Assembly (NCBI GenBank): GCA_938075415.1
Contig: CALJHC010000004.1
Span: 62,001 to 126,000 of the forward strand
Source of the DNA: an uncultured Rubripirellula sp.
GTDB taxonomy: Bacteria; Planctomycetota; Planctomycetia; Pirellulales; Pirellulaceae
Direction of reading: 5' to 3'
Length of the DNA stretch: 64,000 nucleotides
This document shows positions 1 through 64,000 of the stretch, one piece after another. The notes beneath the pieces were generated by a model. That model saw only the letters and a list, made by a program, of their open reading frames with translations, searched no databases and was not told the DNA's origin. Position 1 is the first letter of the stretch; every line of letters begins with the position of its first letter. The translations under genes were made by a program, and so were the position numbers.

Positions 1-345
1 ACTAACGATGCCTGCAAAGATGATTTGTACATAAACCGAATCGTTGTAAGAGAAACAATGCCTGAAACTATAAAAAGTAAGCCCAACGAGTGCTCACCAC
101 TCTTCAAGTTTTGGTCAACCTAATCAATTTCCCATACGCGTGCCAAGATGCAGGAGCGATTCGCCGGACTCTCGGCCAGAAAACATCCTTCTCAACCGAA
201 AAATGATAATGACCGTGAAACAAGTGCTTATTGCGAACGTTTCACGATGATCACTTGACGCAAAAACAGATGATTTGATAGCCGCATATTATCTCGTCGT
301 TTTTGAATTGCTGCGTAGCTGCCACCGCTATCCATTCAATCACTG
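1..345. other. Left-edge intergenic stretch
   Basis: No frame here looks like a real gene, and I see no RNA gene, hairpin terminator or repeat. It is the region upstream of the glycosyltransferase at 346 and may hold its promoter, but no clear -35/-10 pair can be defended. Confidence 0.4.
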
Positions 346-1218
346 GTGAGACGTATTCAAATAACGCCTTGGGACAATCCATTGCCACCTCCCAAATCCA
401 TTTCGGTTGTGCTGTCAACGTATAACGCGCCTTTGTGGCTTGAGAAAACACTCTGGGGATACGCAATGCAGCAGGATTCTCCGGAGGAAATCATAATCGC
501 AGACGATGGCTCAGACGAACGAACCAAGCGAGTCATTGCACTCATCCGCGATCAAACAACACTAAGCATCAAGCACGTCTGGCATCACGATGATGGCTTC
601 AGGAAATGCGTGATCCTCAACCGAGCAATCGATGAAGCCTCAGGCGATTACCTAGTTTTTTCCGACGGCGACTGCATACCAAGAAGCGATTTCATTGGTT
701 GGCATCGGCAACTCGCAAAACCCGGTCACTTTCTCTCCGGGGGCTACAACAAATTACCGATGGGTCTGAGTCGAGAAATCTCTGAGAAATCAATTATCTC
801 AGGTGATGCTTTTCGCTTCCCTTGGCTATTAAGAAATGGCTTCATCCCCAATCGCCAGTCCTTGAGACTCGTCACGAAAGGCCTCATAGCTGACCTTGGC
901 AACATGACCACCACCACCCGCCCCACCTGGAACGGGCACAATGCGTCCGGCTGGAAAAACGACCTAATTCAAGTCAATGGATTTGACGAACGAATGCGTT
1001 ACGGCGGAGAGGATTGTGAACTCGGAGAACGACTGATCAATCTCGGTATCCAACCAATTCAGATTCGTTTTCATGCTATCTGCTTACACCTTGATCACAG
1101 TCGTGGTTATGTCAACGCGACTGACCTTGAGAGAAATTTAAGGATTCGACAAGCAACCCGAGCAGAGGCCCTGACTCGGACGAAATACGGCATCAGATCG
1201 CTTGCGAAAGCCGCTTAG
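346..1218 (+). CDS. Family 2 glycosyltransferase with galactosyltransferase-type C-terminal region
   Basis: The 290-residue cytoplasmic protein probably transfers a sugar from a nucleotide sugar onto a glycan or lipid acceptor. Residues 17-115 form the GT-A nucleotide-binding half: SVVLSTYNAP, then DDGSD at 53-57 and the metal-binding SDGDC at 106-110. The second half has WNGHNASGW (about 195-203) and GGEDCELGERL (220-230), the acceptor/catalytic signature of the Glyco_transf_7C family. No membrane segment or signal peptide is visible. The start is a GTG at 346 with a poor ribosome-binding site; the next in-frame ATG (residue 41) would remove essential sequence. It stands alone, with a 0.57-kb gap after it, so its substrate cannot be assigned; surface polysaccharide synthesis is likely because a pyruvyl transferase and an O-antigen-type operon lie within 20 kb. 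Confidence 0.85.
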   Translation: MRRIQITPWDNPLPPPKSISVVLSTYNAPLWLEKTLWGYAMQQDSPEEIIIADDGSDERTKRVIALIRDQTTLSIKHVWHHDDGFRKCVILNRAIDEASGDYLVFSDGDCIPRSDFIGWHRQLAKPGHFLSGGYNKLPMGLSREISEKSIISGDAFRFPWLLRNGFIPNRQSLRLVTKGLIADLGNMTTTTRPTWNGHNASGWKNDLIQVNGFDERMRYGGEDCELGERLINLGIQPIQIRFHAICLHLDHSRGYVNATDLERNLRIRQATRAEALTRTKYGIRSLAKAA

Positions 1219-1792
1219 GCGATACGTCGGTGTCAAACGGTCAGCAGACGCCACTGAAGGCAATCTGACCTCGTGATAGTAACAACGGGGGATGGCGGTA
1301 TGACAGACTCATGCCCCCACTTCAGCATGAAGCCAAGGTTGGTTCCTTCTTCCAAAAAAGAAAATCTGAGAAGAATGCTCCTGACGGAAACTCAACAACC
1401 TGCCTTGCTTCAAGCCTGCCTCTGAAAATCATTGCTTCGCATGGCTGATTGTGGTGCCGAGAATTACATCGCATCTCAGATTGAGCGATATTATTCTTCT
1501 GGTGAATGAATCACACATTCAAAACACCATTCCATCTGAACAAATCATGTCAGAGATTTTATCTCAGTCTCCGTGAGAGATTTTTGGCTCGAAAACGCCC
1601 ATCCTGTGTCGAAAAATCGGTTTTGTTAAGGGCTGCACAGCACGGCAACCCTTAATTGTAGATAAACTGATTAAGTTGATTCGGTGACCACAAGCTCACC
1701 AGTGAACGCTCCCTTTCCCCCGATCCTCAAGACTTTCGTTTTTCTCCTCGAAAAACCTTTCCGCCGCGCTTCGAGACAAATTGAATCATTCC
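1219..1792. other. Intergenic region, nothing firm
   Basis: No convincing gene. A weak hairpin (TCTCA/TGAGA, about 1571-1588) followed by GATTTTT could terminate transcription from the glycosyltransferase, but the stem is only 5 bp and lies over 340 bases downstream. Confidence 0.3.
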
Positions 1793-4700
1793 ATGCATTG
1801 CCTACCCAATCGCATTCATCAGAAAGCTTCACCATTATCGTTACTAGTTGCAACTTCAGTGTTCCTAACGACTGCGCTTTTAACAAGAGCAACGGTGAAA
1901 GCGGAAACGCTCACTGAAACAAATACCTCCCAGGATAGTTTGGCTGGCAAGGTCGACTTCGACCGGGACATTCTTCCGCTACTCTCTGACCGATGCTTCA
2001 AATGCCACGGGCCAGATGAATCCACACGGGAAGCGGACCTTCGCCTCGATACGAAGGAAGGTGCGTTCTCTGAGTCCAGTGCCACAGGCCCACCCATTCA
2101 CCAAGGCGACTCAACAAAGAGTGAGCTTTATCAGCGGATCATTAGCGATGACCCTGACCTTCAAATGCCACCGCCAGAATCCGGCTTGAAATTGAATCAA
2201 CAGGAGAGGAAACTTTTTAAACATTGGATTGATCAAGGCGCCGAATGGAAGCAACACTGGGCGTTCATCCCTCCAACAAAACCTGATGTACCACCCGCGG
2301 TTGCTGACTGGGATGCACAGCACTCCATCGATCGATTCATTCATCGAAAACTGATTGACTCAGGATTACAACCTCAAAAACCTGCGGAGAAGGAAACCCT
2401 GCTTCGGCGAGTAACCTTAGACCTTACGGGCTTTCCACCGACTATCGAAGCGATGGATGCATTCCTCGCCGACGACGCTCCAAACGCCTACGAAAGAGTG
2501 GTCGACCGTTTGCTCGAATCGCCAAGATATGGCGAGCATCTCGCGAGAATTTGGCTTGACGCTGCCCGTTACGCCGACACACACGGCCTGCATCTGGACA
2601 ATGAACGACAGATATGGCCTTATCGAGACTGGGTGATCGAAGCATTCAATCGCAACCTTCCTTTTGATCAGTTCACGATTGAACAATTAGCTGGCGACCT
2701 GCTTCCAGAGCCATCCCTGCAGCAACGCGTTGCCACCGGATTCAATCGATGCAATGTGACAACCAGTGAGGGTGGTTCCATCGATGATGAATACTACGTT
2801 CGCTATGCCGTTGATCGCGTCGAAACGACTTCCACCGTTTGGCTAGGACTCACCTCCGGGTGTGCCGCCTGTCACGATCACAAATTTGATCCCTTAACGC
2901 AGAAAGAGTTTTACCAACTCTTCTCCTACTTTTTCAGCCTGACAGAACGAGCGATGGACGGAAACGCACTGCTTCCACCGCCAGCAGTCAAAGTTCCCAC
3001 TGAAGCACAACAGCTACAAGAGCAACAACTCACCGCAACTGTCAATCAAATTAACGAAACACTTCGTAAGCAGCTCGATACCTACAGTTACGCTGACCCC
3101 GAACCGAATGCCAAGCCTATCAGCTTTCCCAGGTCAGACCAAATTTGGTTTGACGACTCTTTACCCGAGGGTGCGAAACCTCAAGGTGACGGGCCAGACC
3201 CGTGGAAATTTGTCAGCCAAGATAAACACCCAAGCTTTGGTGGCGAAAATTCAACCGTCCGTTCGGGACCTGGCCTAAACCAACACTTTTTTACTGAGGC
3301 AACCACGCCCCTGGTCATCGGCGAAAACGACTCGCTCTTTTCTTATGTTTACCTTGATCCAGAGAATCCCCCGGAGATGGTTCAACTGCAGTTTAATGAT
3401 GGCAGTTGGGAGCATCGGGCCTATTGGGGTGCCGACAAAGGTCATGGTGCCGGACGAAACAATCCGTCGAATTTGAAAATGGGCGATCTCCCCGAAACCG
3501 GCAAATGGGTTCGCTTAGAAGTTCCCGCATCATCGGTTAACCTGAAACCAGGTGCCAAGCTCAACGGCTGGGCTTTCACACAGTTTGGTGGCACTGTCCA
3601 TTGGGACCAAGCTGGCGCGGTAACGATTGCCCCGCTTAACGATCAGCAACTCGCTTCCATGAGTCGCTGGGAACAATATCAGAAGGAGTTCAAGAAGCCC
3701 GCTCTCGATGCGAACCTTCAAAAGATCGTTGAAACGCCGGAAGCGGATCGCAATGATGATCAAAAGAGGTTGCTTCGCGACCATTACTTGAAGTACGTCA
3801 ATCCAGATTCCAAAACTCAATTTGCCCAGCTTCTTCAAAGCCAGATCGACAAGCAAGGCGAATTAACCAGTTTGACCAATTCCATACCATCAACTTTGGT
3901 GATGGAGGACCGTGCCGAACCGAGGCAGGCCTTTATTCTGGAAAGAGGTCAGTACACCGAAAAACGCGACCCCGTGTCACCTGCAACTCCTGAGTGGCTT
4001 GGTCCGCAACCTGAACAATCTGGTAACAACCGCTTTGGTCTAGCCAACTGGCTTGTGAATCCTAATCACCCACTGACTGCACGAGTCACGGTAAATCGGT
4101 ATTGGCAGCACTACTTTGGCACTGGCATCGTGAAAACATCAGAGGACTTTGGTGTGCAGGGCGAACGCCCTAGCCATCCCGAATTACTGGACTGGCTTGC
4201 CGTCGATTTCATTGAATCCGGTTGGGACATTCGGCGCATGCAAAAACAAATTGTCATGTCATCCACCTATCGTCAGGCTTCGATTGTCAACAAAAAAAAC
4301 ACCGAAGTTGACCCCGAGAATCGCCTGCTCGCGCACGGACCACGATTTCGCCTCGATGCGGAAGTGATTCGTGACCAAGCACTCTACGTCAGTGATCTAA
4401 TACATGATGAAATGGGTGGCCCAAGCGTTAAACCCTATCAACCCGAAGGACTCTGGAAGCCGGTTGGATTCGGTGGCAGCAATACCTCCGTCTTCAAGCA
4501 AGACAGTGGCGAGAAGTTGTACCGGAGAAGCATGTACACGTTCTGGAAACGTACTTCGCCGCCTCCCAGCATGACGACATTTGACGCGCCAGATCGCGAA
4601 ACGTGCCAAGTACGACGAGCGAGAACCAACACTCCACTTCAGGCATTAGTCTTGCTCAATGACGTCCAATTTATCGAGGCAGCTAGAAAATTCGCCGAAA

Positions 4701-4978
4701 AAGTCATGCAGCTTCCCAACCTTCCCGACGACGAGAAAATCGTCTTTGCCTTTCGAAGTGTTGTTAGTCGCTACCCCTCTGAGGCAGAAACCAAAAGACT
4801 AAAAAATCACTTTGCCAATTACTTGGAACATTTCAACCAAAATCCAAAAGATGCAGGTGAACTTTTGTCAGTCGGTGAATCCATGCGAGATGAATCGTTA
4901 GACGCCCCTCGCGTCGCGGCCTGGACGCTCGTGACTCATCTTCTGCTAAACCTCAGCGAGACGATAACCAAGGGATAA
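1793..4978 (+). CDS. Secreted PSCyt1-DUF1549-DUF1553 protein (planctomycete cytochrome C-like)
   Basis: This exported protein of about 1061 residues has the classic planctomycete order. A signal peptide (about 12-38) is followed by a PSCyt1 domain with one heme c site CFKCH near residue 68-72, a DUF1549 domain (about 165-390) with a second CxxCH in CAACHDHKFDP, a middle beta-rich region, and a C-terminal DUF1553 domain (about 770-1040) containing HPLTARVTVNRYWQ and TPLQALVLLND. Such proteins are predicted to be periplasmic electron-transfer proteins tied to oxidative processing of sugars or other carbon, but their reaction is not established. I chose the ATG at 1793 because an upstream TTG at 1781 adds only four residues. 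A DUF1501 gene follows 102 bases later, the usual partner, so the two are probably one operon. Confidence 0.9.
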   Translation: MHCLPNRIHQKASPLSLLVATSVFLTTALLTRATVKAETLTETNTSQDSLAGKVDFDRDILPLLSDRCFKCHGPDESTREADLRLDTKEGAFSESSATGPPIHQGDSTKSELYQRIISDDPDLQMPPPESGLKLNQQERKLFKHWIDQGAEWKQHWAFIPPTKPDVPPAVADWDAQHSIDRFIHRKLIDSGLQPQKPAEKETLLRRVTLDLTGFPPTIEAMDAFLADDAPNAYERVVDRLLESPRYGEHLARIWLDAARYADTHGLHLDNERQIWPYRDWVIEAFNRNLPFDQFTIEQLAGDLLPEPSLQQRVATGFNRCNVTTSEGGSIDDEYYVRYAVDRVETTSTVWLGLTSGCAACHDHKFDPLTQKEFYQLFSYFFSLTERAMDGNALLPPPAVKVPTEAQQLQEQQLTATVNQINETLRKQLDTYSYADPEPNAKPISFPRSDQIWFDDSLPEGAKPQGDGPDPWKFVSQDKHPSFGGENSTVRSGPGLNQHFFTEATTPLVIGENDSLFSYVYLDPENPPEMVQLQFNDGSWEHRAYWGADKGHGAGRNNPSNLKMGDLPETGKWVRLEVPASSVNLKPGAKLNGWAFTQFGGTVHWDQAGAVTIAPLNDQQLASMSRWEQYQKEFKKPALDANLQKIVETPEADRNDDQKRLLRDHYLKYVNPDSKTQFAQLLQSQIDKQGELTSLTNSIPSTLVMEDRAEPRQAFILERGQYTEKRDPVSPATPEWLGPQPEQSGNNRFGLANWLVNPNHPLTARVTVNRYWQHYFGTGIVKTSEDFGVQGERPSHPELLDWLAVDFIESGWDIRRMQKQIVMSSTYRQASIVNKKNTEVDPENRLLAHGPRFRLDAEVIRDQALYVSDLIHDEMGGPSVKPYQPEGLWKPVGFGGSNTSVFKQDSGEKLYRRSMYTFWKRTSPPPSMTTFDAPDRETCQVRRARTNTPLQALVLLNDVQFIEAARKFAEKVMQLPNLPDDEKIVFAFRSVVSRYPSEAETKRLKNHFANYLEHFNQNPKDAGELLSVGESMRDESLDAPRVAAWTLVTHLLLNLSETITKG

Positions 4979-5080
4979 TTGCCAAAGGCATGCCCCACGA
5001 TGTTCAAACCCGCTCGGTGCTGATCAACAACCGTTATCAGCCACAAAACAACACTCCCCCTGATACGCCAGACACGCGGC

Positions 5081-6553
5081 ATGAATAACCATCACCCAAT
5101 TCGCCAGCAACAACTTATCGAAACGCGACGACACTTTTTTGGAAAGGCAGCCACGGGACTGGGCAGTGCCGCACTTGCATCGCTATGTAATGAAGAACTT
5201 TTTGCCGACTCATCCAAGGCAACCGGCAATCAGGTGGGCATCCCTGAGCTGCCCCACTTTGCACCAAAAGCGAAACGCGTCATCTACCTTTTCATGTCAG
5301 GTGCACCTTCACAATTAGACATGTGGGACTACAAACCCAAAATGGCCGACTGGTATGACAAAGACCTACCAGAAACGGTACGCAACGGCCAACGCATTAC
5401 CACCATGACATCGGGTCAAAAACGTTTCCCCATCGCACCGTCAATCTTTAAATTTGATCAGCACGGATCGAATGGCGCATGGGTGAGTGAATTACTGCCG
5501 CACACGGCAAAAATGGTTGATGACCTAGCCGTTATCAAGACGGTTAACACCGAAGCAATTAATCACGATCCAGCGATCACTTACATTCAAACCGGTAGCC
5601 AATTGCCGGGTCGACCGAGTACGGGTGCATGGCTTTCCTATGGACTGGGAAGCATGAACGAAAATCTACCGGCTTTTGTTGTCCTTCATTCAACCGTCAA
5701 TGGCGGGTTTGGCGGACAGGCACTCTACGCCAGATTGTGGGGCGCAGGTTTTCTATCAACGCGACATCAGGGTGTTAGCCTGCGTTCAACGGGCGATCCC
5801 GTACTCTACCTTTCAAACCCAAATGGTCTGTCTAGTAAACTTCGTAGACAAATGCTCGACCAACTCGCCGAATTCAATCAAGAGCGATACGACCAAGTCG
5901 GTGACCCCGAGATTCAATCCAGAATCGCTCAGTACGAAATGGCTTACCGTATGCAAACGTCCGTGCCAGAATTAACCGACATTTCAGATGAATCGGACGC
6001 GACCCTTGAGATGTACGGTCCAGAAGTCAAGAAGCCGGGGACATTCGCGGCCAATTGTCTTCTAGCTCGACGACTAGCGGAACGAGGAGTGCGTTTCACC
6101 CAAGTCTTCATCAGGCAATGGGATCAACATGGAAACCTACCCAACGATATCAAACGCCAGTGTGGCATTATCGATCAACCATGCGCTGCGTTGCTTAAGG
6201 ATTTAAAGCAACGCGGAATGCTGGATGACACGTTAGTTGTTTGGGGTGGTGAATTTGGACGAACAATCTACTGCCAAGGCGGTCTGACAAAAACAAACTA
6301 TGGTCGAGATCACCATCCGCGATGCTTCACTAAATGGATGGCAGGTGGTGGAGTTCGCCCCGGTATTGTCCACGGTGAAACCGATGACTTTAGCTACAAC
6401 ATCACAGAGAAACCTGTGCACATTCACGACTTAAACGCAACCATGCTGCACCTTCTTGGAATCAACCACGAGCGACTCACCTTCAAGCACCAAGGTCGTG
6501 ACTTCCGCTTAACCGATGTTCATGGAACCGTCGTGCCAGATCTGCTGGCCTAA
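5081..6553 (+). CDS. DUF1501 family exported protein
   Basis: This 490-residue protein belongs to the DUF1501 family, which shares the alkaline-phosphatase-like fold. The N terminus has a Tat-like signal ([20 protein letters not shown], about 14-33), typical of the family, suggesting export in a folded state. Recognisable family blocks are [20 protein letters not shown] (about 66-85), [20 protein letters not shown], a central [16 protein letters not shown] and WGGEFGRT near residue 387. The metal-binding His/Asp pattern of the superfamily is plausible (for example GRDHHPRCF). No biochemical role is established for the family. It follows a PSCyt1/DUF1549/DUF1553 gene, the constant neighbour in planctomycetes, so the two products probably act together outside the cytoplasm. 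Confidence 0.9.
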
Positions 6554-7035
6554 GCAGGCCCAAAGCGACCAGAGGCAACAAGTGCTTCGGCAACGATAGC
6601 CCCTCCAATCGGTATTTCCCTGTTACTCGCCTTGCCAGTTACTCGCCTTACCAGTACTCGCCTTACCAGTACTCATTCAACGGACCGAAGCTCCGGTCTC
6701 ATCTGCCATCATTCGCCACAGGGTCATACTGGTAAAAAAACACCTTCATCTTTTCGTCGACCCTGATCTGACACTCTGGCTTGAATGCCTGCAAAATGGC
6801 TTGGTTTTCCCATTGATGCAATCTAACGGGTATTGCAACTCGCAGTCGTCACGATGCAGCGTCTGGATTCAATCAAGCGGGTGGCTTCGACGTTAAAAAA
6901 ATCTTGCTGTTTAAAACAGGTCGGCAAAATCGCGACTCGCGCAAGCAGAAGCAACCATCCACCCTCGCTGGCTGAATCCAATCCTATCGAATTACAGATC
7001 CTCGCGAACCGAATTACGCCGGCTTGATGATTCTC
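6554..7035. other. Intergenic region between convergent genes
   Basis: The region between the DUF1501 gene and the oppositely oriented pyruvyl transferase gene has no believable coding frame. It contains a three-copy 16-bp tandem repeat listed separately. I see no T-tailed hairpin. Confidence 0.4.
6623..6669. repeat. Three-copy 16-bp tandem repeat
   Basis: Units at 6623-6638 (TTACTCGCCTTGCCAG), 6639-6654 (same with A for G at position 12) and 6655-6669 (one base shorter) follow each other directly. The copies are nearly identical, so the duplication is recent. It lies in a non-coding gap; no function is apparent. Confidence 0.9.
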
Positions 7036-7842
7036 TCAACGACCAAATGAGCTTGCTAGATTTCGTAGACGTGCTAGGTAAGCAGGCTTTTCAAATCGGT
7101 ATTGTGAAACAAAGAAATCCAAAGCGGGCCCATCTGCACCCAACCGGGTTAACGGCACGGAAGCGGATAATTTCGCATGATTCATCGTTGAGTAATAATC
7201 CTCATACTTAAAAATCCCACCCGTCATTTCAGGCAATGGATGGATCCAAGCATTGGGGATTTGATAAGCATCAGCGAGAATCAATCCATGAAGAGATCGG
7301 CTGACCAAGCGTTCACAACCACAGATCGACTCAAGGACTTTTAATGGAGGCCAAGCAGGATTGATGAAGAGCCAGTCATCCGGCACGTGGCCACTCGAGA
7401 CTTTGGCTTCACGATGATGAGGTAAAAAGCCAAAGCGATATCTAGCTTTTTTTTCACAGTCATACACTAGTGGTAACAAAACGGCAGGATCGCCCAGATA
7501 CTCCGGCCTCCAACCTGTCTTGGAAGCTGACAATTCGCCTCGTAATGCAACCACCTGCTCAGCATTACCTCGAGGCGGTAACGCGGGATCCAGCAAACCA
7601 CTACCGGCCACATGGCAGCCCCCGTCAGCCGATGAAAGGATACTTCCCATTCCGAGTATCCGGATATCACCACGACGCCGGCTCAACCGAACCCGTCGGT
7701 CCATCACCTTGGAGAAAAAAAGTGGATTGAAGTCGTCTCCAAAATTAGGTGTGCCCACGTGCCAATGAAGTGGGACGCTACCGCGAACGGGAAGACTCCA
7801 ACGATACTGCCGTTGCAGCTTTACGAACTTACGAAATAGCAC
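7036..7842 (-). CDS. Polysaccharide pyruvyl transferase family protein
   Basis: The 268-residue protein resembles the CsaB/ExoV-type enzymes that attach ketal pyruvate from phosphoenolpyruvate to sugars of exopolysaccharides or cell-wall polymers. Visible family marks are VGTPNFGDDFNP (about 28-40), ILGMGSIL, GSGL, the ALRGE block and YLGDPAVLLPL, with the second lobe carrying VSRSLHGLILADAYQIP, the segment around the conserved catalytic-site histidine. There is no signal peptide, as expected for a cytoplasmic enzyme. The only reasonable start is a GTG at 7842. It is somewhat short for the family. No adjacent gene is co-oriented, so its acceptor sugar is unknown; the exopolysaccharide operon at 15.8 kb is a possible functional partner. 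Confidence 0.85.
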   Translation of the reverse strand: MLFRKFVKLQRQYRWSLPVRGSVPLHWHVGTPNFGDDFNPLFFSKVMDRRVRLSRRRGDIRILGMGSILSSADGGCHVAGSGLLDPALPPRGNAEQVVALRGELSASKTGWRPEYLGDPAVLLPLVYDCEKKARYRFGFLPHHREAKVSSGHVPDDWLFINPAWPPLKVLESICGCERLVSRSLHGLILADAYQIPNAWIHPLPEMTGGIFKYEDYYSTMNHAKLSASVPLTRLGADGPALDFFVSQYRFEKPAYLARLRNLASSFGR

Positions 7843-8662
7843 TCGACCGTCGTCCTCTCGAAAGCGTCAAAAGAGTCAACTCCAAGCGATTGATTCAGAC
7901 CAACGATTCCAAACACGTTCCTAGCGATCATAGGCACCTTCGTCTCACTGACAACTTCAATCGCCCAATCGACCCACGCATCACCATCGATATTTTTCTG
8001 AAATCAACCTATTTTACCGACCAAGAAATCCAAGCAAACTGCTTCCCTCAGGTTGACACAATAAGAGCTTAGTGAGTTGGAAAGAATCGATCGAGAGAGA
8101 AACTTTGCAGAGGCGGCAAACTCCAGCACGCCCAGATAATCACCAAAAGCAATCCGTCCACGCCCCTGCCTGAATGTCGTTCTGAAAGACAGTGAATCTC
8201 CACTCACTAAGAAAATACCGAAGCATATCAAAATCGCTGATCAAAGCATCATTCCGCCGATCGATTTCATGGCATGCACATCAGTTCCAAAAGATGGCTC
8301 ATATGAATCGGGATTGATGCTTTATTCCGCGAGTATTTATTGAAAGCAATCTCCAATCCAATAATAGAATCCCCCGGTTAATCACTAACGGTACGGCGGT
8401 ACAACACTAGCTGGGTGTTGAAACTGATTACACTGCTCACCGATCCTCCATTCTTGATTGAAGGGCAGGCGACACCGAATTGTAATGCAGGTTAATATGG
8501 GAGAAATTAATGGATCATGCATCAGGCTCTTGGTTCTTGATGGCCGATCGAGTGAGAAGAGAATGCATGACGAAATCGCATGCGAGTCCATCTTTCGACA
8601 GACTAGATAAACACCCCTCACACCAGATAAACACACCTCTGGCTTTTCCTCAGGTACTAAAA
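7843..8662. other. Long intergenic region
   Basis: This 0.8-kb gap lies between the divergent pyruvyl transferase and GH43 genes. Open frames inside it have no recognisable domains and conflict with each other. An imperfect 20-bp direct repeat beginning AGATAAACAC occurs at 8601-8640, just before the GH43 start. Promoters for both genes must lie here but I cannot place them. Confidence 0.35.
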
Positions 8663-10249
8663 ATGCGGAAACCGATGCCACACACTGCTACCGTCAAAAT
8701 TTCGAACCAAACTTTAATGTGCGGTCTCAAAATCCTCTGCATGACGTGCTTATGGATGACAGTACCGATTTCCACCTTGGTTGCTTCGGACGCTGAGGAA
8801 AAAGATGGGCTTGTCTCCTTCAGCCAAAACAACACGGAAACATTCGGCGGAGAATGGCTCCCCGATGGACACCTAATCAAAGTCACTGGAAGCCCCGCTA
8901 AACTTTGCATCGGTCAACAATCTTGGCGCGACTTCATCTTGGAGGTGGAGGTAAAAGCAAACCCTGACTCACAAGCGGGTGTCATTTTCAGAGCTTCACA
9001 GGTGGGTCGTCAAATCGACCAGTACAGCGGCTATTACGTCGGCGTCCATGCAGGTCGGGATTCGGTCATGTGGGGTGCAGCCAACAATCGCTGGCAGCCC
9101 ATTGCACAACGCGCTGTGCCGGTAACACCGGGGACATGGTACACCATCAAACTGATCGTTTTTCAACAACAGTTCAAAGTATGGATTAACCAGACACTCA
9201 TCACGACAAAACGCTTCCCTATCTTCAACGGTGTCGACAACCGCTTCAAGGAAGGAGTCATTGGCTTACGCTCTCTCGGAAGCGGTGCGTCTTTTCGAAA
9301 CTTGAGAATCCACGAATACCATCCGCAAACAAAAAGCAGCACCTACACAAATCCAGTGCAAATCAACTGCGCGGACCCAACAGTCCTCCAGCATCAGGGC
9401 CTTTACTACGCTTACTGCACCTACAGTAAAGACCACCCGAACATGACACGCGGGATTCGGCTTTATACATCTTCAAATCTAGTGCAATGGCATGATCAGG
9501 GTTTCATCATCAAGGCCGAACAAAGCTGGGGAAGATCCAAATTCTGGGCCCCAGATATCGTTCAGAAAAACGGCAAATTCTATCTCTACTATGCGACCGA
9601 CACACGAATTTGCGTCGCGCAGGCAGATAGCCCAAGCGGACCGTTTCAAGAACGAAGTGAATCTCCAATCCTGCCAGAAACCGTTCGGATCGATGCTCAT
9701 GTGTTTCAGGATGACGAAAAAGCCTATTTCTATTATGTCCGGTTCAATCGAGGCAACGAAATTTGGGGCGGCGAACTTAACGATGACATGGTCTCTCTGA
9801 AACAGGATACTTTACGTCTCATGATCAAACCGGACCAAGAATGGGAACGACATCAGGGTGCAATCGCAGAGGGACCGGTAATCCTGAAGCATGACGATAT
9901 CTACTACCTCACCTATTCGGGCAGCCATTTCGAGAGCCCTCAATACGCAGTTGGCTACGCCACCTCCGATAGCCCTCTTGGACCTTGGAAGAAATATCAG
10001 CACAACCCAATCATGAAGTCGACAGCCTATGCCAAGGGAACAGCGCATCACTGCTTTACCGATTCACCAGATGGCACAGAAAAATTCATCATTTATCACC
10101 GCCACCACAATCTACAACAGACCGAACCAAGAAAAATGGCAATTGACCGTGTTCAATTTGTAACACAACCCAAAGGACCGGCCATTTTAGAAATCAACGG
10201 CCCCACAGGTTCGCCTCAACCCTTGGCATCAGGAGCAACCTTGGAGTGA
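8663..10249 (+). CDS. Secreted family 43 glycoside hydrolase with N-terminal concanavalin-like domain
   Basis: The protein (about 528 residues) is predicted to cleave arabinose-, xylose- or galactose-type linkages outside the cytoplasm. After a signal peptide (to about residue 42), residues 50-220 form a LamG/DUF1080-like jelly roll (AGVIFRASQVGRQIDQYSGY ... GVIGLRSLGSGASFRNLRIH). The five-bladed GH43 propeller follows: INCADPTVL supplies the catalytic-base Asp, WAPDIV is the conserved second block, RIDAHVFQDD carries the pKa-modulating Asp, and IAEGPVIL carries the general-acid Glu. All three catalytic acids are present. I chose the ATG at 8663 because it gives a proper signal peptide; an upstream frame extends to 8510 without adding a sensible domain. 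Two sulfatase genes follow on the same strand, suggesting attack on a sulfated marine polysaccharide. The exact substrate cannot be told from sequence. Confidence 0.88.
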   Translation: MRKPMPHTATVKISNQTLMCGLKILCMTCLWMTVPISTLVASDAEEKDGLVSFSQNNTETFGGEWLPDGHLIKVTGSPAKLCIGQQSWRDFILEVEVKANPDSQAGVIFRASQVGRQIDQYSGYYVGVHAGRDSVMWGAANNRWQPIAQRAVPVTPGTWYTIKLIVFQQQFKVWINQTLITTKRFPIFNGVDNRFKEGVIGLRSLGSGASFRNLRIHEYHPQTKSSTYTNPVQINCADPTVLQHQGLYYAYCTYSKDHPNMTRGIRLYTSSNLVQWHDQGFIIKAEQSWGRSKFWAPDIVQKNGKFYLYYATDTRICVAQADSPSGPFQERSESPILPETVRIDAHVFQDDEKAYFYYVRFNRGNEIWGGELNDDMVSLKQDTLRLMIKPDQEWERHQGAIAEGPVILKHDDIYYLTYSGSHFESPQYAVGYATSDSPLGPWKKYQHNPIMKSTAYAKGTAHHCFTDSPDGTEKFIIYHRHHNLQQTEPRKMAIDRVQFVTQPKGPAILEINGPTGSPQPLASGATLE

Positions 10250-10624
10250 AACAATTCGCACAGTCAGTCTGATCTTTCAAAAATTTCAACCCATGCCAAA
10301 TGGTTCGCGATACACACTCATGTTCGTGTTTCACTCAATCCGCTGGATTCGTATTTGGTTACAAGCAGGGCCACCTTTGGATCCAGCTGTTAAGAGATTT
10401 TCTTGATTCAAGAAGGACCACCTTCGGCATCAGCGGAACCGATCCTTGGCTCTCAACACGATCCAAGTTTGCGGTCAGAACAAACAATTCCACGCCGCTA
10501 CCATCGTGCTCACAAGAATCAAATCAGTTCTCAACAAGCAAGCGAATGCTTTACAATTCGCGGTTTCTTCGCTCTATTGCAACTTCATCCGAATGCGAAA
10601 ACTCATTCAATCGAAGAATACAAC
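10250..10624. other. Intergenic region with palindrome
   Basis: No gene seen. The region carries a perfect 15-bp palindrome (10400-10414, listed separately) about 210 bases upstream of the sulfatase start. Confidence 0.4.
10400..10414. promoter_or_regulatory. 15-bp perfect palindrome, possible operator
   Basis: TTCTTGA (10400-10406) and TCAAGAA (10408-10414) are exact reverse complements around one central T. It is non-coding, between the GH43 and sulfatase genes, in the place expected for a regulator of polysaccharide use. There is no T-tract, so it is not a terminator. The regulator is unknown. Confidence 0.4.
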
Positions 10625-12091
10625 ATGGCCTTTTACTCTTCCGGTTTTTTCCAGAAACTCAGCTTACCACTGCTAAGTCTCTTAGCGACCGTTTTTGTTA
10701 TTGGATCAGTCAAGGGTGCTGAACCACGCAATGTTTTGTTCATTGCAGTCGATGATATGAACTGCGACTTGGGATCATTTGGCCACCCTCTGGTCAAAAC
10801 CCCAAACTTAGATCGGCTTTGCAAATTGGGCGTGCGATTTGATGCAGCTTACTGCCAGCAACCACTGTGTGGACCAAGTCGTGCGAGCATCATGACAGGA
10901 TTGCGACCAGACACACTCGACATGCACACCTTGAAGCATGAACTACGTGACAAAAATCCAGACGTTACAACCATCGGCCAACTATTCCGTAACAACGGTT
11001 ACTTTTCCGCCCGATCCGGAAAAATCTATCACTACGGAAACCCAAGCATGATTGGTACAGATGGCAACGATGACCCAGCGACCTGGGACATAAAAGATAA
11101 TCCTATTGGCATCGACAGGTCCCAAGAGGAAAAGATCACGAGATATGGTGCTGGTAGTGAAAAACGAAAAAATCTGGGTATCAGCATGGCATGGTGGGAC
11201 CCAGTCAGTCAGGACACCGACCATACCGATGGCAAGGTTGCATCAAAAGTAGTGGAATGGATTCACGAAAAGAAGGATGAACCTTTCTTCCTCGCCGCTG
11301 GTTTCTTCAATCCACATTGCCCCTATGTTGCTCCAAAGCGGTACTTCGATCTCTACCCAATGAAATCGATCACCATGCAGGATCTTGACTCAGCCAAGCA
11401 AGATCTAATTGATGTTCCAAAAATGGCCGTGCAACGCGACATCAACAACTGGCCTTATTATTTCAAAGATGTCTCGATTGACGAAGCAAGGAAATGCAAA
11501 CAGGCTTACTATGCCACAATTTCGTTTGTCGATGCGCAAGTGGGACGCCTGCTGAACGCCTTAGAAGAAAATGATCTGATTGATAACACCATCATTGTTT
11601 TCTGGTCCGATCATGGCTATTTCCTCGGGGAAAAAGGACTTTGGTACAAGCGCAAAGCCTTCGAACGATCTGCTCGCATGCCATTAATCATTGCTGCTCC
11701 TGGATTTGAGAAAGGAAAATCAAGCTCAAAGCCAGTTGAGCTACTCGACATCTTCCCAACGCTCTCTGATCTTTGTGGACTCAAGGCCCCAAGCAATCTA
11801 GAAGGCAGCTCCCTTCGACCACTGTTACTGGATCCAGATGATGAAAAATGGATCAAACCCGCGGTCACGCAGATTTGGCATAAAAATTCAGCTTGGGGCT
11901 ACTCGCTTCGGACGGAACGCTTTCGCTACACCGAATGGCTTGAGGGTGAAGCAGGTGTGGAACTTTACGACCACACCAATGACCCTAACGAAGTCACAAA
12001 TCTTGCAAACTCGGATCAACATCAAAAGGTCATCAAACAGTTGTCGACTCAACTCAAGCCTTTTGTGCGTCTGAAGGTAGAGAAACGCTGA
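10625..12091 (+). CDS. Secreted S1 sulfatase (iduronate-2-sulfatase-like)
   Basis: The 488-residue exported sulfatase hydrolyses sulfate esters, probably on a polysaccharide. The signal peptide covers about residues 1-31 (cut before AEPRN). The metal-binding pair is in AVDDMN (43-44), and the formylglycine motif is LCGPSRASIMTG with Cys82 to be converted to formylglycine. Further sulfatase blocks are GKIYHYG, HCPYVAPKRYFDLYP and FWSDHGYFLGEKGLWYKR, typical of the iduronate-2-sulfatase-like branch. The ATG at 10625 gives the signal peptide; the frame remains open upstream without meaning. It lies between a GH43 and a second sulfatase on the same strand, consistent with a small polysaccharide-utilisation locus. 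No anaerobic sulfatase maturase or FGE gene is in the window. Confidence 0.9.
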   Translation: MAFYSSGFFQKLSLPLLSLLATVFVIGSVKGAEPRNVLFIAVDDMNCDLGSFGHPLVKTPNLDRLCKLGVRFDAAYCQQPLCGPSRASIMTGLRPDTLDMHTLKHELRDKNPDVTTIGQLFRNNGYFSARSGKIYHYGNPSMIGTDGNDDPATWDIKDNPIGIDRSQEEKITRYGAGSEKRKNLGISMAWWDPVSQDTDHTDGKVASKVVEWIHEKKDEPFFLAAGFFNPHCPYVAPKRYFDLYPMKSITMQDLDSAKQDLIDVPKMAVQRDINNWPYYFKDVSIDEARKCKQAYYATISFVDAQVGRLLNALEENDLIDNTIIVFWSDHGYFLGEKGLWYKRKAFERSARMPLIIAAPGFEKGKSSSKPVELLDIFPTLSDLCGLKAPSNLEGSSLRPLLLDPDDEKWIKPAVTQIWHKNSAWGYSLRTERFRYTEWLEGEAGVELYDHTNDPNEVTNLANSDQHQKVIKQLSTQLKPFVRLKVEKR

Positions 12092-12318
12092 TCAATTCCT
12101 AAATCTTTCAGCAGAACCTTTGACCTCATTCCGCTGTGAACGTGATGACACGGAAGGAAAATGGTGACCTAACCCCGGGCAGCGTCCAACAACTCACCGA
12201 GGTCATGCCGAATGCAATCCTGACCACCCATCATCTGCGTTCATTATCCTCTGGACCAACAAACACCGACGCGTGCCATGGGCCAGAACGCCATCTCGTC
12301 GAAAAAAAGCTGACTAGA

Positions 12319-15009
12319 ATGCCACTGATAAGTCTCGCACCACTTTGCCGCACTTTTATTCTTTCGGTTCTCGTGGTTCACTTGGCCGACGATGGATCGA
12401 AATTATTGAATGCGGGGAATCAAGAGCAACCGAATATCATCTTCATACTCGCCGACGATCTCGGCTGGTCAGAGCTTGGATGCTACGGCAACACCTTCAA
12501 CGAGACGCCCCATATTAACCAACTTGCTGCAAAGGGCATGCGATTCACCAATGCCTACGCTGCGGCCCCCGTATGTTCTCCCTATCGAGCAGCCTTTCTC
12601 ACGGGCCAGCATCCGGCACGACTTGGAATTCATGATTATTTACGACCAAACTCTGCCAACTCGCTTTCGCCAATTCTCAACTCGATTCCAAAAGTCCTTG
12701 CGAAGAATGGCTACAGGACTGGCGTGATCGGAAAGTGGCATTTAACTGGCTACGAATATCATGGTGCTGAATTTGAAATCCAACCCCGTCAGCATGGGTT
12801 CCAATGGACGTTCGGTAATGAAGTAAAAAGTGTCGGCAACGGCGCTAATTTCTGGCCTTACCGTTTTCGCGACCAACCAATCCCATGGATCAACATCACT
12901 GAACCTCGCCTGGGACCGAATGAATATCTGACTGATCGTCTGAACAAGGAGGCTGTTGATTTTGTACTTCGCAATCAAGAACAACCCTTCTTTCTTTTCC
13001 TCAGTCATTATGCGCCTCACACCATTCTCAACGGCCGTCCTGATCTCGTTGAAAAATATCGCAAGAAACATCCGCCCGGTGAATCCAGTCGTCACCGCTG
13101 TTACCTTTGTGAAGATGCTGGGGTACTGAAAGCAGGAACCCATAATCACGGTGATCCACTCAATCATTGGGCCCATTCACACAATCCGCATTTAGCGGCA
13201 ATGCTGGAATCAATCGATGATGGAGTGGGGAAACTAATGCAGGCTGTAGATTCGCTGAATCGACAGCGTCAAACATTGATCATCTTTTCCAGTGACAACG
13301 GTGGCGAAACGAACGTGACCAGCAACCACCCACTGCGGGGAGGAAAAAGTCAACTCTACGAGGGTGGAATACGTGTCCCGTTAATTGCTTCTTGGCCAGG
13401 CACCATCCCCGAAGCTACGACCAATGCACAGATCACTCAGAATGTTGACTTCTTTCCAACGCTACTTGATGCAACTGAGGCGGATGAAACACAAACTACT
13501 TTCATTGATGGCGTTTCTATCCTCGAAAGTCTAAAGAACCCTGACGTTGCTCCCGAACGATCCTTCATCGCTTGGCACTACCCCTTGGATGAACCCCATT
13601 TTCTGGGCGGAACCTCTTCAGCCGCAATTCGCCAAGGCAAGTGGAAGCTGATCGAATCTTTCGTCGATGGCAGTGCGGAACTTTATGACCTTTCAATCGA
13701 TGTCTCTGAGCAAAACGATGTATCGAAATCAAAACCACAAATTGCAAAGCGTCTAAGCGATCTCCTCGTTAAATGGAGACGGACAACCCAAGCAAGGACT
13801 CCCTCGCCACCAATCCTCGTTCAACCACAGGAACTGAAATTTGCGGAACACTTCAACTTGGATCAGTTCAGCGAACGAATTTGGTACAACGCTGATTGGA
13901 TTCCGGAGGACGGCATCCTTCAACGCCGTGCCTCTGGACAAGAAAATACTAGAGTGTTCCTTCGCGACGCTGCATTCAAAAACGCCATGATTCGATTTGA
14001 TTTTCGATTGGGCGAAGCCAATGACGTTCGCCTGATGACGGGTAATGGTGGCCACTACAACACCGTCTTGCATGTGCGCCCAGATCATTTTTTTCTACAA
14101 ACGGCTCAAGATAAATCGGCTCCCTATTTTTCCTATCGTCATGGGGAGTGCGCTTTCAAATTTGAACGCGATCGGTGGTACTCGGTTACTGTTGAATTTG
14201 CGGAAGACCAATGTGTCGCGCATCTCGATCGTGAACATCTCGTCACAGCACGACATCCCATTATTGACCAGCAACGGGACTATTTGGCGATTCAAGTGGA
14301 CCAGGGGAACACAAGCTTTGACAATTTCCAACTTTTCGCAGCGAAAAGGCGGGACTTAAAGACTCAGAAATTTGAGCAACTTGAAAAGCGGGTTGGCAAG
14401 TATCCCGTGGAGAAAACGCTCGACGAAAAACTCAAGATCGAATGGAACAATTCACATGCACGGTTCCACCTTCATGATCAAAAATATCGTGATCTCGTTC
14501 AGGACGTGAACTCGCTCGATCTTGAGCTTCGACAAAAATACCCGGATGTTTTTGTGACACACAAAGAGCTTAAACTTCAGTTCGCCGAAAACAGGAAAAA
14601 CCGCTTAAAAAGTGATCCCGTTTACCAATCGTTGATCGCGGAATCCAAGCAAGCTAAGACCACTGTCGACAAATGGCTGATGGACAAAAACCCAAAGCTA
14701 AAGACAGTCCCCAGCAATCGCAAAAAATCTTTATTTGCGGAAACTCGATCAAGACTTAGAACAGATCCAGAATTGCTCCTGCTGATTCAAGCATCAAACG
14801 AGATTGAACAACGAATTCGTGCTCAATATGCAGATGACTATCCCAGTGACAAAGAGATCGACCAGAAAAAGAAAGTTGCCCGCGAAATGCATCGCAACGA
14901 ACTTCAATTTAAAGAACTCAGTAAGAAACGGTCAGAGGCTTATCAGAAGCAACGGGCATTCCTTTTGGAGAACAATCCAGTGCTGCAAGGTTTACATACA
15001 CAATTGTGA
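12319..15009 (+). CDS. Secreted S1 sulfatase with concanavalin-like domain and repeated helical tail
   Basis: The protein (about 896 residues) has three parts. Residues 36-500 are an arylsulfatase-A-like S1 sulfatase with IFILADDLGWSELGCYG, the formylglycine site CSPYR (Cys86; Tyr where Ser or Thr is usual), GVIGKWHL and FSSDNGGE. Residues about 510-680 form a LamG/DUF1080-like jelly roll (MIRFDFRLGEANDVRLMTGN ... YLAIQVDQGNTSFDNFQLF). The last 180 residues are highly charged and helical and contain about three repeats of a unit with LK/R-S/T-DP followed by a long helix. I chose the ATG at 12319 because it starts a signal peptide; the frame extends up to a GTG at 12136. It is far longer than usual sulfatases (about 450-550). 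The repeated tail might bind a polymer or the cell surface. Confidence 0.88.
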   Translation: MPLISLAPLCRTFILSVLVVHLADDGSKLLNAGNQEQPNIIFILADDLGWSELGCYGNTFNETPHINQLAAKGMRFTNAYAAAPVCSPYRAAFLTGQHPARLGIHDYLRPNSANSLSPILNSIPKVLAKNGYRTGVIGKWHLTGYEYHGAEFEIQPRQHGFQWTFGNEVKSVGNGANFWPYRFRDQPIPWINITEPRLGPNEYLTDRLNKEAVDFVLRNQEQPFFLFLSHYAPHTILNGRPDLVEKYRKKHPPGESSRHRCYLCEDAGVLKAGTHNHGDPLNHWAHSHNPHLAAMLESIDDGVGKLMQAVDSLNRQRQTLIIFSSDNGGETNVTSNHPLRGGKSQLYEGGIRVPLIASWPGTIPEATTNAQITQNVDFFPTLLDATEADETQTTFIDGVSILESLKNPDVAPERSFIAWHYPLDEPHFLGGTSSAAIRQGKWKLIESFVDGSAELYDLSIDVSEQNDVSKSKPQIAKRLSDLLVKWRRTTQARTPSPPILVQPQELKFAEHFNLDQFSERIWYNADWIPEDGILQRRASGQENTRVFLRDAAFKNAMIRFDFRLGEANDVRLMTGNGGHYNTVLHVRPDHFFLQTAQDKSAPYFSYRHGECAFKFERDRWYSVTVEFAEDQCVAHLDREHLVTARHPIIDQQRDYLAIQVDQGNTSFDNFQLFAAKRRDLKTQKFEQLEKRVGKYPVEKTLDEKLKIEWNNSHARFHLHDQKYRDLVQDVNSLDLELRQKYPDVFVTHKELKLQFAENRKNRLKSDPVYQSLIAESKQAKTTVDKWLMDKNPKLKTVPSNRKKSLFAETRSRLRTDPELLLLIQASNEIEQRIRAQYADDYPSDKEIDQKKKVAREMHRNELQFKELSKKRSEAYQKQRAFLLENNPVLQGLHTQL

Positions 15010-15809
15010 CGAGTGATGTCCCGTCAATTTGCAATGAATGAAATCCTTGAAATTGAACAAGATCTTGAGGAACTTACGACAAGTTCAGATTCTTGAATGC
15101 CACTCAGTCGGCAAGCAATTCACATTGACGACCCTAGTCGTAAAATTCAGATTTCCAGAATCAATCTCCGGCAAAGCCGAATTTTAGTGCGACTTCAAAT
15201 TCGCAGGATTCGCCAGGCCCAAATAATCTCAACGCTCCATCGCTGATTGTCCGGCCCAAGTTCCTGTCTTGGATTTTCCCGATACACCCATCCTTTGCGG
15301 TCACCAACCAAAGCGTTCAGATACTATCCCGCTGGTTCCTACGCGTCGAATGATTCAACACCGGATTTGCCATTGAGACTTCGCTGTCGCGAATCAATCA
15401 ACCAGAAGGCAGGCAGAATTTCACGCAAAATTCAGTGGCGGAGTACTCTCTTGGAACACGCCGGGTTGTTTTCCGAGATCGGTAAACCAAAGTCTTCTGG
15501 TTTCCATGGCCGTCCAGATGAACGATTCCGTAAGCGGAAACGCCTCTTCCTGAGAAAACCGGCCACCGAGCAATGTTTTGTTTTACGCACGCCATCTAAT
15601 CGCGTGCTACATTCCCAAAAGGTCACCGGCCGAGCGAATGCAGCGACCGGATCAGGACGGCAACCTAACCAGTTCCCGGTCCATTCCGATTTTTTGCTTT
15701 GTATCACTTATGCAAGGTCAATGGCATACCGACGATATCGATGAAACGAACCAACCAGCTGGCAGGCACCTGATTGGCCTCAACGACATGCACTTGAAAT
15801 AGAAATCAG
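15010..15809. other. 0.8-kb intergenic region, nothing firm
   Basis: The longest open frames here (165 residues on the plus strand and 91 on the minus strand) overlap each other, are rich in Arg and Ser, and match no domain I know. I regard them as chance frames. No tRNA-like fold, terminator or repeat was found. A promoter for the exopolysaccharide operon probably lies near the right end. Confidence 0.35.
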
Positions 15810-17978
15810 TTGATCACAGTCCCCGGAATACCGCTGACACCCAAACGCCTCACGCTGCTAATTTTAGCGGTAGTGCTTGCGTTGGTTCCGGTATTGAGTG
15901 CCTGGGACGACGGAGGTGGACACCGTTGGACCCAAGCAAACGCTTGCAAAGCATTGCTGGTGCTGGCGGCCTTGGGTTTGTCGATCGCCTGGAGACACTC
16001 CAGCTTTCGTCCTCCAACACTGACACTCCTTGCCATGCTGGTGTGGCTTATTGCGGGCCTTCAATGCGTTCCGCTTCCACCGCAAGTTGTCAAAACCCTT
16101 TCCCCCGCCTCATACGATGCTTATCGCGAGTGGTTACCGGACCCCATTCGCGAGGAAGTTTTAGAATGGCCTCAAGCACCTGGCACGACCCAAGCAAGCC
16201 GAGCGTTTCCGATCAGCGTTGCGCCCAACCTGACCAGGCAGGCCCTTTCGCTACCGCTGGTCTTTGCAATCGGTTGCTGGATTTCCTCCATCTGCTATTC
16301 GGAAAGGAAAGCGGGCTGGATCTTATTGGCGATTCCCGTAATCGCTGGAACGGTCTTTTGTTTTTTTGGATCCGCGGACATGATCCGGCTCCATCGCGAC
16401 TGGAACGTTGAACTACGTCAAAGACTTTTAATCACCCCAATTGGTGCTGATGGGCCTTTCGGCCCATTCATTAATAACAACACCTGCATCGGTTACATCA
16501 ACCTCTGTCTTGGTTGTGTGCTGGGTATGTTTTTCGCAATCTGGACGGGTGGTCGCTCGAACATTGCTTCAAAGTCGACACGAATTTGGCTCTCTGCGCT
16601 CGCTTTTCTCTTTGCCGCCATCATGGTGACGGGTGTGTTAGCGAGTGGTTCGCGAGGCGGCTTCTTGGGCATGTGCTTTGCAACGATTGTGATGGCATTG
16701 CTTAGCCTCCGCAAATCGAGAATTGGTTGGATCGTCCTGTTCCTCATCATCGGTTTTGGATCAACCCAACTGCTCGACGGCCTCGGGATTCGGCAGGAAA
16801 TGCAGGACCGTCTCTCAACACTTTACGATGGCACCGCATTAAATGATGGACGCCTCAAAAAGTGGGAGGGTGGATTAAAGGCCGCCGCTGCTCATCTGCC
16901 TCTTGGTTCAGGCTTGGGAACGTACCGTTATGCTCAAATGGCGCACGGCTCTTATGCCGCAGAGCGATGGGCGGTCAATGCGGATGGCATGCACGTGGAA
17001 TGGGCACTTGAAGGAGGGGTTTGGCTGCTTCCCATTATCTTGCTTGGCTGCATCATCTTAGTGAGGGAAATCCGTAGTGTCTCACGTAGCACCGAAAAAC
17101 TTTCAACACCAAATACGAGACTGGCAAAAGCAACGCTCGTTGCAGCGACATTTTCTTTGGCATCTCTTTTCGTGACACAAAGCTTCGATTTTGGAATCAC
17201 ACACATCCCTCTGATATTGACCGTTTCGATTCTTGCCGGCGGTGTCTCCCACTTTTATCGCAAATCTAATTCAGAAAAATCTATCGAAAATCCAGTGGGG
17301 CTAATCTCTTTCTCAACGATAGTCGCAATCTTCACCATCGCAGCAATGGCATGCGCGGTCTCGGATCTAGATGCCGGCGGTGTATGGCAGAGAATCATGA
17401 TCCAGCGTCATGCAGAGCGAAACCTCCCAATTCAGCGTCGCACACTGGATCTAGACTCAACAATTGAACACGTGCAAGAGGTCCTGACCAAAAACCCTCA
17501 TGATGCGATGGGGCATCGAGTCATGGCACTGTTGTTACTGGACAGGCAGCATCAGGTCGGATCTGAATCACTTCTTTCCGCACAAGCTGCCGATGCAAAT
17601 TCGGCCAGTAATTGGTCGCTGCCAATGAATGTGAGGCGGGCTGTTCATGTCAACCAAGTTTCACCGGGCACGGTGATGCTGAAAAATCAAAGTCTTGAAC
17701 AATGGAGACTTGCCCGACAACACGCGGCATCATCACTCGCTTTGTCGCCACTCGATGATGCAACAAGAGTGATACTTATCGAAACAGACTTTGTTGAAAA
17801 ACACCGCAAACGTGCATCACGCGAATTACTGATGCAAACTGCGAGGTTACGACCAATGACTCCTCTGATAATCAATCATCTCGCCAGACTAGCACTTAGC
17901 TATCCGGGTCCCGAGACAGAAGAACAGATTCGTGAGATCGAAACCCAGTATCGCCAAGCAAATACTGAAAAAAATTAA
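15810..17978 (+). CDS. O-antigen ligase/polymerase (Wzy_C) family membrane protein with C-terminal helical repeats
   Basis: The 722-residue inner-membrane protein has about a dozen hydrophobic segments in residues 10-540, then a soluble helical (TPR-like) C-terminal part. The Wzy_C signature is in the periplasmic loop: LGSGLGTYRYAQM followed by NADGMHVEWALEGG, corresponding to the conserved His/Glu segment of O-antigen ligases. Such proteins join or polymerise lipid-linked glycans on the periplasmic face. The start is a TTG at 15810; there is no better in-frame ATG before the first membrane helix. A Wzz-like chain-length protein starts 40 bases downstream, so the pair forms an operon for exopolysaccharide or O-antigen assembly. 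Ligase and polymerase roles cannot be separated by sequence alone. Confidence 0.85.
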   Translation: MITVPGIPLTPKRLTLLILAVVLALVPVLSAWDDGGGHRWTQANACKALLVLAALGLSIAWRHSSFRPPTLTLLAMLVWLIAGLQCVPLPPQVVKTLSPASYDAYREWLPDPIREEVLEWPQAPGTTQASRAFPISVAPNLTRQALSLPLVFAIGCWISSICYSERKAGWILLAIPVIAGTVFCFFGSADMIRLHRDWNVELRQRLLITPIGADGPFGPFINNNTCIGYINLCLGCVLGMFFAIWTGGRSNIASKSTRIWLSALAFLFAAIMVTGVLASGSRGGFLGMCFATIVMALLSLRKSRIGWIVLFLIIGFGSTQLLDGLGIRQEMQDRLSTLYDGTALNDGRLKKWEGGLKAAAAHLPLGSGLGTYRYAQMAHGSYAAERWAVNADGMHVEWALEGGVWLLPIILLGCIILVREIRSVSRSTEKLSTPNTRLAKATLVAATFSLASLFVTQSFDFGITHIPLILTVSILAGGVSHFYRKSNSEKSIENPVGLISFSTIVAIFTIAAMACAVSDLDAGGVWQRIMIQRHAERNLPIQRRTLDLDSTIEHVQEVLTKNPHDAMGHRVMALLLLDRQHQVGSESLLSAQAADANSASNWSLPMNVRRAVHVNQVSPGTVMLKNQSLEQWRLARQHAASSLALSPLDDATRVILIETDFVEKHRKRASRELLMQTARLRPMTPLIINHLARLALSYPGPETEEQIREIETQYRQANTEKN

Positions 17979-18017
17979 GCCCAAGCGATTGTTAGCCAAT
18001 CACCGGAATTGAAGCAA

Positions 18018-19586
18018 ATGAAAAAATCGAGCACACTGCTTGCGACCCTCATCGCCCTGATTGCCTGGACCACGATGGGCGGTTTGATTGGCTTTGCAAC
18101 GGGCTACATTGTCTACGTCAAGCAAACTGCGGTCTTTCAATCCACCGGCACTCTCAGTATTTCCTCTCCGCCTGCGAAAGAAGCCTCTTTACGGGATGAC
18201 GATGGATCGGCCGGTGACTTATCACCAATCATTGCTGGCCAGGAAGTGCTGCGAAAAGCAGTTAACGATGGAGAGCTTGGTCGACTATTCGGCATCTCAG
18301 GAAAAGACACCAACGAGATTGCTCAATCCATTCAATCCAGTGGTGATCTCAAGGTGGTTCGCGGCCCCAGCAGCGACATTGGTACAACTTACGAATTGAG
18401 TCTCAATGGATTGACCCCCAGCACCTCGCAGATTGCCCTGCATGCGATCTGCGAATCGGCGACCGAACTTCTGACCGAAGGTGGGCAGGCTGACCAATGG
18501 CAACAGGCAGTCGACCTACTCACAACAGTGCGTCGTGAAGTGGAAGATCGAATCGCCAATCTGGAACAGCAACGCGCGGTCATTGCTCCCCAAGTAACCT
18601 CGGTAAAGAGGGAAGGTGTTTCAATCTCGGGCCTATCTGTGCAATTCACCAACCTCCAGCAGGAAGTGGATCATCTTGAATCACTTCGCTCGGGCGTTGT
18701 AGAAAAACTTCGGCGAATTGAAACTCTCATTGAAGAAGGTGCTTCAACGGAAACTATTCTTGTTAGCCTCAACGTTCCAGTCAAAAAAGCACCACCAAAA
18801 GCTGCACCGCAGACAGTCCCAACCAAAGTTTCCGGAGAAACCGCCGCAGACAGGCAGATCAAAATGGCCAAGCGAATGCAGGCCGAACAAGCAATCAAAA
18901 TCAAAATGAAACCACTACTCCTTGAACTCGATAAACTACGAGAACGCTATGGAGAAAAGCACCCTAAGGTTGTTTTTAAAAAATCCGAAATCGAGGTCTA
19001 TCAGTTGCAATTGGATGCATTAACGCCCATCAATGACATTGAGCCAGTTGAGAGCACAGAGTCGAGACGAACCGACGCATTGGTTGACGATAAAAAAGAA
19101 GACGAGTTGCCTGCTGCCGACAACGGTACGGAACAGAACGGGACGTCAGCTTCCAGCCAAACCCCAACCGAATCAAAAAACGAGGCAAATGTCAAACTGG
19201 CTTTGAGTGCTTTGCGATTAGAAAACAAGCAGATCAACGATGAAGTTGAAAAACAAAATTCTGCCCTTCAGGCCTTGGCCTCAAAGATCAGTCAGGAAGA
19301 GCTAAAAGCAAGAGAATATGAGCGGTTGACTGATTCTCTCGTCGTACAACATCAATTACTTCAGCAAGCAGTCTCACGACTCTCAAAGCTCCCGCAGCAA
19401 TCTCCTTTCAGTGGTCGAATTGTCACAGTCGTGAATCAACCCGCTTCAGGAGTCCAAGTGAGCCCAGAACTCAGACCGCTGATGAGAACAAGTGTGGGAG
19501 CGGGAATCTTGGCAGGACTGGGGCTTTTTGTCTTAGTGTTGTTGGCGTCAATCATGACATCTGAGCAGGAAACACAATCGGCATAA
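18018..19586 (+). CDS. Wzz-like polysaccharide chain-length determinant / co-polymerase
   Basis: The protein of about 522 residues has a membrane helix near residues 10-33, a long periplasmic region rich in coiled coil (about 175-250 and 390-460), and a second helix near 490-512. This is the polysaccharide co-polymerase architecture. The segment before the second helix (LSKLPQQSPFSGRIVTVVNQ) resembles the conserved Pro-rich block of the family. No cytoplasmic tyrosine-kinase domain follows, so it is the kinase-less form. A low-complexity Ala/Lys/Pro/Gln stretch interrupts the coiled coil around 258-300, and an acidic, Ser/Thr-rich stretch lies near 345-390. I chose the ATG at 18018; a TTG three codons earlier is possible. 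It is probably co-transcribed with the O-antigen-ligase-like gene 40 bases upstream and controls glycan length. Confidence 0.85.
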   Translation: MKKSSTLLATLIALIAWTTMGGLIGFATGYIVYVKQTAVFQSTGTLSISSPPAKEASLRDDDGSAGDLSPIIAGQEVLRKAVNDGELGRLFGISGKDTNEIAQSIQSSGDLKVVRGPSSDIGTTYELSLNGLTPSTSQIALHAICESATELLTEGGQADQWQQAVDLLTTVRREVEDRIANLEQQRAVIAPQVTSVKREGVSISGLSVQFTNLQQEVDHLESLRSGVVEKLRRIETLIEEGASTETILVSLNVPVKKAPPKAAPQTVPTKVSGETAADRQIKMAKRMQAEQAIKIKMKPLLLELDKLRERYGEKHPKVVFKKSEIEVYQLQLDALTPINDIEPVESTESRRTDALVDDKKEDELPAADNGTEQNGTSASSQTPTESKNEANVKLALSALRLENKQINDEVEKQNSALQALASKISQEELKAREYERLTDSLVVQHQLLQQAVSRLSKLPQQSPFSGRIVTVVNQPASGVQVSPELRPLMRTSVGAGILAGLGLFVLVLLASIMTSEQETQSA

Positions 19587-19739
19587 TCCGCATAAAGCGA
19601 ATCATCCGCAAAATCGGTAAATTAGCGCCGATGCTCTCTATTTCATCAAAAGGAGCGGCAGTTTTAATTCGACCTGAGCGTATCGCATAAATAGCATTGG
19701 ATCTGATTCGGATACAGCCTTGCTCTTCTTGGAAATGCG

Positions 19740-20822
19740 ATGTTCAACGTCAGCGTGAAAAAATGTTTCGCTAGCCTCTCACTATTAACATTGCTCACCG
19801 CCACCTCGTTAGCGGAAGATGCAATCAACAAACCTACCCTGTCACAGTGGATAAAGCCTGCTGAAACAGGTCTTTTTGAGTGTCAGGTCCTACGTCCGGT
19901 TGGCATCACCAACCCAACCGCACTCCAGAACGCTCTTGTTGAACTGATTGCATCGAACGGAAAGCGAGCAACTGGGATTACGGACAAAAACGGGATTGTG
20001 AAAATACCAGGTATTTCACCCGGTGATTACACTCTCGCGGTGTGGGGACAGGACTGTGTCGCATGGCAGGCCATGCACTTCGTCGCGCAAGATGATGAGC
20101 GTTACGGCAACCTTCCAAGCCTGGCCACCATCTTCCCGGCTAATATTTCGCTGACACTATTTCAGAAAATCACTGACCCTTACCTGCTCGCGTCACCTGA
20201 CTTGGCCAAATTGAAGTCAAAGATCACAGCAGAAGAAAATCCCTCTCGGGAAACAGAAAGTGATCTCCTTCCTCAAGTGGCACGTCACGATGGTGGCATG
20301 AAAGGTCGCCTGACCAATCCGTTTATCAGTCAGTCGGATGAGGTTCAAATCGGTACGACCACACCCGCAGAGAATCATCTTGTGTTTCTGGTCGACGAAA
20401 AAGGAAAAATTCGTCAAACAGTTACCGACGAAGAGGGAAGTTTTTTCATCGCCAACCTTGAGGCACAACTCTATTCCATCGTCATTGTTGGTCGAAACGG
20501 TCTCGGTGCGTCGAGTGTGCAATTGGTTGACTCGGCGGCAACATCGACTTCCATGCGAACTGCCGACGGCAAATACTTTGTGTCAATCATGGAGGTCGAA
20601 AGTGAACTGACAATGGAAATCACACCCGATCGAATTGAATGCTTCGACGCCTCCCTGTCTTTGGACGGTTTCGCGTTGCCGCCGGATCAGTTTGGAAGTA
20701 GCACAGGAGGCGGTGGTAACTTGATCGGCGCTGCCTTGCTCGGAACCGCGGCTGCGATCGGAACGAGTGCCTACAACGCCTCTAATGCCGACAGTGAATC
20801 AACCGATCCTGGCGGCATCTGA
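19740..20822 (+). CDS. Secreted protein with two carboxypeptidase-regulatory-like beta-sandwiches
   Basis: The 360-residue protein has a signal peptide (to about residue 25, TATSLAEDA). Two Ig-like regulatory-type sandwiches follow: residues 55-110 with ALVELIASNGKRATGITDKN ... IPGISPGDYTLAVWG, and residues 185-245 with HLVFLVDEKGKIRQTVTDEE ... FIANLEAQLYSIVIVG. The C terminus has a Gly-rich then hydrophobic Ala-rich stretch (GGGGNLIGAALLGTAAAIGT) close to the end. The function is unknown. It follows the chain-length gene on the same strand after 153 bases, so it may take part in surface polysaccharide assembly or bind it. The terminal hydrophobic stretch could anchor it in a membrane. Confidence 0.7.
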   Translation: MFNVSVKKCFASLSLLTLLTATSLAEDAINKPTLSQWIKPAETGLFECQVLRPVGITNPTALQNALVELIASNGKRATGITDKNGIVKIPGISPGDYTLAVWGQDCVAWQAMHFVAQDDERYGNLPSLATIFPANISLTLFQKITDPYLLASPDLAKLKSKITAEENPSRETESDLLPQVARHDGGMKGRLTNPFISQSDEVQIGTTTPAENHLVFLVDEKGKIRQTVTDEEGSFFIANLEAQLYSIVIVGRNGLGASSVQLVDSAATSTSMRTADGKYFVSIMEVESELTMEITPDRIECFDASLSLDGFALPPDQFGSSTGGGGNLIGAALLGTAAAIGTSAYNASNADSESTDPGGI

Positions 20823-21305
20823 ACCGACGTTGAGCGAGGACGTTCGATTGCCTGTTCGAAAACGAAGCGATTTGGGTATCCATCTCGCCTCTGGCTGAAA
20901 AAGCAATCCACCTCGATTCCCCCCCTCTCAATCGATCTGAGGCAACTTCGAATCCGGCGACCGAGCCAGCACTAAAATGGCTTGATTTCTTGACCCTTGT
21001 CCGTCACGGTTAACAACGCACAAATTTGGATCGCTGCCTTAACGGGACTCTCTTAAATCAATTAACACGGGCCAGATCAACAATCGCTTGCCCCGTGATC
21101 ATGAAGCTTGCCCCGTGATCGTGAAGGATGATCAATAAAGAGTTAACGTGCCTAACGGGGCGCCGGCTGAAATCAATTGATTCTGCTTCCGTATTGATAA
21201 ACACGAACGATACATCGACAGCGGTTTGGTCATCCGTCCAAGATGCAACGGTGGGTTACTAGAATCATGAACCCTCCCATCATCCATGCTTTCGGTTCTT
21301 CGATC
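20823..21305. other. Intergenic region between convergent genes
   Basis: No gene seen between the secreted protein gene and the convergent methyltransferase gene. The region holds a two-copy 20-bp tandem repeat (listed separately). Confidence 0.4.
21086..21125. repeat. Two-copy 20-bp tandem repeat
   Basis: GCTTGCCCCGTGATCATGAA (21086-21105) is followed directly by the same sequence with one A-to-G change (21106-21125). It is non-coding. Confidence 0.9.
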
Positions 21306-22010
21306 TCATCTTTGAGAGACGTATACTTCTGCTCGGAAGAGTGAATCCTGATACAACGTTTCCTCTTTCTTGAAATCAACGCTCTCGGTTAAACGTTGTC
21401 GTTCAATTTGGTCGAGGGGATAATCGGAGCTTGTGATATGCTCCTCCACCTCTTGAAATTCACTGGAATCAAGATCGCTCCAGGAATCAGCGATTTCTTT
21501 CATAAAACGCCGGATGAATTCTTCACGACTCTCATCTGAGCGACGCACCGGATCCACCCAGATAAAACGCCCATCCAATGCAAGCTTCTGTTTGATGCCC
21601 GCCAGTATCGAACCTAGTTCCGAACACTCAAAATGATGCAAGGAAAAACTTGCCAAAATCACATTGGGCGTCCAGTTCAGTTCGGATCGAAGAAAATCAA
21701 CGATACCGGACTCTCGAGTTTCACAGTTTTGGGTTACAGACGATAAATGCGTAGGAATCCGTCCAAGTCCAGCTGGTGCAAGATCCACACCAAGGTAACT
21801 TTCCACTTTCAGGCCCTTGAGAGATCTAGCAGCCATCTGACCACACCCACAACCAAGATCCACAACCCGTAACGGCGGCCGAATCCCAAGAAGTCCCGAG
21901 TGAATGGAATCACCAATTTCTTGGTGTTTCATATAGTTCAATCGGATGATTCGGTCGTAAAGCGTCCATTCGCTGAACACCGGATATAGAAAGCCTTGGT
22001 CGCTGTTCAT
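21306..22010 (-). CDS. Class I SAM-dependent methyltransferase
   Basis: The protein of about 234 residues has the Rossmann-type methyltransferase core. Motif I is RVVDLGCGCGQMAA (about 48-61), the acidic end of strand 2 is in YLGVDLAPAGL, and motif IV is VILASFSLHHFE, where the HHF pattern is common in UbiE/Methyltransf_12-like enzymes. A later block DGRFIWVDPVRRSDES fits motif VI. It has no signal peptide, so it is cytoplasmic. I take the first ATG, 22010; a TTG at 22058 would add 16 residues. The substrate is unknown and no neighbour suggests one. Confidence 0.8.
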   Translation of the reverse strand: MNSDQGFLYPVFSEWTLYDRIIRLNYMKHQEIGDSIHSGLLGIRPPLRVVDLGCGCGQMAARSLKGLKVESYLGVDLAPAGLGRIPTHLSSVTQNCETRESGIVDFLRSELNWTPNVILASFSLHHFECSELGSILAGIKQKLALDGRFIWVDPVRRSDESREEFIRRFMKEIADSWSDLDSSEFQEVEEHITSSDYPLDQIERQRLTESVDFKKEETLYQDSLFRAEVYVSQR

Positions 22011-22058
22011 AAAATCTTCTCGAATACGTCTAACATTCGCTTGCTGAAGATGAGGCAA

Positions 22059-22514
22059 GGAATACCAATTCCAAGTGTAGGACCAGAGCGGTTGCCAAAC
22101 ACGATGGGCTATCAGAGCATTTCAAGAATCAGCTGACAATGCCCCGCCGTGTGGATTGGAATCGAACATAACCAACCCCAAAAAAACTCGTCTTGATTCG
22201 CCGCTTTGGCGGGCGCATCAAAAAGACGATGACCAACTCTTCGATAGGCTTAACCCCATCAATCTTTGTCAAAAATCGACCAACCATCCTTATTTGAGAG
22301 TCACACTTATTTGAGAGTCACAATTCCAGTCAAAAGTCTCGGGTACTGAATCGCTTCATAAAGCCAGAAGATTTGTTAACTGCTGGCCGAGTGTTCCGAG
22401 ATTGAATTCACTAAGATCCTTCTAAACTGCAACAGATTGCCAAGCTATCTGGTACAACCGATCCGAGCTTTAACTGATTTTCCTTACATTCTTAGTTCGA
22501 TGAATCCATAATCC
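22059..22514. other. Intergenic region between divergent genes
   Basis: This holds the promoters of the methyltransferase and the acetolactate decarboxylase gene, which I cannot place exactly. It contains a two-copy 17-bp repeat (listed separately). Confidence 0.35.
22289..22322. repeat. Two-copy 17-bp tandem repeat
   Basis: CTTATTTGAGAGTCACA occurs at 22289-22305 and again at 22306-22322 without a change. It is non-coding, about 200 bases upstream of the acetolactate decarboxylase gene. Confidence 0.9.
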
Positions 22515-23363
22515 ATGCCATCATCCAGAAGAGAAATCAGATGTCAGGTCTCGAAATCCCTGTGGGAAGGAATTCATTCAGAGATGCAGCGGACGGGGCA
22601 ATCATTATCCCATCTTGTGGAGCGGGCTCTCGCAACCGAACTCGATATCGCTCATCACTCATTGTTCCAAGTATCGACAAGCCGAGCCTTGGTTGAGGGT
22701 GTGTTCGGTGGATGCCTCCGAGTGGCCGACCTCAAGGAACATGGCGATTTTGGCCTTGGCACTTTCGAACAATTGGATGGAGAAATGATGATGCTTGACG
22801 GGCGTTGCCATCAAGTATTGGGTTGCGGCGCGGCAACGGAGGTAACCGACGAGGCATTGATTCCTTTTGCCATGATCACACGTTTCGTGGCAGACCAAAC
22901 CATCATGCTAAAACAGATTCGCTCTTTCGCAACGCTAGAGAAGCTCCTGGATAGATTACGACCAACTGACAATTTATTCTTGGCATTTAGAATCAAGGCC
23001 GAATTTAAGAAACTCTCGCTGCGTGCAGCCTGCAAAGCACAGCCAGGCGAAAAACTCGTTACAGCAGTGCAGCATCAAAGCGAGTTTGAATTTCAAAACT
23101 GCTCCGGCACACTGATTGGATTTTGGTCCCCACCCTACTCTGGATCGATTAGCGTTCCCGGTTACCACTTTCATTTCATTGACGATTCCCATCTGCGTGG
23201 CGGCCATGTCCTTGATTTCGAGGCCGATCAATTGGACGTCGAGATGCATGTCCACAGCGACATCCACCTCGCACTTCCAGAGACAACTGAATTTCTCAAG
23301 GCAGATCTGACCCAGGATGGCACAAAAGCATTGCAATCGGTAGAAACGCGCCATCAAAAATGA
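22515..23363 (+). CDS. Acetolactate decarboxylase with N-terminal ribbon-helix-helix-like domain
   Basis: Residues 50-275 match alpha-acetolactate decarboxylase, which converts acetolactate to acetoin and CO2. The start of the fold is FQVSTSRALVEGVFGG, followed by LKEHGDFGLGTFEQLDGEM and the zinc site GYHFHFIDDSHLRGGHVLDF, where two His (218 and 220) and a third 11 residues later (231) reproduce the H-x-H-x10-H ligand spacing of the family. The first 45 residues are not part of the enzyme: REIRCQVSKSLWEGIHSEMQ and GQSLSHLVERALATELDI read as a strand-helix-helix of the Arc/CopG ribbon-helix-helix type. The protein is 282 residues against about 235-260 for the plain enzyme. No acetolactate synthase gene is adjacent. 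The enzyme call is firm; DNA binding by the front domain is inference. Confidence 0.87.
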   Translation: MPSSRREIRCQVSKSLWEGIHSEMQRTGQSLSHLVERALATELDIAHHSLFQVSTSRALVEGVFGGCLRVADLKEHGDFGLGTFEQLDGEMMMLDGRCHQVLGCGAATEVTDEALIPFAMITRFVADQTIMLKQIRSFATLEKLLDRLRPTDNLFLAFRIKAEFKKLSLRAACKAQPGEKLVTAVQHQSEFEFQNCSGTLIGFWSPPYSGSISVPGYHFHFIDDSHLRGGHVLDFEADQLDVEMHVHSDIHLALPETTEFLKADLTQDGTKALQSVETRHQK

Positions 23364-23687
23364 GGCAAATCGCCCCCTAGTAACGGATCATCAAACCAAC
23401 CCGTATTTAGAAATCGAACCAGAGATCGACGGAAGGTTAGAATTGAATAATTGAATTGCTTAGACATTGCCATCTAGTCTCAAGCCAAGGGGCATCAATC
23501 AGAGCTCAAAATATTGCGTTTGCCAGAATCAAAATCCCTGTTGCGTTCGTGCACTCCACGGATAGTCAATCTTTCAGAAAACCGACCGCTACTATTTTGT
23601 GGCGTCGACCCAAGAATAAATCGAATCATCCATCTTGCCTTGGTGAATGCGCACCACGCGTACCCGTTTTCACATTGTCCTTGTTAA
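23364..23687. other. Short intergenic region
   Basis: No gene, repeat or terminator recognised in this 324-base gap before the TVP38 gene. Confidence 0.35.
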
Positions 23688-24416
23688 ATGCCTCAAAACA
23701 ATTCATTACCAACCCGACGAAAAAAGCTTGTCGTAGCTGCCTTACTCTGTATTTTGTTTGCATTCACTTGGTACTCGGTGAATGAACATGTCCAGTTCGA
23801 GGCGTTAGCGAATCAAGAACACTGGTTACGCGGCTTATTAGAATCCAACCCGGTCACGGTTTCCGCTTGTGTCTTTTTAATCTACGTCGCAGCAACTGGC
23901 CTATCAATTCCTGGCGCGTGGATATTCAGTCTGTTCATCGGTTGGTACCTTGGGTTCACTCGAGGCCTCCTCATGGTCAGCTTTGCATCCACTGCAGGCG
24001 CCACACTTGCGTTCTTATCAAGTCGCTACTTGCTGCGCGAAGTAGTCACAAAACGCTTTGGCGACAGATTGGATTCAATCAACCAACGACTCCAGCAGGA
24101 TGGGGTGTTCTATCTTTTCACCCTGCGTCTGATCCCCGCGATACCGTTTTTCATGATCAATCTACTGATGGGCTTGACTCCCCTTAGCGTCCGCAAATTC
24201 TGGTTGGTAAGTCAGATAGGCATGCTTCCCGGTACGATCGTTTATGTCTATTTCGGATCGAATCTCCCAAATCTCAAGGTACTCGGCGAACCAAACCAAC
24301 TCTCAATCGTTACTCCGGAATTACTTTTGGGATTCATAGGAATTGGCGGTCTTCCTTGGATTGCAAAACTAATCATACGAAGCCTAAAAAAACCAAGCCA
24401 CACAATACAAGATTAA
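23688..24416 (+). CDS. TVP38/TMEM64 family membrane protein (VTT/DedA-like)
   Basis: The 242-residue inner-membrane protein belongs to the VTT (SNARE-associated/DedA-like) superfamily, whose members are linked to lipid scrambling and membrane homeostasis. An N-terminal helix (14-30) is followed by the VTT core: AATGLSIPGAWIFSLFIGWY with its re-entrant Pro, the helix GLLMVSFASTAGATLAFLSS, and FTLRLIPAIPFFMINLLMGL carrying the conserved R-x-I/V-P motif. A final helix is near 205-230. The flavoprotein gene 76 bases downstream is the usual companion; in some bacteria the two are fused. They are probably one operon. Confidence 0.88.
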   Translation: MPQNNSLPTRRKKLVVAALLCILFAFTWYSVNEHVQFEALANQEHWLRGLLESNPVTVSACVFLIYVAATGLSIPGAWIFSLFIGWYLGFTRGLLMVSFASTAGATLAFLSSRYLLREVVTKRFGDRLDSINQRLQQDGVFYLFTLRLIPAIPFFMINLLMGLTPLSVRKFWLVSQIGMLPGTIVYVYFGSNLPNLKVLGEPNQLSIVTPELLLGFIGIGGLPWIAKLIIRSLKKPSHTIQD

Positions 24417-24492
24417 GACACGACCAACCCTTCAGCATTTCCAGCGTTTCAATTACGCCTCAACCAAGCCTTCCATCCTTCGAAGAAACAAA

Positions 24493-26031
24493 ATGTCTTT
24501 TGATTCCAAAGCGGCCAATCATGCTTCGGATACATGCCGGGATCGGAATGCGAACCAGAGATGGCTCAATAATGTCACAACGCCATCATCTGCGAGATCG
24601 AGCGAAGGCGAACGATACCACCTTGCGATTGTTGGTGCGGGGCCGGCCGGGTTGGTTGCGGCAGCTGGTGCGGCCGGACTCGGGGCAAAAGTCGCATTGA
24701 TTGAGAGTGAAAAGATGGGCGGTGACTGCCTCAACAACGGATGCGTTCCATCAAAGACACTCTTAAATGCGGCTCGCCGTGCTTCAGAGCACAGTAATAT
24801 TTCGGAAGATGATATTGTGCGACAGAAACCTTTGGTTCATTTTGACCGAGTCATGAACCGCGTTGAAACAATCCGGGCTGACCTGAGTGAACATGACTCG
24901 GTGCATCGCTTCAACGAACTTGGTGTTGATGTTTTCATGGGACGCGGATCCTTCACAAGCCCAGAATCCCTTGAGGTAAACGGCGAAACAATTAACTTCA
25001 AACGTGCGTTGATTGCCACGGGTGCAAGAGCGAGTAAACTTCGAGCTCCCGGGTTCCAAGACATTGAGATGCGAACCAACGAGGATATTTTCTCGCTCAA
25101 TGAACTTCCCAAACGCCTCATCGTAATCGGCGGCGGTGCCATTGGTTGTGAGCTAGCGCAGGCTTTCGCGCGACTTGGATCGTCGGTGGTTCAAATCGAA
25201 AAAGCATCCCGCCTTCTGCAACGCGAGGATGCAGACGCGTCCAAACTAATCCAGGCCAGCCTCGAGCAAGACGGTGTCAAAATCCTGCTGAATTCATCCG
25301 TTGAAAGCGTGAGCAAAGACGGAACTGATAAAGTTGTGCTGGTGAAACAAAATGGCTCAAAACATCAGTTCAAAGGCGATGAAATCTTGGTCTCTGTGGG
25401 CCGATCACCAAACGTTCAGCATCTCAACCTTGAAAAAGCGAATGTGAAGTTCGACGAAAAACATGGCGTTGAGGTCAACGACTTTCTACAAACCAGTAAT
25501 CCAAAAATCTATGCGGCCGGAGATATTTCGACAGCGGAAAAGTTCACCCATGCCGCGGATTTCATGTCGCGGATCGTCGTTCAGAATTCACTTTTCATGG
25601 GAAGAAGTCGCTTCAGTTCGCTCATCATCCCACGTTGCACCTACACATCCCCCGAGGTCGCTCATGTGGGATTCAATCCTCTGCAAGCAAATGACGGCAG
25701 TGTTCCGGTGCATACCTTTACCGAGACATTCAGTCACGTTGACCGTGCCGTGATTGACGGGCGAACCGATGGTTTCGCCCGTATCCATGTGAAGAAAGGC
25801 ACAGACAAGATTATCGGCGCAACCATTGTGGGCCAAAACGCTGGTGATCATATTTCAATGATCACCATGGCGATAAAGCATCGCATCGGAATGAAAAAAA
25901 TTGCAGCAACCATTTTCCCATACCCAACTCAAGCGGATGTTATCCGAAGACTAGGCGACCAGTACAACCGTACTCGATTAACGCCAAGAGTAAAAAACCT
26001 GATGTCAAAATGGCTTGCCTGGACACGCTAA
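24493..26031 (+). CDS. Mercuric-reductase-like FAD/NAD(P) disulfide oxidoreductase
   Basis: The 512-residue flavoprotein belongs to class I pyridine-nucleotide disulfide oxidoreductases. After a poorly conserved 40-residue lead, FAD binds at IVGAGPAGLVAAAG, the redox-active cysteines are in GGDCLNNGCVPSK, NAD(P) binds at VIGGGAIGCELAQAFARLG, and the second FAD block is IYAAGDIS. The dimerisation domain ends with IFPYPTQADVIRRLGDQYNR. The dihydrolipoamide-dehydrogenase type His-Pro-x-x-x-Glu dyad is not seen at this spot (Phe and Asp stand there), which fits MerA-like enzymes better. No N-terminal HMA domain or C-terminal Cys-Cys pair exists, so true mercury reduction is unlikely. It is coupled to the TVP38 gene upstream. 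The substrate is unknown. Confidence 0.87.
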   Translation: MSFDSKAANHASDTCRDRNANQRWLNNVTTPSSARSSEGERYHLAIVGAGPAGLVAAAGAAGLGAKVALIESEKMGGDCLNNGCVPSKTLLNAARRASEHSNISEDDIVRQKPLVHFDRVMNRVETIRADLSEHDSVHRFNELGVDVFMGRGSFTSPESLEVNGETINFKRALIATGARASKLRAPGFQDIEMRTNEDIFSLNELPKRLIVIGGGAIGCELAQAFARLGSSVVQIEKASRLLQREDADASKLIQASLEQDGVKILLNSSVESVSKDGTDKVVLVKQNGSKHQFKGDEILVSVGRSPNVQHLNLEKANVKFDEKHGVEVNDFLQTSNPKIYAAGDISTAEKFTHAADFMSRIVVQNSLFMGRSRFSSLIIPRCTYTSPEVAHVGFNPLQANDGSVPVHTFTETFSHVDRAVIDGRTDGFARIHVKKGTDKIIGATIVGQNAGDHISMITMAIKHRIGMKKIAATIFPYPTQADVIRRLGDQYNRTRLTPRVKNLMSKWLAWTR

Positions 26032-26247
26032 CAAAAATAAATCAACAATAGGACACCCTCACAGGACATCTAAAGTAGGTTGTTTGTCGAGCTTCTGAAC
26101 CTGGCGAAATCGCGACCTCGATGACATCACGTGTGTTGCAGGATATCATGTGCGACATTCAAAACCAATCAACAACGGCAACTGCTCCGTTTGGTTGGTG
26201 ATAAGACGAGGGACTTCATGGCAAAGGCGCTTTACTTGCAAGTGCAA

Positions 26248-26655
26248 TCAGCCCTCGTCGCTGTTAAGAAAACATTCATCCAAAGGCACTTGCATTGAGT
26301 TTGCTAGAGCATTGGTTTGACTGGCCATACTAACGACTGACAAAAATTCACCATACATCTCCGCTGTCATACCACGTTTCCGCGCCGAAGCGGTGTGACT
26401 ATGAATACAGTACTCACAACCGTTCGCAATACTCACTGCCATGTAGATCAATTCCTTGACGAGCGGATCAAGAGTACCCGGGCCCATTACTTCCTGCAGT
26501 CGCTTCCATGTCTCAGTGGCTAAGCTGGGATCATTAGCCAAAGTTCGCCAAAAATGGTTCACATATTCAGTTTGGCGGGCTTCACGAATATCCGCAAACA
26601 ATTCCGCAGCCGTCTCGTCCGCATCCACGTCATTAATCATTGGCAACGTCGACAT
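26248..26655 (-). CDS. Carboxymuconolactone decarboxylase / AhpD-like protein
   Basis: The 135-residue all-helical protein carries the AhpD-type redox signature CEYCIHSHTASARKRGMT at about residues 83-100, where the Cys-x-x-Cys pair and the following His support alkylhydroperoxidase-like chemistry. The preceding block ELIYMAVSIANG is the family's usual lead-in. The start is the ATG at 26655, preceded by the purine-rich GGGGGAGAGAAG; the frame stays open another 186 bases upstream but adds nothing recognisable. It stands alone, divergent from the esterase gene at 27015. Confidence 0.85.
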   Translation of the reverse strand: MSTLPMINDVDADETAAELFADIREARQTEYVNHFWRTLANDPSLATETWKRLQEVMGPGTLDPLVKELIYMAVSIANGCEYCIHSHTASARKRGMTAEMYGEFLSVVSMASQTNALANSMQVPLDECFLNSDEG

Positions 26656-27014
26656 TATCTTCTCTCCCCCAAACATAAAGTTGTATGAATCATCGTTCGA
26701 TTGCCAATTGCACCAAGCAGCCAGGTAAATTTTAGGACAAACTATTAATGCAAACGCAAGGCTCAGGTGGTCTTGTGCGGTGACCTCATGACTCACGTAC
26801 AGATGCCATGGTGAAATCTTGGTGTATCCGTACGCTGTCAAACTACCGACGAATCCCAGATCAAAACACTAGTTGACGTGTCAAAGAACGTGGATCACGT
26901 CAAGACCGTACCACTTTCTGTCCAACGAGCGAACACCCAAAATATCGGACGCACTGACTTCGGTGCAGATAGAGAGAACGACCCAGAAACCACACAACCA
27001 CAACGCACCATTCC
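26656..27014. other. Divergent intergenic region with inverted repeat
   Basis: This lies between the AhpD-like gene and the esterase gene. No gene seen. It contains the inverted repeat at 26873-26903 (listed separately). Confidence 0.35.
26873..26903. promoter_or_regulatory. Inverted repeat, possible operator
   Basis: TTGACGTG (26873-26880) and CACGTCAA (26896-26903) are exact reverse complements 15 bases apart. The left arm plus the next four bases (TTGACGTGTCAA) is also a small palindrome, so three half-sites of the type TTGAC are present. It lies 112-142 bases upstream of the esterase start, a normal operator position. The regulator is unknown. Confidence 0.4.
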
Positions 27015-28430
27015 ATGCTAAGAATCCAAATTTGCCTTGTCCTCTTGTTGTTGCAATTCTCTCCGGTTGCACTCAGTGACGACCAGGCCCCCGTTCAAAT
27101 CTATATTCTCTCGGGTCAATCCAACATGGTCGGAATTGGCCAAGTCACCGGGCAAGGGAAGCGTTGGGATAAGGAATTCATCAGCCCAACACTATCGATT
27201 TACCCTGAACCCTATGACGAAAACACTGACTACGATCAGGCGATTCCACTCCAAACCCTTGAGTTAACAGCGTTCGGGGGAGTGACACCGACGCCATATC
27301 CCAAGGGTGGTTCCTACGTTGTACGGGGAACGGTCCAAGTTGAGGAATCTGGCACCTATGAATTCCGCCCCGGCTATGGCGGATCCACGTTCAACACAAT
27401 GAGCGTCAATGGCGTTGAAGTCTATCGTAGAAACCCAGAAGAGACTGCCCAGTACACTCCGATTAACCTTCAACCGGACCAAAGGTCGACTTTTAAAATC
27501 ACTTACTTCAACCAACAAGCCGATGGACTTGGTTGGATTGCCCGAGTTGATCGTCCCGGAACTCTGGCAACCGTCGTAAAACAGCATGGAAAGTTCCCTT
27601 ACCTTCTCGATAACAAGGGAAATTGGGCTGAACGAAATGACGTCTGGTACAAGGGATTAGTCACGGCTTCCGCCAATCAATGGCTCAGTGTCGGATGCGG
27701 TGCAGGCAAAAACAGCATTGGCCCAGAGCTAGGCTTTGGAAACCTGATTGGTGACTACCACGACCAACCAGTCTTGCTATTGAAGTCATCTCAAGGCAAT
27801 CGATCCTTGGGTTGGGACTTCCTTCCTCCGGGCAGCAAACGCTTTGAGCACGAGGGCTATGTCTATGCGGGATACAAGGAATCACCGGCGAGGTGGAAAC
27901 TTAACACAGCACCTGAGCCGATTGACTGGTACGCAGGGAAACAATACGACGACTGCTTCGATGCGGTGAAGCAGACGCTTAAAGATTTTGATCAATTATT
28001 CCCACATTGGAAGAATCGCGGCTTCGAAATCGCTGGTTTCGTATGGTGGCAAGGCCACAAAGATGGTGGAGAACCTTACGCGGGACGATACGAACAGAAC
28101 CTGAAAACCTTTATCAAAACCGTCCGCAGTGAGTTCAACGCCAAGAAAGCGCCTTTTGTGCTCGGCACGATAGGATTCGAAGGCTGGGCCATGGATGGTC
28201 CGCACAAAACGATTGCCGAAGCTCAACTTGCCATCGGCAGCGACTCAGAAAAACACCCAGATTTTCAGGGTAATGTAAAAACAGTTGAGACTCGTGATTT
28301 CTGGAGATCAGCGGAACAGTCGCCAAGAAACCAAGGGTTTCATTACAACCAAAATGCGGAGACCTACATGCTCGTTGGCGAAGGGTTAGCAAAAGCGATG
28401 ATCGACTTAAAACAACGGACCAGCAAGTAA
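27015..28430 (+). CDS. Secreted SASA/SGNH carbohydrate esterase with inserted beta domain
   Basis: The 471-residue exported protein is a SASA (DUF303) esterase, predicted to remove acetyl groups from sugars (sialate O-acetylesterase or acetylxylan esterase type). A signal peptide (1-21) precedes IYILSGQSNMVG with catalytic Ser36. The Gly/Asn oxyanion region is around SQGNRSLGW and FVWWQGHKDGG, and the catalytic His is probably in GFHYNQNAETY near residue 440. Between the Ser block and the rest, residues 85-180 form an inserted beta-sandwich (YVVRGTVQVEESGTYEFRPG ... LGWIARVDRPG) that looks like a small PA14-type carbohydrate-binding fold. It converges with a second SASA gene 34 bases away. 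Confidence 0.85.
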   Translation: MLRIQICLVLLLLQFSPVALSDDQAPVQIYILSGQSNMVGIGQVTGQGKRWDKEFISPTLSIYPEPYDENTDYDQAIPLQTLELTAFGGVTPTPYPKGGSYVVRGTVQVEESGTYEFRPGYGGSTFNTMSVNGVEVYRRNPEETAQYTPINLQPDQRSTFKITYFNQQADGLGWIARVDRPGTLATVVKQHGKFPYLLDNKGNWAERNDVWYKGLVTASANQWLSVGCGAGKNSIGPELGFGNLIGDYHDQPVLLLKSSQGNRSLGWDFLPPGSKRFEHEGYVYAGYKESPARWKLNTAPEPIDWYAGKQYDDCFDAVKQTLKDFDQLFPHWKNRGFEIAGFVWWQGHKDGGEPYAGRYEQNLKTFIKTVRSEFNAKKAPFVLGTIGFEGWAMDGPHKTIAEAQLAIGSDSEKHPDFQGNVKTVETRDFWRSAEQSPRNQGFHYNQNAETYMLVGEGLAKAMIDLKQRTSK

Positions 28431-28463
28431 TTCAAACCGAGGGTTCGATTGAAATTCCAAAGA

Positions 28464-30365
28464 TCAATCTAAGCCACCCTTCTCTCCATTGATTCTCAGC
28501 AATTCGGTTGCCTCATGCAGCCTGCGTTGTAAATCCTGTTTGCGTAACGCTTGTAAAATCTTTCCTCGGTCCGCTCGAGAGATCGGTAATTCCATGCCCT
28601 CGTCTAAAACTCCCAAGGGAACTTTTTCCATCGGCCAGTCGTCGCTTCTCTGAGTTGCAAATGGCAAATCTTTATGGCCTGTCACTTGGAGATTCGCGAG
28701 CGGGTTTCTGCCCCACGCGTATCGAAAGTGGACGGGTGTATTGACCATCGCACTGGTCAACACAAGTTGCCGTCGGTCATACTGAATTTGTCCCCGATCA
28801 TTCTTCCCGCGTTCCCCGTAAGTCACTTTCGCGGGGTGAAACTGCCGGTCAATACCGGCGATCGCAAATCCCAGTATTTCTCCGTCCATCGGATCGCTGA
28901 CTTCCGTATCCAACTTGAGCACAAGTGCACCGTCTTGGTGTGTCATCTCGACAAGCATCGGCGGCTTCCATTGGATTTGCCCATCAAAATCATACTGAGT
29001 CGAAAGCGCCCATCTCGCGATCCGCTCTCCTGCTGGCAGTTTCAATTGCGGGTGGTACCAGCGACGACGCAGGTCATAGGTACTAACGAAGCCGAGGTTC
29101 TGGTCCCCAGATTGATAGAAGTCAAGAAATGTCTCGTATTGCGCGGCCCGGATATCAATTCCTCCGTTGAACATTTTTTCGCAATAATCATCCAGTGTTT
29201 GCGGGTAACCGTCAGTGCATAGCGAAAGAATCCCGAAAGGGAGTTCCGGGTCGGCAAAAGCCTCTCGCCAAGCGTCAATCATCACAGGGAAAACATCTTG
29301 ATACATCATTGCTCCGAGCGTCCCATCAAAGGCATTGTTGTAGCCTTGATGAAAAATCGCTCCCTTGATCGATAATCCTTGCAACGGTGCAATCATTCCC
29401 GCATAACAATGACCGGGAAAATTATGATTACCAATCGGCCCAGGCCGCAGATCGGCGGGTGGAAACTTTCGGTCTTCAGGAATCTCTTTACCTTCCTTCC
29501 GTTGCCGAGCAACCCATATGTCATGCTTGCTAATGCGATCGGCTAGATCTTGTTCAGCATCCCATTGCTCGACGGATTGATCGAACTCTGCGAGTTTGTT
29601 TTGTGTCGGAACGCTTTTCATCTCTCGTAAGCGACCGATGGGTGTCCAAGTCTCAACGGTCGTTCCACCACGCGAAGCATCAATCACTCCAATCGGAATC
29701 TGACTCGCCTGATGAATGCGTCTGGCAAAGACAAAACCAATTGCGGAAAGCTCTCTCGCTATGTCCGGTGAGCAGACATTCCAATCGCCCTTACGGAAAT
29801 GACGACGTGACCAATCGCTCCATTGATGCAACCGTGGAAAATCTTTTGCGGCCGTTGGACCCTGGCCATAGGGAACCGTGAGTACTCGAATCTCCGGATA
29901 GTTTGCGGAAATAATTTCCAAATTTCCATTTTCAACCTTCGCCAATTCGAATTCCATGTTGCTTTGACCACCGAGCAACCAAACATCACCAACCAGTACG
30001 TCATCCAGCACCAATGTCTCATCGCCACACTGCGCCGTTAACGTCTGCCCAACTGACTCCGCATCCATCGGCGCCAACTCAACCAGCCAACTTCGATTGA
30101 CATCCACGGTGGTGGAAACACTCTGCCCAGCAAATTCAACGGTGACCCGCTGTCCGGGATCAGACCACCCCCAGACTCGGACCAACTTCGATCTTTGCAA
30201 AACCATGCTGCTTTGAAAAACATTCCCAAAACAGAAACCTTCACCAACCGCGGGGAATTCGATAACGTCCTCGCGTGGCATTACATGAGACTGCCCAAGA
30301 ATGGAATGAGCTCCAACAAACTGCAACACAACAAAAAAAAGGCTAACCAATGGCGTCTGGCACAT
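28464..30365 (-). CDS. Secreted sialate O-acetylesterase-like protein
   Basis: The 633-residue exported SASA-family esterase has a signal peptide (1-24), a beta-sandwich at 42-118 (FQSSMVLQRSKLVRVWGWSD, the classic front of sialate 9-O-acetylesterases), and the SGNH core beginning with VWLLGGQSNMEF with catalytic Ser135. The block usually written W-Y-Q-G-E-S-N is FHQGYNN here, with Tyr in place of Glu. The likely catalytic His is in WYHPQLKLPAGERIARWAL. A C-terminal sandwich (about 520-600) follows. It would deacetylate sugars on sialic acid-like or plant/algal glycans. It converges with the other esterase and is not in an obvious operon. Confidence 0.85.
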   Translation of the reverse strand: MCQTPLVSLFFVVLQFVGAHSILGQSHVMPREDVIEFPAVGEGFCFGNVFQSSMVLQRSKLVRVWGWSDPGQRVTVEFAGQSVSTTVDVNRSWLVELAPMDAESVGQTLTAQCGDETLVLDDVLVGDVWLLGGQSNMEFELAKVENGNLEIISANYPEIRVLTVPYGQGPTAAKDFPRLHQWSDWSRRHFRKGDWNVCSPDIARELSAIGFVFARRIHQASQIPIGVIDASRGGTTVETWTPIGRLREMKSVPTQNKLAEFDQSVEQWDAEQDLADRISKHDIWVARQRKEGKEIPEDRKFPPADLRPGPIGNHNFPGHCYAGMIAPLQGLSIKGAIFHQGYNNAFDGTLGAMMYQDVFPVMIDAWREAFADPELPFGILSLCTDGYPQTLDDYCEKMFNGGIDIRAAQYETFLDFYQSGDQNLGFVSTYDLRRRWYHPQLKLPAGERIARWALSTQYDFDGQIQWKPPMLVEMTHQDGALVLKLDTEVSDPMDGEILGFAIAGIDRQFHPAKVTYGERGKNDRGQIQYDRRQLVLTSAMVNTPVHFRYAWGRNPLANLQVTGHKDLPFATQRSDDWPMEKVPLGVLDEGMELPISRADRGKILQALRKQDLQRRLHEATELLRINGEKGGLD

Positions 30366-30951
30366 CTTGCGACTCGCTTAAAACATTCTGTCTTGTGATC
30401 TCGATAAGATAACAGCTAGATCCAGTCGCTGCCTCTTGTACAGCCACGAATTTAGAACGGCCGAAAATAATTAATCGACAACATTGCCCCGGAAAATCCG
30501 CGTTGACGTCCCGAACTGGAAAACTGGTTTTAGATGACAAACAATCCCCCACGCGACGATCAAAAGAGACAAAGCAACCGTAGCCCAGCAGCGAAAACCT
30601 AGCGTCCCAGAAAACAAAACTCCAAGTCTCGTATTCGTGAACCCTCGTACTTTGCTGCTAGCCAGCTAGCCTAGCCGCTTGATAACGCCCTTGGATTCAA
30701 AAAACCTCTGACGGCTGCAACATGATGAGCAGAAAAGATTGACGTCACTACCTTTCATTTCTTCACCGCAAGACATCGGACATGGAAGTCAAAACGAGGT
30801 ATGCTTCAAACCATTGCCTCTTTGAATTGACCCGAAACCCAATTGACCCGAAACCCAGGTGACCCGAAACCCAATTGATTTCGCTCACAAATTTATTCGC
30901 TGCCTATCCAGTCACACTTCTCATTCATCAATGATCCGCGGTGATGATTCT
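30366..30951. other. Divergent intergenic region
   Basis: No gene seen. It carries a three-copy 16-bp repeat (30827-30874) and a short TAGCC-rich cluster near 30656-30678. Promoters for the esterase and glycerophosphodiesterase genes must lie here. Confidence 0.35.
30827..30874. repeat. Three-copy 16-bp tandem repeat
   Basis: TTGACCCGAAACCCAA at 30827-30842 is repeated at 30843-30858 (last base G) and 30859-30874 (first base G). It ends 77 bases before the glycerophosphodiesterase start. Confidence 0.9.
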
Positions 30952-31815
30952 ATGAAAAAGATCACTCTCTCCCCTAAGTCCCTCGTAACCCTTGGGCTGA
31001 TCCTCCTGCTCAATTCTTCTCACTGCATCGAGTGCAACGCACAACAAGACCCGCACAACATGCCAACCAAGGGAATCTGCGCCCACCGAGGTGCGAGTGT
31101 GACACATCCTGAAAACACCATTCCAGCAATGAAGGAAGCGATTCGCGTGGGTGTTCACATGATCGAATTTGATGTGGCAATGACGCAGGACGGTCGATTG
31201 GTTTTGATGCACGATTCCACGGTGGATCGCACAACCAACGGATCAGGAAAGGTAAATGAACTAACACTCCTGCAACTTCAGGCATTAGATGCGGGCAGTT
31301 TCCGAGGCAGCTCATTTGCAAATACGCGAATACCCACTCTTCAGCAGGCTTTGGCAATCATGCCGGAAAACATCTGGCTAAATGTGCACTTAAAAGGCGA
31401 CACCGAACTCGCGAAGGCAACTGCAAAAGTCATCACGAATCAGAAACGAACTCACCAGTGCTTCCTCGCCTGCAATCAGGATTCGGCGATAGCCGCAAAG
31501 CGAGTCAATCCGGATATCAAAATCTGCAACATGGAACGCCAGGCAAACACGCTTGACTACGTAAACCAGACGATCAACTTTGGCTCGGAATTCATACAAT
31601 TACTTGGCGGACAATCAGCTGATCCAAGGCATGTGGGCGCCGCAAAAAAACATCAGATCATCGTGAATTACTGTTGCACAAACTCAACAGACACACTCAA
31701 GGATTTATTTGCGAGCGGCGTTCAATTTCCTTTGGTTGATGACATTCATCAGATGATGAAAACCGCCAAGACACTGGGCATTGAACCACTTCAGCCTCGA
31801 TACCGCAGCAAGTAA
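30952..31815 (+). CDS. Secreted glycerophosphodiester phosphodiesterase
   Basis: The protein of about 287 residues hydrolyses glycerophosphodiesters to glycerol-3-phosphate and an alcohol. It is exported: residues 1-31 form a signal peptide (LVTLGLILLLNSSHCIECNA). The GDPD TIM-barrel active site is complete: GICAHRGASVTHPENT supplies the His-Arg and Glu-Asn, IEFDVAMTQDG the metal-binding Glu-x-Asp, and LVLMHDSTVDRTTNGSG the second catalytic His. The ATG at 30952 follows a weak purine stretch; in-frame starts exist upstream but do not improve the signal peptide. It converges with the GH99-like gene. Confidence 0.9.
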   Translation: MKKITLSPKSLVTLGLILLLNSSHCIECNAQQDPHNMPTKGICAHRGASVTHPENTIPAMKEAIRVGVHMIEFDVAMTQDGRLVLMHDSTVDRTTNGSGKVNELTLLQLQALDAGSFRGSSFANTRIPTLQQALAIMPENIWLNVHLKGDTELAKATAKVITNQKRTHQCFLACNQDSAIAAKRVNPDIKICNMERQANTLDYVNQTINFGSEFIQLLGGQSADPRHVGAAKKHQIIVNYCCTNSTDTLKDLFASGVQFPLVDDIHQMMKTAKTLGIEPLQPRYRSK

Positions 31816-31880
31816 CGCTGCGAAAAGCACCACGTGTATCACCAGTTGATTGAAGTGATCACCGCAAAGCACTGACTCAT

Positions 31881-33182
31881 TCATTCAAGGCGTTCGAGAC
31901 CTCGGAACTTTTGCCAGGCTTCTTTCTGCTTGCCGCGAACAATAAGTTCCTCGATTTGATCGATTAAATCATCGACATCCACGCCCTTCACCTCGCCCCC
32001 CTCCATTCTGCGTCTAAGAGCCAACAACTTAATAGGCAAACGCAAATCACGAGGCGTGGCTGACTCGGATCCGGGATCTGTCCTCACCTCAGGAACCAGC
32101 TTGTTTACAAAGCCTTGTATTGTTTCCAGATCGCGGTATCCAAACTCGACACTCGGTTCAACCTGAGTACCTTCACCCCAATCGTTCCAGGTAGCAATCT
32201 GCAAGAAATGTGTATTCTTGCGGACGGTTTTTGCCAAGGTCTCAGCAAGCGTATCCCCACCTGCATCTGGCAACTTTGGGTACCCATCACCCACACCCGC
32301 AACAGCATAAATGTCATCAAAGCGTGGAAACGCAGCGGGGACCACCGACGGCCATTCCTGAGCTTGCTCGAGAAAACGGTCGACCTGAGCCATCCCCGCA
32401 TTAGGAGACGGCCAGCCGAAACTACCCACCGCTCCATCCCGTCGGTAATCCTGACTGTAATACAGAATGGGCTGATCAAGCTGAGTTAAACATTGGCTCC
32501 ACTGTTCCGGACTCAAACCTTCATGACCAAAAGACAGTAGAACGGGCCGGTCATTGAATCGAACATAGCTCGGCGATTTGAACCAATATTTCCCCAGCCA
32601 ATTAATCTCCTTCACCGCGTGTGGCAACGCTGCCTCAATCGTTAAACGCTTCGCTGACCGCAATGCTGAAATGGTTTGATCTTCGTAACAAATCACAAAC
32701 TTCATTTTCAAACGTTCACATTGCTGCAACAACCTCGTCGTATTGCGATGCAAAATGGGGTAATCGCGATAGTCGGTCAGCCCGTACCAATCAACAATCA
32801 CACCATCAATCCCAGATAACTTCATGAGTAACAAGTGGCACCTAATCACCGCTGGATCACCTGAGTCGTAAGGACCGATTAACGGATAATATTTCGATGC
32901 AATTTCTCGTCGTCCCTCATTTTCGATATCGGGATCAAAATGATTCATGGTCCAGTGCCACCCCCAGTTGCCACTGACCGGCTTGGCTGTGTACCAAGGC
33001 ATGTAATGCGCAAGGACGAGTGGACGTTGTCCTTCCTGAAACACGTCTAAAAATTCCTGATCAGGTTGATCAATTGCGGTTGGGTCGCTTGGTCGCTGAG
33101 ACCATGACTCATCCGGCACCATGAATGCCGAAAGCAAGCAAATGAGTTGCAACGATCGACAAAGCAAGCAACTGCAATACAT
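31881..33182 (-). CDS. Secreted GH99/GH71-like glycoside hydrolase
   Basis: The 433-residue exported protein looks like the GH99-like (endo-alpha-mannosidase / WbsX-type) TIM-barrel family. The signal peptide covers about residues 1-28. Core blocks are [55 protein letters not shown] and [20 protein letters not shown], the last carrying the conserved Glu-Gly-x-x-x-Glu pattern. It probably cuts mannose-type or related linkages, but the specificity is uncertain. The last 70 residues are helical and charged and not part of the barrel. No co-directional neighbour. Confidence 0.8.
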
Positions 33183-33471
33183 TCAAATACTCCGGGAAAA
33201 ACGGGTCCTTCGGACGCTTCAAGCCCACTCCCTCCATCTCAAAAGAGAAAGTGCAGTCAACCAACGCTAATCAATCTGGGACCAACAACAATAAAACAAG
33301 TTTCAAGTCGCATGAACCCGACATCATTTGGCCACGCGGGAGAAATCCTGCTGCAACTGCGCATGCGACAAATCACGCAATGACCAAAACTTCTCAATGT
33401 GCCCCTAAATTGCTAACCTCACAGTGCAGGATTTGATGCTATCCTCTTCCACACAGACCCAAGGCGAGTAA
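33183..33471. other. Intergenic region upstream of the sigma-factor locus
   Basis: No gene or repeat recognised. It should contain promoters of the GH99-like gene and of the sigma-factor operon. Confidence 0.3.
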
Positions 33472-33819
33472 TCAAGAGTTGTAACCACTCGCGTAAAAAC
33501 ATCCATTTTTCTGGTTATCATTGGATGCGATACTGCGTCGATTACGCTGCAACCAGCAAATCCAGAACAAAATCCTGGTCACCCTGACGATTGCACCGAT
33601 ACGTTTCAGGTCTCAATGAATGAGATACAATTGGAAGTTAGCGGGTGTGAATACTTGGATCATCAAAGTCGCCCAATGCACTTCGATGAACAAGCAGATT
33701 TTGCCAATCTTGATCTGAGTGCGTCCAGGAACGATTACTCAGCCAAATCGCTCGAATTAGCAAAAATCAATCTCAATGAGTTGAAAAAAGATGGCAGGCA
33801 GCAGCCTGACCGTGGATAA
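33472..33819 (+). pseudogene. Lipoprotein-like small protein without a standard start codon
   Basis: A continuous frame from 33472 to the stop at 33819 reads VKTSIFLVIIGCDTAS at 33493-33540, a textbook lipoprotein signal with the lipobox Val-Ile-Ile-Gly-Cys. No ATG, GTG or TTG precedes the Cys in this frame; the Val-Lys-Thr begins with GTA. The first in-frame ATG is at 33616 and gives a 67-residue remnant without a signal. After the Cys the protein is short, polar and rich in Asp and Asn, with two more Cys. It ends 9 bases before the sigma-factor gene, so it would be its operon partner. It could be a gene that lost its start codon, a gene using a rare start, or a sequencing error. I do not recognise the family. 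Confidence 0.45.
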
Positions 33820-33828
33820 GAAAACGTA

Positions 33829-34377
33829 ATGAATGATCACAGAAATACATTTGAGCTGACCGAACCGCTCTTCCTTCGACTCTTTGTCAAACATGAGGCG
33901 GGACTTAGAGCCTATTCGCGAAGCATCTTGCCTGACTGGAACCTGGTTGATGAGGCGATGCAGGAAGCCAGTGTGACGATGTGGCAAAAACGAGACCAAC
34001 TTCGAGAAGAGTCTGGCTTTGCTCCCTGGGCAAAAGTCATTTTACGCTTTAAATGTTTACGCCAAATTGAAAAACTACGATTAGAACGGCCAATTCTCAG
34101 TGATTCGATGCTGGCAACCATCGCGACCAAGGGGGAAGCCAGGAACACTGAACACATTGCTGATCGCGAGAAAGCCTTCAGGACGTGCTTTGGCCTGCTG
34201 CCAGAAAAACATCAAGAACTACTGTTGGCTCCTCACACCCGCACAGTCACGGTCATTCATCTTGCTGAAAAACGCAACACTACAGTGAACTCCCTTTACA
34301 AGTTACTCGGCCGTTTGCGACAGAAACTGTCAGTTTGCATTCGAAAACGCATTGCTTCGGGAGCACTTTCATCATGA
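33829..34377 (+). CDS. ECF-type RNA polymerase sigma factor (Rhodopirellula/Verrucomicrobium type)
   Basis: The 182-residue sigma-70 family protein has region 2 at about 12-80 (LFVKHEAGLRAYSRSILPDW ... VDEAMQEASVTMWQKRDQ ... FAPWAKVILRFKCLRQIEKL) and region 4 at about 120-172 (CFGLLPEKHQELLLAPHTRT ... LAEKRNTTVNSLYKLLGRLR). The pattern matches the ECF subgroup common in planctomycetes and verrucomicrobia. It would direct RNA polymerase to the promoters of a stress or surface regulon. Its stop codon overlaps the start of the next gene (ATGA at 34374-34377), so the two are translationally coupled, as is usual for a sigma factor and its anti-sigma factor. Confidence 0.9.
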   Translation: MNDHRNTFELTEPLFLRLFVKHEAGLRAYSRSILPDWNLVDEAMQEASVTMWQKRDQLREESGFAPWAKVILRFKCLRQIEKLRLERPILSDSMLATIATKGEARNTEHIADREKAFRTCFGLLPEKHQELLLAPHTRTVTVIHLAEKRNTTVNSLYKLLGRLRQKLSVCIRKRIASGALSS

Positions 34378-35762
34378 ATCATGACGACCTAATCGTAAAA
34401 TATTTCAACGGTATCGCGAGTCCTGAAGAGGTACGAAAACTCGAAGAGCAACTGCTTCAAAAAGAAACATTGCAAGAACGCTTCATTGAACAGGCGGAAC
34501 TCGATGGTTTCTTGTACCAAGAGTCGCATCGGAGCGTCGAGCAGGCCCCTTGGCCTAGCTCACCAGTGCAAAAAAAGATTGACCGAAAAATATTACGTTG
34601 GTCCGCAGAACTCATCAGCGTGGCGGCGTTGGCTCTGTTTGTGATCCTCTACATGCCGTTGTCATCACCTAAACTGGCAATCGCCAACCCTTCCTTGGGC
34701 GATGTTTCCATCGATCGCTCCAGAATCGATACGGCTCTCTGGCAAGCTTCAGCGACTGGCGATAAAACGACGGTGTTAGCCGAGATCAATCGTGGCGCCG
34801 AACTGGATGCTAAAAATGCGGATGGGCTAACAGCGATGCACCTAGCGGTGCTGTACGGACATCGCGAGATCATCGACCTACTCATATCCAACGGTGCTTC
34901 GACCGATCACACCGACCCGCGAGGCAACACCTCTCTACACATAGCCGCATTCTTGGGACGTTGGCTCATTGTGGAAGAATTATTGCAGGCGGGATCTGAC
35001 GCACGAATTCGTAACAACGATGGATTCAATCCTGACGATCTCGTTGCCTTGAGCTGGAACCCGAGCCTGGAACGCTATTACCGGTATCTCGAGGAAACGT
35101 TTCATTTTGAATTGGATTACGAATCAATTAAACGCGCTCGCCCAATCATCCGAAGGACGATTACAAAGACACTGAACAGGGATGGCCCCACTGAGACTGA
35201 ATTACTAAGCCAGTCTTTTGCCAACATGACCGGCAGCCTGCTTGGATCAACCTTGGCAAAAGCTATTCCGGTGACGCCACAGGCTAAACCTCCCTCGGTC
35301 TCTCTGCTTCAAGCCACACTGACTGGAAATATCGGCGCAGTTCAACAACACATCGATGCCGGAAGTGATCTGAACGTCAAATCCGAATTTGACGGCAGCA
35401 CGCCGCTGATCCTTGCGTGCTGTTTTGGCAGAGTTGAGTTGGTGGAATTACTGCTGAATGCGGGAGTTGAGTTAGAAGCAAAAAATCATTCCGACTACTC
35501 AGCACTACACGCTGCCGCCTTTTTCTGCCAAGTTGAAATCATCGAGCGATTACTCGGGGCTGGAATCAAAACTGACTCGGTTGACCAAAACGGCGACACC
35601 GCCCTTGATATGGTTTCGTCCCCGTTCTCGGAAGAAATTCACTCTGTCTACCGACACCTTTACGGAATGCTCAGGATGGAACTGGACGTTCCGTCCACGA
35701 TTAAACGCCGACAGCAGATCCGGGATATTCTCGTCGAAAACCTACAAACCAAACCGCAATAA
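34374..35762 (+). CDS. Membrane anti-sigma-like protein with periplasmic ankyrin repeats
   Basis: The protein (about 462 residues) starts at the ATG overlapping the sigma-factor stop. Residues 1-50 (DDLIVKYFNGIASPEEVRKL ... ERFIEQAELDGFLYQ) resemble the cytoplasmic sigma-binding helix bundle of FecR-type anti-sigma factors. One membrane helix is at about 76-95 (LISVAALALFVILYMPL). The exported part has two ankyrin blocks: about 118-225 and 320-425, each with two or three repeats (GLTAMHLAVLYGHREIIDLL; SALHAAAFFCQVEIIERLL). Each block is followed by the same helical tail (YRYLEETFHFELDYESIKRA and YRHLYGMLRMELDVPSTIKR), so the whole module is duplicated. I infer a sensor that holds the sigma factor until a periplasmic ligand binds. 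Confidence 0.8.
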   Translation: MNHDDLIVKYFNGIASPEEVRKLEEQLLQKETLQERFIEQAELDGFLYQESHRSVEQAPWPSSPVQKKIDRKILRWSAELISVAALALFVILYMPLSSPKLAIANPSLGDVSIDRSRIDTALWQASATGDKTTVLAEINRGAELDAKNADGLTAMHLAVLYGHREIIDLLISNGASTDHTDPRGNTSLHIAAFLGRWLIVEELLQAGSDARIRNNDGFNPDDLVALSWNPSLERYYRYLEETFHFELDYESIKRARPIIRRTITKTLNRDGPTETELLSQSFANMTGSLLGSTLAKAIPVTPQAKPPSVSLLQATLTGNIGAVQQHIDAGSDLNVKSEFDGSTPLILACCFGRVELVELLLNAGVELEAKNHSDYSALHAAAFFCQVEIIERLLGAGIKTDSVDQNGDTALDMVSSPFSEEIHSVYRHLYGMLRMELDVPSTIKRRQQIRDILVENLQTKPQ

Positions 35763-35782
35763 CTTTGCTTCACTGGATTGTC

Positions 35783-37402
35783 TCATTCATTGGCCGGAAC
35801 TGCCTGAATTGCCGAAGCAAGGTAGACGCGAAACCGATTCCGAACCTCTTGCGAAGAATTCTTGTTGATTAGATTAAGCCATTCGTGAGGGTCAGATTCG
35901 AGGTCATACAATTCTTCATTTCCGTCTGAATAGCGGATGTACCTCCATCGTCCGTCACGAATACTCACATTGCCACGATCAAACACGGTTAACGCGTATC
36001 GCTCAACCGATGGCTGTTCCTGTGCAAGCAGATCAACAAGTGATAGACCGTCCAGTCCGTCGGGCGAAGGAACGCCACACAGATCGCATAGCGTTGGATA
36101 GAGATCGATCAGGCTGACTGGCTGGCGTCGAGTGGTTCCCGCTGAGGCAAAGTCTGACGCTCGGCCCCTGGGTGGGACGATGACCAATGGCACTCGCGTT
36201 GAACGCTCCCAGCCCGTCCACTTGCCCCAGTGCTGCTTCTCACCCAAATGCCATCCATGATCCGAGAATAGAACGACCAAGGTGTTATCCGCAAACGGAC
36301 TCGCATCAAGTGAATCAATTAATCGCCCGACCTGTGCGTCCACAAAAGTGGTGCAGGCTAAGTAACCCTTCACCGCTTCACGCCACTGTTCGTACTGAAC
36401 AACCGTCGAGTGAAGCCCCGCAGTTTCAGCCTCAACAGCCCACTTCTGTCCCGTCTCGCTAAGATCGACTAGGTCATCGGCCTCAACAGGAGGCAAGAAG
36501 ATCTCTTGATCCTTCAACCTGTCGAAATAAGATTGCGGTGCGAAGAGGGGTATATGCGGCCGGTAAAATCCCACACCAAGCAGGAAGGGGAGAGCGGAGT
36601 CCATCTGTTGAATCTGCTCGCCGGCCCAATCCGCGATCTGCCTATCTCCCATCGACTTTTCTTCGATGTTGAGTCCACCCCAATCAAACGATTCACCATC
36701 GTTGGTTTCAGGCCTTCGATCCGAGGGCATGCGATTGAGCGGTAGCACAATCGACTCACCCGATGGCAATACCGCTTGATGACTGGGATTGGCGGTTGCT
36801 TTCGATGCCTGTTCATCTTTCCGATAACGAACTTGAGACTTCGTGAAAGGACTCCAACGTTGCTCTGGGTTGTAAGAATCGTCAAACATCAAACGGTTCG
36901 CTGATCCGCTTGAATGCATCAATTTCCCGGTGCCCATGGTTTGATAACCATGCCGTTTGAGATGACGCGGAAAGACCAGCGAGTCAGGCTGCTGACTGAA
37001 GAGTCGCTCACTTTTATTATTCCAGACGCCTGTTTGCCACGGCATTTTCCCGGAAAAAATCGCTGCGCGGGAAGGGTTGCATGCGGTTGAGGGACAATGC
37101 GCGTTGGCGAAAAGAATACCACGCCTCGCCAGACGATCGATGTTAGGCGTGTGAGCCTGAGGGTGCCCCCCTAAACAACCAACCCAGTCATTCAAATCAT
37201 CAATGGCAATCAAAAGCACGTTAACGGATTCCTCTCCGTTCGCCGCCTTCGAGCCAGGATCTGCAACTGCGAAGTTTGCCGCAAGAAAAATCATCCCCGC
37301 AAGTAATCGAAGGCGACTAACAAAGGAATCGCAGGGAAAACCCAGGCGTGGTTTATCTTTCGGGTAATCCATCGATCTCCCTGGCATGGTTAGACCCAAC
37401 AT
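35783..37402 (-). CDS. Secreted S1 sulfatase (iduronate-2-sulfatase-like)
   Basis: The protein of about 539 residues is an exported S1 sulfatase. A signal sequence around residues 25-48 (SFVSRLRLLAGMIFLAANFA) precedes the metal-binding AIDDLNDWVGCLGGH. The formylglycine motif is STACNPSRAAIFSGK with Cys108. Later blocks are GTGKLMHS, GVGFYRPHIPLFAP and LFSDHGWHLGEKQHWGKWTG, matching the iduronate-2-sulfatase-like branch. I chose the ATG at 37402 because AAGGA lies five bases upstream; ATGs at 37387 and 37372 also fit, and an upstream frame to 37480 adds no domain. It is probably separate from the gene at 37592, which ends with its own terminator. Confidence 0.88.
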   Translation of the reverse strand: MLGLTMPGRSMDYPKDKPRLGFPCDSFVSRLRLLAGMIFLAANFAVADPGSKAANGEESVNVLLIAIDDLNDWVGCLGGHPQAHTPNIDRLARRGILFANAHCPSTACNPSRAAIFSGKMPWQTGVWNNKSERLFSQQPDSLVFPRHLKRHGYQTMGTGKLMHSSGSANRLMFDDSYNPEQRWSPFTKSQVRYRKDEQASKATANPSHQAVLPSGESIVLPLNRMPSDRRPETNDGESFDWGGLNIEEKSMGDRQIADWAGEQIQQMDSALPFLLGVGFYRPHIPLFAPQSYFDRLKDQEIFLPPVEADDLVDLSETGQKWAVEAETAGLHSTVVQYEQWREAVKGYLACTTFVDAQVGRLIDSLDASPFADNTLVVLFSDHGWHLGEKQHWGKWTGWERSTRVPLVIVPPRGRASDFASAGTTRRQPVSLIDLYPTLCDLCGVPSPDGLDGLSLVDLLAQEQPSVERYALTVFDRGNVSIRDGRWRYIRYSDGNEELYDLESDPHEWLNLINKNSSQEVRNRFRVYLASAIQAVPANE

Positions 37403-37516
37403 TTCATTCCTTCTCTCGACAAAAATTGCAAAAAACCCACCGCTGACAATACGAACCCAGTAAGGCTCATACTGCGTCAATCATTTCATCGAAGCAAAAA
37501 TGGCTTCTCCCCCACA

Positions 37517-37554
37517 CAAAAAAACCGAACCCCGCATCATGTCGGGATTCGGTT
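37517..37554 (-). terminator. Intrinsic terminator of the diheme SGNH/propeller gene
   Basis: On the minus strand a 12-bp stem (AACCGAATCCCG paired with CGGGGTTCGGTT, one G-T pair; plus-strand arms 37523-37534 and 37543-37554) is followed by a run of T. It sits about 40 bases after the stop at 37592, in the correct orientation. Confidence 0.85.
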
Positions 37555-37591
37555 AATCATAGTGAAACGAATCGTTGGCCGCTTACCGGCC

Positions 37592-40500
37592 CTAGCGTTT
37601 TCGCACCTCGATGACGTACTTCATCAAGTCATCGAACTGTTGTCGCGTCTTCAATTGCTTTGCGAGCCCGGCTGGCATGATCGAGGTGCGTGATTGCAGA
37701 ACCTCTTCAATGTCATCTGCTGGGATCGTGACTGGTTCTGTCTGAGCCAGATTACGCAGCACCAATTCCTTGTCATTCTCGGAGACGCGAATTCCCGTCA
37801 GGATCTTGCCATCGACAGTCACCACAGATACTTGGGCAAAATCTTTATCAATTCTCTTGGAAGGCCGAAGGACTGAATCAATTAATTCCTCCGGTGAAAG
37901 AATCGTTTCCAATTTGGTCAAATCAGGTCCCAGTGCAGTTGCCGCACCCGTCGGCGGATTGTGACAAGCGAAACACGCCGCGGCTGATTCGTAAAAGACT
38001 TTTTTACCACGTTCAAAATCACCCCGCTGCACCGCCAACTTGGCGAGCTGTGCGGAATTGGCTGCAAGCAATTCGTTCTCTAACGCCTCGTTGGAGAAAC
38101 CCTCAGGATCGATGCCAATATCCTTGAGCATCAATTCGGCTTCGAGGGGATGTTCCGCGAGCAGCTCATCCGGGACCCAGAAGGTTGTTCTGTCAATCGT
38201 GCTCGCTCGCACCTGCTTGACAGTCTCCGGTGAAATGACCGACGCGCTGTTTCCCCACGTGTTTCGAACGAATGTCAATACTGCCGCAATTTCATCATCG
38301 TTGAGCAGGTTCTTGAAAGCTGTCATTGGAGGCACGCCCCGAGAGGGGTCATAGGTTTTTCCATTGACTTCCAACTTTCCCCACAAGCCATGAAGTGCCA
38401 TCTTCACGAGTCGTTCTTCACTTCCATTGACCCAGGCACTACCAACCAACGATGGGTAAACAAGACCGTTGCCTTTTCCATTGGCCAAGTGACAAGTGGC
38501 GCAGTGTGATTCGCGTTGATAGACCAGCGATCCCGCTTCATAGACCTTTTGAGCCTCGGCACTGAGACGCTTGGGGGTTTCGTACTTGACGATTTCTATT
38601 TCCGCCGGTGCGGCAAAACCACTCGCCCCCGTGGAATCGACATTGAACCAAAAGTGCTTCACGGTGTTGGCCGCAACCACCGCATGTTTGACGGTTGAAT
38701 TCAAGACACGATTCAATAGATCTTCATCCTTCACATTGTGTTGCTGGTGCAACCAAAGTGCTTCAAGAAGATGGTGAGCCTCCGTCTCGTCATTCGCATT
38801 GAAATCAGCAGACCATTTCTTTGCAGCTGCTACCACGGCACTGGAATCTCGCTCGCTCAATTCAATACGAGTACGATGGCGAACACCGTTAACCGGGTGC
38901 TTGAGGTTTTCAAGCAACGCTTCGATTGGCTGACCCTCGATTGCAACGGGCTTTTGCAGAGGTCGATCTTTCATCGAGATACGAACAATTCGCCCGTGCT
39001 GGTGGTCACGATTGGGATCTCGGATGTTGTGTTGCATGTGACCAATGATGACGTTTTGCCAATCAGAGACATACAGTGCACCGTCTTCACCCACGATTGC
39101 ATCGGTTGGCCGGAAATTGCGATCTTGGCTGTTAAGGATCTCCTTGACGGGGGTTCCCCAAACCTCGCCGAACTGATGCTTCTCTCCGTCGCCATCGCGA
39201 TCGAGATCGTACTGTTTAATTCCAAGGAAACCGATCGTGTTGCAGATCAAGAAATCCTGCTGCATTTCTTCGGGAAAGTGGTCAGACGACATGATTTCAT
39301 CCGCTGCGACCGGACGAAACTCTTTTGTCAGCAACTCGTGCATCTTGAAGCCCTTACCCTCAGGCCGAACCTGATAGGACCGGCCACCGGTACCATCGTT
39401 GGCGTAACAGTAACCCCAATAATCAAAACTGGTGCCGTGAGGATTCGGTGAGTTACCAGCATGTGGCGTGATCACAAAACTTCGCGGGTCAAAGCGGTAC
39501 ATACCCGAGGCACCGATGTTCAAGTTGGGCTTCCAAGGCGTTTCGTGGTTGTGAACCAAAAAGATCCCGCTCTGCCAATAAATACCGCCATCCGGACCAT
39601 AGATAAGATTATTCGCAGCGTGATGCGTGTCGGAAGTGCCTAAGCCCTGCAGCATCACAATGCGTTCATCCGCCTTGTCATCACCATCGGTGTCTCGAAG
39701 AAACAAGAGATCAGGCCCAGAAGTCACCAGGACTCCACCACCCCAAAATTCAAATCCGAGTGGGTTATGAACATGGGCGAAAATTTTCCTGGTGTCAGCC
39801 ACCCCATCACGATCCGTATCTTCAAGGATCATGAGCGTGTCGTTCATCTCCTTGAGTGGCTCCCACTTTGGATAGGTATTCCAGCAAGCAGCCCACAATC
39901 GACCTTTTCCATCCACCTGCATTTGAACAGGATTAGCTAGGTCCGGGAACATTTCCTCGGAGGCAAAAACATTCACTTGAAAACCTTCCGGTACGGTAAT
40001 CCGCGAGGCGCTTTCCTCTGGACTGAGATATTCAACGTTGCCCTCTTTCGCCTTGCTTGAGCTTTTGCTGCCCCCGCCCACGTTGGAGATCACCTCAACA
40101 GGTGGAGGAACGTTGCTATCGTCCGCTTCAAGTTTCTTCCCATCCGCAGCGGCCCAAATGACCGGGTCGCGATTGGAAGTCATCTTGTCCAACATCGTTA
40201 ATTCGTGCTTCAGGACCTCCGCGTTGCTTTGGCCGTCAACAAATGTCAGAGTGGATCGACCACCCCAGATATCATTCCCGTCGGTTGCTCGATATCGATT
40301 ATGCCAATGCCAATTCTTGTCTTTCACAGCCTGATAGAGTGAGTCAACGCTGGTGCTGGCGGGAGCATCTTTCTCCAAAAGAGCATTGGTAATCATGCCC
40401 GATAATTCACGATACCCCTCGCCCGACAAATGAATACCATTCAGCGTGTAGTGCTGCGAGCTACTGGAAAACAGCTGAAACGTAGGGGAGTAAAGGTCAA

Positions 40501-41092
40501 CAAAGCTTGAACCGGATTGTTCCGCCGCTCGCTTGGTCGCTTCAGTGTAAGCGGCTAAATTCGCATTCAATTCGGTCCCTTCTGGCAAGCTCTTGTCGCC
40601 CGTGTTTTCGTAGGCAATAGGACTGAAAAGTACAAATCGAGCCTTAACACCTTTTTCGGCACGTAATGCTCGGTATCGATCAACTAGCTTGACCAACTCA
40701 GCCTGATAAGCGTCGGCTCCACCGACACCTCCGAAGGACTCATTGTATCCGTACATCACAAAAACGACGCTCGGTGCGACGTGCTGCAGGTATTCCTCGT
40801 CGTTGGTGAATCCTTTGTTTCTCGGACGCTTGTTGACCATATCGCCCGCGAAACTCATGTTCCGAAAGCTAATGTTCATCCCGCGAAGCTGGGACTGCAA
40901 AGCGGTTTCAACCCAAGGGTCATGCTGCATCCGGTCAGCAAGACCGTTCCCAAAAATTGCGACAACGTCACCTTTCTGGAACTGAAATGGCTCGGCGGCA
41001 TCCGCTGAAACGAAGGAAGCAACAGCCAGCAATAAGGAGAACAAGACGCAGCGACGCAAACGCGTCCAGAGGGGAGTTAAACGCGACGACAT
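37592..41092 (-). CDS. Exported SGNH-like / PVC beta-propeller / diheme cytochrome c fusion
   Basis: The protein of about 1166 residues has a signal peptide (about 10-32), an SGNH-hydrolase-like domain (about 35-245), a beta-propeller of the planctomycete membrane-bound-dehydrogenase type (about 360-770; [37 protein letters not shown]), a helical linker and two cytochrome c domains with heme sites CATCH (about residue 870) and CFACH (about 1035). The last domain resembles the PVC-type heme-binding domain ([19 protein letters not shown]). The SGNH part reads FGNGLADRM where the catalytic Ser block should be and [10 protein letters not shown] where Asp-x-x-His is expected, so it is probably not an esterase. 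I chose the ATG at 41092 (AGGA five bases before). Sugar oxidation with electron transfer to the hemes is a reasonable guess. Confidence 0.87.
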
Positions 41093-41327
41093 ATCATTCC
41101 TAAAATAAAATTTTCGTGATATTGGCACCACTTGATGTGGTGATTTTTCATGGAATCCCACACGGCCAAAACCGATGGTTTGATTCATCTTTCAACTGAT
41201 CTGCAATGAAGGTCCAGTCCTTGCCACCAAAACACGCGTTGAAGCAAATGTGGCCGGACCCCCAATGTCTCTCTACACTAGCATATCTTGCCGGAGCGTT
41301 GGCCTGCCACTCAACGCGAAACCAGTA

Positions 41328-41348
41328 CGGTTCTCGTGACGAGAACCG
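41328..41348. promoter_or_regulatory. Perfect 9-bp-arm palindrome, possible operator
   Basis: CGGTTCTCG (41328-41336) and CGAGAACCG (41340-41348) are exact reverse complements separated by TGA. No T-tract follows on either strand. It lies about 240 bases upstream of the start of the diheme fusion gene and may bind a dimeric repressor. Confidence 0.45.
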
Positions 41349-41990
41349 CGGGTCCGCTCTGCAAGTCAGCGATCTGCTGAATCAAGCATGTTCCTCAAAA
41401 ATACTCGTCAACGGGTCACGTTACCGGGTGTTGAACTTTTCCCCATCGCACGCTCAGCTTCCAAACCACCGGCGACATGAGGAAAATTGACTCATACCCG
41501 TTTCAATTTGGCAAAACAAAGCCCACCTCCTTGATCGGTGTCCACCTGCCATCCGACCGCTGTCAGAGCCAATGACCGAGCAAATGGGATGATCCAAAAA
41601 CGATTCCTGCATACGAAAAAGCCCCGTCTGACCGAAAAGATCGTTGAGAATCAAAACGGATTTTTAACGAAAGCTTGCTAGCGGAATATCACTGCACGCC
41701 GAATCATCATGTATCGATCAGAAGTCCGAGTCCTCTGGCCAGTAGGTGAGTCTTCGCGTTGATCCTCTTAATGATCCCCCCAATCCCTCCGTTAAACCGT
41801 AGGGGCCGAGAGTCGTTAACCTTTCGCCGACCCCTCACATTGGTGGCAATCTAGCGAGTTGATTCACAAAGCTCGGACCAGGCAGGGAAGAACCGGCAAA
41901 GGATGATTTGCCGTTTTTCGAAAAATCAGGCATCAAAACTTCCCAAAGACAGATCGCTCTGGGATTTTTTCTGCGCAGCCGAATGCAAAA

Positions 41991-42020
41991 CCGAACGCCA
42001 AAGAACCGAACGCCAAAGAA
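41991..42020. repeat. Two-copy 15-bp tandem repeat
   Basis: CCGAACGCCAAAGAA occurs at 41991-42005 and 42006-42020 without a change, in non-coding DNA downstream of the SGNH hydrolase gene. Confidence 0.9.
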
Positions 42021-42106
42021 CCCACGAATGGATAATTTTCAATCGACGTCTCACCTGTCGGCAAGAAGTAAGGCAATCAACAGAATCGGACGAATTCAGC
42101 CTTTGC

Positions 42107-42841
42107 TCAAACACCAACAACGCTGCGCCAAGTTTCCGCCATCAACTTGTGTCCTTCGGCCGTTGGGTGAACACCGTCACCGGCTAACGCACTTGGCTGT
42201 GTCCCCGCAGCAACTGCCTCGTCAAACATGGATTGAAACGGTACCCAGACCGTCTTTGCACTGTCTGCAGCTTCCTTGGCAAATTTTCGACGAACATCAA
42301 ATTCCGGAAACCAATCGCCTTCATTTTTCTTGACCGTTCCACTCATCAACACAAATGGCTCACAGACAACAATGGTTGTGTTGGGCAACGCTTTGCGTGT
42401 ACGCGCCAGAAGTGCAGCGAAACCATCGCGATAGGTCTCCGCTGTTCCGTCGTAGCGTCCGTTCAGAGCATGCCAGATATCGTTGACTCCGATCAGGATA
42501 CTTAGCACCCTGGGCTCAATATCCAGACAATCCGCTTGCCATCGCCGATCAAGATCCGGAACCTTATTCCCAGAGATACCTCGATTATGGATCTGCAAAT
42601 CAAGTGAAGCATGATCCTTCCTCAATGACTCGGCAATCACATTTGGATAACCTCGCCCCAAACCCTGATTCGCAATTGGATCTTTCTTTTGGCGACCCGC
42701 ATCGGTAATCGAATCCCCCTGGAAAAGAATGACATCTTGCTTTTTGAGCAGGAACTTTTTATCGCCACAAAAAGCCTTCTCCGACAAGCACGCGGTGATT
42801 CCAGCTGCACTGATTCCGCCCATGAACGTTCGACGTCTCAT
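42107..42841 (-). CDS. Tat-exported SGNH/GDSL hydrolase
   Basis: The 244-residue protein begins MRRRTFMGGISAAGITACLS, a twin-arginine-type signal. The SGNH fold follows: block I ILFQGDSITDAG with catalytic Ser near residue 46, a Gly in the block II region (GRGYPNVIAE), block III LIGVNDIWH with its Asn, and block V GDGVHPTAEGH with the Asp and His. All four SGNH residues are present, so it should be an active esterase or lipase acting on acylated carbohydrates in the periplasm. The ATG at 42841 is the natural start. Confidence 0.88.
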   Translation of the reverse strand: MRRRTFMGGISAAGITACLSEKAFCGDKKFLLKKQDVILFQGDSITDAGRQKKDPIANQGLGRGYPNVIAESLRKDHASLDLQIHNRGISGNKVPDLDRRWQADCLDIEPRVLSILIGVNDIWHALNGRYDGTAETYRDGFAALLARTRKALPNTTIVVCEPFVLMSGTVKKNEGDWFPEFDVRRKFAKEAADSAKTVWVPFQSMFDEAVAAGTQPSALAGDGVHPTAEGHKLMAETWRSVVGV

Positions 42842-43181
42842 TTACTGTTCCGTATTTCAGAAGATGTGAAATAAATATTCCAAAAACAAATATCGCTGCA
42901 ATCAACGCTCGCGGTATTTCTCCACGTCGGCTGAAAACAAAGGTCAGCAGTTTAGACCTTCTCGATCAACCGTACCAACCTCACAAAAAAATCCAGCGAC
43001 ATTGCAGCACCGATCTCACCCTAACAATAACCGAATTGAAAGCGCAACAAACGGAAAGTCTCTTAATCCGTCGGTACTAGGTCCTCCAGAATGCGAACGA
43101 CTTGGCAAAGACGGGAGATTCATGACCACTCTCAACCCCAACCACCAAGAGACCCGAGCACTCTCAAATGATGGTTTCTCG

Positions 43182-43247
43182 ATGCCCAAATGACCAGCCG
43201 ATGCCCGAATGACCAGCCGACGCCCGAATGACCAGCCGACGCCCGGA
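43182..43247. repeat. 19-bp tandem repeat, about 3.5 copies
   Basis: Copies at 43182-43200 (ATGCCCAAATGACCAGCCG), 43201-43219 and 43220-43238 differ by one or two bases; a partial fourth copy follows to about 43247. It is the longest of the tandem duplications in the window's non-coding DNA. Confidence 0.9.
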
Positions 43248-43357
43248 TCCATGCGAACAACGCACCCCACAAATCTTCACAAACGCAGACACAAGCGCCA
43301 GTTATCTGCCACAGAGTTCCAATGAATTTTCATTAGGGTATGGCGGCAATCTTATTC

Positions 43358-43380
43358 GGGACTCAATGCTTATGAGTCCC
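43358..43380. promoter_or_regulatory. Perfect 8-bp-arm inverted repeat
   Basis: GGGACTCA (43358-43365) and TGAGTCCC (43373-43380) flank a 7-base loop. No T-run follows on either strand, so it is more likely an operator or RNA hairpin than a terminator. It lies 320 bases upstream of the metallopeptidase gene. Confidence 0.4.
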
Positions 43381-43699
43381 AAATGCATTGGATCGCAAGC
43401 ACTTACCGATCAAATCAGCGTAATTCGGAGTGGAAAACGTCTCGGCGAATCCAACTTAGCCAGCGAAAAAACCGCTAAACTCTCTGTGGCGTAGCGTCCG
43501 CATACAATCAGCTGAATAATTCAAGTCTCACACCCCTTCAAATTTCCAAAAAATTCACACCATGGCCAGTGACACCACTCCGTTTTCCAATTCGAACTAG
43601 ATCGCAACGTGAGTCCATCAGACCCTGCGGACCCAATTCGATTGTGAGCTAAAAAAATCACGCCATCATCACCATCACTTCAACTACCCACGCTCCATC

Positions 43700-44647
43700 A
43701 TGCATCATTGCTGCCGAATCTTGATCTTGATCCTATCAATTTCGCTCAACCAGTCACAAACCACTCGACTTTGTGCTCAAACAGTGTCACCTGATAAGCG
43801 GCAAAGCGACTACCTCATTGAGAAACCACCCAAGTCACTCAACGCGCCGGCGTTCTACACAAAGTACGTTCACGCGTCGGGATACCCCATCGTCAGCTCT
43901 GACAAGGTGAATGACTATGCCCTGAAGGAGACCGCTTACCTGATTGACCTAATGCTCGCTAAACGTCCGGATGTTCGCCAAGCAATGATCGACAGCGGTT
44001 CACGTATGATTGTGATGGCGCACAATGAATACACCACCGATATCCCCGAGCATCAACATCTAAGCCCCAAAGATTTCTGGAACGCAAGAGCTAGGGGCCT
44101 GGGTGGATCAACACACGATCCCGTCTGTTCCTGTGCGGAGGAGAATGTACTTGGATACGTCGGAGACCCATACTCAACTGAATCCATTGTGATTCACGAG
44201 TTCGCTCACAACATTCACTATCGCGGAATGGTGGAACTGGACTCAACGTTTGACCAACGCCTCAAAGAAACTTATCAGAGAGCGATGGATCAAAAACTTT
44301 GGCAAGGCAAATACGCTTCAACAAACCATGCTGAGTACTTTGCAGAGGGCGTTCAGTCTTGGTTCGATAATAATCGACCAGAAGATCACGATCACAATCA
44401 TGTTGATACTCGTTCTGAACTCAAGGAATACGATCCTGGACTAGCGAGAATCTGTGAAGAAGTTTTCGGCGACACTGAATTGATTTACACAAAACCAAAG
44501 ACACGATTAACAGGTCACCTTTCAGGCTACGACCCCAAAACCGCACCAGAATTCAAATGGCCCAAGCACTTGCAGGAGCAAAAGAAAAAGATCATCGAAA
44601 AGGTAAGAAAACAGGGCAATGATCGGCAACAGACCTATAAAAACTAA
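43700..44647 (+). CDS. Secreted zincin metallopeptidase-like protein
   Basis: The 315-residue protein has a signal peptide (1-26) and a zincin site IVIHEFAHNIHYRG, with HEFAH at 166-170 giving two zinc His and the catalytic Glu. A plausible third ligand lies in NHAEYFAEGVQSWFD about 40 residues later, the gluzincin arrangement. The family is not one I can name. The region before the site (ARARGLGGSTHDPVCSCAEENVLG, read in parts) has a Cys-x-Cys pair that may form a disulfide. The C-terminal 60 residues are charged and Lys-rich. It stands alone between long gaps. The peptidase role is inferred from the motif only. Confidence 0.7.
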   Translation: MHHCCRILILILSISLNQSQTTRLCAQTVSPDKRQSDYLIEKPPKSLNAPAFYTKYVHASGYPIVSSDKVNDYALKETAYLIDLMLAKRPDVRQAMIDSGSRMIVMAHNEYTTDIPEHQHLSPKDFWNARARGLGGSTHDPVCSCAEENVLGYVGDPYSTESIVIHEFAHNIHYRGMVELDSTFDQRLKETYQRAMDQKLWQGKYASTNHAEYFAEGVQSWFDNNRPEDHDHNHVDTRSELKEYDPGLARICEEVFGDTELIYTKPKTRLTGHLSGYDPKTAPEFKWPKHLQEQKKKIIEKVRKQGNDRQQTYKN

Positions 44648-44996
44648 CGAACCTTCAGTGATTCATGCTTCTGAAATGGCAAAGTCACTAAGCCTATGAT
44701 GAAACAACCGCCGCTCTCTTGCCCTTCGCTTGGTGCTAGCCAGCAAGATTAGTGCGGCAACGCCGCTAGTGGTTGCCAGATTGAAACCGAGATTGTCTGA
44801 GATTTAGTCAAACACAACTTATCACCGAATGATTAAATACCTCATTCTCCATCCTCGCTCTACTCAACCTTGCTCGACTTCCTGGTGAAGACCACCCAGA
44901 AAAAACACAAAAACGCTGCCACGGTTCAAAAGAAAAAGGCATTTAAGACAAGCGGCTCAGCAACGACACACACCCTCCCCTTTTGAAGATCCAAGG
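44648..44996. other. Intergenic region, nothing firm
   Basis: No gene or terminator seen. A weak palindrome centred on GCTAGC occurs near 44733-44749. Confidence 0.3.
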
Positions 44997-46298
44997 ATGA
45001 CTCCGCCCATGCATCACTTACTAAAACCAACGTTTTTCAAAGCGGCTCTCACCTCTTTGATCACCTTCACACTATCACTGGCGTGTACGGCACACGCGGA
45101 CTGGCCTAATTGGCGCGGGCCTGATGGATCGGGAACCATCACTACCGGTAACTATCCTGAGGTGTTGGGGGAAGACACCATTCAATGGAAGCAAGAACTT
45201 CCAGGGAAAGGATGCTCGACACCAATCATCTTTGATCAGAAGATCTACTTGACTGCACCGACCAAGGGGCACGATTCACTGATCGCACTGACCAACGACG
45301 GCAAAAAACTTTGGTCAACCTCTTTTGGGATCGAGAACCCCGGTAAACATCGAAATGGATCCGGCAGCAATGCTTCGCCCACCGCCGACTCGAGTGGAGT
45401 CTATGTCTACTACAAAAGCGGCACGCTTGCCGCAGTGAATTTTGATGGAACAATCAGGTGGCAAAAAAATCTAGTCAGCCAATTTGGAGAGGACACGCTT
45501 TTCTGGGACCACGGAACATCTCCAGTGCTTACCGAGCAAGCAGTCATCATGACCAGAATGCATCATGGAGAATCATGGATCGCCGCTTTCGATAAAGAGT
45601 CGGGCGAACAAACCTGGAAGACGGATCGCAATTTCTCCACGCCCACCGAAGGTGATCACGGCTACACCACTCCGTTGATTATTTCGTTCAATCAGAAAGA
45701 ATCAATTCTGACTTGGGGCGCCGAACATTTAACGATCCATGACGCGAACAGTGGCGAGCAAACATGGCTGTGCGGTAATTTCAATCCTGATAAAAACAAG
45801 CTCTGGCCCGCGATTGCCACTCCGGTCATCATTGATGACGTTGCAGTCATCTGCTTTGGACGTAACGATCGGGGGCTTCCACAAACCCATGGGATAAAAA
45901 TCTCAGGAACCGATGATGTCACCGCTACCAACCATGCGTGGCAACGCGACGACATTAGCTCCTTTGTTCCAAGCCCCATCGCATACAAGGGAAGTGTCTA
46001 CCTGGTGCGTGACAGAGGTGAAGTGGAATGCATCGATCCCAAAACCGGAAAAAACAACTGGAACGCTTCGTTCCCTAAAGCTCGATCCAACTTCTACGCT
46101 ACCCCAATGATCGCTGCCGGAAATCTCTATGCGGCTCGGGAAGATGGCGTCGTTTATGTCGCGAAGGTCAGCGACCAAGGTATGGAACTGCTATCAGAAA
46201 ATGAAATGCAACAACCGGTGATTGGAACCCCGGTTCCCATGAATGGCAGATTGCTCATTCGTGGCGAAAACGAGCTACTTTGCTTTGGACTCGAGTGA
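44997..46298 (+). CDS. Exported PQQ-like beta-propeller protein
   Basis: The 433-residue protein has a signal peptide (about 14-34, ending ACTAHADW) and a quinoprotein-type beta-propeller: DWPNWRGPDGSG is the usual opening in planctomycete members, followed by blades with the pattern alanine-hydrophobic-aspartate ... G-x-x-x-W (LIALTNDGKKLWSTSF, AAVNFDGTIRWQKNL, IAAFDKESGEQTWKTDR, LTIHDANSGEQTWLCGN, VECIDPKTGKNNWNASFPKA). There are no catalytic-metal residues typical of alcohol dehydrogenases that I can identify, so it is probably a binding or scaffold protein rather than an enzyme. It stands alone. Confidence 0.85.
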   Translation: MTPPMHHLLKPTFFKAALTSLITFTLSLACTAHADWPNWRGPDGSGTITTGNYPEVLGEDTIQWKQELPGKGCSTPIIFDQKIYLTAPTKGHDSLIALTNDGKKLWSTSFGIENPGKHRNGSGSNASPTADSSGVYVYYKSGTLAAVNFDGTIRWQKNLVSQFGEDTLFWDHGTSPVLTEQAVIMTRMHHGESWIAAFDKESGEQTWKTDRNFSTPTEGDHGYTTPLIISFNQKESILTWGAEHLTIHDANSGEQTWLCGNFNPDKNKLWPAIATPVIIDDVAVICFGRNDRGLPQTHGIKISGTDDVTATNHAWQRDDISSFVPSPIAYKGSVYLVRDRGEVECIDPKTGKNNWNASFPKARSNFYATPMIAAGNLYAAREDGVVYVAKVSDQGMELLSENEMQQPVIGTPVPMNGRLLIRGENELLCFGLE

Positions 46299-47048
46299 CC
46301 ATTTGTCACTTTGCCGAAAACCAAGAAAGTAATTGGTGTTCTCGGCGATCGGTCCCTGCGCATTTGCCGTACAGTGGTTCCAATCATCACACGAGAGTTA
46401 CGCGGACGAACCAGATCACACTGAAAAATACAGGGGAGCACGCCGTGCGATGGAGCCCTGCTCATTGCGTGATGAAAGTCCGAGCTGAAAATTGGTGGCT
46501 GAACATGGCTGAACATGGCTGAATCGAGTGAAGTTCAACCTCGCAATCTCTACCTCCCATCCATGTGAGCTTGACCCAAAAAAGCCCGCACCCTCCCAAA
46601 TGTGCCCAAGGCAGGGCCCTGCACCCAAACAAAGTCCGTCGAGTTACGTATTACCAAACGGTCAGTGTCGTCAAAAACGGAATCTGCTTGCTCAGAAACT
46701 CGCCAAATAATCGTTTTCTTCGGCAAATCCAGAAGCGTTGATCAGATCGAGTGCAAGGGTAAGGTGTGGCAAAGCGCGCCGGTTGAGCGAATATCAGGGA
46801 AGTCATCACTCAGGGATTGATTGGTACTTGGCGGAGATTCGACGCAATTCGTCGCTGTTGTCCAGTGCTGGAGCATCAAGCACGATGCTTAAAAGACAAG
46901 TGCCGGATCGTGCAATCTAAGCACTGCGGAAAACTGAACAGCAAGATCATCGGACCCTCCACAACCTTTGAGTTTCGGTAACGATCGACAAGCGGAAGCA
47001 ACCGCACCGAATCACACGCAGCGCCGCCAAGGCAAAGAGCGATTAGCC
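46299..47048. other. 0.75-kb intergenic region
   Basis: No convincing gene. A short hairpin (AGTGAC/GTCACT) overlaps the stop codon of the propeller gene but has a poor T-tract. A 10-bp repeat (TGGCTGAACA) occurs 2.5 times at 46496-46523. Confidence 0.35.
46496..46523. repeat. 10-bp tandem repeat, 2.5 copies
   Basis: TGGCTGAACA at 46496-46505 and 46506-46515, then a partial third copy. Non-coding. Confidence 0.85.
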
Positions 47049-48779
47049 ATGAGTCATTTGCAAACCACATTGAAACGAATACCGCTGATCGCGTCACTCG
47101 TTCTCCTGCCGCTCACCGTTATCCTCGTGATTGATCCGTTTCACTGGAAACTTCTACCGACGCAATTCGTTAGCGAGTTGCGATTCACCTCCGCTCCTGA
47201 TCAGGATCACGACGAACACGATCACGACGAACACGATCACGACCACGACGATCACGACCACGACGATCACGAACACGACGATCACGAACACGACGATCAC
47301 GACGATCACGACGAACATGATCATGATCATGACCACGGCGATGCTCGAAGCGCGAGTGCTTCTTCAAAAGACCCAACTTCCAAAGTCGATCAATCGCTTT
47401 TACATCTTTCATCTCAGCAACGCGACGCGGTAGACGACGACCACTCTCATCACCACGGTCAGGGTATGGACCATGAGGAGTCGGCTCTCGAACTGTCCGA
47501 GAGAGCGTTGAGAAGCATCGGGTTAAGCGAGCAGAGACTTCTCGAAATCAAGCTAAGTGCATTCGAGCGTTGCATCACTGTCCCGGCAGTGATTGTTGAA
47601 AAAGCCGGCCAAACTCAATTGAATGTCTCGGCTCCCATGACAGGGCTGGTCACTCATGTTCATGCCGTGCAAGGATCGGCAATCAATCCAGGCGATCTGC
47701 TTTTTCAGGTTCGCCTTACCCACGAAGATCTGGTGAATGCTCAAACCGGCTTTGTCAAAACCCTTGGTGAACTTCAAGTCGAAGAGCGCGAGATTGAGCG
47801 ATTGCGGAAAGTCACCAGCAGTGGCGCGGTCGCGGGAAAACAATTACTTGAAAGACAATACTCCCGAGATAAGTTGGTCGCAATCAAGCGGGCACAGCGG
47901 GAAGCTTTGCTACTTCACGGCCTGACAGAATCGCAGGTTGAAAACATAGAAGAACACGGTGAACTGCTCAAAGAGATGCCAATTTTCGCCCCAACTGTAG
48001 ATCATCACAGTCATGGTGAATTCAGCAACACGTTTCAAGAAACACGCTCTGGCGTTCAGGACGTCCTTGAGACCAGCTTGGAGAGCAATGGCGTTTGCGA
48101 AGTTCAGTCAGACGCCATCACCGGCAGCCTAAGCAATCCATTGATTCTGCAACGTCTCGAAGCGCACAAAGGCGAAGCAGTACATGCCGGTGATTCACTT
48201 GGGATTTTGGCAAATTATCAGAGCCTTTTCATTGAGGGCATTGCCTTCGAGCAGGACATTGAGGCAATACGAAAAGCCTCCGCAGGTGAATTGCAGGTCA
48301 CCGCGATCTTTCAACAAACTGCCTCAAGCTCGGAGCGACTGAAGAATCTTAAGATTGCCTACCTTTCAAACAAAATTGATGCAGACGACAGAACACTTCG
48401 ATTTTACGTTGAACTACCCAACACGATGACTGACGACCGAACGGTTGGGAACTCGCGATACATCAATTGGCGATACCTGCCTGGACAAAGGTTGCAATTA
48501 AACATCCCCATCGAAATCTGGGAAAACCAGATCGTTTTACCCGTGGATGCGATTGTCCAAGAGGGGCTGGATACATTTGTTTTTCAACACAGCGGTGATC
48601 ACTTTGATCGAATGCCCGTCCATGTAAAATATCGCGATCAACACAACGCGGTCATCGAGAATGACGGCGCCCTCACCATCGGTTCTCGTATCGCATCGCG
48701 AGGAGCCCATCAAATGCAAATGGCGTTGAAAAACAAGGCTGGTGGTGGTACCGATCCGCATGCTGGCCACAACCATTAA
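47049..48779 (+). CDS. Heavy-metal RND efflux periplasmic adaptor with His/Asp-rich N-terminal segment
   Basis: The protein of about 576 residues is a CusB/HlyD-type membrane-fusion protein. A membrane helix or signal (about 10-32) is followed at residues 51-97 by a stretch made almost only of Asp, His and Glu, encoded by a short tandem DNA repeat. After a second His cluster (SHHHGQGMDHEES) comes the adaptor core: barrel-sandwich and lipoyl halves (GQTLNVSAPMTGLVTHVHAV is approximate; VTHVHAVQGSAINPGDLLFQ is exact), a helical hairpin (about 230-300) and the beta-barrel/membrane-proximal part (LPGQRLQLNIPIEIWENQIV). The C terminus is DPHAGHNH. The His-rich segment should bind Zn, Ni, Co or Cu ions and pass them to the pump encoded 86 bases downstream. 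I chose the ATG at 47049, which gives a clean signal. Confidence 0.88.
   Translation: MSHLQTTLKRIPLIASLVLLPLTVILVIDPFHWKLLPTQFVSELRFTSAPDQDHDEHDHDEHDHDHDDHDHDDHEHDDHEHDDHDDHDEHDHDHDHGDARSASASSKDPTSKVDQSLLHLSSQQRDAVDDDHSHHHGQGMDHEESALELSERALRSIGLSEQRLLEIKLSAFERCITVPAVIVEKAGQTQLNVSAPMTGLVTHVHAVQGSAINPGDLLFQVRLTHEDLVNAQTGFVKTLGELQVEEREIERLRKVTSSGAVAGKQLLERQYSRDKLVAIKRAQREALLLHGLTESQVENIEEHGELLKEMPIFAPTVDHHSHGEFSNTFQETRSGVQDVLETSLESNGVCEVQSDAITGSLSNPLILQRLEAHKGEAVHAGDSLGILANYQSLFIEGIAFEQDIEAIRKASAGELQVTAIFQQTASSSERLKNLKIAYLSNKIDADDRTLRFYVELPNTMTDDRTVGNSRYINWRYLPGQRLQLNIPIEIWENQIVLPVDAIVQEGLDTFVFQHSGDHFDRMPVHVKYRDQHNAVIENDGALTIGSRIASRGAHQMQMALKNKAGGGTDPHAGHNH
47199..47338 (+). repeat. In-frame His/Asp-coding tandem repeat
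   Basis: GATCACGACGAACAC and shorter variants are repeated in frame and encode the metal-binding run of the adaptor. Units differ by 6 or 9 bases, the kind of tract that can gain or lose units by slippage. Confidence 0.9.
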
Positions 48780-48865
48780 ACGTCTCCCAAGAAGCCAGTG
48801 CTCGTTTTGAATCAACACGATATCCAAGCTGACACTACACGAGATTCGCAAAGAAAAGGTGAGGC

Positions 48866-51800
48866 ATGCTAAACGCGCTGATCCGCTTTTCATTGCGACA
48901 AAGATTGTTCGTCATCTCGATGGCAACCTTACTCGTGGCTCTTGGACTCTGGCAAACAAGTGTTGCCAAAGTTGACGTCTTCCCGGATCTCAACCGTCCT
49001 CGCGTCGTCATCATGACCGAGGCTCCCGGAATGGCTCCGGAGGAAGTAGAAACACTAATCACTCTGCCAATTGAAACCGCAATTAACGGCGCGAACGGCG
49101 TGAAAGCCGTCCGCAGTTCTTCGGGTGTTGGCATGTCCGTGATCTATGTCGAATTCGACTGGGGCACTGACATCTACAACGATCGTCAAGTGATCAGTGA
49201 ACGTCTGCAGCTGGCAAACTCACAATTACCACCCGGAATCAAACCCAGCATCGCACCGATGTCCTCAATCATGGGCCAGGTGTTGATGCTCGGCATGTGG
49301 AGTGAGGATGGCAGCACAGATCCGGTGGAACTGAGAACCATTGCGGACTGGATGGTACGACAGCGGCTCTTGACGGTCCCCGGCGTCTCGCAAGTTTTCA
49401 CGATGGGCGGTGGTCGCAAACAGTTTCAAGTCCTGATTGATCCCGATGCGATGCTACGTCTTGGTGTCTCACTTGAACAGGTGAAGACGGCTGTCCAGAG
49501 AAGCAATCAAAATGCGACGGGAGGATATCTGGATGAGCAGGGTCCCAATGAATTACTGGTACGTGCGCTGGGCCGAATCCAGTCTATTGACGACCTAAGA
49601 AAGGTTGTGCTCACAGGTGATACCGGGCGTCCCATTGCGTTGGAGCAAGTTGCGTCGGTAATCGAAGGCACCGAAGTAAAACGCGGGGATAGCGCTGCGT
49701 TCAAACGAATTGACGACGACCGATTTGCTGGTGGTGACGCGGTGATTTTAACGATCAACAAACAACCTGACTCAGATACACGTCAGCTAACAAGGGATGT
49801 TCTGGATGCAATCAATGAATTGAAGCCATCGCTTCCGGCGGGTTTGCAGGTCACCCCTCTCTACATGCAGAAATCATTCATTGATCGGGCAATCGAAAAC
49901 GTGATTGAGGCGATGCGTGACGGTGCATTACTCGTTGTTATCATCCTGTTCGCATTCCTTCTCAACTTCAGAACAACCTTTATCACGCTGGTAGCGATTC
50001 CACTTTCCATTCTGATGACGATTCTCGTCTTCACGCTATTCGGGTTATCAATCAACACAATGACCCTTGGAGGTCTGGCGGTAGCCATTGGCGAATTGGT
50101 CGATGATGCGATCGTGGATGTGGAAAATATTTTTCGGCGACTACGGGAGAATCAGGCACGCTCCAATCCCAAGCCTCCGATCCTCGTGGTCTACCAAGCC
50201 AGTGTTGAGATCCGAAATTCAATTGTTTTCGGAACCCTCATTGTGACCCTGGTTTTTGCACCGCTATTTGCGCTGTCAGGAATGGAGGGTCGGATTTTTG
50301 CGCCACTAGGTGTCGCCTACATTGTTTCGATTCTCTGCTCTTTGATTGTCTCGCTCACCGTCACCCCCATTTTGTCTTATTGGCTCCTCGCCCGACGCGA
50401 TGGCCAACAATCTGGTAAAGACAGTCGATTCTTGCGTCTGTTGAAGGCGATTGGTGAAGTCATCATTCGAGTCAGTTTACGCGTTCCCCGATTGATATTC
50501 TTCGGAACCATCGTTTTGGTCCTCGGTGCCTCGATCGTACTTTCAAGCATTGATCGCGATTTCCTGCCGCCGTTCAACGAGGGTGCGGTCCAACTGAACG
50601 TCATTCTACCGCCCGGTACCTCTCTGGATACTTCGAATCAGATTGCCCACAGCATTGAACAAAGGCTGCAAGAAATCGAAGACGTGATTCAATTTGGACG
50701 CCGAACCGGGCGTGCGGAATTGGATGAGCATGCGGAGGGGGTCAACATGAGTGAATTCATCATTGAACTCGATCCCAGATCTGCCAATTCAAGAGAATCA
50801 CAACTTGCGGAAATCCGTCAAGCGATGCTCGAAATACCAGGAGTTGTGACGGCGGTTGAACAACCAATTGCACACCTGATCTCTCATATGCTCTCAGGTG
50901 TCAAAGCACAAATTGGGATTAAACTTTACGGCGACGACCTCGATACGCTTCGGCGTGGTGCGGTGGATTTCGAACGAGCGATTAAGGGTATCCCAGGCGT
51001 GACGGATCTTATCGTTGAGCCTCAGGTGAATGTCCCCCAGCTACGGATCGAGTTAGATCGTGATCGATTACTTCTCAATGGATTGACGGTCTCTGTGGTC
51101 AACGATCTGATTGAAACTGCAATGAATGGACAGGTTGTTTCGGAGATCATTCTTGGTCAACGCAAACACGACCTGCTCCTTCGATTTGACGAGAGGTATC
51201 GAGAAAATCTCGATAGCCTGAGACGGCTTACCATCAGCACCGAAAGTGGAGGGCGCATTCCGTTGGAAGCGGTGGCAAAAATTTATGAGTCAAGCGGCCC
51301 CAACACAATCAACCGAGAAAATGTCCGACGGCGGATCGTCCTGCAGTGCAACGTCGTTGATCGAGGTGTGGTGGATGTTGTCAATGAGATTCAAGACGAG
51401 CTTGCTCCTCTAGCCAAGAAACTTCCCGCCGGTTATTTCATTGAATACAGCGGACAATTTGAGAGTCAACAATCTGCAGCTCGGATGATTGTTGGGTTAT
51501 TCAGCGTCGCGATGCTTGGTGTATTACTCTTACTCTACTCGATGTTTCGATCGCTGAATCTTGCGTTACAAATCTTGATGGCCCTACCGATGGCCTTCAT
51601 TGGATCCGTCTTTGCTTTGGTCATTACTGGACAGACGCTAACGATCGCTGCAATGGTTGGGTTCATCTCACTTGGTGGTATTGCATCTCGCAATGGCATC
51701 CTACTGGTAAATCATTACCTTCATCTTGTGAGGCACGAAGGAGAATCTTGGTCAAAGGAGATGATTGTTCGCGCTGGCCTGGAACGCTTAGCACCCGTGC

Positions 51801-52033
51801 TCATGACCGCGATGACATCAGGCTTTGGACTCATCCCCCTTGTTTTGGCGGCTGGCGTGCCCGGAAAAGAAATCCTTTATCCAATTGCCACCGTCATCGT
51901 GGGTGGATTGATCAGCTCAACACTGCTTGATTTTCTCGTGCACCCAGCGATGTTTTGGCTGTTTGGCATCGATGAAGCGAAGCGTGTGGTGGGTGAATCG
52001 CAGAGCCAGTTGGTTCCAGAACTTGATAGCTAG
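48866..52033 (+). CDS. Heavy-metal efflux RND permease (CusA/CzcA-like)
   Basis: The 1055-residue inner-membrane pump has the full RND layout: 12 helices, with two large periplasmic loops (about 35-340 and 565-880). Family marks are VDVFPDLNRPRVVIMTEAPG near the N terminus, the helix-4 block AVAIGELVDDAIVDVENIFR with acidic residues for proton transfer, and FISLGGIASRNGILLVNHYL in helix 10. The sequence is closer to the heavy-metal (HME) than the drug (HAE) branch. It uses proton-motive force to export metal ions. The start at 48866 follows AAGGTGAGGC. The adaptor gene lies immediately upstream, but no TolC-like outer-membrane factor is in the window, so one must be supplied elsewhere. Confidence 0.92.
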   Translation: MLNALIRFSLRQRLFVISMATLLVALGLWQTSVAKVDVFPDLNRPRVVIMTEAPGMAPEEVETLITLPIETAINGANGVKAVRSSSGVGMSVIYVEFDWGTDIYNDRQVISERLQLANSQLPPGIKPSIAPMSSIMGQVLMLGMWSEDGSTDPVELRTIADWMVRQRLLTVPGVSQVFTMGGGRKQFQVLIDPDAMLRLGVSLEQVKTAVQRSNQNATGGYLDEQGPNELLVRALGRIQSIDDLRKVVLTGDTGRPIALEQVASVIEGTEVKRGDSAAFKRIDDDRFAGGDAVILTINKQPDSDTRQLTRDVLDAINELKPSLPAGLQVTPLYMQKSFIDRAIENVIEAMRDGALLVVIILFAFLLNFRTTFITLVAIPLSILMTILVFTLFGLSINTMTLGGLAVAIGELVDDAIVDVENIFRRLRENQARSNPKPPILVVYQASVEIRNSIVFGTLIVTLVFAPLFALSGMEGRIFAPLGVAYIVSILCSLIVSLTVTPILSYWLLARRDGQQSGKDSRFLRLLKAIGEVIIRVSLRVPRLIFFGTIVLVLGASIVLSSIDRDFLPPFNEGAVQLNVILPPGTSLDTSNQIAHSIEQRLQEIEDVIQFGRRTGRAELDEHAEGVNMSEFIIELDPRSANSRESQLAEIRQAMLEIPGVVTAVEQPIAHLISHMLSGVKAQIGIKLYGDDLDTLRRGAVDFERAIKGIPGVTDLIVEPQVNVPQLRIELDRDRLLLNGLTVSVVNDLIETAMNGQVVSEIILGQRKHDLLLRFDERYRENLDSLRRLTISTESGGRIPLEAVAKIYESSGPNTINRENVRRRIVLQCNVVDRGVVDVVNEIQDELAPLAKKLPAGYFIEYSGQFESQQSAARMIVGLFSVAMLGVLLLLYSMFRSLNLALQILMALPMAFIGSVFALVITGQTLTIAAMVGFISLGGIASRNGILLVNHYLHLVRHEGESWSKEMIVRAGLERLAPVLMTAMTSGFGLIPLVLAAGVPGKEILYPIATVIVGGLISSTLLDFLVHPAMFWLFGIDEAKRVVGESQSQLVPELDS

Positions 52034-52147
52034 GGGGCAGTCACTCGCTGGACCCGGTCACGAGCCACCTAGAAGTATTCAATCAGGCCCGATACACGCC
52101 CCTGCCTCAGGAAAGCTGGCGAACAATTAAGGCCGGGCAACTCGAAT

Positions 52148-54112
52148 TCAATAGTTGATTCCCACAAGCAGGTTGAATCCGTACATCTGCAGGTTTTGAC
52201 CTGAATTTTCAGCTAACGATGCGGTGGCTGCACCAAATTCGAAATCATCTGTCAGGAAGGCATAAGACGACGCCATCGAATAATCATCCGACAACTCGAA
52301 GTACTGAAATTCAAAACCGGCTCTTGTGATCAATCGGGAACGACAGCCCACTTTACGCCAGCATTCAAACCCAACCTGCAAACCGGTGTGCATCCGAAGC
52401 TTGGGATCATCGGTGAGCGTGTAAGCGTAGTCGAGTGACCTGGATACCGTTGGGCTCGAACCGGTCGTACTGACAGCAGAAGCCTCGGTAATGGCACTCG
52501 AAGATGCGTCGGACCATAGCCAAGAGACACGCGTATCCCAAAACATCCCAGCGCCGTAATTACCGTTGCTGCAAAAACGTGCAAATGGCTTCCTGCCACG
52601 CAGAGCAAAGGTAGGACCGATACCCTCTAGGCGGTTCTTCGCCATCGCGCTCGAAGACACCTCTACTTTCTCATCTTGATAGGTGCTCAACGCAAAAGCC
52701 GATGACTGTCCGACATAATCCATCTTGCGAAGGCCAATCGCTGAGCCCCAATAGACACCAGCAACGCAAAACTTCTGAGTGATCTCCAGATCGAACGTGC
52801 TTAGATCCACCGACTGTCCGGTGGTGTATTGTTCAAAAATTGAATACGGCTTCCAGGCCCCGCTTTCGTAGACCGTGCTTCCATAACCCCAGTAGACCGC
52901 CTGAAAGCCAAAGACTTTCCCTTGCAAACCAAGGATGCTTCGTTGTCCGTAGCCAAAAGCGCCTTTTGATTCAACGGAATGCTCAATGTCTTCGACTAAA
53001 TCAGTTACTTCGACTTTAGACTTCGAGATTCGGCTCGATGACAAGAATGTAAACTCCGTTGCCAGATACAATCCCTGATCAAAAAGATTCAACGGTCGAA
53101 GTGGTTGAAGCCTTTGCCCCATTGTTTTCATCCAACGGCGTCTGCGACTTCTCAATTGCGGATGATGATGAGTGTGGGAAGTCGCTTCAGTTATTTCCAC
53201 CCAACCGGATTCGGTCGACTCGAGAACCTCATCGCTGCCAATCGCTGGAACCGAGGGCGGAATAATTTCGTAAATCGTCTGCGTTTTCGCTGGCTCCGGC
53301 AGCGTCTCAAGCAAAACTGGCGGTGGAGGAATATTTCCTCTTGCGACTGGAGAAAGTCCAGACCCCAGCGGTTCGTCAATCAACGGAGCCTGCGAAACCA
53401 AGGTGACGGTGTTCGATCCGCCCCTCATCAACGCCGGAAGTATCAGCGACGAACTGAACACCCCTTCATCTGCCTCAGAGGCTGGCATGCTGAAACTCGC
53501 ATCCAGCTCTCGTGATGAAGTCCCTGATGCGGGCTCAATCGCACCCTGGCTTCCTCCCACGCTCCCGGCAATGGAAATCTGCTGTTCCGACGAAACGGCC
53601 ACCGGATTGGGTCCGTCCACTCTTGAATCAGGTGCCCAGATCCCTGAGCCCCTTAACTCTTCAGCCAATAACTCTTCGGCCAAGGTCGTTTTGCCTGACA
53701 ACATGGGATCATTTCCATCAGTCGCTCGTGATGCAGGGCTGACTTGCCTTGCATCAATCAACCCCTGTTTCAGGGAAATACCGGGACTGCTTAACGTGCT
53801 TTCATCAATCAATCCGACCCGTATCGACGGGTCACCCGCTGCGACACCACGCTGTGAACTTTGATTGGTGACCTGAGGAGCCAGACGCACTTCGCCAACA
53901 ATATCCGCTGCTGTCGCCGAATACACACAACACCAAGGCAGCACCAAGCAGCCCAACACAAACACCGCACCGGAATGATTCAGACGCCGCCAATCGTCAA
54001 GACGATTGGTACGTTGCGCACTGTCGCTTGATGTGCTTGATCGCTGGGGCAAATCAGCCCTCATTGAATTCAGTAGGTCCATCTTATCAATGGCTTTCGG
54101 GTGGTTATTCAT
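52148..54112 (-). CDS. Secreted outer-membrane beta-barrel protein, paralogue of the one at 59870
   Basis: The 654-residue protein has a signal segment (about 47-69, GAVFVLGCLVLPWCCVYSAT then AAD), a Ser/Pro/Glu-rich linker predicted disordered (about 70-340), and a C-terminal barrel of about 310 residues. The barrel starts LFDQGLYLATEFTFLS and ends VGINY, an aromatic end typical of the outer-membrane insertion signal. Inside it, GIGPTFALRGRKPF and DLEITQKFCVAGVYWGSAIG match positions of the barrel at 59870. It resembles the Lpg1974/BBP-type pore families of Planctomycetes. Its start lies one base after the C39 peptidase stop (TAA-G-ATG), so the genes are tightly coupled. Confidence 0.75.
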   Translation of the reverse strand: MNNHPKAIDKMDLLNSMRADLPQRSSTSSDSAQRTNRLDDWRRLNHSGAVFVLGCLVLPWCCVYSATAADIVGEVRLAPQVTNQSSQRGVAAGDPSIRVGLIDESTLSSPGISLKQGLIDARQVSPASRATDGNDPMLSGKTTLAEELLAEELRGSGIWAPDSRVDGPNPVAVSSEQQISIAGSVGGSQGAIEPASGTSSRELDASFSMPASEADEGVFSSSLILPALMRGGSNTVTLVSQAPLIDEPLGSGLSPVARGNIPPPPVLLETLPEPAKTQTIYEIIPPSVPAIGSDEVLESTESGWVEITEATSHTHHHPQLRSRRRRWMKTMGQRLQPLRPLNLFDQGLYLATEFTFLSSSRISKSKVEVTDLVEDIEHSVESKGAFGYGQRSILGLQGKVFGFQAVYWGYGSTVYESGAWKPYSIFEQYTTGQSVDLSTFDLEITQKFCVAGVYWGSAIGLRKMDYVGQSSAFALSTYQDEKVEVSSSAMAKNRLEGIGPTFALRGRKPFARFCSNGNYGAGMFWDTRVSWLWSDASSSAITEASAVSTTGSSPTVSRSLDYAYTLTDDPKLRMHTGLQVGFECWRKVGCRSRLITRAGFEFQYFELSDDYSMASSYAFLTDDFEFGAATASLAENSGQNLQMYGFNLLVGINY

Positions 54113-54113
54113 C

Positions 54114-54929
54114 TTACGGGTTCACTCTGCCAGTCAACTGGAACTGGATGAATTGGTTGCTTTGCTTGTAAGTTTCTTTTTCAACTTGCTTAAGGCTCAA
54201 TGGCGCATTCTCTTTGGGCGGTTCACCCGGCTTAATCACCGCAAGAATCGCGTTCTGCTGCCACTGCTCCTGGAACGTTTCGATCAGCACTTTTTTCTTA
54301 CCAAAAATTGGATCTGCAATAAAAACATATTCATCGTCCATACCTCGAACGACCACGAAGTGGTCGTAATCATTAACGGTGATTGCAACCACCAACGGCA
54401 ACTTACTTTCAGCAAGTTTTTCGATAGACAATTTCCCGAGCACGGCGGTATAGCCACCGGTTTGCGCAACGTTTTTCAAATCGGTTAACGTTAATCCATT
54501 CAACACTCGATCGCTAAGTTCCTCTGCCGATAAAATCCTTGCAATAATCACCAACAACGCAGTTTCCGAGACGTTCTCACCCCAGTAATAATTGAGAACC
54601 GTGGCCAAAGCGGCCGCCCCGCATGAGAAGTCACGTTGCTGCATGACGACATTCTCGTTTCGCAACTGCCTCGCGTTCTTCACGTAGGCTTGTGATTTCA
54701 CAAGCTCATCTCGATAGGGGGCTCTTGTTCCGAAACGAAGTGCATTGAATTCTGCCGCTGTCATCTGCGCGTGGACAATAGAATCAGGAGCCTGCGAGGA
54801 AAGTACTGCAAAAAAACTGACGATTAAGCCGACCCGCTTGAGATCAGTTCGCATCCGGTTCCAAAAACCAGTGTTGAACAACCTTAGCCACTTGCTTAGA
54901 AACCTCCTTCGAGGCAAATGATTTATCAT
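54114..54929 (-). CDS. Periplasmic C39-type cysteine peptidase
   Basis: The 271-residue protein has a hydrophobic export segment at about 33-48 after a basic lead, then a stand-alone C39 peptidase domain. The catalytic Cys is Cys103 in VMQQRDFSCGAAALATVLNY, the His is His190 in VNDYDHFVVVRGMD, and the Asp is Asp206 in VFIADPIFGKK. All three are present. There is no ABC-transporter part, unlike bacteriocin exporters; this resembles the stand-alone C39 peptidase FapD of the Fap amyloid pathway. C39 enzymes cut after double-glycine-type leaders. The start has a strong site AGGAGG five bases before the ATG, and that site overlaps the stop codon of the barrel gene upstream, so translation is coupled. 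Confidence 0.85.
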   Translation of the reverse strand: MINHLPRRRFLSKWLRLFNTGFWNRMRTDLKRVGLIVSFFAVLSSQAPDSIVHAQMTAAEFNALRFGTRAPYRDELVKSQAYVKNARQLRNENVVMQQRDFSCGAAALATVLNYYWGENVSETALLVIIARILSAEELSDRVLNGLTLTDLKNVAQTGGYTAVLGKLSIEKLAESKLPLVVAITVNDYDHFVVVRGMDDEYVFIADPIFGKKKVLIETFQEQWQQNAILAVIKPGEPPKENAPLSLKQVEKETYKQSNQFIQFQLTGRVNP

Positions 54930-54941
54930 CAGTACCTCCTA
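54930..54941 (-). promoter_or_regulatory. Strong ribosome-binding site overlapping a stop codon
   Basis: On the minus strand TAGGAGGTACTG leads into the ATG of the C39 peptidase gene. TAG is the stop of the upstream barrel gene. This is the best Shine-Dalgarno sequence I saw in the window, suggesting that the peptidase is made in a fixed ratio to the barrel. Confidence 0.8.
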
Positions 54942-56537
54942 ATAGGTCCAGCGGACACCGAATTCAACATCGTTCGATAAATTCGTCAGGCCATACCGCA
55001 GAAATGGCTCATAATTAGTTCCAAGTTTCGATCGCTTGTTGTTTTTTGGTTTATTTATTGACGCAGAAATCCTTAATGAAAAGGGTTCCGAGCGAGTGCC
55101 AGTGGACGTATTTCCATTAAGCTCAAGTTTTCCCGACGAAGCTCCAGAGAATGACCCACTTAGAGTGACGTTGGGGTTAATTCCGTAACCGACACCCGCC
55201 TGATAAAAAAGCGTGTTACCAACGTTGATATAGTTGTCCGCATCGATGCGAGTTCCGTACGTATGCGTGTAACCAAAGCTACCGAATAGAATCAAAGGAT
55301 CGATTGATTCGGTGACGTTACCGCCCATTGTCAATGTCCAATAACCTGCTCCTAACGTCGCGTCTCGATCCTGTTGTGAAAGTGAAATCTTTCCCTGACC
55401 CGTTGGTGCCGAGACCTGCAGGAATCCCAACAATCGGAACTTGGATTTGTCCGGTGCCCACATGACTCTCGTAAAACCGATCCCTAAATCACCGATGCCA
55501 AACACATCGGAATCTGACTGTGAACCCCCAGCCGTGAGTGACTGTGCTGACCAACCCACTGGTAAACTAAGAAAGCCCTGCAAGTTTTCCATCAAACCAA
55601 TTCTCATCTCGATCGGGGAAGAGATAAGTTGTCGCTTTTGATTGGCATTGACGACCTGTACAGAGGTCGTTCCCTCTTGCAGTAACCCAGCCAACGCGTA
55701 GGAATTGGTGTCGACGGAATAACGGACCCCGTACTCGAATTGATACTGGCCGGGTTCGAGCAGAATCGATCGTTTCTTCAGAAATGCCGGCGTACGCTTT
55801 GGTGGTGGAACTCCAAGTTGGGTTGCTTCGCTCTCTTCTTCTGTAGACCCACCAGATACGGGTTGTTGATTCTGCACCTGAATCACTTGCGACGCCGCAC
55901 CACCCGCAATCGCTATTGCACTTGCAGCAATTGAAGTGTTGGAATTCTCACTAAAGCTGCCGTTAGCGGTTTCCCACTCATTACGTTTCTTTGGTTCTGC
56001 CAACGAATCTGAGTCCGTCGACGTATCGGAAAGGGTGTAATCCACGCTTGAACTCACTGCCGAATCAAGGCGGCGATCCGCGATTGGCATGCGATTCATA
56101 GGCGTATGACGAGTTGGATTATTGTTAACCCAGCCCGAGGCAGCTGATGATGCTAATTCACCACCATTCTCGGTAAGCATTCTTCGCTCAGGAACCTGGC
56201 GATCGCCAGCACCTTCCGCTTCTAAAGTTGTCGGAAGACGCAGCGTGGTTTGAGGCATCGGCAGTCTTAGATAAACATCTTTTTTTGAAACTGCCGGCGC
56301 GGCAGAGTTGGGACCGTTCCCTCTGGGAATCAAAGGACCATGACCTGAAGAGGCCAATGGAGGTGTCGCATTGAGCGCACCATACTGCTGCAAATGAGAA
56401 TCAGTGGCGGGTAAACCTCTCGAATTCTCACCCTCAGAGAGGGCAGGCTCGATCAACGACTGCTCCTGAACAAACAGTAGCCCGAGCGCCGCTAGCGCAA
56501 CCAAGCAGACCGATAAGATGAGTGCTCTGTTTTGCAT
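54939..56537 (-). CDS. Membrane-anchored outer-membrane beta-barrel (transporter-like)
   Basis: The protein of about 532 residues starts with a hydrophobic segment (5-23, ALILSVCLVALAALGLLFVQ) that lacks a clear signal-peptidase site and so may stay anchored in the inner membrane. A Ser/Thr/Pro/Asn-rich linker with no fold runs to about residue 255. The rest is a barrel of the transporter (PF13557-like) type: LLEPGQYQFEYGVRYS ... FGIGDLGIGFTRVMW ... APTGQGKISL ... and the final EFGVRWTY, an outer-membrane C-terminal signal. FapF, the secretion channel of the Fap amyloid system, also combines an N-terminal extension with a barrel, which is one reason I compare this cluster to it. I chose the ATG at 56537; a TTG at 56561 adds eight residues. 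Confidence 0.75.
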   Translation of the reverse strand: MQNRALILSVCLVALAALGLLFVQEQSLIEPALSEGENSRGLPATDSHLQQYGALNATPPLASSGHGPLIPRGNGPNSAAPAVSKKDVYLRLPMPQTTLRLPTTLEAEGAGDRQVPERRMLTENGGELASSAASGWVNNNPTRHTPMNRMPIADRRLDSAVSSSVDYTLSDTSTDSDSLAEPKKRNEWETANGSFSENSNTSIAASAIAIAGGAASQVIQVQNQQPVSGGSTEEESEATQLGVPPPKRTPAFLKKRSILLEPGQYQFEYGVRYSVDTNSYALAGLLQEGTTSVQVVNANQKRQLISSPIEMRIGLMENLQGFLSLPVGWSAQSLTAGGSQSDSDVFGIGDLGIGFTRVMWAPDKSKFRLLGFLQVSAPTGQGKISLSQQDRDATLGAGYWTLTMGGNVTESIDPLILFGSFGYTHTYGTRIDADNYINVGNTLFYQAGVGYGINPNVTLSGSFSGASSGKLELNGNTSTGTRSEPFSLRISASINKPKNNKRSKLGTNYEPFLRYGLTNLSNDVEFGVRWTY

Positions 56538-56624
56538 GGCATCGGATATTCCACACTGCAAATCCCCGTCTGGCAGTGACGAGAACGACTAATTCGCAAG
56601 TTGCACTCAGTGATAGCTGCAAAT

Positions 56625-56655
56625 AAAAAAAAAACCGCGTCTCCCCATGAAACGC
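56625..56655 (-). terminator. Intrinsic terminator inside the actin/barrel cluster
   Basis: On the minus strand GCGTTTC and GAGACGC form a 7-bp stem (one G-U pair) with the loop ATGGG, followed by GG and ten T. It lies 20 bases after the stop of the gene at 56678 and before the barrel gene. It should end or attenuate transcription from the MamK-like gene, splitting the cluster into two units. Confidence 0.8.
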
Positions 56656-56677
56656 TTCGTTGAATGCCCGTCAAAAA

Positions 56678-57928
56678 TCAGGAAGCAAGAGATTTCACCT
56701 CGATGGTGTTAGCAACGATGGCATCAAAAATAGACCGAGTGTCCGGCATAGTGCCATGCTTTGGCAAACGTCGATGGGGATAATCTTCCCCAGCTGCGTA
56801 GCCCATCTCGTTTCCGCTATCATCATCTGAATCGCCAGCTTGATCGTTACCGTCATCCGACAAGGAAGCCACTTCATCCGTCTGTGCGTTAGATTGCTCG
56901 CTGCAATCAGAAACAGCTAGACCTTCAGAATTGCCCGGTGTGTTTGGTGCGACCGGCTTCTCGTTTGTTCCCGAAACATTTGTCTTTAACCGGTCTACGG
57001 CGGAACATTCGTCAGCTGCGATCGGCTCCCGATCCAGACTGGAAACGGCCAGCGGGATGATGCCCTCGCTACTGAGACCCAAAACTGCGTCATGCGTTTC
57101 GGTCCGAGCGTCTTCGGTTGATGTGATTTCAGATGCAGGAGCGACACCACTAGCGTCGCGATCCGATTCATTAGCGGGTTTCTTCCCTGACCCACTTTGC
57201 ACTGGATCCAACTCTGAGGCGAAACCCGATTGTTTCGGAGTATCAGGTTCACCAGGAACCTCACAACAGCTGTCGACCAAATCAGAACGACTCACAGTAG
57301 ACACCGAACTGCTTGCACCCTGCGAAAAAGTTTCCGCCGTTGGCTGCAACGCATTCGGACTGAACTGCGGCCCCCAATTCATGGGTACGCCGATCGGAAT
57401 CGTTGGAAGATACCCGAAAGGAAGTGTGTATGGTGTTGATGCATTGGTCGGCAACGAGTCGCCGAATTGCTGTTCCTCACCACTCAGTCTCTGCCCAACT
57501 TGCCGTGGTGGTGCGACGTTAGCAAACGGGGGCGGATAGACAGGGTGTATCGGGTTCTGTCCAGAGTGCGGTAACGAAGCTTCTGTTGCATCAGATGGCC
57601 CGACACGAAGCATGCTGCCAAGTAGAATGAAAATCAACGTCACGCATCCACCGGCTATGAAGTACTTCAACGCCCGGTATTGATTGCTCGAAAGTTGAAA
57701 GATGACCGTTTCATCAGCAGACGCCGTTTTCTGAACCTCCCTTAGCATTGGGCGATCCGTGCGACCCAATTGGCTGTTTGCCTCACTCGAGACGGCAACG
57801 GGGTACTCAAACTGAGCCATCAAACCAGTGCTACTCATGGCTAACATCAACGCCAAGAGCCACAAACGTCCCTGAAAGGCCGCTTGTTGGCTGATAAATC
57901 GTGTGACGGATGGTTGAGTGTTGGACAT
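56678..57928 (-). CDS. Membrane protein with long acidic disordered tail, unknown function
   Basis: The protein of about 416 residues has a first hydrophobic segment (about 21-37, LWLLALMLAMSSTGLMA), which may be a cleaved signal peptide, and a second at about 86-107 (YFIAGGCVTLIFILLGSML). The segment between them would be periplasmic, placing the remaining 300 residues in the cytoplasm. That tail is Pro-rich at first (HPVYPPPFANVAPP, IPIGVPMNWGP), then acidic and Ser/Asp/Glu-rich (SLSDDGNDQAGDSDDDSGNE), ending with a short conserved-looking helix (RSIFDAIVANTIEVKSL). I do not recognise the family. It follows the MamK-like gene after about 160 bases, so it is a good candidate for a membrane anchor of that filament. 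The ATG at 57928 is preferred to a TTG three codons earlier. Confidence 0.65.
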   Translation of the reverse strand: MSNTQPSVTRFISQQAAFQGRLWLLALMLAMSSTGLMAQFEYPVAVSSEANSQLGRTDRPMLREVQKTASADETVIFQLSSNQYRALKYFIAGGCVTLIFILLGSMLRVGPSDATEASLPHSGQNPIHPVYPPPFANVAPPRQVGQRLSGEEQQFGDSLPTNASTPYTLPFGYLPTIPIGVPMNWGPQFSPNALQPTAETFSQGASSSVSTVSRSDLVDSCCEVPGEPDTPKQSGFASELDPVQSGSGKKPANESDRDASGVAPASEITSTEDARTETHDAVLGLSSEGIIPLAVSSLDREPIAADECSAVDRLKTNVSGTNEKPVAPNTPGNSEGLAVSDCSEQSNAQTDEVASLSDDGNDQAGDSDDDSGNEMGYAAGEDYPHRRLPKHGTMPDTRSIFDAIVANTIEVKSLAS

Positions 57929-58086
57929 GGAAAACAACAGAGATTGGAATCCTCAAATTAAATCAAAGCATCGCAGCTTCGTTACTGCTGTCGGAGCTCT
58001 TGCAGCACGAAACAAACACTTCTATCGGTGGCGATCGATAAGCATCGGTTACCTTAACCCGGAATCGTTTCCGAGAACCCCTCAGG

Positions 58087-59169
58087 CTACGCTGCCTCAC
58101 TCTCAATCTCTGGCTTGAACTTACACAAGAACTGCCACCCTTCATCGGGTAACTGACGAGCGAGTTGCAGTGCTCCGGTGGCACCGGCATACTTGCAGTC
58201 ATGTATCCGTACCACTTCGCATCGTTCACTGATGCTCAGTGATTGCTCAATGTATTCGTCAAGTCCTTGCAACTGACTCCCTCCACCAGCGAGCAGAACC
58301 TTTGCCCCGTCGATGAAGAAATCGTCATTGTCAACCGAAGAAATATGCTTCACCAATCCATCAGTAATTTTACTTGCGAACTGCAAACAAACGCCTCGAA
58401 TGATGTCGGTCAGATCAAATCGGCCCGAACGACCTTCTCGAGTTGGTAGTTCAACAACCGCATCTCGCACTTGTGTGCCCGCAGAACCGTAACGCTCCTT
58501 GATTCGCCTCACTGCGATATCCGAAACTTTCGCGTCAGGATGAGCAGCCTTAATCGCCTCCTTCAATTCAGCGTCGACGTGGTCGCCACCATAACCGAGT
58601 GTCGCTTGATCCTGCTCCGCAGGGAATGCACCGTAGTAGTAACAGTAATCCACGGTTCCCGCACCAATATCGATAATGATGGAATTGTTCGCTTCCGCTC
58701 CCATTCCATATCCAACAGCAAATGGTTCTGAAACGACGGCAACGTATGGCGTTACCGCTTCGATCAAATCAAGAACAAGACGTTGACTGTACACCGAGGC
58801 TCCGGCAGGAATGCCGACAACGCAACGCATCTGTTGCTCGTCGCTAACACCCAATTCTGAAACCGAATGAGAAACCAGTTCACCCGCAGCAGAAAGGTAG
58901 CGATGATCATCCGCGTCTGAAAGCGAATGGAATTGCTGTTTGGTCATCGCTAGCTTCAGCGAATTGCGTTCGAAGGGTCGGACCACATTCAGCGCCTGAC
59001 GATGCTGATTTATGGTTTCTCCAATCACAAAATCGCTTCCGATCATGTGCCGAGCGACCGCGTCGCGAGGAAATCCAACCTCACTACGTACGCAAGTCCG
59101 CCCACCATTTGATGCGGCAGCTGTTGTGAACATTGTTCCTAAATCGATTCCGATGCAGCATTTGTCCAC
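58087..59169 (-). CDS. MamK-like bacterial actin
   Basis: The 360-residue protein has the actin/Hsp70 ATPase fold. Phosphate 1 is GIDLGTMFTTAAAS (7-20), phosphate 2 is IIIDIGAGTVDYCYYY (164-179), and the adenosine motif is VLLAGGGSQLQGLDEYI (291-307). Segments such as VVSEPFAVGYGMGAEANNSI, the block EQDQATLGYGGDHVDAELKE and the C-terminal YAGATGALQLARQLPDEGW follow, as I remember it, the MamK sequence closely, including its end. No Hsp70 substrate-binding domain follows, and the length fits MamK (about 350-360). MamK forms cytoplasmic filaments that position magnetosomes; no other magnetosome gene is here. The start is a GTG at 59169 preceded by GGGGGT. It begins the cluster of envelope genes on the minus strand. 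Confidence 0.85.
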   Translation of the reverse strand: MDKCCIGIDLGTMFTTAAASNGGRTCVRSEVGFPRDAVARHMIGSDFVIGETINQHRQALNVVRPFERNSLKLAMTKQQFHSLSDADDHRYLSAAGELVSHSVSELGVSDEQQMRCVVGIPAGASVYSQRLVLDLIEAVTPYVAVVSEPFAVGYGMGAEANNSIIIDIGAGTVDYCYYYGAFPAEQDQATLGYGGDHVDAELKEAIKAAHPDAKVSDIAVRRIKERYGSAGTQVRDAVVELPTREGRSGRFDLTDIIRGVCLQFASKITDGLVKHISSVDNDDFFIDGAKVLLAGGGSQLQGLDEYIEQSLSISERCEVVRIHDCKYAGATGALQLARQLPDEGWQFLCKFKPEIESEAA

Positions 59170-59869
59170 GCTACAAACCCCCAGATTAGTTGGCGGGAAA
59201 TATTTTCATTCTCTTCTTGTTTCGGTAATCCACGTAGCAGAGGTTAGGCCAATCTTTCCGTTCTGTGGGTTTGTAACAAATAGTCCGACAAGAGCAGGCA
59301 AAGCCCTTTCGTGTCGAACCAGTCGAAGGAAGTGTGAAAGCTGGCAATATGGTGCTAACAGAATGAGAGCGGTGGAGTTCGCTAGCCAACCCTGTCCACC
59401 AAGACCAATGCGGTCTTTCACACCAGTGTGACTGGAAAGAACGGCATCAGTCATTCCGCCCCTCGCATTGTTACCGGATATTGATTTGTCACCGATATTG
59501 GAAAGGGAGAAGCAGATCACTGGTTCGGGACAATGGAACCATTTCGAGCAGTTGTCATCGGGGCCGCGCACGCGACACACAAACATCATAATGAAACATC
59601 ACCATCGGGCACTCGCCGCTCGACTGCGACCGACCAACAGTCGCTCTGCGGGTCACATCAGCGGATTAACCTGCCGCACCTGTGCCAAGAAGAGGTGCTC
59701 TTTAATAACGAGAACGACGCCCCGCAGTAACCAAATAAGCGATCGCTAATAAATGGCCTGAAGGACAACTGATCGTCGCCGGGACTCTCTTAAGAGCCAA
59801 AACTGCCAAGACCTGATCAAACTTGCCTAGCGACGCAATGAAAGGCGTCGAAAACCAGACAGTACCTGA
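59170..59869. other. 0.7-kb intergenic region
   Basis: Frames on both strands overlap and have no recognisable domain. It must contain the promoter of the MamK-like gene. A hairpin (CGACGC/GCGTCG, 59831-59850) just after the stop of the barrel gene at 59870 is listed separately. Confidence 0.35.
59831..59850. other. 6-bp-arm hairpin downstream of the barrel gene
   Basis: CGACGC (59831-59836) and GCGTCG (59845-59850) flank an 8-base loop 20 bases after the barrel gene's stop codon. No T-tract follows on the minus strand, so it is not a standard terminator, but the place suggests a 3'-end structure. Confidence 0.35.
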
Positions 59870-62380
59870 TCAGTAATTAAGCCCGATCAAAAAGGTGAAT
59901 CCGGACAACTTAAGGTAGTTTCGATTTGAACTAGCAAGAGCGTCAACACGACCACCGAAATTTGCCTCATCCGTCAAAAAAGCGAAGGACTGGGCTTCGG
60001 CAACGTTCTTACCCAAGTCCCAGTGCTGGTATTCAAATCCAACACGTCCCATTAACTGCGAACGCGAAAAAACCGGTCGTGTGTACTCCAAGCCAACTTG
60101 GAAACCCAGGGTAAAAATGGAGGAGTCCCGATCGTCAAAGATCAAAGATTTATCCCGCGACCGCGCCGTGGAGGCGCCACCATCACCACCATCGTAGTTA
60201 ACATTTGCTTCGGTGACGGTGCCGCTACTCTCCTCGGCCCATAACCATGCTATTCGTCCATTCCAATAGAGACTCCAAGGAAAGCTGGGATGCGAAGTTC
60301 TCCAGGAATCACAATCTCCCAAACAAGTCTCCAGTCCACACGTGTCACAATCCATTTCCGGCAGAAGCTCACCCGCGTTTTTACCAAATCCTAGTCTCAG
60401 ATTCTTCCGTCCCGAGAGGCCGAATGTCGGGCCCGCACCACGCAGGTAACGTGTTGCTCGGGCAACGGCAGTCAGTTCAAGACTGTCGTGAAGTTGATCC
60501 ACCAAAGATGCTGAGTCTTGTCCATCATACTTAGCATATCGCCCTCCGAAACTACTTTCCCACTGACAACCAAACAGACAATGTTGCTGAGTAATTTCAA
60601 GGTCAACGGTTTCCAACGCGGCGGAGCTTGCAGTGATAAATCGAGGAATTGGTCGATGAGCTTGCCATGATTCACCCAAGACATGATCCGATGCAAACGT
60701 CCAATATTGAACTTTCAATCCAGCGTTACGACCACGGACACCCAGCGTTAGTCGATTCCCAAACCCTAATCCCGATTCAACGTCCTCTGTGACGGTGGAT
60801 TCGTCAAGCATGTCCGTGACACCAACGCGAACGGTTCCTACAGACTTGGGTGCTAAAAAAGTGAACTCATTAGATACGTAAAAACCGCTATCAAAAACTT
60901 GACCAAACCACCCGTATCCAGTACCAACCAACTCGCTGATCATGTGCTTTTCAGAATCTCCCTCAGCATTTGGATCCGGTGCTCCTTCGGCGGATGATTC
61001 ACCATCGGAATCACCAGCTGATTCATTGCCAGAATCAGCAGCTGTCGCGTCATTGGATTCACTTGAGGCGTTTTCAGCTGCTCCAGAGGAAGGCCCCGTC
61101 CCACCTGATTGCTCACCCACAGCCTGCGGGCCAGCCCCGACAGCCTGACCGGGGCTTCGAGGCGGTGCACCATTGGGTAGCGGGTTTGTGGGAGCAGGGC
61201 TTTGCAGTTGTGTCATCGCAATCTGAGAGGACGGTTGATCACCAGCGGTCAAGAAACTCGAATCTGGTAACGCAGAAGGCTGCACGATCGCTTCAAAGAT
61301 TTCCTCGGTTTCATCCTCAATAAAATAGGGATTCGTCGTCAGCGATCCCGACAAAGATTTTGCATCACTTGCCCTAAGCGATTCTGATGCTGCATCGGCT
61401 TCAAGCAATGCCAGCCGAGTTTCTGTTTCGCTACTCGCTGGCTCTGATAGCTCGAGAAACCCTTGTAGTGAAAGATTGTTCCTGATTGACAATACCAACA
61501 ATCCATCTGCGGCTGAGTCGTCAACCAGTTCCTCCACACGTGAACCAAGACTTCGATCAAGCTGTTCCAAAGTCACATCAATTAAGCCTGCTCCTGACGC
61601 CGATCCACCGATGCCAGGATTGTTGCTTTGTTGGGGCGTCCTATCAGGCGATAGCAGGATGAGTGGTGAATCAGGACTTGCCTCGAGCAAGCTTCCCCAC
61701 TCCGATACGGACAACCGCCTGATGCGTTGTCCCAACGTGACGCGAAATTTACCCTCGGCATTCACATTAGCAGGAACAGAATCAAGATCAGAGATCTCTC
61801 GGATCGGTATAGTTGATTGCATTCCAACCAATGACGATTGATGGCCATCGGAGATTAGATCCACTGGTGAATTGAGCAGATCGACCGAAATGCCATCTTG
61901 AATGGGTTCTGATTCGACTGCAGTTTTGCGATTCGAATCGAATTCTCCATCAACCTCTGAAGTGATCCCCATAGGAAGTTCTTCGAGGGAAATGAGATCC
62001 TGCCCTACCTTGCTATTTGGCTGGATACTCGCCCGAGAGGGTGCGTTTTTCACCGAACTTGAATCAGAAACAACTCGTTGATCGGTCTGTGGCATCCCCT
62101 GCCGATTTGCCGAGATTCCACGGACTGATCCTGCTCGGTCTGCCCGATCGTCAGCAGCCTGACCGCCAGTCACTTGATGCTTTGACATCGAAATCACTGA
62201 CTGCGTTTCTGAAGTGTGAATCGCGGTTTCGGGGATCTGCGAGCTTTGAGTCGACTGATCATCGAAGAATGAAAGAAACAACAGCACAGAGACAAGTGAA
62301 ATCAGAAGCAAACCCTGCAGCTGTAGCCGCAGGATAGCTCGTCGCTTTCCCTGTGAATTTGTGTTGTTACCCATCATCAC
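59870..62380 (-). CDS. Membrane-anchored outer-membrane barrel with 430-residue acidic linker
   Basis: The 836-residue protein starts with a short basic lead and one hydrophobic segment (about 19-39, LQGLLLISLVSVLLFLSFFD) without a signal-peptidase site. A long, Ser/Asp/Glu/Gln-rich region follows (40-480, ending GNESAGDSDGESSAEGAPDP). The C-terminal 350 residues form a barrel (FDSGFYVSNEFTFLAPKSVG to the end FLIGLNY) that is a paralogue of the barrel at 52148: GAGPTFGLSGRKNL aligns with GIGPTFALRGRKPF, and both have FLTDxxxFG near the end. It also carries an insertion with five Cys (MDCDTCGLETCLGDCDSW). The start is a GTG at 62380, or one of the ATGs at 62377 and 62374. The divergent small secreted protein gene at 62743 may be its partner. 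Confidence 0.72.
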   Translation of the reverse strand: MMMGNNTNSQGKRRAILRLQLQGLLLISLVSVLLFLSFFDDQSTQSSQIPETAIHTSETQSVISMSKHQVTGGQAADDRADRAGSVRGISANRQGMPQTDQRVVSDSSSVKNAPSRASIQPNSKVGQDLISLEELPMGITSEVDGEFDSNRKTAVESEPIQDGISVDLLNSPVDLISDGHQSSLVGMQSTIPIREISDLDSVPANVNAEGKFRVTLGQRIRRLSVSEWGSLLEASPDSPLILLSPDRTPQQSNNPGIGGSASGAGLIDVTLEQLDRSLGSRVEELVDDSAADGLLVLSIRNNLSLQGFLELSEPASSETETRLALLEADAASESLRASDAKSLSGSLTTNPYFIEDETEEIFEAIVQPSALPDSSFLTAGDQPSSQIAMTQLQSPAPTNPLPNGAPPRSPGQAVGAGPQAVGEQSGGTGPSSGAAENASSESNDATAADSGNESAGDSDGESSAEGAPDPNAEGDSEKHMISELVGTGYGWFGQVFDSGFYVSNEFTFLAPKSVGTVRVGVTDMLDESTVTEDVESGLGFGNRLTLGVRGRNAGLKVQYWTFASDHVLGESWQAHRPIPRFITASSAALETVDLEITQQHCLFGCQWESSFGGRYAKYDGQDSASLVDQLHDSLELTAVARATRYLRGAGPTFGLSGRKNLRLGFGKNAGELLPEMDCDTCGLETCLGDCDSWRTSHPSFPWSLYWNGRIAWLWAEESSGTVTEANVNYDGGDGGASTARSRDKSLIFDDRDSSIFTLGFQVGLEYTRPVFSRSQLMGRVGFEYQHWDLGKNVAEAQSFAFLTDEANFGGRVDALASSNRNYLKLSGFTFLIGLNY

Positions 62381-62733
62381 CCAAAACTCATATGTTTAGA
62401 GCGCAGAAGCACTCCAGATGATTTTGGTATCGTCCAGCGAAACGTAACAAGTGCAACCGAATCTTCCGATTAAATCGATTCTGAGGCAGAAAGTGGACGA
62501 ATTCGTGGAATCAGAGCAACGTGAAACTGCGAATTTCATGTTTCGCGCATTTTTGCAACAATCTCCCCAATTGAACAAAACGTCAAACTCGGAATGGGGA
62601 CTCACAACTTCTGATAATAAATTACACAGAAAGGCACGTGATAAGGACTTCCGAACTAGTGTGGCTCTCAATCAAGAACACCGATGAATCAACAGACGCT
62701 TCCACACCTGTATCGTCCAATTGGGACTCCGAA
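62381..62733. other. Divergent intergenic region
   Basis: A/T-rich region between the barrel gene and the small secreted protein gene, holding both promoters. No repeat or gene seen. Confidence 0.35.
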
Positions 62734-62742
62734 ATGTTAAAG

Positions 62743-63177
62743 ATGAAACAAATACTCCTCGCTTTACTCATCACGTCGTCATTCCAAGTCTCGGCAAAAG
62801 CTGAAGACCTGACTCTTTTTGGCTTGGGCGACATCACTCTGATCTCTTCGGAAACCGGAGAGTCGATTCGCGGGGCCGGTCGCGTCGCCTCTCGCACCAC
62901 TGGGTCAGCCGGTTTGACCGCAACCGTTTTAGACCCGGACAGTGGATCAATTTGGAATTTCAATGTCACCCAATTCAACCAAACATCAGATGATAAAGCC
63001 AACGTCTATGGGACGCAGTATCAGTCAGCACTAAGTTCGACGTTTTCAGACTTGATGGTAGGATTCGGCGATGTTGGCGTCACACTCGGTGATTTCCAAT
63101 TCCAAATGACTGGGTCCGCAGCCAGAGCATCAGCTCGAACCAGCGCGGGCGCGTTGGCCAGTGAAATCTTTAATTAA
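62743..63177 (+). CDS. Small secreted protein, family shared with the gene at 63457
   Basis: The 144-residue protein has a signal peptide (MKQILLALLITSSFQVSAKA, 1-20). The mature part begins EDLTLFGLGDITLISSETG and continues ESIRGAG, then an Ala/Thr/Gly-rich stretch, ATVLDPDSGSIW, and a C-terminal Ala/Ser-rich helix (ARASARTSAGALASEIF). The block LISxE...IRGA aligns with LISES...VRGS of the protein at 63457, and LDPDSGS with YDPSTSS. Hydrophobic residue at -4, Gly at -2 and Ala at -1 make SIRGA resemble a double-glycine-type cleavage site for C39 peptidases. It could be the substrate of the cluster's peptidase. The start may instead be the ATG at 62734, three codons earlier. I know no named family. 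Confidence 0.65.
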   Translation: MKQILLALLITSSFQVSAKAEDLTLFGLGDITLISSETGESIRGAGRVASRTTGSAGLTATVLDPDSGSIWNFNVTQFNQTSDDKANVYGTQYQSALSSTFSDLMVGFGDVGVTLGDFQFQMTGSAARASARTSAGALASEIFN

Positions 63178-63229
63178 TCAGCCCTTCCCATCGCAAAGCG
63201 ATCACAGGAAAGACCAGCAGAATCAAGCA

Positions 63230-63267
63230 GGGTGTGGTGTATTGAGACACCGCACCCTCTTTTATTT
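63230..63267 (+). terminator. Intrinsic terminator after the small secreted protein gene
   Basis: GGGTGTGGTGT (63230-63240) pairs with ACACCGCACCC (63247-63257; one G-U pair) around a 6-base loop and is followed by TCTTTTATTT. It lies 50 bases after the stop at 63177. It is the strongest hairpin in the window. Confidence 0.9.
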
Positions 63268-63456
63268 GAATGACGGGCAAATGCTTACAAGGCATGTCTT
63301 TTAACGCTCGTGCAAGCTGGCAAAATCCTGCATGCACTAGCGAAACCATGGTTAAAAACCCAGATACTGTCGCTGAAGTTTCACACCTCTAACGGATTCC
63401 AGAAGTCCCCACGGTTCGCAAATGCCTAATTCTAACTCAGTCCAGGCTCAATTCGA

Positions 63457-63924
63457 TCAATAAGTCGACAATGAGAAACCGGTGGCCTGCACTAAGCCAC
63501 GCATCGAGGATTGCAAATCAACAAATGTTGATTCAACCTGAAGTACCGCTTCTCGATCCCAGGTCACGGTGCTTTCGGCAAAAGGCCGCAGGACATTGCT
63601 CTCGGAAACAAAGTCTTCAGCTTCAGTCAATTGGATTGAGTGTCCCTTGATAAAACTGGACGTGGAGGGGTCATACAGCATTCCGGAGATAAAGCTTATT
63701 CCGAAATGTGACGTTTGAAGAGCAGAACCTCGAACTTCCGAGGCGTCTGATTCAGAGATCAACTGTAAACCGGTGATGCCAAAATCTCCTAACCCATCAA
63801 TACTGGCTTGATCTGCCAAGACGCTGGGACTGTGTGCCAAAAAGAAAAAGGTGGCCATCATGACCGGATACAACATTGGTATTCGATGACATCGCGTGAA
63901 CAACGAGCATTGAATGTTTTGCAT
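63457..63924 (-). CDS. Small secreted protein, second member of the family
   Basis: The 155-residue protein has a signal peptide ending near ADQ (residue about 38). The mature part starts SIDGLGDFGITGLQLISESD and continues ASEVRGSA, then GMLYDPSTSSFIKGHSIQLT, and ends in a polar, Ser-rich part (LVQATGFSLSTY). It aligns with the protein at 62743 over about 60 residues, with Val-Arg-Gly-Ser at the place of Ile-Arg-Gly-Ala. The two genes converge and are separated by a terminator. The start is the ATG at 63924, after TTAGAGATCAAA. The gene is complete in the window. Function is unknown; I infer a secreted or surface protein handled by the neighbouring peptidase and barrel. Confidence 0.62.
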   Translation of the reverse strand: MQNIQCSLFTRCHRIPMLYPVMMATFFFLAHSPSVLADQASIDGLGDFGITGLQLISESDASEVRGSALQTSHFGISFISGMLYDPSTSSFIKGHSIQLTEAEDFVSESNVLRPFAESTVTWDREAVLQVESTFVDLQSSMRGLVQATGFSLSTY

Positions 63925-64000
63925 TTTGATCTCTAACTTAGTGAAGGAATGGATTTCGGACTCGCCAGCGGTCAAGAACAGAACGCCCACACAGTTTCCT
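63925..64000. other. Right-edge fragment
   Basis: Upstream sequence of the small secreted protein gene. Too short to say more; the locus may continue beyond the window. Confidence 0.3.

Follow-up and report, generated by a model that had tools for sequence, protein, structure and literature searches.

Why a bacterial actin gene should lie among genes for envelope-spanning barrels and an exported cysteine peptidase is the question raised by the window analyzed here, a 64,000-nucleotide stretch of contig CALJHC010000004.1 (positions 62,001 to 126,000) from an uncultured Rubripirellula sp. An earlier note on this DNA had described five minus-strand ORFs at 52148–59169, encoding an actin, a transmembrane (TM) protein, an anchored barrel, a C39 peptidase, and a second barrel. 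All five genes are present (Table 1), but the interval proved too short, as the same conserved block runs to at least 66 kb and includes one more barrel along with small secreted proteins, two of which lie past the window (65133–65570 and 65626–66081).

Table 1. Features of the cluster in window positions, with the sequence or model evidence for each.
Position	Strand	Feature	Basis or remark
52148..54112	-	Accessory barrel 2; its signal peptide looks cleavable	Paralogue of 59870–62380; hydropathy
54114..54929	-	Exported C39 cysteine peptidase, FapD/FilB-like	Pfam and NCBIfam profiles, alignment
54939..56561	-	FapF homologue: hydrophobic anchor, linker, C-terminal beta barrel	Profile, model, hydropathy
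54939..55838	-	FapF-type barrel domain (modeled)	Profile and AlphaFold2 fold match
56678..57937	-	Linker protein with a signal peptide, a short stretch in the periplasm, a single TM segment, and a cytoplasmic tail	Topology read by eye
56681..56734	-	Linker C-terminal tail SIFDAIVANTIEVKSLAS	Plausibly a divergent version of the actin-partner motif
58087..59169	-	MamK-family actin, 360 aa	Profile, structure-relative search, alignment, tree
59870..62380	-	Accessory barrel 1: beta barrel at the C terminus, preceded by a hydrophobic N-terminal anchor and a linker	Hydropathy and model
62638..63177	+	Likely export substrate, with a Sec signal peptide and a double-glycine-type leader LISSETGESIRGA, followed by G	Likely start near 62743
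63457..63990	-	Probable export substrate and paralogue: leader LISESDASEVRGS, followed by A	Leader alignment

Gene order and the export core

Six further Rubripirellula and Rhodopirellula MAG loci, followed to the contig ends (L014 and L015 are truncated, and one of the six window-clade actin loci is the same contig as G181), share the gene order substrates, barrel 1, actin, linker, FapF-like barrel, C39, barrel 2. Co-conservation of the actin with the barrel and peptidase genes, on which the earlier note had made its proposal depend, is thus found in six loci with differing flanks: outside the block, Rhodopirellula loci carry sulfatases, whereas the Rubripirellula source genome carries a type II secretion (T2SS) cluster. 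Estimates of dN/dS for close pairs were 0.06–0.10 for the actin, 0.12 for barrel 2, 0.13 for C39, 0.28 for the FapF-like barrel, and 0.41 for the linker. In one locus, barrel 2 is broken into two ORFs (L013:9405-11471), either by a real frameshift or by an assembly error. The T2SS gene set (GspE, GspF, GspG, secretin, GspK, and PilM-like; L135, L136) occupies the equivalent of window positions 67.5–88.5 kb, between and next to two substrate arrays. These genes were considered as part of the system and rejected, as Rhodopirellula loci have sulfatases in that place and the association is therefore not conserved.

The export core of the cluster is a divergent Fap/Fil-type system, because it combines a FapF homologue, a FapD-like C39 peptidase, and leader-bearing small secreted proteins. 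A profile of 21 barrel domains matched FapF (5o65) with an E value of 5e-27, the only outer-membrane protein of the PDB that it hit. An AlphaFold2 model of the barrel (pLDDT 76) ranked FapF chains first (E 6e-16, TM 0.71–0.76), followed by the COG4313 structure 4rl8; the score against the NCBIfam FapF equivalog is 29 bits, under its cut-off of 700. Upstream of the barrel, the protein begins with a 19-aa hydrophobic anchor devoid of an obvious signal peptidase (AxA) site, followed by a low-complexity linker of ∼230 aa. The peptidase has an invariant catalytic triad (C103, H190, and D206) and matches the Pfam C39 profile (1e-22), the FapD model (1e-28; 99.8 bits, cut-off 330), the FilB model (2e-20), and the double-glycine protease of PCAT (6mpz, E 6e-10), with both the FapD and the FilB scores under the curated cut-offs. 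The link to Fap export that the earlier note drew from a C39 peptidase and a barrel is therefore firm. Its statement that no described system has this gene set does not hold for the FapD/FapF and FilB/FilC pairs, which are described, and the cluster is a variant of them. Co-located fapD and fapF homologues have been reported in five phyla beyond Proteobacteria (PMC6173800), which means that the pair itself was known before.

The FapF-like barrel and C39 genes were found adjacent to each other in the identical 25 of 197 Pirellulales genomes, of which two have an in-cluster actin. An obligatory place of the actin in the core was rejected on these counts; with the core widespread in its absence, the actin is an addition specific to one lineage, and export as such does not require it, since actin-free clusters are the majority. 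One locus contains tandem C39 duplicates (L084:7273-8106 and 8141-9055) next to one FapF-like barrel.

The two accessory barrels share ∼31% identity. An accessory barrel modeled with a pLDDT of 80 is an outer-membrane beta barrel of generally porin-like form, nearest to a Legionella porin; a search of the PDB by sequence gave no match. Accessory barrel 1 resembles the FapF homologue in layout, with an anchor free of a signal peptidase site and a low-complexity linker of ∼450 aa.

Candidate substrates of the peptidase

Almost every FapF/C39 core has between one and four small proteins close by, each with a Sec signal peptide and a leader. After the signal peptide, the leader takes the form MGLxxMxxMSDxEGxxVRG-x-G, and among 46 substrates it has a hydrophobic residue at −12 (45/46), S or T at −11 (42/46), E, D, or Q at −8 (37/46), V or I at −4 (46/46), R at −3 (44/46), and G at −2 (44/46), with the register aligned by analogy to double-glycine leaders that are already known. 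Compared with the canonical leader (hydrophobic −12, S −11, E −8, hydrophobic −7 and −4, G −2, and G/A −1), positions −12, −11, −8, −4, and −2 fit, while −7 is G or A and −1 is variable. Of ∼350 remaining ORFs in these loci, only one showed the leader, and this entry is a substrate as well. The source genome encodes nine proteins of this kind, confined to two arrays that lie within 24 kb of one contig. Their leaders make these small proteins good candidates for C39 substrates, which the peptidase would cleave at the end of the leader. In two members (L016:3938-4456 and L018:3772-4242) the RG of the leader is replaced by QC, and these may stay uncleaved.

Mature substrate parts of 90–130 aa are rich in G, S, A, N, and T. 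No amyloid repeats were recognizable in the four in-cluster substrates, and no cluster protein matched the FapA, FapB, FapC, or FapE families, other small secreted proteins being present instead. In genome G130, one family member (L083:6730-7338) has curlin-type repeats after its leader (CsgA model, 8e-7); this gene adjoins a FapF/C39 pair, and its product is apparently a curli-like subunit exported by a Fap-type machine.

The actin, its linker, and the envelope anchors

All three ATPase motifs described in the earlier note are present in the actin and conserved in its relatives (phosphate 1, GIDLGT; phosphate 2, IDIGAGTVDYC; adenosine, LAGGGSQLQGLDEYI). Among NCBIfam models the actin scores 273.5 bits against MamK (2e-81; curated cut-off 400), 146 bits against BeeR, and 41 bits against MreB, and it matches MreB_Mbl with an E value of 3e-11; the nearest solved structure by sequence is Magnetospirillum MamK (5jyg, E 2e-47). 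In a tree of 45 actins, the window clade (support 100/100) joins two other Pirellulales actins (94/88), and the group falls with MamK (83/89), apart from BeeR, MreB, FtsA, and ParM. Placement with MamK is of moderate strength, because branches are long and the tree holds a single magnetotactic MamK reference; AlfA was outside its sampling, and a plasmid search for more MamK sequences returned distant actins only. Profile, structure match, and tree agree with the placement in the MamK branch proposed in the earlier note. An actin of the plasmid-segregation type was rejected, as the family search gave no ParM/StbA match and the tree sets the protein apart from ParM. Family scans recognized no mam gene in the cluster, as that note had also observed, and MamI was found neither in the source genome (G000, 87% complete) nor in 19 other genomes. 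A magnetosome remnant was rejected on this basis.

MamK-family actins reach well beyond this cluster. At 1e-30, the MamK model picks up relatives in 143 of 392 Planctomycetota genomes, and 90 exceed the NCBI cut-off; with MamI absent from the 20 genomes, a magnetosome role for these actins is very improbable. Across the 392 genomes, 143 were positive for the actin and 6 for FapF, with G000 the only overlap, which led us to reject a general link between MamK-family actins and Fap export in the phylum and indicates that two otherwise separate modules were brought together. The actin-linker module is also found with other neighbors (L003, L004).

In the wider planctomycete set (L094–L123), the partner gene directly upstream of the actin, which mostly encodes a coiled-coil protein, carries at its C-terminal end a conserved motif such as LxxIFxxNLxL at 23 of 30 loci (4 of the 7 misses have little upstream sequence), compared with 0 of 341 other ORFs of those loci and 1 of 235 control genes. 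Two clade B loci bear the motif on a TM protein, and a Pfam search for a domain in the partner gave nothing useful. This short motif is a candidate actin-binding peptide. In the window clade, by contrast, the linker gene lies downstream of the actin. The linker has ∼60 periplasmic residues and a low-complexity cytoplasmic tail of ∼290 aa, and only its TM region and last 18 residues are well conserved. Its C termini (FDAIVANTIEV, LGDIISHTRYL) have T in place of N at a key position and fit only a relaxed motif written after these tails had been seen; a relation to the actin-partner motif is for this reason plausible rather than proven.

The barrels of actin-bearing clusters differ at their N termini, in calls made from hydropathy and by eye, as were all signal peptide and TM calls. 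For the FapF-like protein, the 19-residue mean hydropathy is 2.59–3.03 in 6 actin-bearing loci and 0.44–2.13 in 16 actin-free loci (of the latter, L084 is ambiguous and the start in L092 uncertain); for barrel 1 the ranges are 2.21–2.53 and 1.14–2.00. In actin-free clusters both proteins have ordinary signal peptides, which barrel 2 keeps in actin-bearing clusters as well. In G130, where a clade B actin lies on a separate contig, the FapF-like barrel has a normal signal peptide. Two barrels thus appear to retain uncleaved inner-membrane anchors in actin-bearing clusters only. As all actin-bearing loci belong to one clade, the anchors and the actin count as a single evolutionary event.

A proposed role for the filament, and its alternatives

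As anatomy, an export core with processed substrates is well supported, as is the addition to it, in one lineage, of a MamK-family actin and a membrane linker. MamK filaments position magnetosomes. The reading we favor, with a probability of about 0.58, is a Fap/Fil-type exporter of probably amyloid-like fiber or matrix subunits whose export sites are organized by the MamK-family filament and the TM linker; the figure is no higher because the filament, tail binding, the tether, and export-site positioning are elements that we infer. Sec would carry the subunits across the inner membrane, the periplasmic C39 would remove their double-glycine-type leader, and the FapF-type barrel, assisted by the two accessory barrels, would pass them through the outer membrane. 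On the cytoplasmic side, the actin filament may bind the C-terminal tail of the linker, which in turn would contact two barrels, accessory barrel 1 and the FapF-type barrel, at their inner-membrane anchors, and the filament could thereby cluster, position, or segregate export sites as MamK does magnetosomes. A bolder version is possible but tentative: that the filament is mechanically coupled to an amyloid-type exporter through the tail-binding linker and the tethered barrels, so that the cytoskeleton places or moves surface fibers, the tail being one use of a general actin-binding motif of MamK-family actins with many non-magnetosome roles across Planctomycetota.

The actin and linker might instead be an independent cytoskeletal module sitting by chance in the export operon of one lineage, as would suit a module that occurs with other neighbors, a core that occurs without it, and cases that all come from one clade. 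We consider such coincidence unlikely, since the place between two export genes is kept over ∼45% divergence while flanks differ, all clade A actins found sit in the export cluster, and the barrel N termini changed in the same lineage. A periplasmic-C39 peptide exporter with an actin, in which the small proteins would serve as bacteriocins, signals, or some other kind of peptide, seems quite unlikely given the FapF fold of the channel, the curlin repeats of one family member, and the length and composition of the mature parts, even though double-glycine leaders with C39 peptidases are typical of peptide export and the in-cluster proteins have no amyloid repeats.

Two further explanations give the actin an active part in transport or movement. 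We know of no periplasmic energy source for Fap export, and for this reason the actin was weighed as an ATP-driven motor or gate, whose ATPase cycle, relayed through the TM segment of the linker to the anchored barrels, would power transport or fiber extension. The conserved ATPase motifs, the linker, and inner-membrane anchors on the channel itself would fit, but most genomes presumably run the same core without an actin, and MamK-family proteins are known as filaments and not as pumps, making this very unlikely. Most improbable of all is a treadmilling filament that drags surface adhesins through the linker and envelope-spanning barrels for gliding or surface rearrangement; the unbroken predicted chain from cytoplasm to surface speaks for it, while peptidoglycan or wall would oppose sliding and the cluster contains no other motility gene.

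Read as an exporter with a positioning filament, the cluster can be set beside several known systems. It shares with the Pseudomonas Fap system (FapA–F; PMC5557850, PMC6173800) an exported FapD-like C39 adjacent to a FapF-type barrel and small Sec-exported substrates. In contrast to Pseudomonas FapF, which has a cleaved signal peptide and a coiled coil, the FapF homologue here has an inner-membrane anchor and a long linker, and the cluster has two extra barrels, an actin, and the TM linker. Its substrates have double-glycine-type leaders, whereas Fap proteins have neither these nor canonical C39 sites (PMC5557850). The target of Pseudomonas FapD is reported as undetermined (PMC5557850, PMC6173800), and the cluster offers candidate substrates for periplasmic peptidases of this type. 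The putative Fil pilus system (NCBIfam) likewise has a C39 and barrel pair, FilB and FilC, which the cluster matches weakly (2e-20 and 6e-9), far under the curated cut-offs; no other Fil gene was recognized among the cluster proteins by the NCBIfam scan, whose library may not hold all Fil models. With curli, the cluster's leader family shares one planctomycete substrate with curlin-type repeats, but no Csg secretion gene was seen, and the exporter is a FapF-type barrel.

On the cytoskeletal side, MamK, the closest characterized actin, positions cell structures together with partners that are membrane-bound or coiled-coil; the cluster actin differs from it in its sub-cut-off score, in a genome in which MamI was not found, and in its tie to an envelope export cluster. 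If physical coupling of actin and exporter holds, this would be, as far as the literature searched shows, the first actin-family filament wired to outer-membrane protein export. MamK-family actins are also common in planctomycetes outside magnetotaxis. In this they recall BeeR, a MamK-related actin of non-magnetotactic Verrucomicrobiota (PMC11929497), although the cluster actin lies on a separate tree branch and scores lower against the BeeR model than against MamK. A BeeR-type actin was also seen in a planctomycete (L005, in G014).
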